IMG/VR virus record: IMGVR_UViG_3300043411_000826
Location: 1-42,878 of that record
Strand: one strand, 5' to 3'
Length of the DNA stretch: 42,878 nt
From: a virus
Below the pieces are notes generated by a model. That model searched no databases and was not told the DNA's origin. It saw nothing but the letters and a program-made list of their open reading frames with translations. This document shows positions 1-42,878 of the stretch, piece after piece. A program made the translations under genes and the position numbers. Within the stretch, counting starts at the first letter, position 1, and each line of letters begins with the position of its first letter.

Positions 1-37
1 GTCGCATTCCCGCAGGGTCTGGGAAGGACCCAAGCAT
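1..37 (-). CDS. possible 5' end of a further minus-strand gene (partial)
   Basis: An ATG at 37 opens a frame that runs off the window edge (MLGSFPDPAGMR...). It begins only 4 bases after the stop codon of the upstream gene, as expected for another member of the tightly packed minus-strand operon. Twelve residues are too few to assign a family, and no clear Shine-Dalgarno sequence precedes it. A start farther into the next segment is equally possible. Confidence 0.3.
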   Translation of the reverse strand, partial: MLGSFPDPAGMR

Positions 38-41
38 TGTC

Positions 42-413
42 TCAACAGTTGTTCTCTTGCCTGTCATCCTCGAACGGTCCATTGAGGAGGCGGGCTGACT
101 CGGCCAGTTGCTGGCCCACCAGTGCGACGTCTTTGCAATCCATTAGTTCGCACCAGAACAGTTCAAACAAATCATGCCTGGCCTGGTCAAGAAGACCCGT
201 CCGCTCAGACGCCAGGTAGATCCTTGCTTCGCTGTCGTCGCAATCTTTGTCTTGCCAGGTATCGAGGACGCCGTTGATCAGTTTGCCGATGACTCTCCTT
301 GTGTCGTTCAAACGAGTGTCGCCGGTCTCCTCAAGTCTGTCAAGGAACGCCAGGGCTGCTGACATGTCGCCATCAGCGACGTCCAACAACAGTTGTCTAT
401 CCGTCTGCGTCAT
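42..413 (-). CDS. hypothetical protein, 123 aa, downstream of RusA
   Basis: I do not recognise this protein. It is 123 aa, acidic and largely helical in composition, with short Leu/Ala-rich stretches and no zinc-binding or catalytic pattern. The start MTQTD is set by an ATGA overlap with the stop of the RusA-like gene, so the two are probably translated together. Sitting last in the replication/recombination cluster, it may be a DNA-processing accessory protein, but that rests on position only. Confidence 0.7.
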   Translation of the reverse strand: MTQTDRQLLLDVADGDMSAALAFLDRLEETGDTRLNDTRRVIGKLINGVLDTWQDKDCDDSEARIYLASERTGLLDQARHDLFELFWCELMDCKDVALVGQQLAESARLLNGPFEDDRQENNC

Positions 414-826
414 TGGTCCACCTCGTTGATGGTGTAGTCCTTGATGTCCACCTCTCGCACCGTGAGCCAGCAGCAGGCTGGCATCCCTGGGACTGGCAGC
501 AGGTAGACGATCTCTTCGTGGACAACGTGCTGGCAGTTGTCGTCCGGTATCCTGCGGGCGTGCACCAGGGCGTCGAGTGTCGCCTTGTCCGTGTTGCCGA
601 TGTCTCGATTGGGCCTCCACCCTCTCCCACCACGAATGGTGATTGTGACCCTTACAGGGCTTGCGAATACGGGAAGCCCGATTCGCATGAGCGGAACAGC
701 CAGAGCAAGCCATTGCCGGTAATGCTCCTGGCAAATGATGCCGCTGGTTTTCTCATCCCGCTTCCCCACTTGCCACAGTCGGTTGACCGAGGGCGGCATT
801 GGGATCTCGATTGTGGCACTCTTCAT
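410..826 (-). CDS. rusA: RusA-like Holliday junction resolvase
   Basis: The 138-aa protein has the RusA pattern: an N-terminal PPSVNRLW strand (residues 10-18), a central RDIGNTDKATLDAL block (74-87) and a following DD pair (95-96). RusA enzymes are dimeric endonucleases that resolve Holliday junctions; phages use them to resolve branched DNA during recombination and before packaging. In E. coli RusA the central motif reads DxD with two catalytic aspartates. Here the second is Gly77, while Asp75, Asp80, Lys81 and Asp85 are present, so activity is likely but not certain. The ATG at 826 was chosen because GGGGAG lies 8 nt upstream; ATGs at 832 and 844 are worse placed. It overlaps the downstream gene by ATGA. 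Confidence 0.88.
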   Translation of the reverse strand: MKSATIEIPMPPSVNRLWQVGKRDEKTSGIICQEHYRQWLALAVPLMRIGLPVFASPVRVTITIRGGRGWRPNRDIGNTDKATLDALVHARRIPDDNCQHVVHEEIVYLLPVPGMPACCWLTVREVDIKDYTINEVDQ

Positions 827-840
827 TGGCATGGCTCCCC

Positions 841-1164
841 TCAATACTCAGGCCCGCGGTCTTCGATCGGACGGCCGCATGGGTTGCTGTCCACGAATTC
901 GACGCGGTCGGGTTGCGGCTCCCCGACTGGCGAGAACCGCGGCACCTTCTCGCCCTCCTTCGGCGTGACCTTCATGTTCCACTGGAGCAGGTCGCGAACC
1001 CATACCGGGCCTGCACCATCGGCCGGCTCGTACACCACCTGTTCTCGGTGGTCGTGTTCGCGGACGGCGACGCAGACGACCCGATAAAGGCCACCTCGGA
1101 AATGACGCCAGAGCGAGCCTGGCGTCGGGTAGGCGTGTTCCTCTATCACCACTTCTTCAGCCAT
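841..1164 (-). CDS. DUF1653-family small protein
   Basis: The 107-aa protein carries the DUF1653 pattern: WRHFRGGLYRVVCVA (about residues 19-33), then VVYEP and WVRDLLQWNMKV. DUF1653 is a small beta-rich domain of unknown function common in bacteria and phages. A second copy is encoded at 39760-39996, so this phage carries two paralogues in separate modules. The ATG at 1164 is supported by AGGAG 7 nt upstream. The preceding zinc-motif gene ends 8 bases inside this one, which suggests coupled translation. The C-terminal 30 residues are acidic and unlike the domain core. Confidence 0.8.
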   Translation of the reverse strand: MAEEVVIEEHAYPTPGSLWRHFRGGLYRVVCVAVREHDHREQVVYEPADGAGPVWVRDLLQWNMKVTPKEGEKVPRFSPVGEPQPDRVEFVDSNPCGRPIEDRGPEY

Positions 1165-1450
1165 AACAGGACTCCTCTGGGTGCTCGGTAGTGCCATCCT
1201 CTAATGCCCTCACCGCGACCTCTTGCCACGGGCTCGGCTCCTCGACGCAATGGTGGTTGCCGATTCCGCATATCTCCCTCTGCCCCAACCTGAACGCCAG
1301 CACTGGCCCGATGAGATGTTCGAGGCATTGCTGGCACATGCGGGTATACATGGCCACTGGGCCTGATTTCGTCTCGACGCTGCCACAACGGATCGATGCC
1401 GTCGCCCGGTCACCTTTCCCGCACAACTTGCATGGTGGAAACCCGGCCAT
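1157..1450 (-). CDS. small zinc-binding protein (CxxC motifs)
   Basis: The 97-aa protein has an N-terminal CKLC (residues 7-10) and a CQQC (about 39-42), plus further Cys and His residues around CGIGNHHC, consistent with one or two structural zinc sites. I do not recognise the family. It starts 1 base after the stop of the TubC_N-like gene and overlaps the following DUF1653 gene by 8 bases, so it belongs to the same operon. Its size and spacing suggest a nucleic-acid- or protein-binding adaptor, which is inference. Confidence 0.7.
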   Translation of the reverse strand: MAGFPPCKLCGKGDRATASIRCGSVETKSGPVAMYTRMCQQCLEHLIGPVLAFRLGQREICGIGNHHCVEEPSPWQEVAVRALEDGTTEHPEESCYG

Positions 1451-1451
1451 A

Positions 1452-1886
1452 TCACACCTTCCCCTCCACCGATTTCCTAAGCCATCGCAACTGTTCGCGC
1501 ACCTGAACCTTGCTTGCCGACCCCAACCACCTGGCGAACGTGTCGAGGTCTGTCAGGACGACACCCATTGCCAGAGTGATCGGCGGGATCATGGCTGGCC
1601 TGGCCTGCTCCCACCAGGCCAGGAGGTCGCCCAGGTCGTGGGCCTCGTTGGCTGCCCTCTGGGGCTGCTCGCTGTCCGGTCGTGATGCCAGAGGCCAGAT
1701 CCTCTCTACCTGCGTCCTCGCAGCGAGCAAGGCCAGCAACTCGGCCTTGTGCCTCCTGATTCCCTGCTGCTGCTCCAGGCTCAGTCGATCCGAGGGGCTG
1801 ACGCCGAGCATTCCGTCTGCCCAGACTCGCAGGTGCAGCCCCTCGCCTTCGAGCTGGTGCAGCAGTAGTACAGCAGCGTCAGTCAT
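1452..1886 (-). CDS. TubC N-terminal docking domain-like protein
   Basis: The first ~55 of 144 residues (LLLHQLEGEGLHLRVW, then GIRRHKAELLALLAAR) match the TubC_N docking domain: a Leu-rich helix, two short strands, and a helix ending HKxELLALL. TubC_N was described at the N-termini of NRPS/PKS proteins, but similar sequences occur in phages and plasmids next to primase genes, as here. The C-terminal half (W-rich, ending QVREQLRWLRKS) is unassigned. The start MTDAAV at 1886 follows the usual 8-base overlap with the upstream gene. Its role may be protein docking at the replisome; this is inference from position. Confidence 0.7.
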   Translation of the reverse strand: MTDAAVLLLHQLEGEGLHLRVWADGMLGVSPSDRLSLEQQQGIRRHKAELLALLAARTQVERIWPLASRPDSEQPQRAANEAHDLGDLLAWWEQARPAMIPPITLAMGVVLTDLDTFARWLGSASKVQVREQLRWLRKSVEGKV

Positions 1887-2073
1887 CCCGCATTGCCTCC
1901 TCTCGGGCAACCTGGGCCGTGGCCTCCTCAGCCCACAGAGCACGCCTCACGGCAGCAGCCAGTGCCTCCAGATGCCAGTCGGAGAGCAATCCTTTCTGGT
2001 GCATGCTCCGGGCAAGATTGAGGTCGGCTTTCAGATCCCGAGAGAGGTCCACAGGCGTTGGTTTCTCAGTCAT
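1879..2073 (-). CDS. small hypothetical protein, 64 aa
   Basis: This 64-aa protein (MTEKPTPVDL...) is helix-forming and rich in Ala, Leu, Glu and Arg, with no cysteine or catalytic pattern. GGAG lies 5 nt before the ATG at 2073; an in-frame ATG at 2097 lacks a site. It is the first gene after the repeat array at 2117-2325 and overlaps the TubC_N-like gene by 8 bases, so the two are probably coupled. Function unknown. Confidence 0.6.
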   Translation of the reverse strand: MTEKPTPVDLSRDLKADLNLARSMHQKGLLSDWHLEALAAAVRRALWAEEATAQVAREEAMRDD

Positions 2074-2116
2074 CGTCACTCCATTCTTCCGTGTCATCTG
2101 TGTTGTGCCGAATCAA

Positions 2117-2325
2117 TGGTGCGCCTGGTGCGCCTGGTGCGCCTGGTGCGCGTGGTGCGCTGGTGCGCTGTATGAGTGTTCACCGGTTTTGTGATGAAAG
2201 GCGCACCAGCGCACCATCACCAGTCCGGATGGTGCGCCCCAATGGTGCGCCCCTGTCGTCGATCGCAAGTCGTTGTTGTCAGGCATGTTCAGTCTCCTGC
2301 TCTGTCTGGGCGCACCAGCGCACCA
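2117..2325. repeat. iteron-like array of TGGTGCGC (12 copies)
   Basis: The 8-mer TGGTGCGC occurs 12 times in 209 bp. Six direct copies at 2117-2168 are spaced 9,9,9,9,8 bp. Two inverted copies follow at 2201-2216, two direct at 2230-2250, and two inverted at 2310-2325. The array fills the non-coding gap just downstream of the primase-helicase gene. Short, evenly spaced direct repeats with inverted partners next to a replication gene are typical of iteron origins bound by an initiator, so this is the best candidate for the phage origin. A repeated regulatory operator is the alternative. No AT-rich unwinding element is obvious. Confidence 0.6.
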
Positions 2326-2334
2326 TATTTTGTG

Positions 2335-4539
2335 CTAGAAGGGCGATTCGGTCACCGGGAGGCGATAGTAGCCGTCACGGACACGCTCAATCTTGTCTCC
2401 ATCCGTCAGTCGGCCCAGGACGTTCCGCAGATACGAGAGGCTTGGCTTCGGCTCGGCCTGGAGGGAGTCCATGATTGTCCTGGTGCTGAGGGTCAGGCCG
2501 GCATTGGCAGCCATGACCCGTAGCACGGCCCCAGTCACCTTCCCCTCGGCCCTGTCCGAGGTCTTGCCCTGCGAGGTCCAGACCCATGTTTTCTGGTCCA
2601 CGACCAGGGCGAGCTTTTGCTCCTCGTGGTCGCGTGGCATCACGAGGAGTTCGGCCTCCATCTCGGCCCCCTCCTGCATGCGAGCCCTGGTCAGGACTGC
2701 GACACCGTCCGCGCATCCTGCGATGCCTGCTGTGCCTGACACCTCGTCCATTGCGTCGGCTGCTGCCGCCTTTCGTGTGTGATGCAGTACCAGGGCTGAC
2801 GTGCCGTAGTAGTCGAGGACGTTCTTTAGCGCGGTCATGTGGGCATAGTCCACGTCGTAGGCGCTCGCCCGACTGCCGTTCTGGATGGGCCGGAACTTGG
2901 CCCAGACGTCGATGATGATCAGCCGGGCCGCCGACATCCGCTTGCCGTCCTCCTCGGTACAGCCCTGGCTCTCAATCCAGTCGCAGAGGTGGTCCAGCCC
3001 GCCGGCATCCAGCCGGGGCCAATCGACGGCAACGTGCAGACCTTCTGAGGCTTCCATTGCGAGTCCGCCCAGGACCATTTTCGATCTCGACTGGACTCGC
3101 CGAAACCGATCCTCGAGCGCCAGGTACAGGACAGGTCCAGCCGTGACCGGCACATTTCCCAGTGCCACTCCGCCCGCCGCGATCGTGATGGCGAGGTTGA
3201 GGGCCAGCCATGATTTGCCCAGCTTGGGCTTTCCGACGAGCAGATTGAGCCCCTCGCTCACAATCCCCTGGACCGCGTATCTCGGCTCCGGGTAGTGGCT
3301 GGACATGATCGTTGGCAGCGGAACGATCAGGGGAGACCCCGAGGTAGCTATGCCTGCCGCTCTTGAGATGGCGTCCTGGGCAACAGGGTGCCCCTTCCTG
3401 TCGGCCTGGGGTGCGGGCTGCACGGATGGAGGCGATTGCATCATCTGCTGCCGAGGTTGCGGCTTTCTTGGCGTCAGTTTCCCGACCTCAATCCCCCGCT
3501 CCACCGTGGCGCGATCCTTCTTTGGGTTGTCGCAGCCCGCCTGCTCGCCCGCCTCAAGCAGGGCATCGATAACGTCCTCGTGGTACAGCAGCCCGCCAGA
3601 GATCAGGTTTCCCAGCGCTGCGGCGCTACGAAATAATTGACTGTTGAGGCTTCCGGGTTTCGCCGTTCGCATCCGCTCGCATTCGCCGGCAAGAGCCTGG
3701 CGAGCCCATGCCTTCTCGGCTGTGTCCTCGCTTGATGGCGGGACCAGAACCCACGGCGTCCGGGCCTGCGGCACTGGCAGCAAGGTCGTGGGGGCAGCCT
3801 CCTTGCTGTTTGGTGTCGCGATCCGGACCATATCCATCGATACAAGCCCTGGGTCGCTGTCGTGCCCCAGGATGGCGGCCATCCGATGCGGCCTCTCGGC
3901 CGATGACGGTCCCTTTCTTGCCCACGTCCCAGGGAGTTTGCTCACCCGTCGAGCATCGTGTACCGACCTGTCCAGTTCGCCGCGTGGGCCGTCAAACTGT
4001 GCAGCCAGACCCTTGAGGAAGGCCGCAATCACCTTCTGCGACTCGGCGTCATTCGGCCAGTCGATGCGGTACAGCAGGTGGGCACCGTTGCCACTGTCGA
4101 GGTGCAGCCCCGGTTCCGGCCAGCCGAGGCCGTGCAGGTGTTCCCTCACCTCCTCGGCCAGCCACAGGGCGTCGGCATGCTCCCTGTGGTCAGCCGAGAG
4201 GTGCTTGTTGTCGTCCGTCTTGACGCGATCCACGTCGATCAGGAGCCAACGCCGACGCAGTGCGTCGGCGTTCTTGCACCTCGTCGACAGCAACGTGCCG
4301 ACTGGATTCAGCGCATAGTAAATGCCCTGCGAGTCTCCGTGCGCAGCTACCCAGGCTGCGGCCCCCTCGATTCCTTCGGCCCCTGTAAAGGTGGCAAACG
4401 ACCATGCAGGGGCACAGGTCACCTGGATGCCGGCCGAGGGATCGGCCAGCAGGCCCAGGGCCTGCCGGACGATGTTCAAATCCGGAACCCTGCCGGGTCC
4501 GGGTATCAGCCACGGATTCGCTGTCACGGCAGACCTCAA
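2335..4539 (-). CDS. bifunctional primase (AEP-like) and RepA-type helicase
   Basis: The 734-aa protein combines two replication activities. Residues 95-210 look like an archaeo-eukaryotic primase: LLIDVD (99-104, metal-binding DxD), SGNGAHLLYRID (149-160, nucleotide-binding His) and KLPGTW (201-206). Residues ~275-355 resemble a primase C-terminal helical domain. Residues ~420-620 are a RecA-fold ATPase of the RepA/DnaB type, with Walker A GKPKLGKS (436-443), Walker B LIIIDV (540-545) and LVLHHTRK (583-590). The C-terminus suggests a winged helix. It should prime and unwind phage DNA at the fork. It is followed by the iteron-like array and preceded by the SSB gene with an ATGA overlap, forming a compact replication unit. 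Confidence 0.9.
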   Translation of the reverse strand: MRSAVTANPWLIPGPGRVPDLNIVRQALGLLADPSAGIQVTCAPAWSFATFTGAEGIEGAAAWVAAHGDSQGIYYALNPVGTLLSTRCKNADALRRRWLLIDVDRVKTDDNKHLSADHREHADALWLAEEVREHLHGLGWPEPGLHLDSGNGAHLLYRIDWPNDAESQKVIAAFLKGLAAQFDGPRGELDRSVHDARRVSKLPGTWARKGPSSAERPHRMAAILGHDSDPGLVSMDMVRIATPNSKEAAPTTLLPVPQARTPWVLVPPSSEDTAEKAWARQALAGECERMRTAKPGSLNSQLFRSAAALGNLISGGLLYHEDVIDALLEAGEQAGCDNPKKDRATVERGIEVGKLTPRKPQPRQQMMQSPPSVQPAPQADRKGHPVAQDAISRAAGIATSGSPLIVPLPTIMSSHYPEPRYAVQGIVSEGLNLLVGKPKLGKSWLALNLAITIAAGGVALGNVPVTAGPVLYLALEDRFRRVQSRSKMVLGGLAMEASEGLHVAVDWPRLDAGGLDHLCDWIESQGCTEEDGKRMSAARLIIIDVWAKFRPIQNGSRASAYDVDYAHMTALKNVLDYYGTSALVLHHTRKAAAADAMDEVSGTAGIAGCADGVAVLTRARMQEGAEMEAELLVMPRDHEEQKLALVVDQKTWVWTSQGKTSDRAEGKVTGAVLRVMAANAGLTLSTRTIMDSLQAEPKPSLSYLRNVLGRLTDGDKIERVRDGYYRLPVTESPF

Positions 4540-5210
4540 AAGGGGATTTCGTCGTCCTCGTTCGGCTCCACGCTATCGACCGCATGAGGTCGGCCATTGC
4601 CTCCAGGCCCGCCGGCCGGCTTTCTCGGGGCTTTCTTCCACGCCTCGAACTTGGACATCGTCGTCGAATGCTTCTCGGCGCACTCCGACCGGATCTCTGA
4701 CAGCAGTCTGCCGTAGCTGCGCGGGAGCCAGTCGGGGATGTCCTGGTCGTCGAGGTTGACGACCAGTGGCTTGCGCTTGGGCAGAGGGGTGGGCATGCCC
4801 TTCGGCAGCCGCGAGGCTGAGTCGAGCGAGTTGTAGGTCCGCTCGCCGTTGTCGGTTTTCTTCGAGTGAGCCGACACCTGGAGCAGGCACGGCTTGCCGA
4901 GCAGGTCCAGCAGGTTGACGCCTTCGGTTGGCACCTTGCCCTCCTTGGACAGGGCCGCCAGCCACTTGGCCAGGTTGCTCTTGGCGTTGAGGTTGGCCGA
5001 GAACGCACGGCCCAGGACCGGAGATCCCTCCACGCTGGGAATCTCCCACGCAAGGAAGATCTCACGCCGATAGCCGATCACTCCCTTGTAGTCGTTCTCC
5101 TGCGTGCCCAGATCGACCAGGCAGATCAGCACGGCAGGATAGTTGTCGGCCTCGATCGCCGGAGGGGCTTCGCCGCCCGTCGATGGTTTCAGTTCCCACG
5201 GATTACTCAT
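4536..5210 (-). CDS. ssb: phage single-stranded DNA-binding protein
   Basis: This 224-aa protein ends in DDEIPF, the acidic hydrophobic tail by which SSBs recruit partner enzymes. The N-terminal ~140 residues (YPAVLICLVDLG, GYRREIFLAWEIP, LLGKPCLLQVSA) look like a phage-type OB fold, followed by a Gly/Pro-rich linker. It should coat single-stranded DNA at the replication fork and tether the primase-helicase or resolvase. It overlaps the primase-helicase gene by ATGA. SD-like GAGGTGAGAG precedes the ATG. A recombination mediator of the same fold cannot be excluded, but the tail favours SSB. Confidence 0.85.
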   Translation of the reverse strand: MSNPWELKPSTGGEAPPAIEADNYPAVLICLVDLGTQENDYKGVIGYRREIFLAWEIPSVEGSPVLGRAFSANLNAKSNLAKWLAALSKEGKVPTEGVNLLDLLGKPCLLQVSAHSKKTDNGERTYNSLDSASRLPKGMPTPLPKRKPLVVNLDDQDIPDWLPRSYGRLLSEIRSECAEKHSTTMSKFEAWKKAPRKPAGGPGGNGRPHAVDSVEPNEDDEIPF

Positions 5211-5222
5211 CTCTCACCTCAC

Positions 5223-5435
5223 TTAGTTGGGATTGACCAGTCCGAGAAATTGCTTGCTTCGTGTCAGCGCGACATATCGCAGATTGCGTTCCTGCTGGTG
5301 CTGCCAGGCGGACTTTTTGCCATTGTTCGATTCGCGTTCAAGCAGCCACACCCGTGAAGCCTCCAGGCCCTTGGCGCGCGGGGCGTCCTGGGCTGCCTCT
5401 TTCTTTTCACGAGTGCACCTCACAAACCCCGCCAT
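5223..5435 (-). CDS. stand-alone UvrD-helicase C-terminal motif V/VI fragment
   Basis: The ~70-aa product contains RAKGLEASRVWLL followed by QERNLRYVALTRSK. These correspond to motif V (KGLEA...V) and motif VI (ERNLxYVALTRAK) of superfamily 1 helicases, which lie in the C-terminal RecA domain. Motifs I-IV, including the Walker A loop, are absent, so it cannot hydrolyse ATP alone. It is either the remnant of a UvrD/Rep-like helicase or a small regulatory protein made of this segment. The start is uncertain: ATG 5435 lacks a good SD, and a GTG slightly downstream is possible. It overlaps the end of the sigma-factor gene in another frame. Confidence 0.55.
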   Translation of the reverse strand: MAGFVRCTREKKEAAQDAPRAKGLEASRVWLLERESNNGKKSAWQHQQERNLRYVALTRSKQFLGLVNPN

Positions 5436-5991
5436 CGCGGGCCAATCGAAGACGTCGCCTGAGCCGATCAAGGGCATCCCTCTTGACCTGACCCACCCTG
5501 GACCGGCTCAGGCCCAGTGATGCCCCGATCTCGCCCATTGACTCGCCACCGAGGAAATGCCGCTCGACAACCTCCCGCTCCCTTGTGCCGAGAAATCGCA
5601 TCGCACTGCGGATGCTTGCGATATCGTCCGATTCCAATTCCGGCGTTGGCTCGTCCCGTGAAACCAATTCTTCAGGAATGTATTCCTTGCCGTTGTGAAC
5701 GCGAACAAGAGGCTCCGGAATGTTGCGATCCTTGCCACGCTGACAGGCCTGGCTCAATTTGCGGAAGATTACCTTTGCGACGTATGTCGTCGGAGAAAAA
5801 CCAAGCTCGTCTCTGTACCCTCGTGCAGCGTAAATCAACGCCTCCTGGGCCAGGCTGAACGCCTCGTCCGGACCCAGGATTCGGATGGCCCACACATGCC
5901 GTTTGGTCGCCCACTTGGCGAGCGACGAGTAGGTCGCAGCAAACTCCCGCTGCTCGTCAGTCAGCGGTGTCAGATTGCAGTTGCCGTTCAA
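5407..5991 (-). CDS. phage RNA polymerase sigma-70-type factor
   Basis: The protein (194 aa from the TTG) has region 2-like sequence (DEAFSLAQEALIYAARGYRDELGFSPTTYV) and a C-terminal region 4 helix-turn-helix (LGTREREVVERHFLGGESMGEIGASLGLSRSRVGQV). It lacks regions 1.1 and 3, like many ECF and phage sigma factors. It probably directs host polymerase to a class of phage promoters. The start is a TTG at 5991: AAGGAGG lies 7 nt upstream and the TTG overlaps the stop of the 53-codon gene before it (TTGA), giving tight coupling. Longer in-frame starts would overlap that gene. Which promoters it reads cannot be told from this window. Confidence 0.85.
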   Translation of the reverse strand: MNGNCNLTPLTDEQREFAATYSSLAKWATKRHVWAIRILGPDEAFSLAQEALIYAARGYRDELGFSPTTYVAKVIFRKLSQACQRGKDRNIPEPLVRVHNGKEYIPEELVSRDEPTPELESDDIASIRSAMRFLGTREREVVERHFLGGESMGEIGASLGLSRSRVGQVKRDALDRLRRRLRLARDGGVCEVHS

Positions 5992-6149
5992 CTCCTTACC
6001 TCCTTCGGTGCCTGAAACTCCCTGAGCATCTCGATAGTGCCGGGCAGGAATCGAACCCGCCAACCGCCAATCAGCCAGTCGCCGGGCCGTTCCTCGGCCG
6101 GGAATTTCTTGAGTGACGCTGGCGGCACCGGGTGTTCTGATCCTGTCAT
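5988..6149 (-). CDS. small coupled ORF, 53 aa, between methyltransferase and sigma factor
   Basis: An ATG at 6149 overlaps the methyltransferase stop (ATGA), and the frame ends in a TGA overlapping the sigma-factor TTG start. The 53-aa product (MTGSEHPVPPASLKKFPAEE...) contains GDWLIGGWRVRFLPGTIEM and ends EFQAPKEVRS. Perfect coupling at both ends argues strongly that it is translated. The family is unknown; the W/G-rich core may be a small beta fold. The same DNA shows a tRNA-like T-loop and a 7-bp acceptor-like pairing (6036-6129), but no convincing D- or anticodon arm. Confidence 0.65.
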   Translation of the reverse strand: MTGSEHPVPPASLKKFPAEERPGDWLIGGWRVRFLPGTIEMLREFQAPKEVRS

Positions 6150-7156
6150 TCCTGCTCCTTTTCGTTCGGGATCCCTAACGCTTCCAGTGCGTCGAACAAG
6201 GTGCCCTCACGCTTGATTCCCTTCGCCGCTTCGGCCAGGTTGAGGACTGCCTGGCGGTAGTACGTCGCCTTCAGTTCGATGCCGATCGCCTTCCGGCCGT
6301 TCAGCACGGCCCCGTAGGCTTCGCTCCCAACGCCCATGAACGGCGTGAGGACCGTCTCGCCAGCGAGCGAACGCAGAGCCAGGATTCGCTCGATAACGTC
6401 GAGCTGGAGCGGGTGCATGTGTCTCTCGTCGTCCGGCTCTCCCGCGTCCTTGTACGGCAGGGTCCGCTCGATGCGTATGTCGTCCCAGAACGAAGAGGCG
6501 TACTGTCGCCAGATCCAGTGGGAGTAGCTGTTCTCGCGTTGCTTGCCCTTCCACCCCTTCCGCTCGGCGGCCTCGGCCGGCATCTCCCGCGACCCGGCGT
6601 ACTCGGACAGCCCGTCGGGGTGAACGACCGGCAAGGGGTTGGTTCCGTTCTTGCGGAAGATCAGCAATTGATCCGCGCTCGCCACGTCGCACAGGCTCGC
6701 GTCGTCAACGATCTGCTTGTGGGCCAATCCTCTCGCCATCGTCCTGAGCCGCACGGCGAGAGGCTCCTTCCAGATCATGTGCCGTGCCCAGAACCGGAAC
6801 CCGAGCCGCTCGTGCAGGCGGATGATGTCTCCTGGGAAGTCCATCAACCCGCCCGGACTGCTCTTGCGCGGGACGTCCATGCAATGCACCGCCGACAGCC
6901 GGCCCGGCAGCGTTAGCCGGTGGATCTGCTCGACGATGAACCCGTAATGCTCGAAGAACTCGTCGTTGCTGCGGCAGTTCGACAGGTCGCGGTCGCTGCT
7001 GCTGTAGTGGTACAGGCACCCCGCCCCGTCCGCCGCGAACGGCGGCGAGTAGATCGAGAGGTGGACGGACTCGCTCGGCAGGGACGCCAGCACCTCGCAC
7101 GAGTCGCCGTTGTAGAGGGCGTAATTATTGGTGATTACTTGCTCTGTGACAGCCAC
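6146..7156 (-). CDS. DNA methyltransferase (amino-group, N4/N6 type)
   Basis: The 336-aa enzyme has the permuted order of beta-class amino-methyltransferases: catalytic motif IV SPPF at residues 37-40 and the AdoMet-binding motif LTPFMGVGSEA near 270-280, followed by GRKAIGIELK. SPPF with this order fits transfer of a methyl group from AdoMet to cytosine N4 or adenine N6. No restriction endonuclease is adjacent, so it is probably an orphan enzyme that protects phage DNA or works with the adjacent helicase. The GTG start at 7156 is supported by AGGAGG 7 nt upstream. The gene begins inside the end of the helicase gene and ends in an ATGA overlap with the small gene that follows. Confidence 0.88.
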   Translation of the reverse strand: MAVTEQVITNNYALYNGDSCEVLASLPSESVHLSIYSPPFAADGAGCLYHYSSSDRDLSNCRSNDEFFEHYGFIVEQIHRLTLPGRLSAVHCMDVPRKSSPGGLMDFPGDIIRLHERLGFRFWARHMIWKEPLAVRLRTMARGLAHKQIVDDASLCDVASADQLLIFRKNGTNPLPVVHPDGLSEYAGSREMPAEAAERKGWKGKQRENSYSHWIWRQYASSFWDDIRIERTLPYKDAGEPDDERHMHPLQLDVIERILALRSLAGETVLTPFMGVGSEAYGAVLNGRKAIGIELKATYYRQAVLNLAEAAKGIKREGTLFDALEALGIPNEKEQE

Positions 7157-8508
7157 GAAGGAACCTCCTCGGTCTGGGTGAAATAGCGGCGGTGGTCGAT
7201 CTCCATCGCTTCGGTCATGTGCCGCGTCATGGCCGCGAACATACGCTCGGCAGCGTCGGCTTTCCGGCGTAGGTTTGCGAGGATGCCGGCCTCCCCTTCC
7301 GTCGAGACGACCGACACTTTGACGGGGTGCTTCTGGCCGAACCGCCAGCAACGCCGAACCGACTGGTAATACTGCTCGAAGCTGTGCGAGGCGAAAGTTA
7401 CGACGTTATGGCAGTGCTGCCAGTTGAGGCCGAAACATCCGATTTTCGGCTTCGTGACCAGCACGGGGATCTGCCCGGCCGCGAACGCCGCGAGCCGCTC
7501 CTCTTTCTTCTCGTCGCTCATTCCCCCGCTGATTTGCACGGCGTTCGGGATGATCTTCTCCAGCATGTCGCCTTCGGGGTTGAGGTGGCACCAGACGACC
7601 GAGAACCCCTTGTGTGCGGCCACGATCTCGGCGGCCTTCTCGCACCGCTGCCGCAGGCTCGCCCGGCGTTCGTCACGCTGCTCCTGCAACGTCCTGGCGA
7701 GGCCGGCGAACAAGAACCCCGGCAGCGGCTCGGCCGATGGGATGACCACCTCCGTCTCGATCAGTTCGGGAAGGACCATCCCCCGATCGTCAAATCCCAG
7801 GTCGGACGGCTTACGGCACGCCCTGGCCCACGAGCAGACCCACCGCCAGAACGGCTCCTCCGCGTGGCCGCGAAAGCGATACGTCTTCCGCCCCCAGCCG
7901 AGGTAGTCCTTGATGACGTCCTCCTTGAAGAACCTCCCGATCATGTCCGAGTAGCCGAGGTATCCGAGAGCCTCGCTGCTCGTGCCGAGTTCGTGGTAGT
8001 CGTTCGGGCTGGCCGTCGCCGTGCACAGGAGCCGGTAGCGGATGGTCCGCATGAACTCCGTGACGGCGGCTTTCGTGGCCCCGTCGAAGTTCTTGAGGAT
8101 CGAACTTTCGTCGCACACCACGCCCTCGAAATCACCCGGCGAGAAGTGGTGGAGTTTCTCGTAGTTCGTGACGACGATGCCGGACGCCGGCAGGCTCTTG
8201 CCGTCGGCCGATCGCTTGACCGAGATCCCGAAGCGATCCCCTTCCCGCACCGTCTGCGGACTGACGGCCAGGGGCGTCAGAACCAGAACTCTGCCGTTTG
8301 TTTTCCGCACGACGTTCTCGGCCCAGACCAGTTGGATCAGCGTCTTGCCCATGCCGCAATCGGCGAACGTGGCGGCACGTCCCTTGCGGCAAGCCCACGC
8401 CGCGAGGTGGGCCTGGTAGTCGAACATCGCATCGGGCATCCATAAAGGCTCGAACCCGTGGTCGCCGTCTATCTGGGCCTTTCTCCGAAGAAAACCGACG
8501 TAATTCAT
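7135..8508 (-). CDS. SNF2-like DEAD-box family helicase paired with a methyltransferase
   Basis: The 457-aa protein has Walker A ADCGMGKT (49-56), a Walker B/motif II of DESS (133-136) in place of DEAH, motif III-like TATASPND and motif VI QSVRRCWRFGQ near 390-400. This is the two-RecA core of phage SNF2-like ATPases without accessory domains. Such enzymes translocate on or remodel duplex DNA. They often sit beside an amino-methyltransferase in phages, as here: the gene overlaps the methyltransferase by 22 bases. The pair may modify DNA processively or counter host restriction, which is inference. ATG 8508 overlaps the preceding gene. Confidence 0.88.
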   Translation of the reverse strand: MNYVGFLRRKAQIDGDHGFEPLWMPDAMFDYQAHLAAWACRKGRAATFADCGMGKTLIQLVWAENVVRKTNGRVLVLTPLAVSPQTVREGDRFGISVKRSADGKSLPASGIVVTNYEKLHHFSPGDFEGVVCDESSILKNFDGATKAAVTEFMRTIRYRLLCTATASPNDYHELGTSSEALGYLGYSDMIGRFFKEDVIKDYLGWGRKTYRFRGHAEEPFWRWVCSWARACRKPSDLGFDDRGMVLPELIETEVVIPSAEPLPGFLFAGLARTLQEQRDERRASLRQRCEKAAEIVAAHKGFSVVWCHLNPEGDMLEKIIPNAVQISGGMSDEKKEERLAAFAAGQIPVLVTKPKIGCFGLNWQHCHNVVTFASHSFEQYYQSVRRCWRFGQKHPVKVSVVSTEGEAGILANLRRKADAAERMFAAMTRHMTEAMEIDHRRYFTQTEEVPSWLSQSK

Positions 8509-8720
8509 TCTCTTTCAGGCCCCCTTTCTTCCGCCCGAACCTTCGCCACCTCGCTCGACAAACACCCCACCCGCACCGCGATCGCAACGTCACTGAGCGG
8601 CTCACCGTTCGGCCTTCTCGCACTGAGCAGGTCCACGATAGCCTCCCGCTTGAGCCGGGCCACCAGGAGGCGACCGGCTCGCTCTTTTGCTGCTCCTGGC
8701 TCGTCTTCCTCGAACTCCAT
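8505..8720 (-). CDS. small hypothetical protein, 71 aa
   Basis: The 71-aa protein (MEFEEDEPGAAKERAGR...) has an acidic start and a predicted helical segment LSDVAIAVRVGCLSSEVAKVRAE that could form a helix-turn-helix. GAGG lies 6 nt before the ATG at 8720; an in-frame ATG at 8732 is worse placed. It ends in an ATGA overlap with the SNF2-like helicase gene, suggesting coupled expression. It may be a DNA-binding accessory of the helicase/methyltransferase pair. This is weakly supported. Confidence 0.55.
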   Translation of the reverse strand: MEFEEDEPGAAKERAGRLLVARLKREAIVDLLSARRPNGEPLSDVAIAVRVGCLSSEVAKVRAEERGPERE

Positions 8721-8728
8721 CGGATGCC

Positions 8729-9037
8729 TCACTTTCCGAGCCGTCGCTTGACGGCTTCCTGCTCGGCCTGAAATCGCTTCTGCTTCTTGCCTTCTGCCTC
8801 CACGGCTGGCTGCTCCGACTGATGCACCTGCATCGCCGCGAGGTACTCACGGAGCCAACGCCGCTTGACGCAGTACCGGGAGCCGATTCGGACAGCCTGA
8901 AGCCGGTGAAGGGATCCAGCCACATCCTTCGTGCCCACAAGAACCCAATTCAGGACTGTCCTTGACGTGACGCTGAAGTGATTGGCGATCTCGCCCAGCG
9001 ACAGCCACACCGTTGACTTTGCCGGTCGCACGCTCAT
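8729..9037 (-). CDS. excisionase/MerR-like helix-turn-helix protein
   Basis: The N-terminal ~70 of 102 residues read as a MerR/Xis-type winged helix: WLSLGEIANHFSVTSRTVLNWV, then VRIGSRYCVKRRWLREYLAAM, the wing and final helix typical of excisionase-like proteins. The C-terminal 30 residues are a charged, coiled-coil-like Lys/Glu/Gln tail. Such proteins bend DNA at attachment sites or act as small regulators. With the AlpA-like gene upstream it forms a regulatory pair at the head of the replication operon. GGAAGG lies upstream of the ATG at 9037. Confidence 0.75.
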   Translation of the reverse strand: MSVRPAKSTVWLSLGEIANHFSVTSRTVLNWVLVGTKDVAGSLHRLQAVRIGSRYCVKRRWLREYLAAMQVHQSEQPAVEAEGKKQKRFQAEQEAVKRRLGK

Positions 9038-9120
9038 TGTGTCGTCCTTCCAATTTTTCCGAAGTTTCCAACTCTTCGCGTTCAGAAAAGATAACCACGA
9101 ATCTCAAAAACCTATGTGCC

Positions 9121-9525
9121 CTACTTGTGCCCTTCATCGGAGGGCACAAGTCTAATCCCATTGCGTTTGTGCGTTTCGATTAGCCCATCGTCGCGAAGTA
9201 GGCGGACCATCCTTTTCCAATGGCCACTTGCGCTGTCGGCATCGCCGCCCACCTGGCCGGCGACCTCAGACGCCACCATCCAGAGGCCCTCGGCCTCGGT
9301 CAGCACCTGGAGGATCTCCTCGGCGAGCGGTGGCAGGTTGGCCTTTCGAGGTCTTGACAGGGCCGCCAGCCATGCCGTTACGGCTGACGATCGCCAGCGT
9401 CGGACGCCATCGTGAAGGATGACGGGGGCGGGAAAATCGCCCCTGGCGAGCCACTCCCTGAGCGTGGCCCGTGTGACGGCCAGCAGGCGAGCGACGGCGC
9501 GGAGAGTCAGCAGGCGGTCCAGCAT
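9121..9525 (-). CDS. AlpA-like DNA-binding protein with C-terminal winged helix
   Basis: The N-terminal ~55 of 134 residues (LLTLRAVARLLAVTRATLREWL, then FPAPVILHDGVRRWRSSAVTAWLA) match the AlpA/excisionase helix-turn-helix fold. Residues ~65-130 (LAEEILQVLTEAEGLWMVASEVAGQV, RMVRLLRDDGLIETHK) resemble a second winged helix of replication or repressor type. Two DNA-binding domains in one short protein suggest a transcriptional regulator or origin/attachment-site binder. It is the first gene of its transcription block after a short gap. A 10-bp hairpin overlaps its last codons. Confidence 0.75.
   Translation of the reverse strand: MLDRLLTLRAVARLLAVTRATLREWLARGDFPAPVILHDGVRRWRSSAVTAWLAALSRPRKANLPPLAEEILQVLTEAEGLWMVASEVAGQVGGDADSASGHWKRMVRLLRDDGLIETHKRNGIRLVPSDEGHK
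9124..9150. terminator. 10-bp hairpin at the end of the AlpA-like gene
   Basis: CTTGTGCCCT and AGGGCACAAG form a perfect 10-bp stem around a 7-nt loop, directly against the stop codon of the AlpA-like gene. On the minus strand a TTTTT run follows about 14 nt later, so this could be an intrinsic terminator or attenuator before the excisionase-like gene. The T-run distance is longer than usual. Confidence 0.45.
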
Positions 9526-9560
9526 GGCAGCCTCGCATGGTCTGGGTTGTGGGGAATGGA

Positions 9561-9580
9561 GCCGGTCGCGTGTGACCGGC
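9561..9580. terminator. 7-bp GC-rich hairpin in the 9526-9594 gap
   Basis: GCCGGTC and GACCGGC pair around a 6-nt loop, just past the end of the 204-aa gene and before the AlpA-like gene. There is no T-run on the minus strand, so it may be a Rho-assisted terminator, an RNA-end stabiliser or chance. Confidence 0.35.
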
Positions 9581-9594
9581 CCGAAAATCAGTGG

Positions 9595-10209
9595 CTACTT
9601 GCGCTTCGCCTTACCGCGATTGCGGGGTCTTCTTTTCGGCCCGCCTGGCTCCTCGATCTCTGGCAAAGCGGCCGGTGAGGCCGGTGGGATATGGTCGCGA
9701 TGAATCACTGACTCACTGGGGTCAGGGACGGGCGGAAGGCCGTCGTCGGTCTTCTCCTCGTCATCCTCGTCGTCGTACTCCTTGCAGGATGGGTCACAGC
9801 AGGCGTCGTACTCGCTGGCTCCCCAGTTCGCCACCCCGGCCCAGAGCTTTCGCAGGGTGGGTGATGCCTCTGGCTCGTCGTATTCGATTGCTTCGGCCGG
9901 GACGGTGAGCGTCTCGGCAGCCGGTTGGCACTGGCACGGCTCCGGTCTGGGATCGAGCTGGACCGGGCGAGCCAGTCCGAGCAGGCGAGATGATGCGGCC
10001 TCCGCTGTCTTGGCGATCGCGTCGAGCGATCCGGCCAGGCGTTCGACGTTCGCCGTGACAGTGCCGTATCGGCGGTCCGCAGGTGCGACCTGCGCAAACG
10101 GCAGGCCAAAGGCCATGGCCAGGACGTCCGCAATCTCGGTCGTGTGGTCAGCCAGAGCACCCAGTGCGGATGTGGCCGACTCGATGCTTGCGGGCAAATT
10201 GTGTGTCAT
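9595..10209 (-). CDS. hypothetical protein, 204 aa, acidic with basic tail
   Basis: I do not recognise this 204-aa protein. Residues 1-85 are helical and Ala-rich. A Pro/Glu-rich middle contains CQCQ and CCDPSCKEYDDEDDEEK, and the C-terminus is very basic (PKRRPRNRGKAKRK). The cysteine pairs could bind zinc but fit no known pattern. The charge contrast suggests a flexible nucleic-acid-binding tail. It overlaps the next upstream gene by ATGA. Confidence 0.65.
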   Translation of the reverse strand: MTHNLPASIESATSALGALADHTTEIADVLAMAFGLPFAQVAPADRRYGTVTANVERLAGSLDAIAKTAEAASSRLLGLARPVQLDPRPEPCQCQPAAETLTVPAEAIEYDEPEASPTLRKLWAGVANWGASEYDACCDPSCKEYDDEDDEEKTDDGLPPVPDPSESVIHRDHIPPASPAALPEIEEPGGPKRRPRNRGKAKRK

Positions 10210-10634
10210 TGATCGTCCTCGTATGGGTCATCTGATTCAGGCACTTGGAACATCCCGAGTGCTCGCAGTTGTCGTTCGGTCGCGTCGTCAATTCCCCGGC
10301 CTGCGTCAGCCGGATGGAATATCGCGAGTCCTCGCCTCGCCCTGTCCTCCATGGCGAGCATCTTTTCTTCCGTCCCCGGCAGAGCGTCGGTCGGCTCCCC
10401 GAGCGGTGCAGGTCCGGCAAAGTCCTTCTCGGCGGTTGGGTGGTATTTGCTCAGGGACTGATATTGCTCGTTGATCTGGGGATCGCTGAAGCATTTCCAG
10501 CACAACCCCTTGGGCCGTCTGCCTGGTAGGCCGCAGTGACGGCACGGCGTCGGCTGCCTGGACCTGGTGTCGCGTTTCTTGGGCCTCAACTCCTTGCCAC
10601 GACCAGGCCGCACGTTGGATCTCTTCACCCTCAT
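10206..10634 (-). CDS. zinc-ribbon protein, 142 aa
   Basis: The basic N-terminus (KRSNVRPGRGKELRPKKR) is followed by CRHCGLPGRRPKGLCWKCF at residues ~31-49, a clear C2/C2 zinc ribbon. The C-terminal ~90 residues are acidic and unassigned. Such ribbon proteins commonly bind nucleic acid or ribosomes. It is coupled by overlap to the 70-aa gene before it and the 204-aa gene after it. No family assignment. Confidence 0.68.
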   Translation of the reverse strand: MRVKRSNVRPGRGKELRPKKRDTRSRQPTPCRHCGLPGRRPKGLCWKCFSDPQINEQYQSLSKYHPTAEKDFAGPAPLGEPTDALPGTEEKMLAMEDRARRGLAIFHPADAGRGIDDATERQLRALGMFQVPESDDPYEDDQ

Positions 10635-10843
10635 GGCTCCTTTCTTTCCTGTGCGACAGCCAGAAACGCTTCAGCCAGGGCGAACGCCTGGTGGCACGCC
10701 TCCCGGCCCGTGATGAGCGGATGGACGTCCAGCCGTCGCAGCATGATGGCTGGCAGCAGTCTCAGGGCGATTGTCTCGATCGACAGCTCGGTCGCGTCGA
10801 TCTCCTTGACCGGGACGGGATCGTAGATGCAAACGTCTTGCAT
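10631..10843 (-). CDS. small hypothetical protein, 70 aa
   Basis: Starting MQDVCIYDPVPVKEIDATE, this 70-aa protein looks compact and helical, with no known motif. AGGAGAT lies 7 nt upstream of the ATG at 10843, a strong site, whereas longer in-frame starts would run through the tRNA-like segment. It overlaps the zinc-ribbon gene. Function unknown. Confidence 0.6.
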   Translation of the reverse strand: MQDVCIYDPVPVKEIDATELSIETIALRLLPAIMLRRLDVHPLITGREACHQAFALAEAFLAVAQERKEP

Positions 10844-11021
10844 GGTCACTATCTCCTGTGCGCGCACCTTCGGCGTCAGTGGCGACGTGCCACGTTGTCG
10901 AGGTGCGGTAGTATCGGTTTCATTGCCACGCCCAGACTCGAACTGGCTCCCCGTCGCTCTCCTGGCTCGTTGGGGTCGTCCACGCCTTCCCGGCGGCTCC
11001 GCGTGGCTGCGGATTATTCGG
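10844..11021. other. 178-bp gap without a convincing gene
   Basis: I see no supported coding frame here. The stretch contains the tRNA-like segment described separately (10924-11007) and the Shine-Dalgarno region of the 70-aa gene. Confidence 0.5.
10924..11007 (-). other. tRNA-like segment, probably degenerate
   Basis: On the minus strand GCCACGC (11007-11001) pairs perfectly with GCGTGGC (10931-10925), leaving a discriminator A, and a T-arm-like GCCAGTTCGAGTCTGG precedes it. The D-arm (AGCC/GGC, GGG in the loop) is plausible. The anticodon loop lacks U33, the stem has a mismatch, and the T-stem is imperfect. It may be a decayed tRNA or a tRNA mimic rather than a working tRNA. Confidence 0.35.
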
Positions 11022-11135
11022 TCACGACAGCATGTAGGCAACCGGGGCGACCCACCGCAGGCAGAACACGGCGATTGCGTCCGCCTGGAACTCGATTCGC
11101 TGGCGACACAGTTTCTTCAGTTCCGCGACGTCCAT
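11022..11135 (-). CDS. very small protein, 37 aa
   Basis: An ATG at 11135 with GGAG 8 nt upstream opens a 37-codon frame (MDVAELKKLCRQRIEFQADA...). The product has a charged amphipathic N-terminal half and a hydrophobic C-terminal half (FCLRWVAPVAYMLS), so it may be membrane-associated. The good ribosome site and its position in the operon support it; short length limits certainty. Confidence 0.5.
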   Translation of the reverse strand: MDVAELKKLCRQRIEFQADAIAVFCLRWVAPVAYMLS

Positions 11136-11172
11136 GGCAGGCACTCCGTTTGGGTGTTGGTGTTGGGATTGG

Positions 11173-11355
11173 TTAGCGGTTGAGCAGTTCGTTCGCTGCC
11201 ATCTCCTCGGCCTGGTCGCGGCTGTAGCCCTGGCCCATCAGCTCGCGGCTGCGGGTGATGATCAAACCGGCGTCCCCGTCGATCCACTTGGCTAGCTTCA
11301 GGCCCATCGGGAAGGCAGCGATCAGGGCGACAGCGATCAGGATTGCGGTGAACAT
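11173..11355 (-). CDS. small single-pass membrane protein, 60 aa
   Basis: The protein begins MFTAILIAVALIAAFPMGLKLA, a clear hydrophobic segment, followed by a ~38-residue soluble domain with GYSRDQAEEMAANELLNR at the end. CGGAG lies 8 nt before the ATG at 11355. It is the first gene behind the minus-strand promoter at 11397-11425, so it is probably expressed early. Small membrane proteins here often alter the host envelope or exclude other phages; its role is unknown. Confidence 0.65.
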   Translation of the reverse strand: MFTAILIAVALIAAFPMGLKLAKWIDGDAGLIITRSRELMGQGYSRDQAEEMAANELLNR

Positions 11356-11396
11356 TGTCTTGGCTCCGTTTGGCGTTCGATTCACCTTACACCTTT

Positions 11397-11425
11397 AATA
11401 TACACGCCACTACACGCCAAAGCAA
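11397..11425 (-). promoter_or_regulatory. sigma-70-like promoter for the minus-strand block
   Basis: On the minus strand TTGCTT (11425-11420) and TATATT (11402-11397) are separated by 17 nt. The -10 and following bases (TATATTAAAGGTGTAAGGT) are identical over 19 bp to the plus-strand promoter at 14000-14018, so both are probably one regulatory class. Confidence 0.55.
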
Positions 11426-11458
11426 CACTAAGAATAAAAATAACGCAAATACACGCCA
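11401..11458. repeat. three TACACGCCA repeats in a divergent promoter region
   Basis: TACACGCCA occurs at 11401-11409, 11411-11419 and 11450-11458, all in one orientation. The first two lie in the spacer of the minus-strand promoter and the third lies upstream of the plus-strand -10. This is a typical layout for operator half-sites. The adjacent ribbon-helix-helix-like gene is an obvious candidate binder. Confidence 0.55.
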
Positions 11459-11469
11459 AGATGATTTTG

Positions 11470-11478
11470 TGGTACAAT
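11470..11478 (+). promoter_or_regulatory. extended -10 promoter for the 11531 gene
   Basis: TGGTACAAT matches an extended -10 (TGnTAnnnT), 52 nt before the ATG of the next plus-strand gene. No good -35 is present, which is usual for extended -10 promoters. It abuts the third TACACGCCA repeat. Confidence 0.45.
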
Positions 11479-11530
11479 ATTACAGGTGAACAAACCATCG
11501 TGTTGCAGTGTCACGCAAGGAGCGGATAAA

Positions 11531-11797
11531 ATGGCCGGTCGTCGCCACATCAACGAGGGAATGAATGCCGTGGCAAAACGCCGAAGCAAGGGGGCACCGC
11601 AACCGGAGCGGTCCCCACACAAAAACCTGAACGTCCGCATTGACGCACAGATCTACGCAGCTTTCGAGGCGTGGATGGAGTCTCAGAAGGTGATGCCTAC
11701 AACAACCAACGCCGTCGCTCATGCTCTGGCGGAATTCCTCCGCTCGCAGGGGTTCGACCCGGCCCACTACGCAGCAAAAGAGGAACACGAGAAGTGA
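11531..11797 (+). CDS. ribbon-helix-helix-like DNA-binding protein
   Basis: The 88-aa protein has a basic N-terminus, then NLNVRIDAQIYAAFEAWMES followed by TTTNAVAHALAEFLRSQGF. This strand-helix-helix pattern is like that of Arc/MetJ/CopG-type repressors. These dimerise and insert a beta-ribbon in the major groove, often at short direct repeats such as the TACACGCCA copies just upstream, so autoregulation is likely (inference). AGGAG lies 8 nt before the ATG at 11531; an upstream GTG at 11486 would overlap the promoter region. It overlaps the next gene by GTGA. Confidence 0.65.
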   Translation: MAGRRHINEGMNAVAKRRSKGAPQPERSPHKNLNVRIDAQIYAAFEAWMESQKVMPTTTNAVAHALAEFLRSQGFDPAHYAAKEEHEK

Positions 11798-12009
11798 GCC
11801 AACTACAAGATAGCCGTTTCTGTCCGCACTGCGAACGTCGTGTGCGGGCAGTTGCCAATCCGATCGACGGTAAATTTCACGCTGCGATGTGTCTGCTTAC
11901 CTGCGGCCTTTACTTCCTGATCGTGGTCCCTGTGATGTTCGTTCAGGCCATGATCGGCCCCACATATCGCTGTGTCGATTGTGGGGCCGTTTGCCGACGT
12001 AGGATGTGA
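11794..12009 (+). CDS. membrane-anchored zinc-ribbon (LITAF-like) small protein
   Basis: The 71-aa protein has CPHC near residue 10, a hydrophobic segment MCLLTCGLYFLIVVPVMFV, then CVDCGAVC near the C-terminus. Two CxxC knuckles flanking one membrane-embedded helix resemble the LITAF-like zinc-binding fold, in which the knuckles form one site at the membrane surface. It starts at a GTG overlapping the stop of the upstream gene (GTGA). Possible roles include superinfection exclusion or envelope change; function not established. Confidence 0.6.
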   Translation: MSQLQDSRFCPHCERRVRAVANPIDGKFHAAMCLLTCGLYFLIVVPVMFVQAMIGPTYRCVDCGAVCRRRM

Positions 12010-12118
12010 TCACCCCAGCATTCTACGGCGTTTTGTGGTCGGAGAGGGGTAGCACGGTAGGTAGGTCGCTGGTCCCCAGGGTACCAGTTGCATAAGAATA
12101 GGCGTCTGGACATGAAAC
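12010..12118. other. non-coding gap before the palindrome
   Basis: I see no supported gene. The stretch has a short imperfect inverted repeat (CTGGT/ACCAG) and leads into the palindrome and tRNA fragment, so it may be part of an attachment-site region. Confidence 0.4.
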
Positions 12119-12151
12119 GACGCAAGCCTAGGATATACCTAGGCTTGCGTC
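12119..12151. other. 14-bp perfect palindrome (hairpin) beside the tRNA fragment
   Basis: GACGCAAGCCTAGG and its exact complement flank a 5-nt ATATA loop. It lies immediately beyond the 3' end of the tRNA-Pro fragment, where a tRNA terminator would be expected. No T-run follows on either strand, so it could instead be a recombination-protein site. If the att core was taken from the host it may include this hairpin. Confidence 0.6.
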
Positions 12152-12153
12152 TA

Positions 12154-12202
12154 TCGGGCTGACAGGATTCGAACCTGCGACCTCTTGAACCCCATTCAAG
12201 AG
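12154..12202 (-). other. 3' part of tRNA-Pro(GGG): probable attachment-site core
   Basis: On the minus strand an anticodon arm (CTTGA, loop ATGGGGT with anticodon GGG, TCAAG), variable bases, a perfect T-arm (GCAGG, TTCGAAT, CCTGT), the acceptor 3' strand CAGCCCG and discriminator A are all canonical. The expected 5' partner CGGGCTG and any D-arm are missing upstream. A tRNA truncated from the anticodon stem to the 3' end is the classic core carried by phages that integrate into tRNA genes with tyrosine recombinases. Phage-like genes lie on both sides, so this looks like attP rather than a prophage edge. It is the remnant alone; no integrase was found in the window. Confidence 0.65.
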
Positions 12203-12239
12203 AATCAAGACTGGAACACGCATTGTGGTCCGAGTCATG

Positions 12240-13151
12240 CCCGAACTGGAGGCAGCCACTTCGGCTATCTTTCAGTGGTGTACGACCCGCTCGGCGTCAG
12301 ACGCTGAACGGGTTGTACATTCCCTTCCCAAGGAGGCTGCCGCTGGCTGGCGGCTTCTTGTGGAAACCAAGGGCGGCGGCGTCGGAGCCTACCTGGTCTG
12401 TGCCAGGTGGCCAACGCCGTTAGGAATCCGCGAAGAGCGGATCATACTTTACAACAGAAGGCTGGAACGAGCTCCCCCTTACCAGGGGGAGGCATCGGAA
12501 AGCCAACTGGACGGCTGTCGTACGTATGACAGCCGCGTGGGGCAGCTGGAGCAAGGATTGCTCCAGTTCCTCGTTCCGGAGTGGGACGCCTTGTTGGCGT
12601 GTCCATTCGTGTGGAGTTATCGTCGCACAGTGCTGTGTGCGGCGGTCACCGCCCTTTTGGGGAGGGAGTAGTTGAGTTTGGCTTTAACACCCCTCTTCGG
12701 AGGGGTTCCTGTCTGCGGTTGATTCTCACCGCACCGATGAGCCCCGGTAGGGCGAAACAGGAGAAGTCCGTGAAACAGGCAATCAAGTGGATTAGTCGGA
12801 CCATGAAGGACCGGCGGTTCGAGTCGTCGGTAGTTCGTCGATTTCGCCGCCTCCTCTCGCTGATCGAACGAGGAGTTTTGGTTCCGGTGGCACAGAGCCA
12901 CCGGGAGATCGCGGGTAATGGAGTAGTGTTCGTCGAAAGACGAACAGGTGCGAAGTGGGCGTGCACCCACGCAGGTTTGCTCGACAGTATGAAGCACGGC
13001 CTGTGGGATGTCTTACTGCCCTATACCGGGCCAAAGACACCCCTCAAGGGTCCGTCCATGAGACGGGAGCGGGAAATGCCCCGGGAGCCGCGTGAGCGGT
13101 ATACCCCGATCAACTAACCCAGGAAAGCTCGCCTCCGAGCTTCCCTGGGTT
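12240..13151 (+). ncRNA. large multi-hairpin structured RNA (GOLLD/ROOL-like or novel)
   Basis: About 900 nt fold into some twenty consecutive local hairpins. Perfect 8-bp stems lie at 12472-12491, 12512-12535, 12546-12566 and 12884-12904. Further stems are 12280-12318 (10 bp with one G-U), 12426-12442, 12689-12706 (7 bp, UUCG loop), 12928-12945 (7 bp, GAAA loop), 13052-13066, 13088-13099 (GUGA loop), and a terminal 16-pair stem with one mismatch at 13116-13151. UUCG and GNRA loops read correctly only on the plus strand, which sets the orientation. A tRNA-like sequence follows 1 nt later. Giant phage RNAs such as GOLLD and ROOL are of similar size and lie near tRNA genes. I cannot align it to either, so it may be new. 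Two overlapping reading frames here look incidental. Confidence 0.72.
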
Positions 13152-13152
13152 G

Positions 13153-13223
13153 CCCCTTGATTAGGTTTACACCTTGTAGGTGTGAAGCGAAATGGTTACT
13201 CGGTTCGAATCCGAGCAGGGGGA
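13153..13223 (+). tRNA. tRNA-Thr(TGT)-like gene lacking a D-arm
   Basis: CCCCTTG pairs with CAGGGGG (one G-U) as acceptor. TACAC/GTGTG (one terminal wobble pair) encloses a 7-nt loop CTTGTAG with U33 and anticodon TGT. CTCGG/CCGAG encloses TTCGAAT as a perfect T-arm; discriminator A, no encoded CCA. Between acceptor and anticodon stem there are only 8 nt (ATTAGGTT), so no D-stem can form, and the variable region is 14 nt. It starts 1 nt after the terminal hairpin of the structured RNA. It may be a degenerate tRNA, an unusual D-armless tRNA or a tRNA-like 3' domain of that RNA. Confidence 0.5.
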
Positions 13224-13290
13224 ATTGCTCAGGCCAGATCGCCAGCACTTCGCTGTACGACAAACGCCTGGGCTAGTTCGGAGAAAAGCA

Positions 13291-13602
13291 ATGAACACGA
13301 TCATCAGTATCTTTCTTGGCTGCGTCGTCGTCCGAACGGCTGCCGAAGTCACGACCGCGACGGCAAACGCGGTAGGTCACGCCTGCCGTGGCGATTTTAA
13401 GACGGCGGCTGAAATAGCCGTCGGCATCCCGGCACTGCCGGTGACGACGGCCGTGTCCGCGACAGCAGTCGCCATGGCCACGCTGATGTCCGCTGTAAAC
13501 GCGGCACATGCTGCGTGCCAAAGGAACGAATCCAATCACTTCTACAGTAACACTTTACGCCGATTTTCACAAATGCGAAGAATCGGAAAAATCGCACGCT
13601 AA
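13291..13602 (+). CDS. small Ala-rich membrane protein, 103 aa
   Basis: The protein begins MNTIISIFLGCVVVRTAAE and has a second hydrophobic stretch around IAVGIPALPVTTAVSATAVAMATLM, so two membrane segments are possible, followed by a basic C-terminal tail (RRFSQMRRIGKIAR). GGAG lies 7 nt before the ATG at 13291. It sits alone between the tRNA-like gene and the repressor, facing the latter. A holin or exclusion protein is possible, but nothing specific shows it. Confidence 0.5.
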   Translation: MNTIISIFLGCVVVRTAAEVTTATANAVGHACRGDFKTAAEIAVGIPALPVTTAVSATAVAMATLMSAVNAAHAACQRNESNHFYSNTLRRFSQMRRIGKIAR

Positions 13603-13626
13603 ACGTCGGAAAATCACGCCATCGGA

Positions 13627-13908
13627 TTATGTCGCGTGCCCCTGGGGAACAGTGTCATTTTCCTCCTTTGGTCGTCGCCCCCGGCGCGGTGGTGTGTACT
13701 CGGGCAGCTCGGGGAGCGGACCGGCAAGGTCCTCCAGGTACTCACCCACGCCAGCCGCCAGCAATTGAGCGGTCGGCAACAGCGGCTGCCGCTCTCCCGA
13801 CTCGTACCCCGAGATTGCCGACTGGCTCACTCCGGTTCGCGCGGACAACTCGTACACACTTAGCCCGGCTCGAATCCGAGCGGCTTTCAATCGTTCGCCA
13901 AATGCCAT
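13627..13908 (-). CDS. XRE-family helix-turn-helix repressor (CI/Cro type)
   Basis: The N-terminal ~65 of 93 residues are a classic XRE domain: FGERLKAARIRAGLSVYELS, then TGVSQSAISGYESGERQPLL. The C-terminal tail is Pro- and Arg-rich (PPRRGRRPKEEN), with no LexA-type peptidase domain, so it is Cro-like or an induction-independent repressor. AGGAGG lies 7 nt before the ATG at 13908. It is divergent from the plus-strand operon and shares a ~140-bp control region with it, so it probably controls the choice between the two transcripts. Confidence 0.85.
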   Translation of the reverse strand: MAFGERLKAARIRAGLSVYELSARTGVSQSAISGYESGERQPLLPTAQLLAAGVGEYLEDLAGPLPELPEYTPPRRGRRPKEENDTVPQGHAT

Positions 13909-13927
13909 GCTTCACCTCCTCTCTAGC

Positions 13928-13972
13928 AGTATATCACGCATCCGAAAATAATTCCTACATTTTTTCGTGCGT
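13928..13972. promoter_or_regulatory. repressor promoter and imperfect inverted-repeat operator
   Basis: A minus-strand extended -10 (TGATATACT, hexamer 13933-13928) lies just upstream of the repressor SD. Next to it, ACGCA-CGAAAA (13936-13948) is mirrored by TTTTCG-TGCGT (13962-13972), a plausible operator for the XRE dimer. It lies between the two divergent promoters and could switch both. Confidence 0.5.
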
Positions 13973-13976
13973 AGCA

Positions 13977-14005
13977 TTGACTACTTACGAACTCGGGAGT
14001 ATATT
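13977..14005 (+). promoter_or_regulatory. near-consensus sigma-70 promoter of the plus-strand operon
   Basis: TTGACT (13977-13982) and TATATT (14000-14005) are separated by exactly 17 nt, close to the consensus. The first ATG is 44 nt downstream. The leader from the -10 onward is shared with the minus-strand promoter near 11400. Its closeness to consensus suggests early, host-polymerase transcription under repressor control. Confidence 0.7.
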
Positions 14006-14048
14006 AAAGGTGTAAGGTAAATCGAAGCACACAGACAAGGAGACTGAG

Positions 14049-14411
14049 ATGAGCCGGAACCTCAAGCAAATCGCGACCGCTCTCCGCGTTGCGGTGCTCG
14101 ATGTTTACGGCTCGCCGAAAGACGCCTGCATCGCTGCCGCTCTCGCCATTCGCAGCGTCTACGCTGACGCCGAAATCTGGACGTGCAAAGTGGACGGCGA
14201 ACCACACGTTCTCGCAAAGTTGGATGGCAAGTGGATTGATGTCACGGCGGACCAGTTTTGCGATGCCTACGCAGCCGAGGTTGTCTTTGGTGAGAGCGAC
14301 CTTGCTGACTTCGATTTTCGCCAGTATCACAGGTTCGAGCGGACGGACACCGCCTATCGCGGATGGGATCGCCTGCCCGAACTGGTCGCGGCATTTCGAG
14401 CCGCAATCTAA
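14049..14411 (+). CDS. hypothetical protein, possible papain/transglutaminase-like fold, 120 aa
   Basis: First gene of the plus-strand operon. It has a conserved-looking arrangement: a Cys (SPKDACIAAALAIRSVY, about residue 27), a His (GEPHVLAKLDGKW, about 53) and an Asp (WIDVTADQF, about 64). Cys-His-Asp in this order with GKWIDVTADQF resembles small phage proteins related to the papain/transglutaminase fold, but I cannot name the family. AAGGAGA precedes the ATG at 14049. If enzymatic, it could modify a host protein early in infection (inference). Confidence 0.55.
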   Translation: MSRNLKQIATALRVAVLDVYGSPKDACIAAALAIRSVYADAEIWTCKVDGEPHVLAKLDGKWIDVTADQFCDAYAAEVVFGESDLADFDFRQYHRFERTDTAYRGWDRLPELVAAFRAAI

Positions 14412-14422
14412 GGAGAAAGATC

Positions 14423-14647
14423 ATGAGCCAGGTTGCTTTTCGCGTGCATGGTGACGCCTACCAGGCATGGCAGGACATCAAGGTATGCACGGCATACGAC
14501 GCGCTGAACGTCGTATGCGAGGCGGACAATGCGGCCGAACTGGAGCAAGAGCTTGATACTCACGGCTACAGTTTCAGCGACCGCCGCGAGGTTGCGGTGA
14601 CCGAAGGAAATGACGGATACGTCATCCACGAGATGGCGTCCGACTGA
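14423..14647 (+). CDS. small hypothetical protein, 74 aa
   Basis: This 74-aa acidic protein (MSQVAFRVHGDAYQAW...) has an alternating strand/helix pattern with many Asp/Glu residues. Its start region (GGAGAAAGATCATGAGCC) closely matches those of the three following genes, so this set of small genes probably arose by duplication of a gene-start cassette. No family recognised. Translation is supported by a strong SD. Confidence 0.6.
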   Translation: MSQVAFRVHGDAYQAWQDIKVCTAYDALNVVCEADNAAELEQELDTHGYSFSDRREVAVTEGNDGYVIHEMASD

Positions 14648-14658
14648 CCCGCCCGCTA

Positions 14659-14700
14659 CCCACCGCAGAGGATGACCCCGGTTCGATGCCGGCGGTGGGA
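14659..14700 (+). other. intergenic tRNA acceptor/T-arm mimic, copy 1
   Basis: CCCACCG (14659-14665) pairs perfectly with CGGTGGG (14693-14699). Inside, CCGG/CCGG (14678-14681 and 14689-14692) encloses a 7-nt T-loop TTCGATG, and A14700 stands at the discriminator position. A 12-nt linker replaces the D- and anticodon arms. This is the top half of a tRNA, the minimal shape that RNase P and CCA-adding enzymes recognise. Two near-identical copies follow. Confidence 0.65.
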
Positions 14701-14736
14701 ATGAGACCGAGAACCCGAGAGAAGAGGAGAAGGATC

Positions 14737-14970
14737 ATGAGCCAGTACCGAGTCGAGAAAGCCAGCACTGCCAACACCCCGCGAACCTTCCGGCCGTTCG
14801 ACCGTTCGCGGCCGATCGCAGCCACGATCAGCGAGGCTGTCGAGGTCGTTGGCCAGCCGCTCACCCCCGACGACATGGGCTGTGAGGTGCGGGTTATCAA
14901 GGTGGAGAACGGTCAGGACGTGGAGACGTGGAGCCGCGAGGAATTCCTCGCCGAATACTACGCCGACTGA
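14737..14970 (+). CDS. small hypothetical protein, 77 aa
   Basis: The 77-aa protein (MSQYRVEKASTANTPRTFRP...) shows a compact pattern ending in VRVIKVENGQDVETWSREEFLAEY, which could be a small alpha/beta domain. The SD (AGGAGAAGGATC) and first residues (MSQ) match its neighbours. It is bracketed by two tRNA-top-half elements, so its mRNA segment could be cut out as a separate unit. Function unknown. Confidence 0.6.
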   Translation: MSQYRVEKASTANTPRTFRPFDRSRPIAATISEAVEVVGQPLTPDDMGCEVRVIKVENGQDVETWSREEFLAEYYAD

Positions 14971-14978
14971 CCCGCACA

Positions 14979-15020
14979 CCCACCGCAGAGGATGGCCCCG
15001 GTTCGATGCCGGCGGTGGGA
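14979..15020 (+). other. intergenic tRNA acceptor/T-arm mimic, copy 2
   Basis: CCCACCG (14979-14985) and CGGTGGG (15013-15019) form the 7-bp outer stem, with the same TTCGATG loop and CCGG stem. The linker differs from copy 1 by one base (GATGG for GATGA), in the unpaired part. The A follows at 15020. Confidence 0.65.
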
Positions 15021-15052
15021 ATGAGATCGAGAAGCAAGCAAGGAGAAGGATC

Positions 15053-15400
15053 ATGAGCCGGAAAGTAAAGCTAACTCTTCAGCAAGCGGATCAGGTTGAT
15101 TGGGCGCTCGGTGCCCTGGTGGATCACTGGACGTCTGATGAAATCGACGAGCCGGAAACACTCCTGACTGTCAAAGATATGCCGCGACTGCTGCCCGATG
15201 GAGACAGAAAGGCGACCAAAATTCTGATTCTGTCACCTCACGACCACGTCAACCGCGACCTGCTCTACCGTCTGGAGGAGCAGTTGCCGGCGATGGCGGA
15301 CCAGTCGAGCGGATTCGATGGCACTCGTGCCATCGCCGGCACTGTCAAGGCTGCGCGAAATGCCGCTCGGCGTATTCGGCACGCAATGAAGCACTCTTGA
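15053..15400 (+). CDS. hypothetical protein, 115 aa
   Basis: The 115-aa protein begins MSRKVKLTLQQADQVDWALG and is mostly helical, with a basic C-terminal stretch (KAARNAARRIRHAMK). The arrangement (acidic middle, Arg-rich helix at the end) could fit a nucleic-acid-binding protein, but no motif is recognised. Strong SD AAGGAGAAGG before the ATG at 15053. It lies between copies 2 and 3 of the tRNA-like element. Confidence 0.62.
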   Translation: MSRKVKLTLQQADQVDWALGALVDHWTSDEIDEPETLLTVKDMPRLLPDGDRKATKILILSPHDHVNRDLLYRLEEQLPAMADQSSGFDGTRAIAGTVKAARNAARRIRHAMKHS

Positions 15401-15416
15401 CCAAGCACCCCGCACA

Positions 15417-15458
15417 CCCACCGCAGAGGATGACCCCGGTTCGATGCCGGCGGTGGGA
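15417..15458 (+). other. intergenic tRNA acceptor/T-arm mimic, copy 3
   Basis: Outer stem CCCACCG (15417-15423) with CGGTGGG (15451-15457), then A15458. Inner sequence is identical to copy 1. All three copies sit between stop codon and next SD in the same operon, at intervals of 320 and 438 bp. Confidence 0.65.
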
Positions 15459-15494
15459 CTGAGACCGAGAGAAGCAAGAACAAGGAGAAGGAAC

Positions 15495-15743
15495 ATGAGC
15501 CAGTGCAACACGACCGAGAATCTGCTCGCCTACGCCGAGCAGCGAATCGAGGAGCTCGGACTCGACGAAGGATGCAACGGCATCGTAGCGAGCATCGAGG
15601 ATGGCTCTGTCCGCCTGAGTGATGGCATTGGTCTGGACGTTCTTTGCCAGACCGAGGGACAGGTTGAAGCCGAGCTTGCCGAGATGCGCGGCTGGTGGGA
15701 CGAAGCCGAAGCCGAGTTAGAACAAGGTTTTGATCGCAACTGA
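15495..15743 (+). CDS. small acidic hypothetical protein, 82 aa
   Basis: The 82-aa protein (MSQCNTTENLLAYAEQR...) is very acidic, with a C-terminal helix WWDEAEAELEQGFD. Such small acidic phage proteins sometimes mimic DNA or inhibit host nucleic-acid-binding proteins; here this is only suggested by charge. AAGGAGAAGG precedes the ATG at 15495. It follows copy 3 of the tRNA-like element. Confidence 0.6.
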   Translation: MSQCNTTENLLAYAEQRIEELGLDEGCNGIVASIEDGSVRLSDGIGLDVLCQTEGQVEAELAEMRGWWDEAEAELEQGFDRN

Positions 15744-15793
15744 CCACACCACCACCCGCCCCGCGATCGCAGGGCTTACCTGGAGGAACGACG

Positions 15794-15970
15794 ATGGACC
15801 TGATCCGTGAATACTTCGACATCGACCAGAGCGACAGCGTTGGCGTGTCGCTCGCCCGTGCCCTGTGGCGGCAGATGACACCGCAGCAGCAAGCCGAGGC
15901 TCGCCGGCTCCATCGCGAGCCGTGCCGAGGATACGACGAGAGTTGCCGTCCAACGAAGGAGACGCGATGA
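15794..15970 (+). CDS. small hypothetical protein, 58 aa
   Basis: An ATG at 15794 with GGAGG 7 nt upstream opens a 58-codon frame (MDLIREYFDIDQSDSVGVSL...). The product is helical, with WRQMTPQQQAEARRLHRE in the middle. Its TGA overlaps the ATG of the next gene (ATGA), strong evidence that both are translated. No family recognised. Confidence 0.6.
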   Translation: MDLIREYFDIDQSDSVGVSLARALWRQMTPQQQAEARRLHREPCRGYDESCRPTKETR

Positions 15971-16251
15971 GCAACACCGAAAAACTGCTGCGATGGCTTC
16001 ACCAGCCAGACGAACTCCCGGTGTACATAGAGGATCGGCAGGACGCCGCCGCCATCCTCGCCGACGCCATCGAGGAAGAGGGCGTCAGCCCGACCAGGGT
16101 GTCGGGCATGGGCGACCGTGAAAGGCTGTCCCCAGAGCAAGCCGCCGAGGTGGTGCGGGGGAGGATCTTGTCAGTTACCCCCGACGAGACAGCCATCACG
16201 GTTGACTACCTGGAAGACAGTCGCAACTGGAGACTGGTTTTCCAGTTCTAA
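15967..16251 (+). CDS. hypothetical protein, 94 aa
   Basis: The 94-aa protein (MSNTEKLLRWLHQPDELPVY...) has an N-terminal helical half and a C-terminal beta-like half (GRILSVTPDETAITVDYLE, NWRLVFQF). It is translationally coupled to the 58-aa gene by ATGA and has GAAGGAG upstream. A 13-bp hairpin follows its stop. Function unknown. Confidence 0.6.
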   Translation: MSNTEKLLRWLHQPDELPVYIEDRQDAAAILADAIEEEGVSPTRVSGMGDRERLSPEQAAEVVRGRILSVTPDETAITVDYLEDSRNWRLVFQF

Positions 16252-16263
16252 AACCGGAACTTC

Positions 16264-16296
16264 GCCGCTCGCCACCTCCTAACGGTGGCGAGCGGC
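16264..16296 (+). other. 13-bp perfect intergenic hairpin
   Basis: GCCGCTCGCCACC and its exact complement flank a 7-nt loop (TCCTAAC). It separates the 94-aa and 76-aa genes and has no T-run, so it is more likely an RNA-processing or stability element than a terminator. It occupies the position that the tRNA-top-half elements take upstream. Confidence 0.6.
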
Positions 16297-16317
16297 ACAA
16301 CGAGGAGGATTGAGACG

Positions 16318-16548
16318 ATGTGGATTCTCGACCTGTATTGCTGTGTCGCAGCGAACGAATGCGACGTGTTCGTTTTCGAGAGTTGCGGAAACCTCGAAGG
16401 CGATGGGGCGATCGCCTCGAATTGGCAGTGTCGCGGAGCGTTTGACACCCGCGAAGAAGCCGAGGCGGAAGGCGAACGGCTGATCGCTGAACTGAAGGCT
16501 GAAAAGATGCGACGAGTGCGAGGCCATCCGTACTCGTCCCGGTTCTGA
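16318..16548 (+). CDS. small hypothetical protein, 76 aa
   Basis: Last gene of the plus-strand operon. MWILDLYCCVAANECDVFVF and FDTREEAEAEGERLIAELKAEK suggest a beta-strand pair followed by one long helix, a fold seen in many small phage proteins with a DTREEAEAxxxxL helix. GAGGAGG precedes the ATG at 16318. The operon terminator begins 10 nt after its stop codon. Function unknown. Confidence 0.62.
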   Translation: MWILDLYCCVAANECDVFVFESCGNLEGDGAIASNWQCRGAFDTREEAEAEGERLIAELKAEKMRRVRGHPYSSRF

Positions 16549-16558
16549 CAACGCAACA

Positions 16559-16584
16559 AGCCCCGGAGGTTATCCGGGGCTTTT
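16559..16584 (+). terminator. intrinsic terminator of the plus-strand operon
   Basis: AGCCCCGGA (16559-16567) and TCCGGGGCT (16573-16581) form a perfect 9-bp stem with a 5-nt loop, followed by TTTCT. This is a canonical Rho-independent terminator. It lies between convergent operons and may serve both, though the T-run favours the plus strand. Confidence 0.85.
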
Positions 16585-16585
16585 C

Positions 16586-16720
16586 TCATTCATCCACGTC
16601 GCCAGGGTCCGTCAACGCATCCACCAGAGCCGCCACGGCAAGCGATGCGAGGATTGCGACACACGCCAACCGGAACGCCACGCCGACCGACTCCAGCAGA
16701 TACCAGCACTCATCGGACAC
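16586..16720 (-). CDS. small membrane protein, 44 aa
   Basis: A GTG at 16720 (GGAGG 7 nt upstream) opens a 44-codon frame (MSDECWYLLESVGVAFRLAC...). Residues ~12-35 form one hydrophobic segment and the tail is acidic (DPGDVDE). It overlaps the end of the 177-aa gene and is the last gene of the virion-strand operon. Its position and single membrane span suggest a lysis or envelope protein, without further support. Confidence 0.5.
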   Translation of the reverse strand: MSDECWYLLESVGVAFRLACVAILASLAVAALVDALTDPGDVDE

Positions 16721-17243
16721 GGCGGAACCTCCAGAGCGGCACGATCGGCGGCAACGCTCCACGCTCCAGAGCGTCCCGACCAATCATATCCCGCACATGC
16801 CCAAGAGCCTGCCGAGCGGCTACCACCGCTGGCGGGTCGCTGATCTGGAGTTGAGCCGATGCAACCCACTCGTACAGCCGATCCAGTCTCGCCGCTTCCT
16901 CGCGCCAGTCCTCCAGATCGTTCCTGCGTCCGCCTGGTGGCGTCAGTGCGATCTGGTCATCGAGCCAGTCGAGGTGTCCTTGAGCGAATCGCCGTTGGCT
17001 GTCGATCCAGTTCCTCGACGGTAGCACGGCGAACACCCACAGCGGCGGCATCCCCTCGCAGTCAAAGCGCGCCGCACGTGCCGAGCAGAGCGAGCAGTCC
17101 TGCCCCTGCACGATCCACTCCTCCCGCACGGCGATGGCACGAACGGCAAGGTCGAATCCCGGTCGCTCCTGCACGCCGGGAGGCAGGTCGCCAGCGGAGT
17201 AGACCGCACCCCACGCCAGCAGGATTACCCAGGACTCGCCCAC
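16710..17243 (-). CDS. hypothetical protein, 177 aa
   Basis: The 177-aa protein begins MGESWVILLAWGAVYSAGDL, which could be a weak signal or membrane anchor. It has a CSLCSARAARFDCEG segment with possible metal-binding cysteines, a tryptophan-rich middle and a helical C-terminus. No family recognised. It follows the 126-aa gene by 3 bases, so the two are probably co-translated. Confidence 0.6.
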   Translation of the reverse strand: MGESWVILLAWGAVYSAGDLPPGVQERPGFDLAVRAIAVREEWIVQGQDCSLCSARAARFDCEGMPPLWVFAVLPSRNWIDSQRRFAQGHLDWLDDQIALTPPGGRRNDLEDWREEAARLDRLYEWVASAQLQISDPPAVVAARQALGHVRDMIGRDALERGALPPIVPLWRFRRVR

Positions 17244-17246
17244 GTC

Positions 17247-17627
17247 TCAACCCTCCTGTTCGATGGCTCGAATCTCGTCGGACGACAGCGGGGGAGGGGG
17301 ATAACAGGAGGGGTAGTAGGCAGCCTGATACAACTGCCCTTCGCGTGCCAGGGCAGCCCGTCGAGCCGCCTCGAAGTATCGCCGCCTCTGAGCGTCTCGC
17401 CATTTGCCGAGCCAGTTCCACCAGGATAGCTCGCCCGCGTCCGCTTCGAGCAACGCACTTGCCACATCCCAGACGCGCCGTTCCGCCGTCTCCGGGTCGT
17501 AATGCACTGGCCCCGTTACGCCCTTGTCCAGATCCACGGCAGCCCGCTTGAGCAGGTTCTCCAGCCAGGCTTGCAGGATCGGACGGAGTAGATCCAGAAT
17601 CACGGTCACCAGGGTAATCCATTCCAT
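17247..17627 (-). CDS. hypothetical protein with N-terminal amphipathic helix, 126 aa
   Basis: Residues 1-30 (MEWITLVTVILDLLRPILQAWLENLLKRAA) form an amphipathic or membrane-seeking helix. The rest is soluble, with W-rich and Arg-rich helices (WWNWLGKWRDAQRRRYFEAARRAALA) and a proline-rich tail. Proteins of this kind are common among small genes after the tail module. Its role is unknown. Confidence 0.6.
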   Translation of the reverse strand: MEWITLVTVILDLLRPILQAWLENLLKRAAVDLDKGVTGPVHYDPETAERRVWDVASALLEADAGELSWWNWLGKWRDAQRRRYFEAARRAALAREGQLYQAAYYPSCYPPPPLSSDEIRAIEQEG

Positions 17628-17681
17628 CGAGGATCTCCAAGAGGGGACCGGGCAGGCAAACCCACCCGGCAGGGGAGTGGA

Positions 17682-17999
17682 TTAGCCCTGAAGGTACTTG
17701 TTGATGATCTGCTGAACGACCATCCAGACCAGTGCCCAGGGGATCTCGACGGCAGCGACCAGGAACGGTTCGCCGGCGTAGTGGTTGCGAAGCCGGATGA
17801 GAAGTTCAACCTGCTCCTTGTCGGACAGAGAAGCCGCTCCCACTTTCGGCGTCTCGGGCACGATCTTCGCCAACGCGAAGCCGCCGACGTGGTAGGCGGC
17901 ATCGACAGTATCCGAGAGCGGAACGCCGCCACCGATGATCGCGATGAGGACATTGACCGCGTCCGCATCGAGCTGGTCTGGGAGGTACTTGTAAGGCAT
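17682..17999 (-). CDS. hypothetical protein, 105 aa, possible membrane association
   Basis: The start MPYKYLPDQLDADAV at 17999 has AAGGAG 7 nt upstream. The C-terminus (FLVAAVEIPWALVWMVVQQIINKYLQG) is strongly hydrophobic and could insert in a membrane. The middle is an ordinary alpha/beta pattern. It sits among small secreted and membrane genes past the tail fibre, a usual place for lysis genes. I cannot assign it. Confidence 0.58.
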   Translation of the reverse strand: MPYKYLPDQLDADAVNVLIAIIGGGVPLSDTVDAAYHVGGFALAKIVPETPKVGAASLSDKEQVELLIRLRNHYAGEPFLVAAVEIPWALVWMVVQQIINKYLQG

Positions 18000-18018
18000 G
18001 GAATCACTCCTTGAGATT

Positions 18019-18034
18019 GGGGGCAACTGCCCCC
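18019..18034. other. 6-bp G/C hairpin before the 105-aa gene
   Basis: GGGGGC and GCCCCC flank a 4-nt loop, 20 nt upstream of the 105-aa gene's start codon. It may modulate translation or mark an mRNA end; there is no T-run. Confidence 0.4.
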
Positions 18035-18047
18035 GTTGGATTCACCG

Positions 18048-18329
18048 TCAGCGTCCCGGCAGACAGTATGCCGGGGCTGAGTATCCGCCGACGACCGGAT
18101 AGGTGTACGTCGGCGAGTAATACGGTAGCGGGTTGTAAGCCGCCGGGTTGGGCGGCGTGAAGTTTGTCGGCAGCGAGCCGAGGCGGTAGACCACCTGCGG
18201 AACAGGCTCGACCACGACCGGAGCGGGCTGCACCTGTGGCGTATCGTCCACCACGGGGAGCGTTGTTTGCGGCAGGCATGGAGCCTGCGGAGGGACAGCC
18301 AGGGTGGCAAGCAGAATCAGCGTCAGCAC
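18048..18329 (-). CDS. secreted proline-rich small protein, 93 aa
   Basis: GTG at 18329 with GAGGAGG 6 nt upstream gives a product beginning MLTLILLATLAVPPQAPC, a signal-peptide-like segment, followed by a Pro/Val/Tyr-rich low-complexity region (NPLPYYSPTYTYPVVGGYS). A lipobox is not convincing, though a Cys follows the hydrophobic core. It lies next to the secreted papain-like protease. It is probably an envelope-exposed protein of unknown function. Confidence 0.55.
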   Translation of the reverse strand: MLTLILLATLAVPPQAPCLPQTTLPVVDDTPQVQPAPVVVEPVPQVVYRLGSLPTNFTPPNPAAYNPLPYYSPTYTYPVVGGYSAPAYCLPGR

Positions 18330-18340
18330 GTCGCACCTCC

Positions 18341-19189
18341 TCACGCAGCCTTGACCACCCGGCTACAGATCGCGCCCATCGTGTTCAACCTGCTGCCCTG
18401 GATGACAGCCAGCCCGTACCGACCCCAGTTCAGCCACGAGTTGAGGATAAGCCGTCCGTAAGAACCCGCTTCGACCTTGACCAGTCGGAGTTCGCAGACC
18501 GAATGCCCCCACCACGAGTAATCGACCGCACACGGCTGGTTCGAGAGCAGGCACGTCGCAATTTGCTGCTGGGTCAGATTCTGCCCGTAAACGGGCTGGG
18601 CCATATCCACCCAGTCCTCGGCGACCTTGTGTTTCGACATGTTCGCTCGCAGTGCCGGCGTATCGTAGCGCAGGCTCATGCCGTGGAGCGGCCACTGCCC
18701 TTCGCCGGTCCCCTCCTCGGCGTAGCCGTGCTGGCGGCTCCACTGGGCGGACAGCCCACACCAGCCGCCCTCGTCGCGACCGCCCTTGATGATACACGCG
18801 CTGGCGTGCGGGTTGAGGCGGACAAGCGGTTGATTGTCCCGCAGTCGGGCGATCATCATCGTGTGCCCGGTCGAGTACGACCAGCAATAGCCCTGCCCGT
18901 TCTGGTTCAGATTGACAAACCGAGGCTTGCCACCTTCGCCGCCGAGGTAGATGTGTTCCAGGCTCGACTGCGTCCGCTCCTGCTCTTCGATGCGAGCATC
19001 GTACTCGCTCGGGTCGATCAGGGGCATCGTCGAGGGAGGCGCGAACATCTCGTGCGGGTAGGCGTTAAAATCACGTTCGACATAGCCACGCCCGAACAGA
19101 TTGCCCTTCTCATCCTTGACGTTGAAGAGGTCGTCAATCGGCGTCTCGTCGTTGATGAGCGGGATGCCGTTCCAGAGTTTGTACGCCAT
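18341..19189 (-). CDS. papain-like cysteine protease (peptidase C1 fold)
   Basis: The 282-aa protein has NQNGQGYCWSYSTGHTMM, matching the papain active-site Gln...Cys-Trp helix, then ACAVDYSWWGHSVCELRLV with the catalytic His, and LILNSWLNWGRYGLAVI, matching the Asn-Ser-Trp motif. All three catalytic elements are in C1-family order and spacing. No signal peptide or pro-region is obvious. In a phage late region it could process a virion protein, degrade a host surface layer (planctomycete envelopes are protein-rich) or act in lysis. The start overlaps the upstream stop (TGATG). Confidence 0.82.
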   Translation of the reverse strand: MAYKLWNGIPLINDETPIDDLFNVKDEKGNLFGRGYVERDFNAYPHEMFAPPSTMPLIDPSEYDARIEEQERTQSSLEHIYLGGEGGKPRFVNLNQNGQGYCWSYSTGHTMMIARLRDNQPLVRLNPHASACIIKGGRDEGGWCGLSAQWSRQHGYAEEGTGEGQWPLHGMSLRYDTPALRANMSKHKVAEDWVDMAQPVYGQNLTQQQIATCLLSNQPCAVDYSWWGHSVCELRLVKVEAGSYGRLILNSWLNWGRYGLAVIQGSRLNTMGAICSRVVKAA

Positions 19190-19905
19190 CACTCACCCCC
19201 GTATTTTTTGAGCAGCGCCAGAGCGTCAGCGACGTTCGCGGGCAACGGTCCCTCGAACCCGGTCGAGCCGTTGGAAATCACGATCCACGGCACGGCGTCT
19301 CTCTTGCGACCCATCGCGGCTTGCCACGCCTTGGATTCGCCTGCCGTGTCGATGTCCTTGTCCCAGATCCGCCATTCCCGCGTTTTCCCGTCGCGTCCAA
19401 CGGCACACTTCTTGTCGAGGTAGTCGCGCACATGCTTGCTGAACAGGACCGACGATTGAGCCGGTGGCAGGCTCTGGACCTCGGCAGTCTCGTAAACCAT
19501 CAGCACGCGGAACCCCGCGTCAGGGATAGGTGCCGGGTCGGGTTTCGGTCCTGGTCCTGGTTCGGGCGGCTTGGGGTCGGGTATCGGCTCGCCACCAACG
19601 ACCACGCTTGCCACCGCCTCGGCGATGACCGTCGTGCCATCGGGAGCCAGCGTGATCGCCAGCAGTTCGACCCGGTACGCACCAGGAGCCGCCACAAACT
19701 CCAGCAGCCCTTTTCCGGTGGTCGCCTTGTCCACGGTCGGAGGGTAGACACGCCACAGGATGCCCGCCTTCGGGTCCGCCCCGTCCGCCTTCAGCCGCAC
19801 TAACTTGTTCGGCTCGACTTTCGTTTCTCCAAGTATGGACACCTGGGCACTGGCAAGCCCTGTCAGTGCCAGCCAGGCAATCAGCACACACACGATCCGC
19901 TTCAT
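19189..19905 (-). CDS. secreted Ig-like and thioredoxin-like protein, 238 aa
   Basis: Residues 1-20 (MKRIVCVLIAWLALTGLASA) are a clear signal peptide. Residues ~22-105 form a beta-sandwich-like domain (KLVRLKADGADPKAGILWRV). A Pro-rich linker (~108-128) leads to a C-terminal alpha/beta domain (FRVLMVYETAEVQ, WIVISNGSTGFEGPLP) with thioredoxin-like spacing but no CxxC. A truncated paralogue of its first 50 residues is encoded just upstream (20258-20485). ATG 19905 overlaps the holin-like gene's stop. It is probably exported to the host envelope; function unknown. Confidence 0.7.
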   Translation of the reverse strand: MKRIVCVLIAWLALTGLASAQVSILGETKVEPNKLVRLKADGADPKAGILWRVYPPTVDKATTGKGLLEFVAAPGAYRVELLAITLAPDGTTVIAEAVASVVVGGEPIPDPKPPEPGPGPKPDPAPIPDAGFRVLMVYETAEVQSLPPAQSSVLFSKHVRDYLDKKCAVGRDGKTREWRIWDKDIDTAGESKAWQAAMGRKRDAVPWIVISNGSTGFEGPLPANVADALALLKKYGGE

Positions 19906-20279
19906 TCGCCGTCCTCCTTTTGTTGCCGCTTCACCCACGGCTCGCCTGCCTGCTGCGGGTGCCGGCGAGCGTCGAGCACGTCCACCCGTGTCGTCAGCCG
20001 GTCGAGCCGGTCGCAGATGGCTTGTGTGGTCTGCCCCCAGCGGTTCTCGATCGTCGAAAGGGACGCCTCGAACCCTCTTTGTTGCTGCGACAGCGCAGCC
20101 AGGAATGATTCTCGTGTTTCCTTCCGCTCTGCCTCGATCTTGGGCAGGTACACCGTTATTGCCCAGTAGGCGGAGACGAGGAGACTCCCGAGAAGTGAGA
20201 TCGCAAAGAAGGCTCCCAACCCGAAATCGGCGAGCACCTGCCAGCCGGTTTTGATCGCTACGTCGGCCTGTGCAAGCAT
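19902..20279 (-). CDS. possible holin: one membrane segment plus coiled coil, 125 aa
   Basis: Residues ~18-45 (FGLGAFFAISLLGSLLVSAYWAITVYL) are a strong transmembrane helix. Residues 47-95 (KIEAERKETRESFLAALSQQQ) look like a coiled coil, and the tail is highly charged (KRQQKEDGE). A short N-terminus, one span and a charged coiled-coil tail past the tail fibre match many phage holins and membrane-tethering proteins. No lysozyme-type partner is recognised next to it. It starts inside the end of the truncated 20258-20485 gene and overlaps the next gene by ATGA. Confidence 0.55.
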   Translation of the reverse strand: MLAQADVAIKTGWQVLADFGLGAFFAISLLGSLLVSAYWAITVYLPKIEAERKETRESFLAALSQQQRGFEASLSTIENRWGQTTQAICDRLDRLTTRVDVLDARRHPQQAGEPWVKRQQKEDGE

Positions 20280-20485
20280 GCTCTACTCCGGGTGAAAGCC
20301 GCATGGTTAATCGTCGTCGCGCCCCTCATGCCGGCCCGAGGATCAACACCCTCGGCTTTTAGCCGCACCAGGCTGTGAGGCTTGTACTTCGTCTCGCCGG
20401 CGATCGAGAGCGTCGTCGGCTGTGCCGACACGAAACCAATCATCACCGCGGCGATCAGCAAGGAACAAGTTGCGAATCGAATCAT
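20258..20485 (-). pseudogene. truncated duplicate of the secreted Ig-like protein
   Basis: The 75-aa product (MIRFATCSLLIAAVMIGFVSAQ...) has a signal peptide, then IAGETKYKPHSLVRLKAEGVDPRAG. This aligns with ILGETKVEPNKLVRLKADGADPKAG of the full-length protein at 19189-19905. After that the frame runs into unrelated sequence and stops, so the linker and second domain are lost. This looks like a gene duplication followed by truncation, unless a short secreted peptide is still useful. The ATG at 20485 overlaps the upstream stop, so translation may persist. Confidence 0.6.
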
Positions 20486-20961
20486 TTCCCACCTCCAAAT
20501 TGTTCGTCAAGAACCTCTGCATTGATCTGAGCGAGCACAGCCTGCAATGCCTGCTGCCAGGTGCGATTTACCATTGGCTCCACGGTCACCGGCAAGCCCG
20601 CAGATTTGAGTTGGTCGGCCAGGCGATTGCACCACGCTCGGGTATCAACGAGGGACGCAAACAGAACTTTGACGGCCGCACGCAACCGGACACTCTCCTC
20701 GTCGTTTGCGTCGAGCAACGCCTTGACACGGTCGCGTTTGATCGCAACTGCGGTCCTCTCTGGTCCCGGCTGGTGAGCCTGCCAGACCTGGCGTACAATC
20801 TGAGAGTCAGTCTCATCGGCTACGCGGATTTCCAATTTGTCCACAGCCACCCGAAACGGCGTCTGGAATTGGTCCACAGGGCCAATCACAACACCAGCGG
20901 CGACCAGTTCGGCTCGCAGCTGCACCGCGTCCATTCTCCTGAGATTCACGGATACGATCAT
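20482..20961 (-). CDS. hypothetical protein, 159 aa
   Basis: The 159-aa protein (MIVSVNLRRMDAVQLRAELV...) is mainly helical, with a beta-rich start and long Ala/Leu/Arg helices. It could be a fibre-associated or chaperone-like protein because it lies 3 bases after the fibre gene, where tail-fibre assembly proteins often occur. No motif supports this further. Confidence 0.58.
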   Translation of the reverse strand: MIVSVNLRRMDAVQLRAELVAAGVVIGPVDQFQTPFRVAVDKLEIRVADETDSQIVRQVWQAHQPGPERTAVAIKRDRVKALLDANDEESVRLRAAVKVLFASLVDTRAWCNRLADQLKSAGLPVTVEPMVNRTWQQALQAVLAQINAEVLDEQFGGGK

Positions 20962-20964
20962 GCG

Positions 20965-23283
20965 TCAGTTCCCCAGGTAGACGAGGGACAGGTTTTGCCA
21001 CGCAGATGAATTTCCGCCAACCTGCGAGAACGAATACAACGTCGCCCCATAGGCGTGAAACACGGACAGCGTGACATAGTCGCCCGAGGTCAAACTCAGG
21101 AGCGCCACGACGGGCTTGATGTCGCCGGCCGATACGCCGATGACGGCCCGCTGCGTGCCGTTCACATCAATCGCAATGTTGCTTGCGCTATCAACGATCG
21201 ATCCGGTACGACCGGCCCCGGTGTAATAGTGTGCCCAGAAATACCCAACGACGAGATACTTACCCGTGCGGCCCACGGTGATTCTGTCCGTGTTAGTGCT
21301 GGTGGAATGTAGCGATGCCGAGTCGAAATTCTCCGTGTCGAACAGGATGTTCGTATAGACCACATTCGTCATGGCCTGATCGCCACCGGACTCGTACAGC
21401 CCCGCGCCGTGGAAATCCAACGTCAAAAGAGATCGTGCGGTGGATGCTGAAAGCACCTCGGGAACGCCAGTCCCGGCCGTGTTGCGCCCGAGCAGGCTTG
21501 CCGTTGCCATGTCGGCCATCTTCGCCAGTGTGACAGCAGCGTCAGCAATACCGGCAGTTGCAACCGTCCCGAATCCCATTGCTGTGCCTGATCTGCGAAG
21601 AACCTGTCCATCGCTCCCGGCAGCAATATCGGCCCCGACGCCAGCGGAGTTCGCGGAGCGGCCAAACACACTGAGGGCCGTGCGATTGCTGATCTTCGCA
21701 TCAGTGACGTTGGCATCTGCAATTTTCGTAGTCGTCACAACACCTGGATCAATAGTCCATGTTGCGCCAGATGCGCTTACAGTGACGTCGCCCTTGTCAC
21801 CGTCAGCCAACGCCGACACTGTGCAGGCGAGCGATCCGCCTGAAAACGTGAGGCCAGTTCCGATGGTTACCGCTGTCCATGTTGAGGTTGCCGAGCGGTA
21901 ATAGATGGTGTTGGTCCCGGTCAGCGCCTCCAGATTTGCAAGGTCGTCAGCGAGAGCGAATGTCGATGTCACCGTAGTGGTCTGTGATGTCCCACTGTTG
22001 GTTAGCGTTAGCCCGGCTGCTGGCTGGGTCAGCGTTACGCTTGTAACAGTGCCGCCACCACCGCCCGCAGTGGGTATTACAGTGCAGATCCCGCCTTCCC
22101 AGGTGCCTCCCGCTCCAGATCCACTTGCGCCGTTATACAGCACCCCATCGTTGTAAATGTGGTAGGCCACGTTGTACGGGTAATCGCCATCCTGCGAGAT
22201 GGTCAGGCCTGTGTAATCAAGCCTGGCTTTAACCGTCGCCGATGCCTCGATTCCAATTTCCGCATACCCAATCCGTGCCCCGACAACCTCATCACCAAGC
22301 GTGAGCCAGGACAGTCGGCGAAAGTCGACAGCAGGATAGGAGTAGTCAACCACATGCTGGACGGTGATCGACTCGTCTTCGCCAACGATGCTATCCCTGG
22401 AGTAGTCGCCCGTATTGAGACTCCAACGAATCTCAGTCCCAACGTCCACTTCGATCAGCCGATCCGCTGCGGCAGTCTCGATCCGCAAAACCTCAGCAGT
22501 GGAGACAGGGTCAATGATGTTGAATATGGGCGAGTACCAATGCTTCGTTCCGCCCAGCGATTGCTCGACTGCCGACATCACGCCAGAGTAGGTGTCCGTT
22601 GCCGCCACGATGTCAATTCGGACTCGCCCGGCCCCTGGCTGTGAGATCGAAAATCCGTCTGCGGGGTCAACCTCCACCGTCGTGATGCTGGAATACGACG
22701 GGCTGCCGTCCGTCTCCTTGACCGTCAGTGATCCACCACCGCCGCCAGCAGCATCACCGAGCCGCACCACGGCCCAGCACACCTCGCCAGTCGTCTCCAG
22801 CCACAGGATGCGGGCTGTCCCTCCTGCATCGCAGACGAGGCAGGAGGTCGTGTCCTCGTTGAACTCCGCAAAGTCCTCGGCTCCTGCCGTCGCGTCCACC
22901 TGGACCGGTACAACGCCGCTGAGGACCGCCCGACCGATCTCGCCGGCCGGAATCGGCTCCAGGGTCACGCACCATTTGCCGGGTTCTGTCGAGGACGTTG
23001 GCGTAGTGCCGAGGAATGCGATGCCGGACAGAAACTCATCCTCGGAGTCTGTCGGAGCGATCAAGGGGTTGCCAACGGCCAGAACGGCAAAGCGATCGAC
23101 CGCACCGCCAGAATTGTTCTGCACGAGGATCGTATCCTGACCCGACGTCAGATCGACGCCATCGCCTCCAGTCGATCCGCTGTCTCGCACGGTGCGAGCC
23201 GAATCAACGAGAGCATTCCACGCTGCCGCCGTAATCTGACGGCGTTGCCCTGGATACACTCGCCTCAGCGGATCGCCTGCCAT
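20965..23283 (-). CDS. tail fibre or receptor-binding structural protein, 772 aa
   Basis: The 772-aa protein is rich in Gly, Ser, Thr, Val and Asp with repeated beta-type segments. A start rich in Gly/Asp (GSTGGDGVDLTSGQDTILV), Gly runs (GGGGGSLTV, GGGGGTVTSV), long Thr/Ser/Ala tracts (LTNSGTSQTTTVTSTFALAD) and a globular C-terminus are characteristic of trimeric fibres and their knobs. It follows the tape measure and tail-tip-type genes in the normal order. It is likely the main host-recognition protein. The start context and order support it; specific receptors cannot be read from sequence. Confidence 0.72.
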   Translation of the reverse strand: MAGDPLRRVYPGQRRQITAAAWNALVDSARTVRDSGSTGGDGVDLTSGQDTILVQNNSGGAVDRFAVLAVGNPLIAPTDSEDEFLSGIAFLGTTPTSSTEPGKWCVTLEPIPAGEIGRAVLSGVVPVQVDATAGAEDFAEFNEDTTSCLVCDAGGTARILWLETTGEVCWAVVRLGDAAGGGGGSLTVKETDGSPSYSSITTVEVDPADGFSISQPGAGRVRIDIVAATDTYSGVMSAVEQSLGGTKHWYSPIFNIIDPVSTAEVLRIETAAADRLIEVDVGTEIRWSLNTGDYSRDSIVGEDESITVQHVVDYSYPAVDFRRLSWLTLGDEVVGARIGYAEIGIEASATVKARLDYTGLTISQDGDYPYNVAYHIYNDGVLYNGASGSGAGGTWEGGICTVIPTAGGGGGTVTSVTLTQPAAGLTLTNSGTSQTTTVTSTFALADDLANLEALTGTNTIYYRSATSTWTAVTIGTGLTFSGGSLACTVSALADGDKGDVTVSASGATWTIDPGVVTTTKIADANVTDAKISNRTALSVFGRSANSAGVGADIAAGSDGQVLRRSGTAMGFGTVATAGIADAAVTLAKMADMATASLLGRNTAGTGVPEVLSASTARSLLTLDFHGAGLYESGGDQAMTNVVYTNILFDTENFDSASLHSTSTNTDRITVGRTGKYLVVGYFWAHYYTGAGRTGSIVDSASNIAIDVNGTQRAVIGVSAGDIKPVVALLSLTSGDYVTLSVFHAYGATLYSFSQVGGNSSAWQNLSLVYLGN

Positions 23284-23286
23284 TTT

Positions 23287-24093
23287 TTAGCTCCCGATTC
23301 CGAGCAAGTCGAAATTGTACCGGTTGTAAACTCGCTCGATGTACAGATACTTCGGCCGCTTGATCTTGTTGTTGTTTTCCTTCTGATCGAAGAATTTTAG
23401 CCAGAGGTAATCCCATCCGTCCTTGGCAATTGGGTTCTCGGAAAACCCGGTCACAACGTAATCATCGACGTTGCGACTGACGGAAAATCGAAAGGTGATC
23501 TCCCATTCCAGGTTTGCTCTCTGCGATCCGGTCGCCCCCAGGAAAAGCACCTCGCCGGGTTGAAACCCCCTGAATACGTTGGTGTTCACCGAAGGCGTCA
23601 TGTCCGCGATGTTCATCCAGTATTCATTCGTGATGTCGGCATCCTCAAAATACCGAGTCACCGAGAACGAAAAGGTTCCCGTGAGGATGTCAGCCCCTTC
23701 GATTCGATCTCCGTTGACTCCGATCAGCCCCTTGAGGTCGGGAGGCTCGTCAGTGACGCCGTCCGCCTTGGCCGAGTATGCCGTGATTATGCTCTGCTCG
23801 ATGTGCGTCGTCCCGGTCGTTGACTCGAACGAGTCAATATTGTCGCCGATCTTTCGCGACACCTCGGACGAGTAGGACGCAACGGCCATCCAGATCCCGT
23901 TACCCTCGGGAGACAACCGCAACGAGGTGAACGGGATGCCGAGGTAATCGGTTTCGAGCAACTCTGTCATGTACTCGGAAATCTCAACGTCGTCTTCGCT
24001 GCCCCATACGCGGTAGCGCAGATCGACGGAGTTTTTCCCCGGCTCAAGTTGAGCCTCACGAGAATCAAATAGCTCGGTGTGCTCGATGCTCAT
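23287..24093 (-). CDS. tail-associated hypothetical protein, 268 aa
   Basis: I do not recognise this 268-aa protein. It is beta-rich (LGIPFTSLRLSPEGNGIWMAVAS, VLFLGATGSQRANLEWEITFRF), acidic, and ends in a short aromatic stretch (YNRYNFDLLGIG). It lies between the fibre and a fibre-like 164-aa gene, so it is probably part of the tail tip or baseplate. It overlaps the preceding gene by one base. Confidence 0.6.
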   Translation of the reverse strand: MSIEHTELFDSREAQLEPGKNSVDLRYRVWGSEDDVEISEYMTELLETDYLGIPFTSLRLSPEGNGIWMAVASYSSEVSRKIGDNIDSFESTTGTTHIEQSIITAYSAKADGVTDEPPDLKGLIGVNGDRIEGADILTGTFSFSVTRYFEDADITNEYWMNIADMTPSVNTNVFRGFQPGEVLFLGATGSQRANLEWEITFRFSVSRNVDDYVVTGFSENPIAKDGWDYLWLKFFDQKENNNKIKRPKYLYIERVYNRYNFDLLGIGS

Positions 24094-24587
24094 TACTGGG
24101 CATCCTCATTGATGACGACCGACGCAAACACTCCCGTTGGAAGTGTGCCTGTCCCGATGGTTCCGTCAACGACAACCTCGATGACATCACCGACAACCAG
24201 TGCGGGCGTTGTCACTGTTCCAGACTCGGCCACTCGATTTGTGTTGGCGTTGTCGAGCGTGACAACGGCAGATAGAACCGATGCCCCGTTTACCTTGAGA
24301 TCAACCGTCGTGATTGCATCGCCAACAGCCTTGGCAATGCTGCCAGCCTTGAACGCGATGATAGAGCCTGTCGTCCCATAGACGACGTGAACCATCCGCG
24401 TCTCGTCGGCTGCTGCCGTGTTGGGTTGAGCAAACGTCGGCTGGTGCCGGTGCTGCAACTTGCTCGCCTCAATGCCAGCGTTGGCCTCGATGTCGTCGGC
24501 CTCAACGCATCCGGCCGGGAGCGACATCGTCTTGCTGACGAAATTGCCCGTAACCTGGAGGTCACCCTCGTGCCGAGATAACGCCAT
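24093..24587 (-). CDS. structural (fibre-like) protein, 164 aa
   Basis: The 164-aa protein has a helical start (AGCVEADDIEANAGIEASKLQHRHQ) and a beta-rich C-terminal domain (VDLKVNGASVLSAVVTLDNANTN, VEVVVDGT-like repeats). The GIEASKLQHRHQPTF segment resembles the start of small phage fibre or decoration proteins. The two-domain pattern and its position after the tape measure suggest a tail appendage. Family uncertain. Confidence 0.58.
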   Translation of the reverse strand: MALSRHEGDLQVTGNFVSKTMSLPAGCVEADDIEANAGIEASKLQHRHQPTFAQPNTAAADETRMVHVVYGTTGSIIAFKAGSIAKAVGDAITTVDLKVNGASVLSAVVTLDNANTNRVAESGTVTTPALVVGDVIEVVVDGTIGTGTLPTGVFASVVINEDAQ

Positions 24588-24602
24588 TGTCTCACCTCTC
24601 TT

Positions 24603-27155
24603 TTAGCCGAAGATGCCGCCCGCAACGCTCTTCTTGATCTCATCGAGCATCCGCTTCAGGATCTGGATTTGCTCCTCCTGCTTGCGAAGTTGCTCCTTTT
24701 CCATCGAGTCGTTTCCAGTGCCGGCGATGAATCGGATCATGTCGGCATCGAACGTTCCCGCCGTATCGCCTGCGCCAATTCCCGTTGCCTGTGCGACGGA
24801 TTCGTTGACGCTCTTGACGGTTGGGATTTTCCTCTCCGGGTAATCCCCAAACCAACTCCCGGTCTTTTCGTAACGAGCCTTTGCGATGGCATCCGCAGAC
24901 GCCTTGACGGCATCGGCAAGCTCCTCTTCGGCCTTTGCGAGTCCTCGTGCGGCTTGCTCCATGTCTCGCAATCGGCTGGCGTGCCTGGCGCCGGCTGCCT
25001 GGTTGTGGGCCTGGTCGATTCCCTGCTCGACCACCTGGCGTCGGCCCTCGATGTCCTGGCGATCCCTCTCCACCTTCTTGTCAACGGACTCGCGATCCCG
25101 GTCAATCTGGGCATTGGATTCCTCCATCGCCTTTTGATTCTTGGCCATTTCCGCCGGGATGTTTTCGGGGCGGATTCCACCAACAGACCAGCGCAATCCG
25201 ATGAGCCCATCGGCGATTACCTTGGCCGATCGATTCCATGTTTTTAGCATGAAATCCATCGCGTATCCCCAGCCCTTCATGATCACGCTGAATGTCTCAA
25301 ACCATGCTTTTTCAAGCCCACTCCAGATGTTGTTCAGCCCGCGAGCAAGTGCGGTCGTCGCCTTGTGAAACGTCTCGACGAAGTAACTGCTGAAGTCCTG
25401 CCAGAGATTGGAAAGCCAGATAACGCCCTGGTGCCACACAACCTTCATACCGGCCCATGCGATCTTTCCGGCGTCCTCAAACCGCCCTGCCGAAACAGCA
25501 TCGACAATCCCGCCCCAGGCGATCGAAAACGTCCTGGTGATGCCGTCCCAGAGGTTGGATAGATTGCGTCCCATATCGCGGAAGGCGTCGGTTACAGAGG
25601 CGATCGCAGATGGGAAAGCCTTCTGCATGACCTCCGCATAATAGCGGATGGCACCGATCACGACAGACCCAACAGCCTTTACGGCCTCGACAAGCAACCC
25701 AACGCCAGCGACGGCGAGAATGGCACCAGCGGCGATTGCACCGAGGACAACTTTGAGTGCCTCGCCGGAACCCTCCATGTTGTAGATCGCCACAGCGGCA
25801 GCACCAACGGCGGTAATGACCAAACCAATCGGCGTGAAGATCGCACCGATTGCCGAGACGAGCAAGCTTGCGGCAGATGCAATTCCACCGAGTGCAAATC
25901 CAAAGAGCGAGATCGTCCCGCCGACAGCCATCAGGCCAACGCCAAGAGCGGCCGTCCCAAGGATTACCTTGGCGATGATCGGCACCCACTCGGCGTTGGC
26001 CTTCATGAAGTTGTTGACGATTCCAATGCCGTTGGTGATGACTGCGGAAAGTTCTCGCAAGGTCGGCATCAACGCCGTGCCCAGCGTGATTGACACGCCT
26101 TCAACGATCGATTCCAGCAACTTCCAGGCACCGTACAGCGTGTCAATTTGCACGGCCGCAATCTGTGCTCCAGTGCCCTGCGAGTTATTCAGGACAACCG
26201 CTTTCTTCCGCAATCGGTCCTGACCCTTGACACCAAACTCGTCAGTCGTGGTCAGGCGAGAGATGCCTGTTGCCTGGCGATTGCTAAAAATCTCGCCGAT
26301 GCCCTGCATCTTGTCTGCCGATCCAGGCAGTGCGTTCAGACCGTTTTCCAGGTCCGCGATGATGTCGGCAAACTTGCGAAAATTGCCCTGCTCGTCTCGC
26401 ACGGAAACGCCGAGTTGCTCCATCATTTTTTTCCCCTCGGCAGAGGGGTTCACAAGCGACTGGATTGCACCTCGAAGCGTCGTTCCGGCCATCTCTCCTT
26501 TGATGCCTGCGTCGCTCAAATCCTGAATTGCAGCCGTGATCTCAGCTAGAGAAATTCCAGCAGATCGAGCGTCCGGGCCGATGAATTTGAACGCCTCGCC
26601 AAGCTCGACGAGATCGGTCGCAGACGTCGTGAACGCCTTGGCGAGCAGGTCGGTGGACTCTCGCAATTCGCTGGCCTGGATGCCCATGCCCTTCATGATT
26701 CGCAAGCTGATCTTTGCTGCCTCGGCGATGTCCATCTGGCCCGCTGCGGCAAGTTCCAATGCAGGGCCGGACGATGTGAGAATCTCATTCACCGAGAGAC
26801 CGGCCAGGGCGAATTCCGACATCGCACGAGCGGCATCACTGGCACTGTAAACCGTCACCTCACCGAGCCGCTTCGCCTCTTCTTGCAGGCGGATAAAATC
26901 CTCTGGAGCCGCTCCGGTGATGGCACGGACTCGGGCCATGCTCTGTTCGTACCCGGCAAACGTCTGGACTGCACCAGCGAGCGGAAGTGCAGCAGCAACG
27001 CTCAGGCCAAACAGTTTGGAGCCTGCCCCGGCGATGCTTGCGCCGAACGATTGCACTCGTTGCTGTGCGGCTCGCAGGCCGGTCGAAAGGGCATTGTTTT
27101 CAACGCCGAGTTCGACGTATGCCCTGCCTGCTCTAATTCCTGTTGCCGAGGACAC
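24603..27155 (-). CDS. tape measure protein (TP901 family)
   Basis: The 850-aa protein has the TP901 core (residues ~60-380): TFAGYEQSMARVRAITGAAPEDF, GEVTVYSASDAARAMSEFALAG, GMGIQASELRESTDLLAKAF. A hydrophobic Ala/Gly/Ile region at ~390-520 can form membrane-spanning segments for DNA delivery, and the C-terminal ~200 residues are coiled coil (EMAKNQKAMEESNAQIDRDRE). It sets tail length during assembly. At about 1.5 A per residue it would suggest a tail near 130 nm; this is a family estimate. GTG start at 27155 with GAGGT upstream. Placed after the chaperones as expected. Confidence 0.92.
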   Translation of the reverse strand: MSSATGIRAGRAYVELGVENNALSTGLRAAQQRVQSFGASIAGAGSKLFGLSVAAALPLAGAVQTFAGYEQSMARVRAITGAAPEDFIRLQEEAKRLGEVTVYSASDAARAMSEFALAGLSVNEILTSSGPALELAAAGQMDIAEAAKISLRIMKGMGIQASELRESTDLLAKAFTTSATDLVELGEAFKFIGPDARSAGISLAEITAAIQDLSDAGIKGEMAGTTLRGAIQSLVNPSAEGKKMMEQLGVSVRDEQGNFRKFADIIADLENGLNALPGSADKMQGIGEIFSNRQATGISRLTTTDEFGVKGQDRLRKKAVVLNNSQGTGAQIAAVQIDTLYGAWKLLESIVEGVSITLGTALMPTLRELSAVITNGIGIVNNFMKANAEWVPIIAKVILGTAALGVGLMAVGGTISLFGFALGGIASAASLLVSAIGAIFTPIGLVITAVGAAAVAIYNMEGSGEALKVVLGAIAAGAILAVAGVGLLVEAVKAVGSVVIGAIRYYAEVMQKAFPSAIASVTDAFRDMGRNLSNLWDGITRTFSIAWGGIVDAVSAGRFEDAGKIAWAGMKVVWHQGVIWLSNLWQDFSSYFVETFHKATTALARGLNNIWSGLEKAWFETFSVIMKGWGYAMDFMLKTWNRSAKVIADGLIGLRWSVGGIRPENIPAEMAKNQKAMEESNAQIDRDRESVDKKVERDRQDIEGRRQVVEQGIDQAHNQAAGARHASRLRDMEQAARGLAKAEEELADAVKASADAIAKARYEKTGSWFGDYPERKIPTVKSVNESVAQATGIGAGDTAGTFDADMIRFIAGTGNDSMEKEQLRKQEEQIQILKRMLDEIKKSVAGGIFG

Positions 27156-27158
27156 GAG

Positions 27159-27365
27159 TCACCTCTTTTTCCCGAACAGGACAGCCGCAAGACCGCTCGG
27201 CTTCATCTCCATGTCAACGCCAGACTCGTTCTGCTGGACTTCGCTGTATGGGTCGATGTCGCCTGGTTTTACCGGACTGGTCCCCTTGCTGCGATTGATG
27301 TTTATCAATGTCGCCAGCAATGCCGAGGTGTGTTTCCAGTACTGAGAGCACGCTCCGTTTGCCAT
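27159..27365 (-). CDS. second tail assembly chaperone (probable frameshift product)
   Basis: The ATG at 27365 gives 68 aa (MANGACSQYWKHTSALLATLI...), but the same frame is open and protein-like upstream to about 27440, reading EQIVYELAGIIGIDPDRF then TLRQLVWMANG. That matches the second tail-chaperone pattern FTLRxLxxMaxG...W..TSALLAxxxNxNR...KP.D. This frame is -1 relative to the first chaperone and overlaps its C-terminus. As in lambda gpG/gpGT, it is probably made by a -1 ribosomal frameshift rather than from the weakly supported ATG. The annotated span is the part beyond the first chaperone. Confidence 0.65.
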   Translation of the reverse strand: MANGACSQYWKHTSALLATLININRSKGTSPVKPGDIDPYSEVQQNESGVDMEMKPSGLAAVLFGKKR

Positions 27366-27370
27366 CCAGA

Positions 27371-27865
27371 CTAATTGACGGAGAGTGAATCGGTCGGGGT
27401 CGATGCCGATAATTCCGGCGAGTTCGTAAACGATTTGCTCAACCGGCTTGCCTCTTCTTTCGGGTCGAGCGTCCGCATTTGCTCCGCTGCGATCTCCAGC
27501 AGATGCTTTCCGACTTCCCTTCTTTTTTCGATGAACTCTCGCAGGCGATTTCTCGCCTGCTGGTTCGGGAAAAAATCGATGAGTGCCTCCACGAAAGCAT
27601 TCGAGGCACGTTCGAGGGCATCACCCGAAAGCGACTCCCCGAACATCTCATCTGTCACTTTCGCCGCGTCCAACTGGGGCTTGCAGAGCAGGTACAGGAC
27701 GTCCACGAACTTTACAATGTCTTGCATCAGTTCGCCGACACCCTGGAGGGAATCGCTGATGATCTTGTACAGATCGATACCAACGGCATCGCGGACGCGA
27801 CGGATCGCACCTACGTTGATTTCGACATTCCAGCACTTTCCAGAATGGTCCTTGAACTGTGCCAC
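27371..27865 (-). CDS. tail assembly chaperone (gpG-like)
   Basis: The 164-aa acidic, helical protein (MAQFKDHSGKCWNVEINVGAIRRV...) sits directly upstream of the tape measure and carries an overlapping -1 frame near its end, the hallmark of tail chaperones. These bind the tape measure protein and keep it soluble during tube assembly. Its C-terminal ~25 residues (SFTNSPELSASTPTDSLSVN) are read only without frameshifting. A candidate slip region CCCGAAAG lies at 27464-27457. Confidence 0.75.
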   Translation of the reverse strand: MAQFKDHSGKCWNVEINVGAIRRVRDAVGIDLYKIISDSLQGVGELMQDIVKFVDVLYLLCKPQLDAAKVTDEMFGESLSGDALERASNAFVEALIDFFPNQQARNRLREFIEKRREVGKHLLEIAAEQMRTLDPKEEASRLSKSFTNSPELSASTPTDSLSVN

Positions 27866-27912
27866 CGCTCGCCCCCTTTGGACTCAGCATCTCATGGACT
27901 CCCTGAAGGGAA

Positions 27913-28521
27913 TCAGTCAGCCATCGCCAGGACGTTTACCGTTCGGCTGCTGGCCGAATCTCCATGCGAAATCTGAACATACGCAGCGTCAGCAGACAGG
28001 GGAACATCGGCATCGTTGTCGATGTCCCAGATGTAGTGTTTGTTCGCCGTGGTCCCGGCCCGGACCAGGACACGGCCAACGACCGCATCCCCGGAACTGA
28101 AGAACGTCGCCGAGCAGGCGGCGTTCCCGGCTCCGACCATCAGGGCTTGCAGGTCGGTATCAACCACAACAAAGTTTTCCGTCTGCACAACTATTGCCGT
28201 GATTGTGGATTCGTCAGCAGGAAGGACGTCGCCACCGGCTCCGGTAAACGGAACCGAATTGGTTGCGACCGTGCCAATGGTCGCGTTCGTGCATTGACCT
28301 CCGGACCAGTAGATATCGATCACCTGGCCATCGGTAAAGCCGTGCCCCGCCGTCATCGTCAGCGTCCCGGCAGTGTCGCTGGTTCGCGTTGTCAACGCAC
28401 CCGTCTTTGCCGCTGCCATGGATGGATCGCGGAGCACCGCTCCGTCCACCGTTGACTCCACTGCGTAGGTGAACGTTTTCCCGAGGGCCGCACCGCCTCG
28501 GGAGATTGTGACCGTTGACAT
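27913..28521 (-). CDS. virion structural protein, 202 aa
   Basis: The 202-aa protein (MSTVTISRGGAALGKTFTYAVE...) is Ala/Gly/Thr/Val-rich and beta-strand-rich (GTLTMTAGHGFTDGQVIDIYW, NFVVVDTDLQALMVGAGN), typical of decoration or tail-tube-associated proteins. It lies between the major tail protein and the chaperones, where a second tail-tube or decoration subunit would fit. I cannot assign a family. Confidence 0.6.
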   Translation of the reverse strand: MSTVTISRGGAALGKTFTYAVESTVDGAVLRDPSMAAAKTGALTTRTSDTAGTLTMTAGHGFTDGQVIDIYWSGGQCTNATIGTVATNSVPFTGAGGDVLPADESTITAIVVQTENFVVVDTDLQALMVGAGNAACSATFFSSGDAVVGRVLVRAGTTANKHYIWDIDNDADVPLSADAAYVQISHGDSASSRTVNVLAMAD

Positions 28522-28554
28522 CTGCCCTTCTCCTTGTGTTGGTTTGGTGTTTTG

Positions 28555-28980
28555 TTACACGACAGTCGGGACGGACCCATAGGCCAGCTCGAACGAGCAG
28601 TCGAGCATCTGCCCATCTTCAAGGGCTTCGGACTTGTTGTAACTCGCAACCTCGAACTGGCAGCGAAACCCGGCCCCACTCAGGGCAATCGTGGCGTCGA
28701 GGATTTGCAAATCAACAGTCGTATCCGACAAGAACGCGGCGGCAATGGCCGCCTGTGCCGTGTCGGTGTCGTCGTAGACCATCGTCAGGTCGACCTTGAA
28801 ATCCTTCAGTGCGGCTTTCTTCCATCGCCAGCCACCACTGGCCCGGCTGGACAGATCGGCGAGCGACTTTTCCAGAGTGACCGTCGCGTCCTTGGTGAGA
28901 TCGATCAACAGCCACGTCGGAGCCCCAAACGTGCCGGTGTTGATGTACACTGCTCCCTCAAGACCTACCTTCGTTGACAT
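28555..28980 (-). CDS. major tail (tube) protein
   Basis: The 141-aa protein (MSTKVGLEGAVYINTGTF...) has the beta-sandwich pattern of tail tube subunits (WLLIDLTKDATVTLEKSLADLSSR, WKKAALKDFKVDLTMVYDDTD, VEVASYNKSEALEDG). The short loop STKVGLEGAVYI and the SSRASGGW turn are typical of the family. Position after the tail terminator-like protein and before the chaperones supports the call. Confidence 0.7.
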   Translation of the reverse strand: MSTKVGLEGAVYINTGTFGAPTWLLIDLTKDATVTLEKSLADLSSRASGGWRWKKAALKDFKVDLTMVYDDTDTAQAAIAAAFLSDTTVDLQILDATIALSGAGFRCQFEVASYNKSEALEDGQMLDCSFELAYGSVPTVV

Positions 28981-28984
28981 CGCA

Positions 28985-29479
28985 TCACCTCACGGAGTTT
29001 TTCCAGAGTCCAGGGAGCTGTTTCTGCTCCTCATCAAACGCGGGCCGCATCCAGGGCCGTGCCCTGACCAGAATTTGAATTCGTTTCCCGTCCTGCCAGA
29101 TCGTCGATGATCCGCCGTATTCCAACGCCTGCAATGCCCTCGCAGACCCCTTGGCGTTCAGCAGTGCGGGGCCAATCACAACGCTCTTTCTGCTGCGATC
29201 AAACGCAAAAAAGGTAAACTCGCGGAGCGGAGACACGGCCTGTTTTTTCTGCTGCCCTTGCTTGTTTGTTTTCGTCCGAACCATCGTTCTGTGAGCGGAA
29301 GGGGCCATGCCTGGAATGCTGGATCGCTGGCGATATCGCAGGCTTGTTCTCGCTCGCTGGCGGACGTAGGAACCAAACTTCGACAGGATCTTGTGCGTAC
29401 CCTTGTCAACGGCTGACTGAACCTTTGCCCGGTCGAAGAAGTTCGACTTCGCGGCTTTTACGGTCAGTCCCAGTTGCAC
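28985..29479 (-). CDS. HK97 gp10-like tail completion protein
   Basis: The 164-aa basic protein has an N-terminal helix (LTVKAAKSNFFDRAKVQSAVDKGTHKILSKFGSYVRQRART) and a later GGSSTIW...VRARPWMRPAFDEEQ segment, which fits the gp10-like (HK97) completion family. The ARPWMRPAF motif near the C-terminus is a common end of this family. It should cap the tail tube or join it to the head. Position just after the tail-terminator-like gene is standard. Confidence 0.75.
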   Translation of the reverse strand: MQLGLTVKAAKSNFFDRAKVQSAVDKGTHKILSKFGSYVRQRARTSLRYRQRSSIPGMAPSAHRTMVRTKTNKQGQQKKQAVSPLREFTFFAFDRSRKSVVIGPALLNAKGSARALQALEYGGSSTIWQDGKRIQILVRARPWMRPAFDEEQKQLPGLWKNSVR

Positions 29480-29483
29480 GCGA

Positions 29484-29924
29484 TCACCTCCAGCCCTTGA
29501 AGTTCAGTACGACGACCGAGGTGAACTGACGCTGCTCGTCCAGGTGCTCGAAGTTCACATAGTCGGTCGCGACCCCAACGCAGATGTACCGTTTCGCTCC
29601 TGCTGTGATTTCCTTGTTGTCCTCCCAGTAGGTCGCGATCTCCTCGACAAGCAAGGCCAACGAATCAAGGTCGAGAGTCGCCAGTCCGTCCGGTCGATGC
29701 TGTATTCCAATCTCGACCGTGTAGATTTGCTCCCACTGGCCGCGAGCAATTCTTGCCGATTCGATCTTGGTTCCGACGACCGAAACCTTGACCTCCTCAG
29801 ACGTGTCCTTGATGTCGAAAATCGGCTGCCAGAGCCGCTCTGCCGTGAACGTCACAGACCATCCACCAGCCTCATTGAGAGCCTGCGTGATTGCTGCTGC
29901 CAGGGATGGCAATGCCGCGGCCAC
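29484..29924 (-). CDS. tail terminator-like protein, 146 aa
   Basis: The 146-aa protein (MAAALPSLAAAITQALNEAGGW...) has an N-terminal helix, then strands (VKVSVVGTKIESARI, IYTVEIGIQHRP) and a helix ATLDLDSLALLVEEIATYW. It ends VVVLNFKGW. This order and size fit the lambda gpU / HK97 tail terminator fold that closes the tube. No single motif is decisive; gene order supports it. Confidence 0.65.
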   Translation of the reverse strand: MAAALPSLAAAITQALNEAGGWSVTFTAERLWQPIFDIKDTSEEVKVSVVGTKIESARIARGQWEQIYTVEIGIQHRPDGLATLDLDSLALLVEEIATYWEDNKEITAGAKRYICVGVATDYVNFEHLDEQRQFTSVVVLNFKGWR

Positions 29925-30311
29925 TTATTCGACTCCAATTTGCTTGGCGTGAACTCGAATCACCTGGCGATGCTCATCAGACCACCGCCAGGGCGGCTCT
30001 CCACCGTTCGCCATGACCTCGAAAACCAATGTGTCTCCGCCTGAAACCCAACGGATCTTGTCGCCTCGCTCTGGCGTGACCTGCTCCCCGTCGAGGACCA
30101 GATCGGCCGCCGTGATGAGGAAATCAGCGTCGGTCCACTCAAGCCGATTCCCTCCGCGACCATCCGAGAGGCTCAGGAGCGTCTTGCCGAGTGGAGCCGT
30201 CATCGTGACCGAATTGACTCCGCGACTGTAGACGATGGACTCGCCCGCGTGCTGCTTCAGCTTGCGAGAGAGCCAGTCCATTCCAGTGCGGAGTTTGTTC
30301 GCCACGGTCAC
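29925..30311 (-). CDS. head-tail joining protein, 128 aa
   Basis: The protein has a basic helical start (ANKLRTGMDWLSRKLKQHAGESIVYSRG) and a beta-rich domain (FLITAADLVLDGEQVTPERGDKIRWVSGGDTLVFEVM). This pattern and position are typical of small head-tail completion proteins (HK97 gp6/gp7 type). GTG 30311 overlaps the stop of the 34-aa gene (GTGA). A GTG at 30305 with AGGAG at better spacing is the alternative start. Confidence 0.62.
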   Translation of the reverse strand: MTVANKLRTGMDWLSRKLKQHAGESIVYSRGVNSVTMTAPLGKTLLSLSDGRGGNRLEWTDADFLITAADLVLDGEQVTPERGDKIRWVSGGDTLVFEVMANGGEPPWRWSDEHRQVIRVHAKQIGVE

Positions 30312-30412
30312 TCCTCATCACTGCCAATACCCTGCGAGATCACGCACACCAGGAGCACCACTGCCAGCGTGATCGCCACCACTCGCAGGATGGTGATTGC
30401 CTCGACGCTCAT
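30308..30412 (-). CDS. tiny membrane protein, 34 aa
   Basis: An ATG at 30412 with GGGAG 7 nt upstream opens a 34-codon frame (MSVEAITILRVVAITLAVVL...). Residues 5-27 are one hydrophobic segment, and the end is acidic (GSDEE). Its stop overlaps the next start (GTGA) and its start overlaps the stop of the tiny frame before it, so it is embedded in coupled translation. A small membrane protein inside the head-tail module is unusual; its function is unknown. Confidence 0.55.
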   Translation of the reverse strand: MSVEAITILRVVAITLAVVLLVCVISQGIGSDEE

Positions 30413-30492
30413 ACCCAATCTCCCAGTCCGAGATAGCCGGATTGCACGACTCTTGACGAGCTTATGAGGCTCACCCAGGCACTAGCCTTCAC
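30409..30492 (-). CDS. possible tiny frame, 27 aa
   Basis: GTG at 30492 gives 27 aa (MKASAWVSLISSSRVVQSGY...) ending in a TGA that overlaps the next ATG. The same frame is open back to the stop of the preceding gene (reading RAFWLRFSEVKASAW), so it could once have been longer. Coupling is the only support; no good SD is seen. Confidence 0.3.
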   Translation of the reverse strand: MKASAWVSLISSSRVVQSGYLGLGDWV

Positions 30493-30534
30493 CTCGGAAA
30501 AGCGGAGCCAGAACGCCCGGCCCCGCTGCTCGGA

Positions 30535-31494
30535 TCATTCCATCGTGCGGCATACGAGCCGGTCGATGTACACTGGGCCAGCCGTCGCCGTACCAGTGGT
30601 CTTTTCCAGGTGGGCGAGCAGGCCCAGAGGTCCAGTGCCCGCACTCAGAGTAAACACGCTGTCCGGCAGGACCAGGACGCCGTCGACGTAGATCTGCACG
30701 TCCGCAGGATCGCGAGCGTCCATCCAGACCTCAAAGCGATTTGCCACCGCAGAGCCTGCCGTGACGTTGACCGTGGTGTCTACCAGGGCCGTTTCGGTCG
30801 TGCCGTCGTCGCTCTCGGCGAACAGGTCGAGGGCTCCACCGTCGATATGCACGAAACACCGCTCGGCCACAGCAGAGGCGTCCGATGCACTGGTGCCGTT
30901 GGCGAACCCGAGCGAGAAATCAACGGCACTGGTCGAGCCGTTGGCACCCAGGCGGAATTGAGCCTCAAGGATCGGATTGCTGGTGATCGCGACTCGATCC
31001 ACGCTCAGGATGTCCACAGCCTGAACTTCGCTGGTGCCGGTCAGGGCCAGCCCCTTGGAGCCGCCGTAAGACTTCGGCAGGTCGAAGCCGCCAGCGGCAA
31101 CCGTGCCGGTCGCGACCGACAGCGAAGGGCCGTTGAGAGCGTCGATCGTGTTCCGCTGCTGGACGTTCAGATTGACGGTCACGGTCGCGGCTGCACTGGC
31201 AGCGTCGGCAACCGCCGTGCCGAGGTAGAAGTCCTTGTCGTTGACTGTGCGGAAAGTCGCGGTGCGGGCCGAGTGATCCATGAACACGCGACCGCCGGCG
31301 AGGATCACGACCGAGGCGGTTTTGGCAAACTCGTACTGTCCCTCCACCTGGAGGGCACCGAGGACGCCGGCGGCAATCGCCGTGGTCGCAACGGCGGCCC
31401 GGCCATCTGGCAACTGAATTGCCTGGCCAGCGGCGAGGGCCACGGCCGGAGTGTAATCGACGTAGCAATCGCCCTGAATGTAAACTGCTTCCAT
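30535..31494 (-). CDS. DUF2190-like capsid decoration protein with lectin-like domain, 319 aa
   Basis: Residues 1-105 (YIQGDCYVDYTPAVALAAGQAIQL, GVLGALQVEGQYEF, VVILAGGRVFMDH) match the DUF2190 pattern of small capsid decoration/cement proteins. Residues ~115-319 form a beta-sandwich (NPILEAQFRLGANG, WMDARDPADVQIYVDGVLVLP) typical of concanavalin/laminin-G-type domains that bind carbohydrates. So this may be a capsid decoration protein carrying a carbohydrate-binding outer domain. Start at 31494 with GGAGG 8 nt upstream. It directly follows the capsid gene. Confidence 0.65.
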   Translation of the reverse strand: MEAVYIQGDCYVDYTPAVALAAGQAIQLPDGRAAVATTAIAAGVLGALQVEGQYEFAKTASVVILAGGRVFMDHSARTATFRTVNDKDFYLGTAVADAASAAATVTVNLNVQQRNTIDALNGPSLSVATGTVAAGGFDLPKSYGGSKGLALTGTSEVQAVDILSVDRVAITSNPILEAQFRLGANGSTSAVDFSLGFANGTSASDASAVAERCFVHIDGGALDLFAESDDGTTETALVDTTVNVTAGSAVANRFEVWMDARDPADVQIYVDGVLVLPDSVFTLSAGTGPLGLLAHLEKTTGTATAGPVYIDRLVCRTME

Positions 31495-31511
31495 TGTCTT
31501 TGCCTCCATCG

Positions 31512-31533
31512 GCCCGGTGATTGCTCACCGGGC
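31512..31533 (-). other. 9-bp GNRA hairpin after the major capsid gene
   Basis: On the minus strand GCCCGGTGA and TCACCGGGC flank a GCAA (GNRA) tetraloop, in the gap after the capsid gene. There is no T-run, so it may stabilise the 3' end of the abundant capsid mRNA or reduce read-through. Confidence 0.5.
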
Positions 31534-31563
31534 GTTATTGATTTGGTGTCGGATTGCTTGCGA

Positions 31564-33540
31564 TTACGCCTCGCCCTTGGCCTTCACGCCGGCACGGTAT
31601 TCTTGCAGGCGGACGCCGAAATCGTGGTAGCCACGGAACTGGATGCCCAGGACGTTGAAGTCAGCGTCGGCCGATTCCACGGTCGGGGATTCCTGCCCGT
31701 TGAGGAACACAACCTCGATCGTGGCCAGGTCTGCCGGGTTGGCGAGCAGATACCAGGCCAGCGTGGAATACCCGGTGTAGGTCGCGTTGCCGAGGTAGCT
31801 CGACACGACCGGCCGGAACATGCCGGCGTGCGGGTTGCCAGTCGGTTCCTTGGTGCTGGCCGTCGTGTTGCGGATCTCAGTGCTGTTGTAAAGCTGCATC
31901 GCCGGCACCTTAAGCCGGGTCGGCACAAGCAGGATTTCCGGCCGGATACCCAGAGGCTTGCCCTCGGTGTCGGTCTGGTCCATCAGCGTCCGTTCGGCCC
32001 GGGTCAGGCCGTCGATCGCCAAGCGGGATTCGGTCGTATCACCTGCCGTGGCACCCGTGATGTAGTTCGCGTTGCCCGAGGTGAAGAAGGCCGCGTTATC
32101 GAGGAACTCGGTCCAGAACACATCGTTGACCTTCAGCGCTCCACCGCGACCGAGCATCCGGGGGATGTTCGAGAGGGCGTTGAGATCGTCGTTGATCATG
32201 TCCTGACGGGTCACGGAGAGCATCAGGCCGTAGGTATCGGCCTTGTTGCTGTAGGTCAGATCGCCGAGCGAGCCGTGCTTAATTTCGCCGTCAGGAGCAA
32301 CCTGCTTGTACTGGCTGGCAGCCGTCAGGCGATAGCTTGCGATCTCCTTGAAGTCGGAGACAGAGCCGATTGCCGCGACTTCCCGCCAGGCCATCTCGAC
32401 CGACATCCAGCCGGCCAGGAGCGACTTGTTGACGATGTTGCTCAGGACGCCAGCGATGTCACGCGACGAGAACGCCGCGTGCAGGACGGCCCGAGGATCT
32501 TGCCGGAAACTGCGACCGCTGTAGCCGTTGGAGGCAGCCGCTTCGAGGAGCAACTCCTGCAAGCCGATCCGGCCCTTGAACCGCGAGTGAGCGGCCTGAA
32601 GGGTTGCGGCGTCGAAGTCCTTTCCCGTGGACGGAAGACGCACGGCCTGAGCAATCGCACACTCAAGAACGCGGGGGCTGAGATTGACCTCGCCACTGCC
32701 AGCGACCGGAGCCACCTTCGGACGGCTCGCCCGCATCACTTCCAGTTCGGTCTTGTCGGCGTCCCAGCCCTCGCTGATCGCCCTGGCCTCGATCTCGACG
32801 TGATGACCCGCACAGATGCGGCGGACGTTGCCGATGCGGGTCGTCTCGGCAGCCTGGGCCGCGCGGACCTGGGCAACGCCAGGATCGACCACAGGAGTAG
32901 CAGCGGGAACCGAGGTCACGGCAACAGGTGCCGGAGTCTGGTCGCCAGCAGTCGCGGCATTGTTGTTGGTATCGGCAGACATCCGAATCACCTCCCCTTC
33001 CTGGCTGCCGTGTTCGGCAGCGATATTTACCGTCGTCCTCGGGTCGGCCCCGAGGTCCACAATCGAGATTTCGTAGAGTCGAAGTTTGCGAACGATATCC
33101 ATCGGCCCGGCGATGTTCACGCCGTTGACCTGTGCCGTCTGGTTCTCGGCGAGGTACTCCACCTCGAGCACGTCGCCACCGATCGAAGCCTGCCAGGGGA
33201 AGCCGTTCATGGCGGCTTTCACAACCTCGCGAGCCGTCACCGTGTCGCGGGACACAACGCCAGCCGCAACAAGTTGCCCATTGGAAACGCTCACGTTTTC
33301 CGTGTGGCCGACGCCGTTCATCCAGTCGCCACGATGGGCAAATCGGAGCGGCATTTGCTGGCTCTGGATGTCGATGCCAGCGAGATCGACGACCACTCCA
33401 TCCCACCAGCCGGCCGGCTTGATCTGGCCGCCCGTGTAGGCGACGAGGTTAAACCGTGGCAATCCGTCGCCGGCTGCGGCTTCGATCTTGAACGGGATCG
33501 AGGCGAGTTCCAATTTCTTCGGCGTCTCTCGCTTGCTCAT
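31564..33540 (-). CDS. prohead protease-major capsid protein fusion
   Basis: The 658-aa protein joins two virion functions. Residues 1-~175 (FAHRGDWMNGVGHTENVSV, GFPWQASIGGDVLEV, YEISIVDLGADPRTTVNIAA) resemble Mu-like/S78-type prohead serine proteases, with a His in FAHRGDW and a Ser in WQASIGG. A Gln/Ala/Pro-rich linker (~185-240) leads to an HK97-type capsid domain (~340-650), with LSNIVNKSLLAGWMSVEMAW, NDDLNALSNIPRMLGRG and the final strands GYHDFGVRLQEY. Most phages encode these separately. The fused protease is expected to cut the linker during maturation. Start ATG 33540 touches the portal stop. Confidence 0.85.
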   Translation of the reverse strand: MSKRETPKKLELASIPFKIEAAAGDGLPRFNLVAYTGGQIKPAGWWDGVVVDLAGIDIQSQQMPLRFAHRGDWMNGVGHTENVSVSNGQLVAAGVVSRDTVTAREVVKAAMNGFPWQASIGGDVLEVEYLAENQTAQVNGVNIAGPMDIVRKLRLYEISIVDLGADPRTTVNIAAEHGSQEGEVIRMSADTNNNAATAGDQTPAPVAVTSVPAATPVVDPGVAQVRAAQAAETTRIGNVRRICAGHHVEIEARAISEGWDADKTELEVMRASRPKVAPVAGSGEVNLSPRVLECAIAQAVRLPSTGKDFDAATLQAAHSRFKGRIGLQELLLEAAASNGYSGRSFRQDPRAVLHAAFSSRDIAGVLSNIVNKSLLAGWMSVEMAWREVAAIGSVSDFKEIASYRLTAASQYKQVAPDGEIKHGSLGDLTYSNKADTYGLMLSVTRQDMINDDLNALSNIPRMLGRGGALKVNDVFWTEFLDNAAFFTSGNANYITGATAGDTTESRLAIDGLTRAERTLMDQTDTEGKPLGIRPEILLVPTRLKVPAMQLYNSTEIRNTTASTKEPTGNPHAGMFRPVVSSYLGNATYTGYSTLAWYLLANPADLATIEVVFLNGQESPTVESADADFNVLGIQFRGYHDFGVRLQEYRAGVKAKGEA

Positions 33541-34988
33541 CACGCCACCTCTTCAGGATCTTCGGACGGCTGCATCGGCTGCCCTGGCAGCGGTAACCCG
33601 AGAGACTCCATCAATTCCTTTTCCTTCGCCCGCTGGCGAAGGTTGTTTTCCCAGTCCTTGCCTCGCTTGCCGTACTCCTCGGCCAGCGTCGTCGTGTGAT
33701 TGGCAAGCCGCACGGCCTGGGCGTTGGCTTCCTTGAGCGGATCAACGTGCTCGTTCCCATCCCAAAACCACTGGTGCGACTGGTCCGCAATCTTGCCGTT
33801 GGCGTCTCGGATTCCACCGGGCAGGTAGCCGGGAATCAACACGGCCTCGGCGAGCCATGCAGCGAAAATCACATCGAGGATTTCGCCCTCGCAGTTGTTT
33901 TGATCGATGCCAATCGAGCGGTAATACGTTTGGTGATCCAGCCGCCCCGAGGCGTAGTTGTAGCCGCTGCTGTTACCCGCCGCGACGTTGAACGGCATGT
34001 TCAGGCAACGAGCGATCTCGTTGAGAATCTCATGCTTGAACTCGGCGTAGGTCGTCGTTGGCTGTTCTGGCTTCAACTGCGTGATGTCGTGATCCGCAGG
34101 CAACTGTGTCAGCATCCCGCGTTCGATTTCGAGAGCATCCCAGGGTGTTCCAACAGCCTCTTCCTCAGTGTCAGCTGGGGCCGAGGACTTGAGGAACGCG
34201 GCAAAGTCCGCAGCAGTTTCAGCCGCCGTCAGGACCGCCAGCGTGTACCGTCGCAACTGAGCGAACAGCGGCAGGGCCGGCGTGATCTCCGGGACGCCTC
34301 GAACCTGCCCCGGCCGATCTCGTCGCAACCAGTGCAGCACCGAGGATGCCGGGTAGCGGTCGTAGTCCATCGACCATCCGGCCATGCTTCCAACGCCGCC
34401 GGGATGCTGCTGGAGAACGTGGTATTCCGTTGGGTTGCCGAAGGAATCGAACACGATCCCGTCAACTGCGTTCGGAGTCGGCCAGTACAGATCGGGCGTC
34501 GAAACCTGATCTGCTTCGACTGGCCGAAGGTCCAGTTGCACAGGATTCGCAAGCCCGCGATTGCCTGTGAGGATCGCGAACGACTCGCCGTCAACCACGC
34601 GAGAAAGCCGCATCATCCGCAGTTTTTCGGCGAGCTTGACGGCCTTGGCCCAGCCCAGAAACGCCGTCTCGATCCGCTGGTTTACGTCGGGATTCGCCGT
34701 CAGCATTTGCAGCCGTGGCCCTGTCCCAATCACGTCATTCGCGAGCGTGTTGACAATGCCCCTGGCGTAGCTGTTGTTCGCGACCTCGTACCGTGCCCGG
34801 TTGCGCAGGACTCGCCGAGTGGCTGGATCGTGTGCGGAAACGGCAGACAGCGAGTCAGCTGCGGACCAGTGCCGGCGATTGTCGCTGGTAGTCTGGGCCG
34901 CGTCGTAGCGTGCGTGGATGGAGCGGCCCGCCCGCCTTTGCGAACGGCCCGCACGCAATCCCAATGCACGCCACAACCAGGAGAACAT
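33540..34988 (-). CDS. portal protein (lambda gpB family)
   Basis: The 482-aa protein matches the lambda portal family: SAVSAHDPATRRVLRNRARYEVANNSYARGIV near 48-80, ANDVIGTGPRL, SRVVDGESFAILTG (DGE motif), and a C-terminal helical region with DQSHQWFWDG and EYGKRGKDWENNLRQRAKEK. It forms the dodecameric ring through which DNA enters and leaves the capsid and to which the tail attaches. It lies between the 65-aa gene and the capsid protein, touching both. Confidence 0.92.
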   Translation of the reverse strand: MFSWLWRALGLRAGRSQRRAGRSIHARYDAAQTTSDNRRHWSAADSLSAVSAHDPATRRVLRNRARYEVANNSYARGIVNTLANDVIGTGPRLQMLTANPDVNQRIETAFLGWAKAVKLAEKLRMMRLSRVVDGESFAILTGNRGLANPVQLDLRPVEADQVSTPDLYWPTPNAVDGIVFDSFGNPTEYHVLQQHPGGVGSMAGWSMDYDRYPASSVLHWLRRDRPGQVRGVPEITPALPLFAQLRRYTLAVLTAAETAADFAAFLKSSAPADTEEEAVGTPWDALEIERGMLTQLPADHDITQLKPEQPTTTYAEFKHEILNEIARCLNMPFNVAAGNSSGYNYASGRLDHQTYYRSIGIDQNNCEGEILDVIFAAWLAEAVLIPGYLPGGIRDANGKIADQSHQWFWDGNEHVDPLKEANAQAVRLANHTTTLAEEYGKRGKDWENNLRQRAKEKELMESLGLPLPGQPMQPSEDPEEVA

Positions 34989-35186
34989 TTAGTCGGCCCC
35001 CGGAGGAACCAGTTTTGTGAACCGCAATCCACGCTTACGAGTTCGAGCCGCTGCCTTGGCTGCAAGGTACTGGTCGGCCGCGATCTGATCCTTGAGCGAG
35101 TGCTGCTCGACCTCGCCCATGTCGCCCTTGACCCGTTTGGGGCCGCTGGCGTTATCAGTGATTTCGTCTTCGAGGTCGTCGGCCAT
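34989..35186 (-). CDS. small head-joining-like protein, 65 aa
   Basis: The 65-aa protein (MADDLEDEITDNASGPKRVKGDMGE...) is charged and ends in a basic helix (AAKAAARTRKRGLRFTKLVPPG). It lies immediately before the portal, where lambda-type phages encode gpW or a similar small joining protein. The tail KRGLRFTKLVPPG is like such proteins in related phages. ATG at 35186 has AGAGGTG upstream. Family call tentative. Confidence 0.55.
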   Translation of the reverse strand: MADDLEDEITDNASGPKRVKGDMGEVEQHSLKDQIAADQYLAAKAAARTRKRGLRFTKLVPPGAD

Positions 35187-35197
35187 CGCTGCACCTC

Positions 35198-35668
35198 TCA
35201 ACCGACAGGAATGATGGTCACTGCGAATTCGAGAGACGCACCTGGCTCGGAATCGCTAATCACCCACTTGACTCGCCACTCGTCGCCAATGAGGCGGAAC
35301 TTGTCGCCTCCCTGGAGGTCCGATGTTTCCGCCTTGTACTCGGAAATATCGACTCCGGCCGCGATCTTGTCGGCGTAGTTGAAGTTGATGCGGGTGTAGT
35401 TGATGCGGGTAAACCGCTTGACGTCGTACCAGACATTTCCGATGCGAGTTTGGACGTAAACATCACACCAGAAGTCATACTCGGTGCCTGTGTATGCCCC
35501 CACCTCAAGCCCGAGGATGACTGCCGCCGCATCACGTCGAATTCTTCGTGCGTCCGAATATCGCGTGACTGCTCCCGATCCGGTTGAGTCTCGGAGATAC
35601 GTCGCGAGCGGCATCAGGGCAACGCCCTGGTCGTCGTAGAGATTGTCGATTGGGGTTTCGGGAAACAT
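35198..35668 (-). CDS. phage structural protein, 156 aa
   Basis: The protein (MFPETPIDNLYDDQGVALMPLATYL...) is beta-rich, with WCDVYVQTRIGNVWYDVKRF and DKFRLIGDEWRVKWVISDSEP. It lies between the zinc-ribbon gene and the 65-aa gene, before the portal. I do not recognise the family; a minor head protein is plausible. ATG 35668 was chosen. A TTG at 35677 is the alternative, and neither has a strong SD. Confidence 0.58.
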   Translation of the reverse strand: MFPETPIDNLYDDQGVALMPLATYLRDSTGSGAVTRYSDARRIRRDAAAVILGLEVGAYTGTEYDFWCDVYVQTRIGNVWYDVKRFTRINYTRINFNYADKIAAGVDISEYKAETSDLQGGDKFRLIGDEWRVKWVISDSEPGASLEFAVTIIPVG

Positions 35669-35770
35669 GGCGTGCAACCCATTGCCTTGTGGCGAAATTT
35701 CCGCCTGTCAATGCAATGCTACACTATTAGACGTGATAATAAGGATAGAAAAGACTTGTAGATTCCATTT
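35669..35770. other. AT-rich gap upstream of the 156-aa gene
   Basis: This is the only AT-rich gap in the virion module; no gene fits. TATTAT- and TATCCT-like hexamers lie on the minus strand without a convincing -35. It could hold an internal promoter read by the phage sigma factor. This is unproven. Confidence 0.35.
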
Positions 35771-35790
35771 GATGTCTACCCGTAGACATC
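35771..35790. other. 8-bp hairpin at the end of the zinc-ribbon gene
   Basis: GATGTCTA and TAGACATC flank a CCCG loop, overlapping the stop codon of the 65-aa NrdR-like gene. It could slow or terminate transcription before the AT-rich gap. No T-run follows directly. Confidence 0.4.
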
Positions 35791-35986
35791 ACCTTCCAGC
35801 GATTCGCTCCGACGTTGTGATCCGCTTCTGACAGTGCCGACATTCGCGACGGCGTTGGATGTGCCTGGTGCGCTGGCGGGTGTAGATCGTTCGGAACTGG
35901 CGGCATCCGCAGTCGGGGCATTCGATCCCGCGAGCGGGGATCTCTTTCGCGTGGCCCTGGGCGTCCTGGGCGTCCTCGTCGGTCAT
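35789..35986 (-). CDS. NrdR-like zinc-ribbon protein, 65 aa
   Basis: The 65-aa protein has CPDCGCRQFRTIYTRQRTRHIQRRRECRHC followed by KRITTSERIAG, which matches the N-terminal zinc ribbon of NrdR (CPxCG...TR...RRRxC..C..RFTTxE) without its ATP-cone. NrdR ribbons bind DNA repeats. Stand-alone ribbons near terminase genes occur in many phages, with unknown role. GGAGG precedes the ATG at 35986, which overlaps the terminase stop (ATGA). Confidence 0.75.
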   Translation of the reverse strand: MTDEDAQDAQGHAKEIPARGIECPDCGCRQFRTIYTRQRTRHIQRRRECRHCQKRITTSERIAGR

Positions 35987-38073
35987 CGCGTGCCCCTCCG
36001 CTGCCGCTGGATCTCGGAGAACTTGACACGCTTCTTCGCGGTCGTCGCCTGTTGCATCTCGGGGAGCGTGCATCCCTGGATTGCCGCCGCGACGGCCGAT
36101 CCGACGAGACAATCGAGCCAGTGGTTATCGGGGCGATCCGGCCTGAGTTTCCACTCGTCAACCGTCCGGCCTCGCCCCTCGGTGCGGACGCGGTATTCGG
36201 CCGCCAAATGGTCGGCAATCAGTCGGTGCCGGGCCGGACTGTCGCCGGGGAGAGACAGGCATCCCCGGCCGCCGATCCCAACAGCCAGCCGCGCGTGCAG
36301 GAACGACTTCCAGAAGTTCGCGTCGAACGTGCAGTGCCGGACGGCCCGGCCCTGGGCCTGGCTGATCCGCCAGTTGGTTCCGTGCCGCTCGCCCGGCTTC
36401 TTCTGCCAATCCCTCATGGGAGCATTGCCCGCGCCGATGCCGCGACCGTGCGACGGGGTGAGGATTGCCGCGTGCTTCGACTGCCGGCAGAACTGATAGA
36501 CGACGTCGGTGCTGTCGCCCCAGTTGGCGTCGATGAAAAGCCGCTCGATCGAGAGTTGCGACCCGCCGTCCTGGGGCCAGGGCTTGCTTGCCAGCTGATC
36601 GACGAGCCGGGTCAGGCCGGCGAAGATGGCGGCTTCCAGTCCGCCGGGGTGGGCGTCTTTCAGGGTCTTTTGCACGTCCCGCAGCGTGAAGTAGGATCGC
36701 CCCTGGTCCGGGTAACAGCCGTAGTCCACGACGTAGCCGGTGAAGTCGTCCTCCCACGCCGCCAGCAACCAAAACAACGCCGAACCCTGCACGTCGATCA
36801 TGCCGGTAAGCCGGACGGCCGGCATCGGGATCGTGCCGCGTTCGATGCCGTTGGTTTTGTCGGCGATCTCATCGGCCGTCAACTCAACGACATCCTCCCG
36901 CACCAACGGGAGCGGATCGTTTTGATACTCGGCCATGAACGCCGATTCGCCCATCGTCAGGCGTTTGTTGTAGACATGCTGCACGCCTGACAATTCGTTA
37001 TCGTCGAACTTCTCAGGCCATGCAATTTCCGCCCCGCGATCCATCTCCTCGCGGTTGGCTCGGTAGAATTCCGTGGCTGCTGCCCCGTCGTCCTCGGCCC
37101 GCATCCCGTCCGCCCAAATCTCGGCGTACTGCTGCCAGAGATCATCGCGATCTGGCCAGCGGTAGACGGCCTTCATCCGCTCGCCACGCCATTCAGGGTG
37201 CTTTTGCCGGTTGAGAATTCTGTCCGCCATGTCGTCGATCGCGATTACCGTGCAAGGCATCACGCCAGCGATTCGCTTGCCTGGACCGGACAGGCCGAGA
37301 ACATCCCCTTTGAGAATGTCTTCTCTTGTTCGGCATTGCAATTTCGATCTCGCTGATTCTGCCGTTTGTGGATCGTCCACGATGACGAGGTCGGGCCGGT
37401 CAATGGTGCCGTCTCGCTGCTTGTGCTTCATTCCACGCACACGGCCGGTGATGCCGGCCACCTTGATAATCGAGCCGCTCGCTTTGCTTCCGGTGACGGT
37501 CGGCAAGACGATCTCGTCTTTGGTCCAGGCAATGTGAGTTTGCACGCCGCCGAGATGCTGGCCCTTGCAACGGTTCGCGATCCCTTCAAGCCTCGCGATC
37601 GGGTAGCACACTTCGGGGAAATCTTGCTCAAGAAGTTCGTTCGCTTCCAACTCGGTCTTTATGCTTTTCATCATTTCGGTAGCGTGAGTTGCTTCCGATC
37701 CAATCAAGGCAACAAACGACCGATGCCCGTACAGAACGGCCCAGATACAAGCAAATTCGCATATGGTACTCTTCCCCGACCCGCGAGCCATCGCCAGTGC
37801 GAACAGTCCGCCTTGAATAACCGACTGCTCGATCTTGGCAACCACCTTGAGATGGTCGGGCGACCACGCAAGGTAGAACGCGAGCGGAAAGTACGTCTCA
37901 CAGAACAGGCGAAAGTTCTGCTCGCACGCCGCCCGCCGCTCAGGATCGGCCACCGGCGGAATCTCGCCGATGTCCCGCCCGGCCCGCGACTGCCCAGCCT
38001 GCCGCTCGCGAGCGCGATCCTTGTGCTGCTCGTAGGCCGACGTCGGCTCCGGCTGTGCTTTCTTGCGGGCCAT
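35983..38073 (-). CDS. terL: terminase large subunit (packaging ATPase-nuclease)
   Basis: The 696-aa protein has a packaging ATPase domain with Walker A MARGSGKS (~94-101), GSEATHATEMMKSIKTEL, and Walker B DLVIVDDPQ (~231-239). C-terminal nuclease elements include MIDVQGSALFWLLAAWEDDF (first catalytic Asp), IERLFIDANWGDSTDVVYQF (second Asp region) and NHWLDCLVGSAVAA (third). It cuts concatemeric DNA and pumps it through the portal. No small terminase gene is obvious nearby. The ATG at 38073 has GGAG 9 nt upstream and begins just after the stop of the TIGR02996 gene. Confidence 0.92.
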   Translation of the reverse strand: MARKKAQPEPTSAYEQHKDRARERQAGQSRAGRDIGEIPPVADPERRAACEQNFRLFCETYFPLAFYLAWSPDHLKVVAKIEQSVIQGGLFALAMARGSGKSTICEFACIWAVLYGHRSFVALIGSEATHATEMMKSIKTELEANELLEQDFPEVCYPIARLEGIANRCKGQHLGGVQTHIAWTKDEIVLPTVTGSKASGSIIKVAGITGRVRGMKHKQRDGTIDRPDLVIVDDPQTAESARSKLQCRTREDILKGDVLGLSGPGKRIAGVMPCTVIAIDDMADRILNRQKHPEWRGERMKAVYRWPDRDDLWQQYAEIWADGMRAEDDGAAATEFYRANREEMDRGAEIAWPEKFDDNELSGVQHVYNKRLTMGESAFMAEYQNDPLPLVREDVVELTADEIADKTNGIERGTIPMPAVRLTGMIDVQGSALFWLLAAWEDDFTGYVVDYGCYPDQGRSYFTLRDVQKTLKDAHPGGLEAAIFAGLTRLVDQLASKPWPQDGGSQLSIERLFIDANWGDSTDVVYQFCRQSKHAAILTPSHGRGIGAGNAPMRDWQKKPGERHGTNWRISQAQGRAVRHCTFDANFWKSFLHARLAVGIGGRGCLSLPGDSPARHRLIADHLAAEYRVRTEGRGRTVDEWKLRPDRPDNHWLDCLVGSAVAAAIQGCTLPEMQQATTAKKRVKFSEIQRQRRGTR

Positions 38074-38075
38074 TT

Positions 38076-38855
38076 TCACGATCTCCGTGCCAGCTTCAGC
38101 AGTGCGACCGACAGAGCTTCGTGCGCGGCTTCGGCGGTGGGGTAGTTCCTGCACTCCTCTTCCAGTGACGTGTAGCCGGGATCGAAGCCATCGATGAGGC
38201 TCCATACCTGCTTTTGCACAGAACTGGGGTTGTTGTCGTTATCGCTCCACCAGGACCAATGCTCTGGCCACAGGTCGGATAATGCGGCGTATTGGTCTGG
38301 CTCCTTATCCGTCGCCCGCACCCGCTCAATCGGATGCTGCCGAACCAACGCGGGCAGGTGCTGTTGCAGGACGGCAATGGGTGCGTGGACTTCGGCGACG
38401 AAGCCACGGCGGAAAACGACTGTGAAGTCGTCAGTTATGCCGAACGGCGGCTCGTCTGGGATATCGTCAGTGCCAACCATCGCAATTCGCATTGAACACG
38501 CCCACGATCCTGCTATTTCACCTCGCCACCGTGGTCGGTAGGGATTACCTTCAAGCGAGTGGTCAGACCAGCAAGTAAAGTAATTGCCGTCTTCCGGTTT
38601 GTGCTTGAACTTCGCCTCCACTCTCGCATCAGCCAGCATCCACCTGATAAGAGCAGCCCGCTCCTCTTCTCCGTGGTCTTCGAGCCAGTCGGCGTAGATC
38701 AGCCGCAGATCGTCAGCCTCGGGATGCTCGATAATATCGGCGAGCAAGCCTTGAGCAGTGTTGGTTGTGGTCATACCCTGTTTAGCCCGGCATCGCTCGC
38801 AGGGTGCCTCGTCAAAGTAGCCTCCGCAGTCGCATTGTTCGTAGTAGTTAGCCAT
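38076..38855 (-). CDS. TIGR02996-motif protein with N-terminal zinc knuckle, 259 aa
   Basis: Residues 1-27 hold a small zinc-type motif (CDCGGYFDEAPCERC). Residues ~36-70 (LLADIIEHPEADDLRLIYADWLEDHG) match the TIGR02996 domain, a ~40-residue helical repeat-companion known mainly from Gemmata and other planctomycetes, usually followed by EERAALIR as here. The rest is unassigned, with an acidic W-rich segment. TIGR02996 proteins are abundant in the host group, so this gene was probably acquired from, or is adapted to, a planctomycete. ATG 38855 has GGAG 8 nt upstream; an internal ATG at 38774 has a weaker site. Confidence 0.75.
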   Translation of the reverse strand: MANYYEQCDCGGYFDEAPCERCRAKQGMTTTNTAQGLLADIIEHPEADDLRLIYADWLEDHGEEERAALIRWMLADARVEAKFKHKPEDGNYFTCWSDHSLEGNPYRPRWRGEIAGSWACSMRIAMVGTDDIPDEPPFGITDDFTVVFRRGFVAEVHAPIAVLQQHLPALVRQHPIERVRATDKEPDQYAALSDLWPEHWSWWSDNDNNPSSVQKQVWSLIDGFDPGYTSLEEECRNYPTAEAAHEALSVALLKLARRS

Positions 38856-38925
38856 TGGGGTTACTCCACCAGGACGTTTTGCCGTCCGTGCAGAGGAGCG
38901 GCTCGTAGGTGCGCTCAGTTGCCAT
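38848..38925 (-). CDS. tiny coupled frame, 25 aa
   Basis: AGGAGG lies 9 nt upstream of an ATG at 38925 that opens a 25-codon frame (MATERTYEPLLCTDGKTSWW...). Its stop overlaps the start of the 259-aa gene, and its start lies inside the end of the cytosine methyltransferase gene. It is probably a coupling or leader peptide. The strong SD supports translation. Confidence 0.5.
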   Translation of the reverse strand: MATERTYEPLLCTDGKTSWWSNPNG

Positions 38926-39481
38926 GTTGATTTGCCTCCTCCAATGCGTAGAAACTCGACTCGCACGCCAAAGCCAACGCCAGCGAGATCGGGTAGGGTA
39001 TCGCGGACCTCTCCGCACGCCTCTTGCTCGAAAGTCGCTCCTTGTGCGGCTTCACTCGCACCGTCCCAAGGTCGGGAAAGTCGCCCCAGAGAAACGCCTG
39101 CCCGACGCATGTTGACTCTCGCCCCAGAAGTGGCTGACGCCACTTCTGGGCACCCTTGACGTTCTCAATCACCCACCAGAACGGCTCGACCTCGCGAATG
39201 ATTCGCAGGGCGGCTTTGACCAGGTCGAGCGACGGTGGGGGAAACTTGCCACGCAGCCACGGCAGGAAATCCCGGCTGAACTCCGTGCAGGGTGGACTCG
39301 CCCAGACCAGGTCAACAGGAGGACCGGAGTAGGTCCAGGCCGTCAGGTCTGCTGTGTGGGTGCATCCGAATGTTGGGTCTGCGTCCACGGTCACGACGTC
39401 CCATCCCCGGTCACGCATGGCTGCCGATGCTCCACCAAGTCCAGAGAACAGGTCAAGCATCCTTAGCGTCCGCCGTGGCAC
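38915..39481 (-). CDS. DNA cytosine-5 methyltransferase-like protein (short form), 188 aa
   Basis: The protein has motif I MLDLFSGLGGAS (8-19), a PPVDLVWASPPCTEFSRDF loop (motif IV with catalytic Cys) and motif VI ENVKGAQKW. It is shorter than typical C5 enzymes (300+ aa), lacking an obvious target-recognition domain and motif X, so it could be a minimal phage enzyme or partly degenerate. GTG start at 39481 with AGGAGG 5 nt upstream, just inside the structured leader at 39486-39586. A 12-bp hairpin lies in its coding sequence. It probably protects phage DNA; no endonuclease is adjacent. Confidence 0.78.
   Translation of the reverse strand: MPRRTLRMLDLFSGLGGASAAMRDRGWDVVTVDADPTFGCTHTADLTAWTYSGPPVDLVWASPPCTEFSRDFLPWLRGKFPPPSLDLVKAALRIIREVEPFWWVIENVKGAQKWRQPLLGRESTCVGQAFLWGDFPDLGTVRVKPHKERLSSKRRAERSAIPYPISLALALACESSFYALEEANQHGN
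39123..39150 (-). other. 12-bp perfect hairpin inside a methyltransferase gene
   Basis: CCCAGAAGTGGC and GCCACTTCTGGG flank a 4-nt loop inside the codons for GAQKWRQPLLG. A stem of this length with so short a loop is unlikely by chance, and it lies in an otherwise conserved coding region. It may affect mRNA decay or translation. Confidence 0.5.
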
Positions 39482-39485
39482 TGGT

Positions 39486-39586
39486 GCCTCCTCCAATCCA
39501 TCCCCACCGGGTCAGCCCAGCCGACCCGCGCAGTTAACCGAGGAACTGCACGGTCGATCTGACCCGATGGGGAGTGGTCCCGTTGG
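39486..39586 (-). promoter_or_regulatory. structured leader, copy A, before a cytosine methyltransferase
   Basis: The 101-bp segment is ~99% identical to 41580-41680 (two substitutions). An outer 14-bp stem (CTGACCCGATGGGG at 39559-39572 with CCCCACCGGGTCAG at 39502-39515, one wobble) encloses an inner GCAGTT/AACTGC stem. The SD follows the outer stem. Both copies lie between an upstream stop codon and a methyltransferase start, so they look like a regulated 5' leader. Confidence 0.65.
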
Positions 39587-39763
39587 TTACTGCTGCTTGA
39601 GCCGTGCGACTTCATCACGCAGCCGCACGATCTCCTCCACTGCGTCGTAGAGCATCCGGGCTTCGCTCCCACCGAGCCAGTCCGGCACTTGACCGGGGCG
39701 ACCATAGAGAGCCTTGCACAGCAGGTCCACCAGTTCGTCCGCTCGCTTGGTTGTTGTGGTCAT
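39587..39763 (-). CDS. small coiled-coil protein, 58 aa
   Basis: The 58-aa protein starts MTTTTKRADELVDLLCKALY and ends in a coil (EIVRLRDEVARLKQQ) very like the coil in the 378-aa protein at 41686-42822 (TLRAEVERLKQQ). Both end at the same structured leader, so the C-terminus and leader were probably duplicated together. GGAGGATGCGGA precedes the ATG at 39763. Function unknown. Confidence 0.6.
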   Translation of the reverse strand: MTTTTKRADELVDLLCKALYGRPGQVPDWLGGSEARMLYDAVEEIVRLRDEVARLKQQ

Positions 39764-39996
39764 TCCGCATCCTCCACCAGTCGAAATCGTGGCGAGTCGT
39801 CGCCCATGATGTCCAGCCACGAGGTCAGCGATCGCACCCAGCGGATGGGGTCGTTCTCCTCGGTTGATCGGTAGATCACCACCCAATTGCCGGTATCACA
39901 GCATCGACACGCACCCACAACTTCGTAGACGGTGCCCTTGTAATGCTTCCAGAGGGAACCGATCCGGGGGAAGTTGGCAGGCGGAATTGTGGTCAT
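39760..39996 (-). CDS. DUF1653-family small protein, second copy
   Basis: Residues 15-60 of this 78-aa protein (LWKHYKGTVYEVVGACRCC, WVVIYRSTEENDPIRWVRSL) match DUF1653, as in the gene at 841-1164. Its first residues MTTIPPANFP are identical to those of the next upstream gene. ATGA overlap with the neighbour at 39993 supports the start at 39996. Function unknown, as for the family. Confidence 0.75.
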   Translation of the reverse strand: MTTIPPANFPRIGSLWKHYKGTVYEVVGACRCCDTGNWVVIYRSTEENDPIRWVRSLTSWLDIMGDDSPRFRLVEDAE

Positions 39997-40127
39997 GATC
40001 TCTTTCCTCCCGTTCCGTTGCACCAGATGCACAACTCCACTTCACAATCCTTGGTCATTGTCACTCCTTTGCCGCCGCACAACTGGCACTGCATCGGCGG
40101 GAAGTTGGCAGGCGGAATTGTGGTCAT
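39993..40127 (-). CDS. small DnaJ-type zinc-finger protein, 44 aa
   Basis: The 44-aa protein starts MTTIPPANFPPMQCQLCGGKG and has CIWCNGTGG near its end. CxxCxGxG repeats are the zinc-binding pattern of DnaJ cysteine-rich domains. The first ten residues (MTTIPPANFP) and about 30 bp of DNA around the start are shared with the DUF1653 gene that follows. AAGGAG lies upstream of the ATG at 40127. It may bind zinc as a small chaperone-like or adaptor protein. Confidence 0.6.
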   Translation of the reverse strand: MTTIPPANFPPMQCQLCGGKGVTMTKDCEVELCIWCNGTGGKRS

Positions 40128-41572
40128 GTTGCGTTCTCCTTTGCTTCCACGGCGAGGACCGCCTCCATCAGTTCGTCTACCATCGTCCACAGGCTTGCCT
40201 TCATAAGCCGCACTTCCTCGGGGTAATACCTGTCAGTTTTTCCGATAGCAGCCCGCCCGTTGGTTAGCCGGATCTCAATGCGGAAAGCATTATGTTCAGG
40301 TTTGTGAATGATCTCCGCTGTCCATCCTGCATGGATGCGGAGCCATGTAAGCAGTCGGTCCAGTTCTTCGCCCATCGTCGTTACTCCATTCGAGTGGGCG
40401 TGCATCCGCCGCCCTTCCCACAAGATTCGAAACGCCAACGCCGCTTGCTCTGGCACAACCGCATTCCCGCACGCTCTCAGCCGTTCGATCCGAGCGGTGT
40501 TATCCACGAATACCGGAGTCCCATCAGCCATGCGACAAAACGCGGGTTCAGTCGGTAACGCAGGGGCAAGTTCGGGTTGCAGGCTGAGAACCATTTCCCA
40601 CCCTGCGTCATCCGTGGGGCCTGGCGGCCAAGCATGGCGTTCGTCGGCGTCTCCTCTGATGGACTCGACCCGTCCTTGTGGTCCCGCGTTGTGGGCAACG
40701 CCCACAATGTCGCTGCATCCACCAGAGTCGTCCCGTCGTGGTGCCGGCTTCCCTCCCGGCGTCCGCTGGTCTTGTTCCTGGCTCCGACCGAATCCGCCAC
40801 TGTTGCCGTTGCCCATGTGCCAACCTGCTCCCGCAGGTTGGCACATCCTCCCTGCATCTTCGCTCTCGCCAACGCTTCGGGACTCCTCTCCAGATCCGTC
40901 GAGTCGAACACCGCTGGTGTTGCCCACCGGGTCGCCTGCTTCGCGAACTCGCCGCCCGACCCTTCCTTGCCCGTCCGGTCCACCCCAGCCATCCCGTGGG
41001 GCGTAAGCCAGACAGAACCACCGCATTCGTCCTTGCGGAGAGCCAACGGCACTCGCTGGAACACAACACCATTCCGCATCGAACCCCAACGCGGCCAGTC
41101 CCCCAAGAACCCCTCCCATCGCCCCGCCTCGAACAAGGTCGCCGCCGTCTGATTCCCCCAACCCTGCTCCTGGTGCAGTGAGCAGACCGGGGACGTTCTC
41201 GAGGAAGACCCAGGTGGGTTGCACCTCGCCGATGATCCGCTGCACGTCTCTCCAGAGCCATCGCTCGTCATCGGTTCCCTTGCGGCTTCCGGCAACGCTT
41301 GCCGGCTGGCAAGGGAAGCCCGCAATGACCGTATCCACGACTCCACACCACGGGATGCCGTCGAAGGTGGTGAGATCCGTCCAGATAGGGCACTCAGCCA
41401 GTTCGCCTTGTCGCATCTGCGCGACCAGACACGCCACGCAGAACGCTTCCCCCTCCACCATGCAGACCGGGCGAGCATCTTGGCACGCCAATCGCAATCC
41501 GTGGTCGAGTCCGGCCACTCCTGAGCACAAGGAGAGGACGTTTCGAGGTGTACCGCTGAAACGTGTATCCAC
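40124..41572 (-). CDS. DNA cytosine-5 methyltransferase (Dcm type) with C-terminal extension
   Basis: The 482-aa protein has motif I VLSLCSGVAGLDHG, motif IV DTVIAGFPCQPASVAG with the catalytic PCQ, motif VI VFLENVPG, motif VIII region QGRMRWFCLAY, and motif X RLRACGNAVVPEQAALAFRILW. The ~85 residues after motif X (MGEELDRLLTWLRIHAGW...) are an added domain not found in Dcm. The GTG start at 41572 (GGAGG 6 nt upstream) lies just past the structured leader. The region between motifs VIII and X is also protein-like in another frame. It should methylate cytosine C5, probably protecting phage DNA. Confidence 0.82.
   Translation of the reverse strand: MDTRFSGTPRNVLSLCSGVAGLDHGLRLACQDARPVCMVEGEAFCVACLVAQMRQGELAECPIWTDLTTFDGIPWCGVVDTVIAGFPCQPASVAGSRKGTDDERWLWRDVQRIIGEVQPTWVFLENVPGLLTAPGAGLGESDGGDLVRGGAMGGVLGGLAALGFDAEWCCVPASAVGSPQGRMRWFCLAYAPRDGWGGPDGQGRVGRRVREAGDPVGNTSGVRLDGSGEESRSVGESEDAGRMCQPAGAGWHMGNGNSGGFGRSQEQDQRTPGGKPAPRRDDSGGCSDIVGVAHNAGPQGRVESIRGDADERHAWPPGPTDDAGWEMVLSLQPELAPALPTEPAFCRMADGTPVFVDNTARIERLRACGNAVVPEQAALAFRILWEGRRMHAHSNGVTTMGEELDRLLTWLRIHAGWTAEIIHKPEHNAFRIEIRLTNGRAAIGKTDRYYPEEVRLMKASLWTMVDELMEAVLAVEAKENAT
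40477..41139 (-). other. alternative protein-like reading frame inside the methyltransferase
   Basis: A second minus-strand frame is open here and reads AGRWEGFLGDWPRWGSMRNGV, WATPAVFDSTDLERSPEALARAK, LWALPTTRDHKDG and NPRFVAWLMGLRYSWI. These resemble the W-P-T-P...D repeats and the NPxFVEWLMGFPxGW end of the C-terminal region in many phage cytosine methyltransferases. The main frame also gives a plausible methyltransferase end. Either the two frames are overprinted, or a frameshift has switched between two ancestral versions. Confidence 0.45.
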
Positions 41573-41579
41573 ACTGTTT

Positions 41580-41680
41580 GCCTCCTCCAATCCATCCCCA
41601 CCGGGTCAGCCCAGCCGACCCGCACAGTTAACCGAGGAACTGCACGGTCGATCTGACCCGATGGGGAGTGGTTCCGTTGG
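41580..41680 (-). promoter_or_regulatory. structured leader, copy B, before the second cytosine methyltransferase
   Basis: Second copy of the 101-bp leader. One of its two differences from copy A (GCG to GCA on the plus strand) turns the last inner C-G pair (GCAGTT/AACTGC) into a G-U pair, so the stem is kept. The other lies outside the stems. Position relative to the upstream stop codon and downstream SD is the same as in copy A. Confidence 0.65.
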
Positions 41681-41685
41681 GTTGG

Positions 41686-42822
41686 TTATTGGCTTTGAGC
41701 GTCGTTGATGATCTTGCGGAGACGCTCGTTCTCCTGCCGCAACTCGATGCCTGCGTTGATCTCCTCCGTGCCATACTCCTCGATACTCGCCAGGGTTGTG
41801 CGGAACCTTGCAAGCTCCAGTTCTGCCTTGCCGTGGGCATTCCGGCTGCGGTCGAGTTCGTGCCGCAGATCCTTGATGATGCTTTCCAGGTCATGCTCTC
41901 GCTGCTCGAACCCTGCGGCTTGCTCACACTTCGCTAGGAAGTTGGAAATGTCGCAAGCCCCGATGGCTGTGTATGCCCTCCTGTAGATGTCGGTGACGCC
42001 AGCCAATTCGCTGTTCGCCTCGGCAACAAGCGATTCGAGTTTCTCAATCTCGGCAACCAGGGTTCGTACCTGCCCGATTGTGAAGAACGTACTGTCGGCG
42101 TTGATCTCGGGAAGAATGGCGTGACGCAAGCGAGCCATCACATCAAACCAGTTGCTCCCCTGCGGTCCTTCGTTGCAGTAGAGAGCCTTGCGGTTCTCGT
42201 GGGCGATGCATACCTGCTGGTTCGCCATGTTGGCGAGTCGGTTCACGAGTGCCCAGAGTCGATCTTCCATGCCTGGGTGTTCGTCCATGAGGTCGCAGGC
42301 GAGGTGTGCTGGGTTGTGCCCCACCTGCTCGATCTCCTCGAGGGCATTCTTCATGCGGGCGTTCTCGGAGAGAGCGAATACGTTCGCCTCTTGGAGTCGA
42401 TTCACCTCGACCTTGAGTGCCTCGAACTTTCCCCAGGCGTACCCGCACCGCCAGACATCGTGCGGAGTGCTATTCGGTTCCGCATCTTCACCGAGCCCGT
42501 CGCGTGCAGCCTGGTAGCCTGCGTTAAACTCGTCCACCTCTTCGGCGTACTGCTGCTTGAGCCGCTCCACCTCAGCCCGGAGCGTTAGAACCTCGGGGTT
42601 GGTCCACTGGTAGTGTGGAATCACCCCCGACTGCTGCGCGAGGTCAACCTGTTCGCCCTCAACAGGTTGCGGCGTTTCAGGGGCGATTTCGCTGGGGTTG
42701 GTGCGCAGTGGAGCATTGCCCTTGCCTTCGCACTCGGGGCATGTGTCTTTATCGTCCAAACCAAGCATCCCAGGCTTGAACACCACGCCTGATCCTCCGC
42801 ACATCTCGCATCCCTTGCTCAT
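41686..42822 (-). CDS. coiled-coil protein with DnaJ-type zinc finger and Rmf-like motif, 378 aa
   Basis: Residues 5-36 have two CxxCxGxG knuckles (CEMCGGSG and CPECEGKG), as in DnaJ zinc domains. Residues ~100-135 (FNAGYQAARDGLGEDAEPN, DVWRCGYAWGKFEA) resemble the small Rmf/CrpP-type domain. Most of the rest is coiled coil (LRAEVERLKQQYAEEVDEF; ELDRSRNAHGKAELELARFR; ELRQENERLRKII). It is a modular protein, possibly a chaperone or scaffold; no enzymatic site is seen. The ATG at 42822 is the first start in the visible sequence. Confidence 0.6.
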   Translation of the reverse strand: MSKGCEMCGGSGVVFKPGMLGLDDKDTCPECEGKGNAPLRTNPSEIAPETPQPVEGEQVDLAQQSGVIPHYQWTNPEVLTLRAEVERLKQQYAEEVDEFNAGYQAARDGLGEDAEPNSTPHDVWRCGYAWGKFEALKVEVNRLQEANVFALSENARMKNALEEIEQVGHNPAHLACDLMDEHPGMEDRLWALVNRLANMANQQVCIAHENRKALYCNEGPQGSNWFDVMARLRHAILPEINADSTFFTIGQVRTLVAEIEKLESLVAEANSELAGVTDIYRRAYTAIGACDISNFLAKCEQAAGFEQREHDLESIIKDLRHELDRSRNAHGKAELELARFRTTLASIEEYGTEEINAGIELRQENERLRKIINDAQSQ

Positions 42823-42878
42823 GGCTTTGCCTCCAGTTGGATTCCCTAAAAGAAAGAAAGTCTGTTATGTTTTGCGGC

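Follow-up and report, generated by a model that had tools for sequence, protein, structure and literature searches.

An apparently undescribed, strongly folded phage RNA that looks able to cut itself in two at a hammerhead-type motif

Does the dense series of hairpins at positions 12240-13151 of an uncultured virus genome belong to a large structured RNA, or to the message of two small protein genes? To our knowledge, only a few giant RNAs have been described from phages, among them GOLLD and ROOL, and little has been established about what they do or about the roles of phage hammerheads. The DNA analysed is a linear record of IMG/VR with 42,878 bases, referred to as the window, and all positions are those of the window. 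The locus looks like a phage RNA not described before, which would cleave itself into two parts.

The window harbours genes of a tailed phage, including primase/helicase, helicase, methyltransferases, portal, capsid-protease, terminase, tape measure and repressor. The best match of the portal protein in the phage collection was about 30% identical, and its relatives in viral contigs showed about 54-67% identity. The head and tail module is common to the examined portal relatives, and the 12240-13151 region is absent from them. The window also encodes a sigma-factor-like protein (5407-6063) and an excisionase-like HTH protein (9121-9525), both on the minus strand. A tyrosine integrase was not found within the record.

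Five perfect Watson-Crick hairpins with a stem of at least 8 bp and a loop of 3-8 nt were found in 12240-13151 (Table 1). The sequence-only reading had counted four such stems; the hairpins are real, and the number is corrected to five. Hairpins with a stem of at least 6 bp amounted to eleven. The expected numbers were 0.12 and 1.37, respectively, with maxima of 2 and 6 in 300 dinucleotide shuffles, which bears out the earlier estimate that fewer than one 8-bp stem would arise by chance. The UUCG, GAAA and GUGA loops described previously were present as well, and their correct reading is on the plus strand.

The minimum-energy fold of 12221-13150 (930 nt) reached -468.8 kcal/mol, with z-scores of -9.7 on the plus strand and -9.3 on the minus strand, the exact values of which are rough because 20 shuffles were used for each strand. 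Sliding z-scores of 200 nt placed the most structured part of the record at roughly 11800-13200. Compared with 16,641 windows of other loci, 12240-13151 was the strongest outlier, and no 900-nt window with an equal number of hairpins of at least 8 bp was found in 2.7 Mb of other loci. The most hairpin-rich among these loci had fold z-scores of merely -0.7 to -5.6, compared with -13 for the studied region (10 shuffles each), and were therefore rejected as comparable structures. The RNase P RNA from a genome of the putative host order, used as yardstick, had a z-score of -3.4. The candidate new phage RNA (12237-12713), with a z-score of -9.55, is folded more strongly than this control, and the part after the ribozyme had a z-score of -5.64. 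A second strongly folded stretch is located on the plus strand at 16101-16401, where the 200-nt windows had z-scores of about -5 to -6.

Table 1. Coordinates of the features in and around the structured region of the window.
Feature	Position	Strand	Remarks
Perfect hairpin	12119-12151		14 bp; adjoins tRNA-Pro 3' end; terminator-like on minus strand
attP-like copy	12152-12200	-	3' half of tRNA-Pro(GGG)
Densely structured segment before predicted cut	12237-12713	+	read as non-coding RNA; overlaps ORF1 (12237-12671)
Hairpin, at least 8 bp	12472-12491
Hairpin, at least 8 bp	12512-12535
Hairpin, at least 8 bp	12546-12566
UUCG-tetraloop hairpin	12689-12706	+	directly 5' of ribozyme
Type III hammerhead variant (U4C), predicted	12706-12763	+	RF00008; predicted cut between 12713 and 12714
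AGGAG Shine-Dalgarno	12759-12763	+	inside stem III; 6 nt before GTG
ORF2	12770-13117	+	115 codons; strongly folded (z -4.1)
Hairpin, at least 8 bp	12884-12904
GAAA-loop hairpin, at least 8 bp	12927-12946	+
GUGA-loop hairpin	near 13093	+
Long hairpin after ORF2	13115-13152	+
tRNA-like element	13153-13222	+	acceptor-like 7-bp stem CCCCUUG/CAGGGGG; canonical T arm; differs from a normal tRNA

The search with Rfam at relaxed thresholds gave a single convincing family, Hammerhead_3 (RF00008), with an E-value of 4e-8 and a score of 44.5 bits, which is below the Rfam gathering score of 48.5. This match is too strong for chance. Stem III (UUCCUGU/ACAGGAG), stem I, stem II, the GUC before the cut and the GAAA are in place, and the Rfam alignment together with the fold gave a three-stem junction with stem III open toward the flanks. 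The hammerhead fold also arises unprompted when the whole region is folded to minimum energy. The core reads CCGAUGA compared with the consensus CUGAUGA, with one base changed (U4 to C). A viroid hammerhead with the same U4C change is reported to cleave weakly in vitro but sufficiently in vivo (PMC3088659), and because of this core and this precedent the element is named a hammerhead variant. From its sequence, we predict a probable self-cleaving motif of the hammerhead type. Hammerheads are known from prophages and phages, and one of them precedes a halovirus start codon by 13 nt (PMC3088659). A second Rfam ribozyme was not found on either strand. The sequence-only reading did not describe the hammerhead, which we count as the main functional element of the locus.

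The strong structure on either side of the ribozyme could also belong to one large functional RNA (12237-13222, about 1 kb), similar to GOLLD or ROOL and including ORF2, with the hammerhead as a processing site within it or as a degenerate motif without activity. The phage location and the tRNA-like element at the 3' end agree with such an RNA, and the U4C change lowers activity (PMC3088659). We regard it as rather unlikely, given a ribozyme that is well formed except for one base and matched beyond chance, some coding signal in ORF2 and the absence of a GOLLD or ROOL match. A resemblance to these families had been proposed from the sequence, and the locus shares with them the phage origin, a length near 1 kb, dense structure and tRNA sequences nearby. 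Nevertheless, the Rfam covariance models of GOLLD (RF01998), ROOL and other giant RNAs matched neither in sequence nor in structure at E<=10, so that the locus is not recognisable as GOLLD or ROOL. The accounts of GOLLD and ROOL in PMC12286853 and PMC6582537 describe no hammerhead as part of either RNA.

Searches for DNA homologues in the phage collection, 213 Chthoniobacterales genomes and 50 records of viruses whose portal is related yielded only tRNA matches or matches of chance length. The same 50 records contained no convincing hammerhead, and a query with the neighbouring gene had no match in viral contigs. A homologue of the studied region was not found in the collections searched, and one sequence is known.

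Two long plus-strand frames, ORF1 and ORF2, meet around the hammerhead, and the p-value of their combined open length is about 0.005. They could represent two small protein genes of an operon and the hammerhead an mRNA-processing element between them, a position in which other phage hammerheads are found. The strong structure would then belong to the mRNA and serve translation control or stability, comparable to the coding RNAs of ssRNA phages. The amino-acid composition of both frames lies above that of shuffles (2.8 sd for ORF1 and 2.3 sd for ORF2). However, ORF1 showed no three-base periodicity (chi-square 8.2, shuffle p = 0.21) and ranked below all real gene segments of equal length (48 of 48), and the genes at 13291 and 14049 were clearly periodic. 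Its codon use is neutral, a Shine-Dalgarno sequence was not found, the structure model from the single sequence was poor, and protein relatives were not detected in the collections searched. ORF1 thus shows neither the codon periodicity nor, in the collections searched, the conserved relatives expected of a protein gene. Against synonymous shuffles the structure of ORF1 had a z-score of -9.0, compared with 0.9 and 1.6 sd for two control gene segments. Since ORF1 lacks codon periodicity, the segment 12237-12713 is read as non-coding. Two candidate relatives of ORF1 (in loci L002 and L262) were rejected as chance matches; the stretch aligned in L262 reads across stop codons and lies antisense to a different open frame.

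ORF2 is ambiguous and probably, not certainly, a small gene. It possesses the AGGAG sequence at a distance of 6 nt and a weak periodicity (p = 0.02), and AlphaFold2 gave a pLDDT of 72 with a core above 80, for a single-sequence model with no shuffled or out-of-frame control. Nonetheless, the periodicity is below that of 89% of real gene segments, the GC content by codon position is odd, and protein relatives were not found in the collections searched. Foldseek with the ORF2 model gave no significant match. Of the coding alternative raised in the sequence-only reading, the ORF1 half is argued against and the ORF2 half keeps this weak signal; a pair of protein genes is judged unlikely. The large structured RNA proposed there is backed by the fold statistics and the missing coding signal of ORF1 for at least 12237-12713.

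The reading that we favour, with about even chances, is a self-cleaving operon segment that releases a large structured phage RNA. It builds on the strong fold, the ribozyme match, the layout and the lack of a coding signal in ORF1. Transcription of an early-type phage operon on the plus strand would pass through the attP region, and the transcript of the upstream segment would form a densely folded non-coding RNA. The type III variant at the 3' end of this segment would cut at the predicted site, and the upstream RNA would acquire a defined end with a 2',3'-cyclic phosphate. The second RNA would carry a 5'-OH, begin with the remainder of the ribozyme and contain the Shine-Dalgarno sequence and ORF2, followed by the hairpin and the tRNA-like element. 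The presumed product is a stable, compact structured 5' RNA released from the ORF2 mRNA. Promoter-like matches for the interval were weak only. More tentatively, the locus may represent a novel class of large non-coding RNAs in phages, folded more strongly than RNase P RNA, whose built-in hammerhead overlies the ribosome-binding site of the following gene and would mature the 3' end of the RNA. The absence of a homologue from the collections searched, the weakness of the promoter-like matches, the sub-gathering score, the U4C core, the composition of ORF1, the two long frames and the lack of a comparable leader at five other hammerhead loci count against the self-cleaving reading.

A switch that frees the ribosome-binding site through cleavage is not claimed. 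The predicted accessibility of this site rose after cleavage from 0.25-0.31 to 0.53 in this record, but the opening energy was hardly altered and the effect was inconsistent across the five other hammerhead loci, so that the accessibility calculation gave no consistent support.

A viroid-like circular RNA of the Obelisk type, captured in the phage genome as a DNA copy, is highly improbable and was rejected. The length of about 1 kb, the self-complementarity, the type III hammerhead and the small open frames agree with it. However, the linear and circular folds are branched (24-33 hairpin loops) and not rod-like, the region has no direct repeat of at least 11 nt, and Rfam gave no further ribozyme on the plus or minus strand.

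The tRNA fragment noticed earlier beside the structured region is present, and its identity could be refined to the 3' half of tRNA-Pro(GGG), on the minus strand and attP-like. Its 49 nt show 0 mismatches to the tRNA-Pro gene of one Chthoniobacter flavus MAG (Verrucomicrobiota), and a 47-nt pattern derived from it had no further exact match among 84,980 genomes. This match is most simply read as an attP site of a phage whose host belongs to the Verrucomicrobiota, although a tyrosine integrase is missing from the record. Integration would restore the tRNA-Pro gene and set the 14-bp hairpin right after it, where the hairpin may serve as terminator. In the putative host (locus L083, 3132-3360), the 3' end of the tRNA-Pro gene occurs once more about 140 nt beyond the gene, an arrangement that resembles a used integration site. 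The tRNA-like gene proposed on the other side fared less well: ARAGORN called a tRNA-Thr at 13141-13224 with a mispaired acceptor stem, and the Rfam tRNA model did not report it at E<=10, so the tRNA-Thr is doubtful. The tRNA-like element at 13153-13222 (Table 1) represents a better fold of this stretch. Neither Rfam nor ARAGORN detected an intact tRNA gene adjoining the structured region.

A pattern built for hammerheads with CGAAACAGGAG at their end matched 56 loci in viral contigs. Most correspond to chance or repeated coding matches, and eight are hammerheads by inspection, including five of type III (L216, L221, L227, L246 and L250) and three of type I (L209, L220 and L252). In all five type III loci the AGGAG overlaps stem III and is followed by an ATG after 5-8 nt; only the ATG is independent evidence, because AGGAG was part of the search pattern. 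Similar to the studied locus, where the spacing to the start codon is 6 nt, they possess the stem III core CCUGU/ACAGG. In contrast, they have the consensus U4, other stems I and II, and unrelated genes. A comparably structured leader was present in none of the five. Therefore, hammerheads are repeatedly placed at gene starts, and so far only the studied locus has a giant structured neighbour. The type I hammerheads lie within short intergenic gaps of phages.

Three of the type III loci, L216 (883-1436), L221 (2389-3382) and L250 (6505-7219), contain paired hammerheads in the same direction, the second located 0.55-1.0 kb downstream and again immediately before a gene. The pairs flank 554, 994 and 715 nt, respectively, with two or three small open frames. 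A double cut in these loci would free a linear RNA, which an RtcB-type ligase could circularise.

Type III hammerheads (RF00008) of phages and prophages share with the studied element the three stems, the GUC, the GAAA and the position just before a start codon. They differ from it in the U4C core, the sub-gathering score and the very large structured RNA directly upstream, which are features of the studied locus. The HHphage hammerhead of haloviruses HF1 and HF2, in the phage early region, likewise precedes a start codon by a few nt; it differs by its helicase gene and a core insertion, where the studied locus has ORF2 and a preceding large structured RNA (PMC3088659).

The recurrent layout with AGGAG in stem III suggests that hammerheads are used at phage gene starts. 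An extremely structured phage RNA beside a hammerhead would join the problem of the giant RNAs with that of the phage hammerheads.
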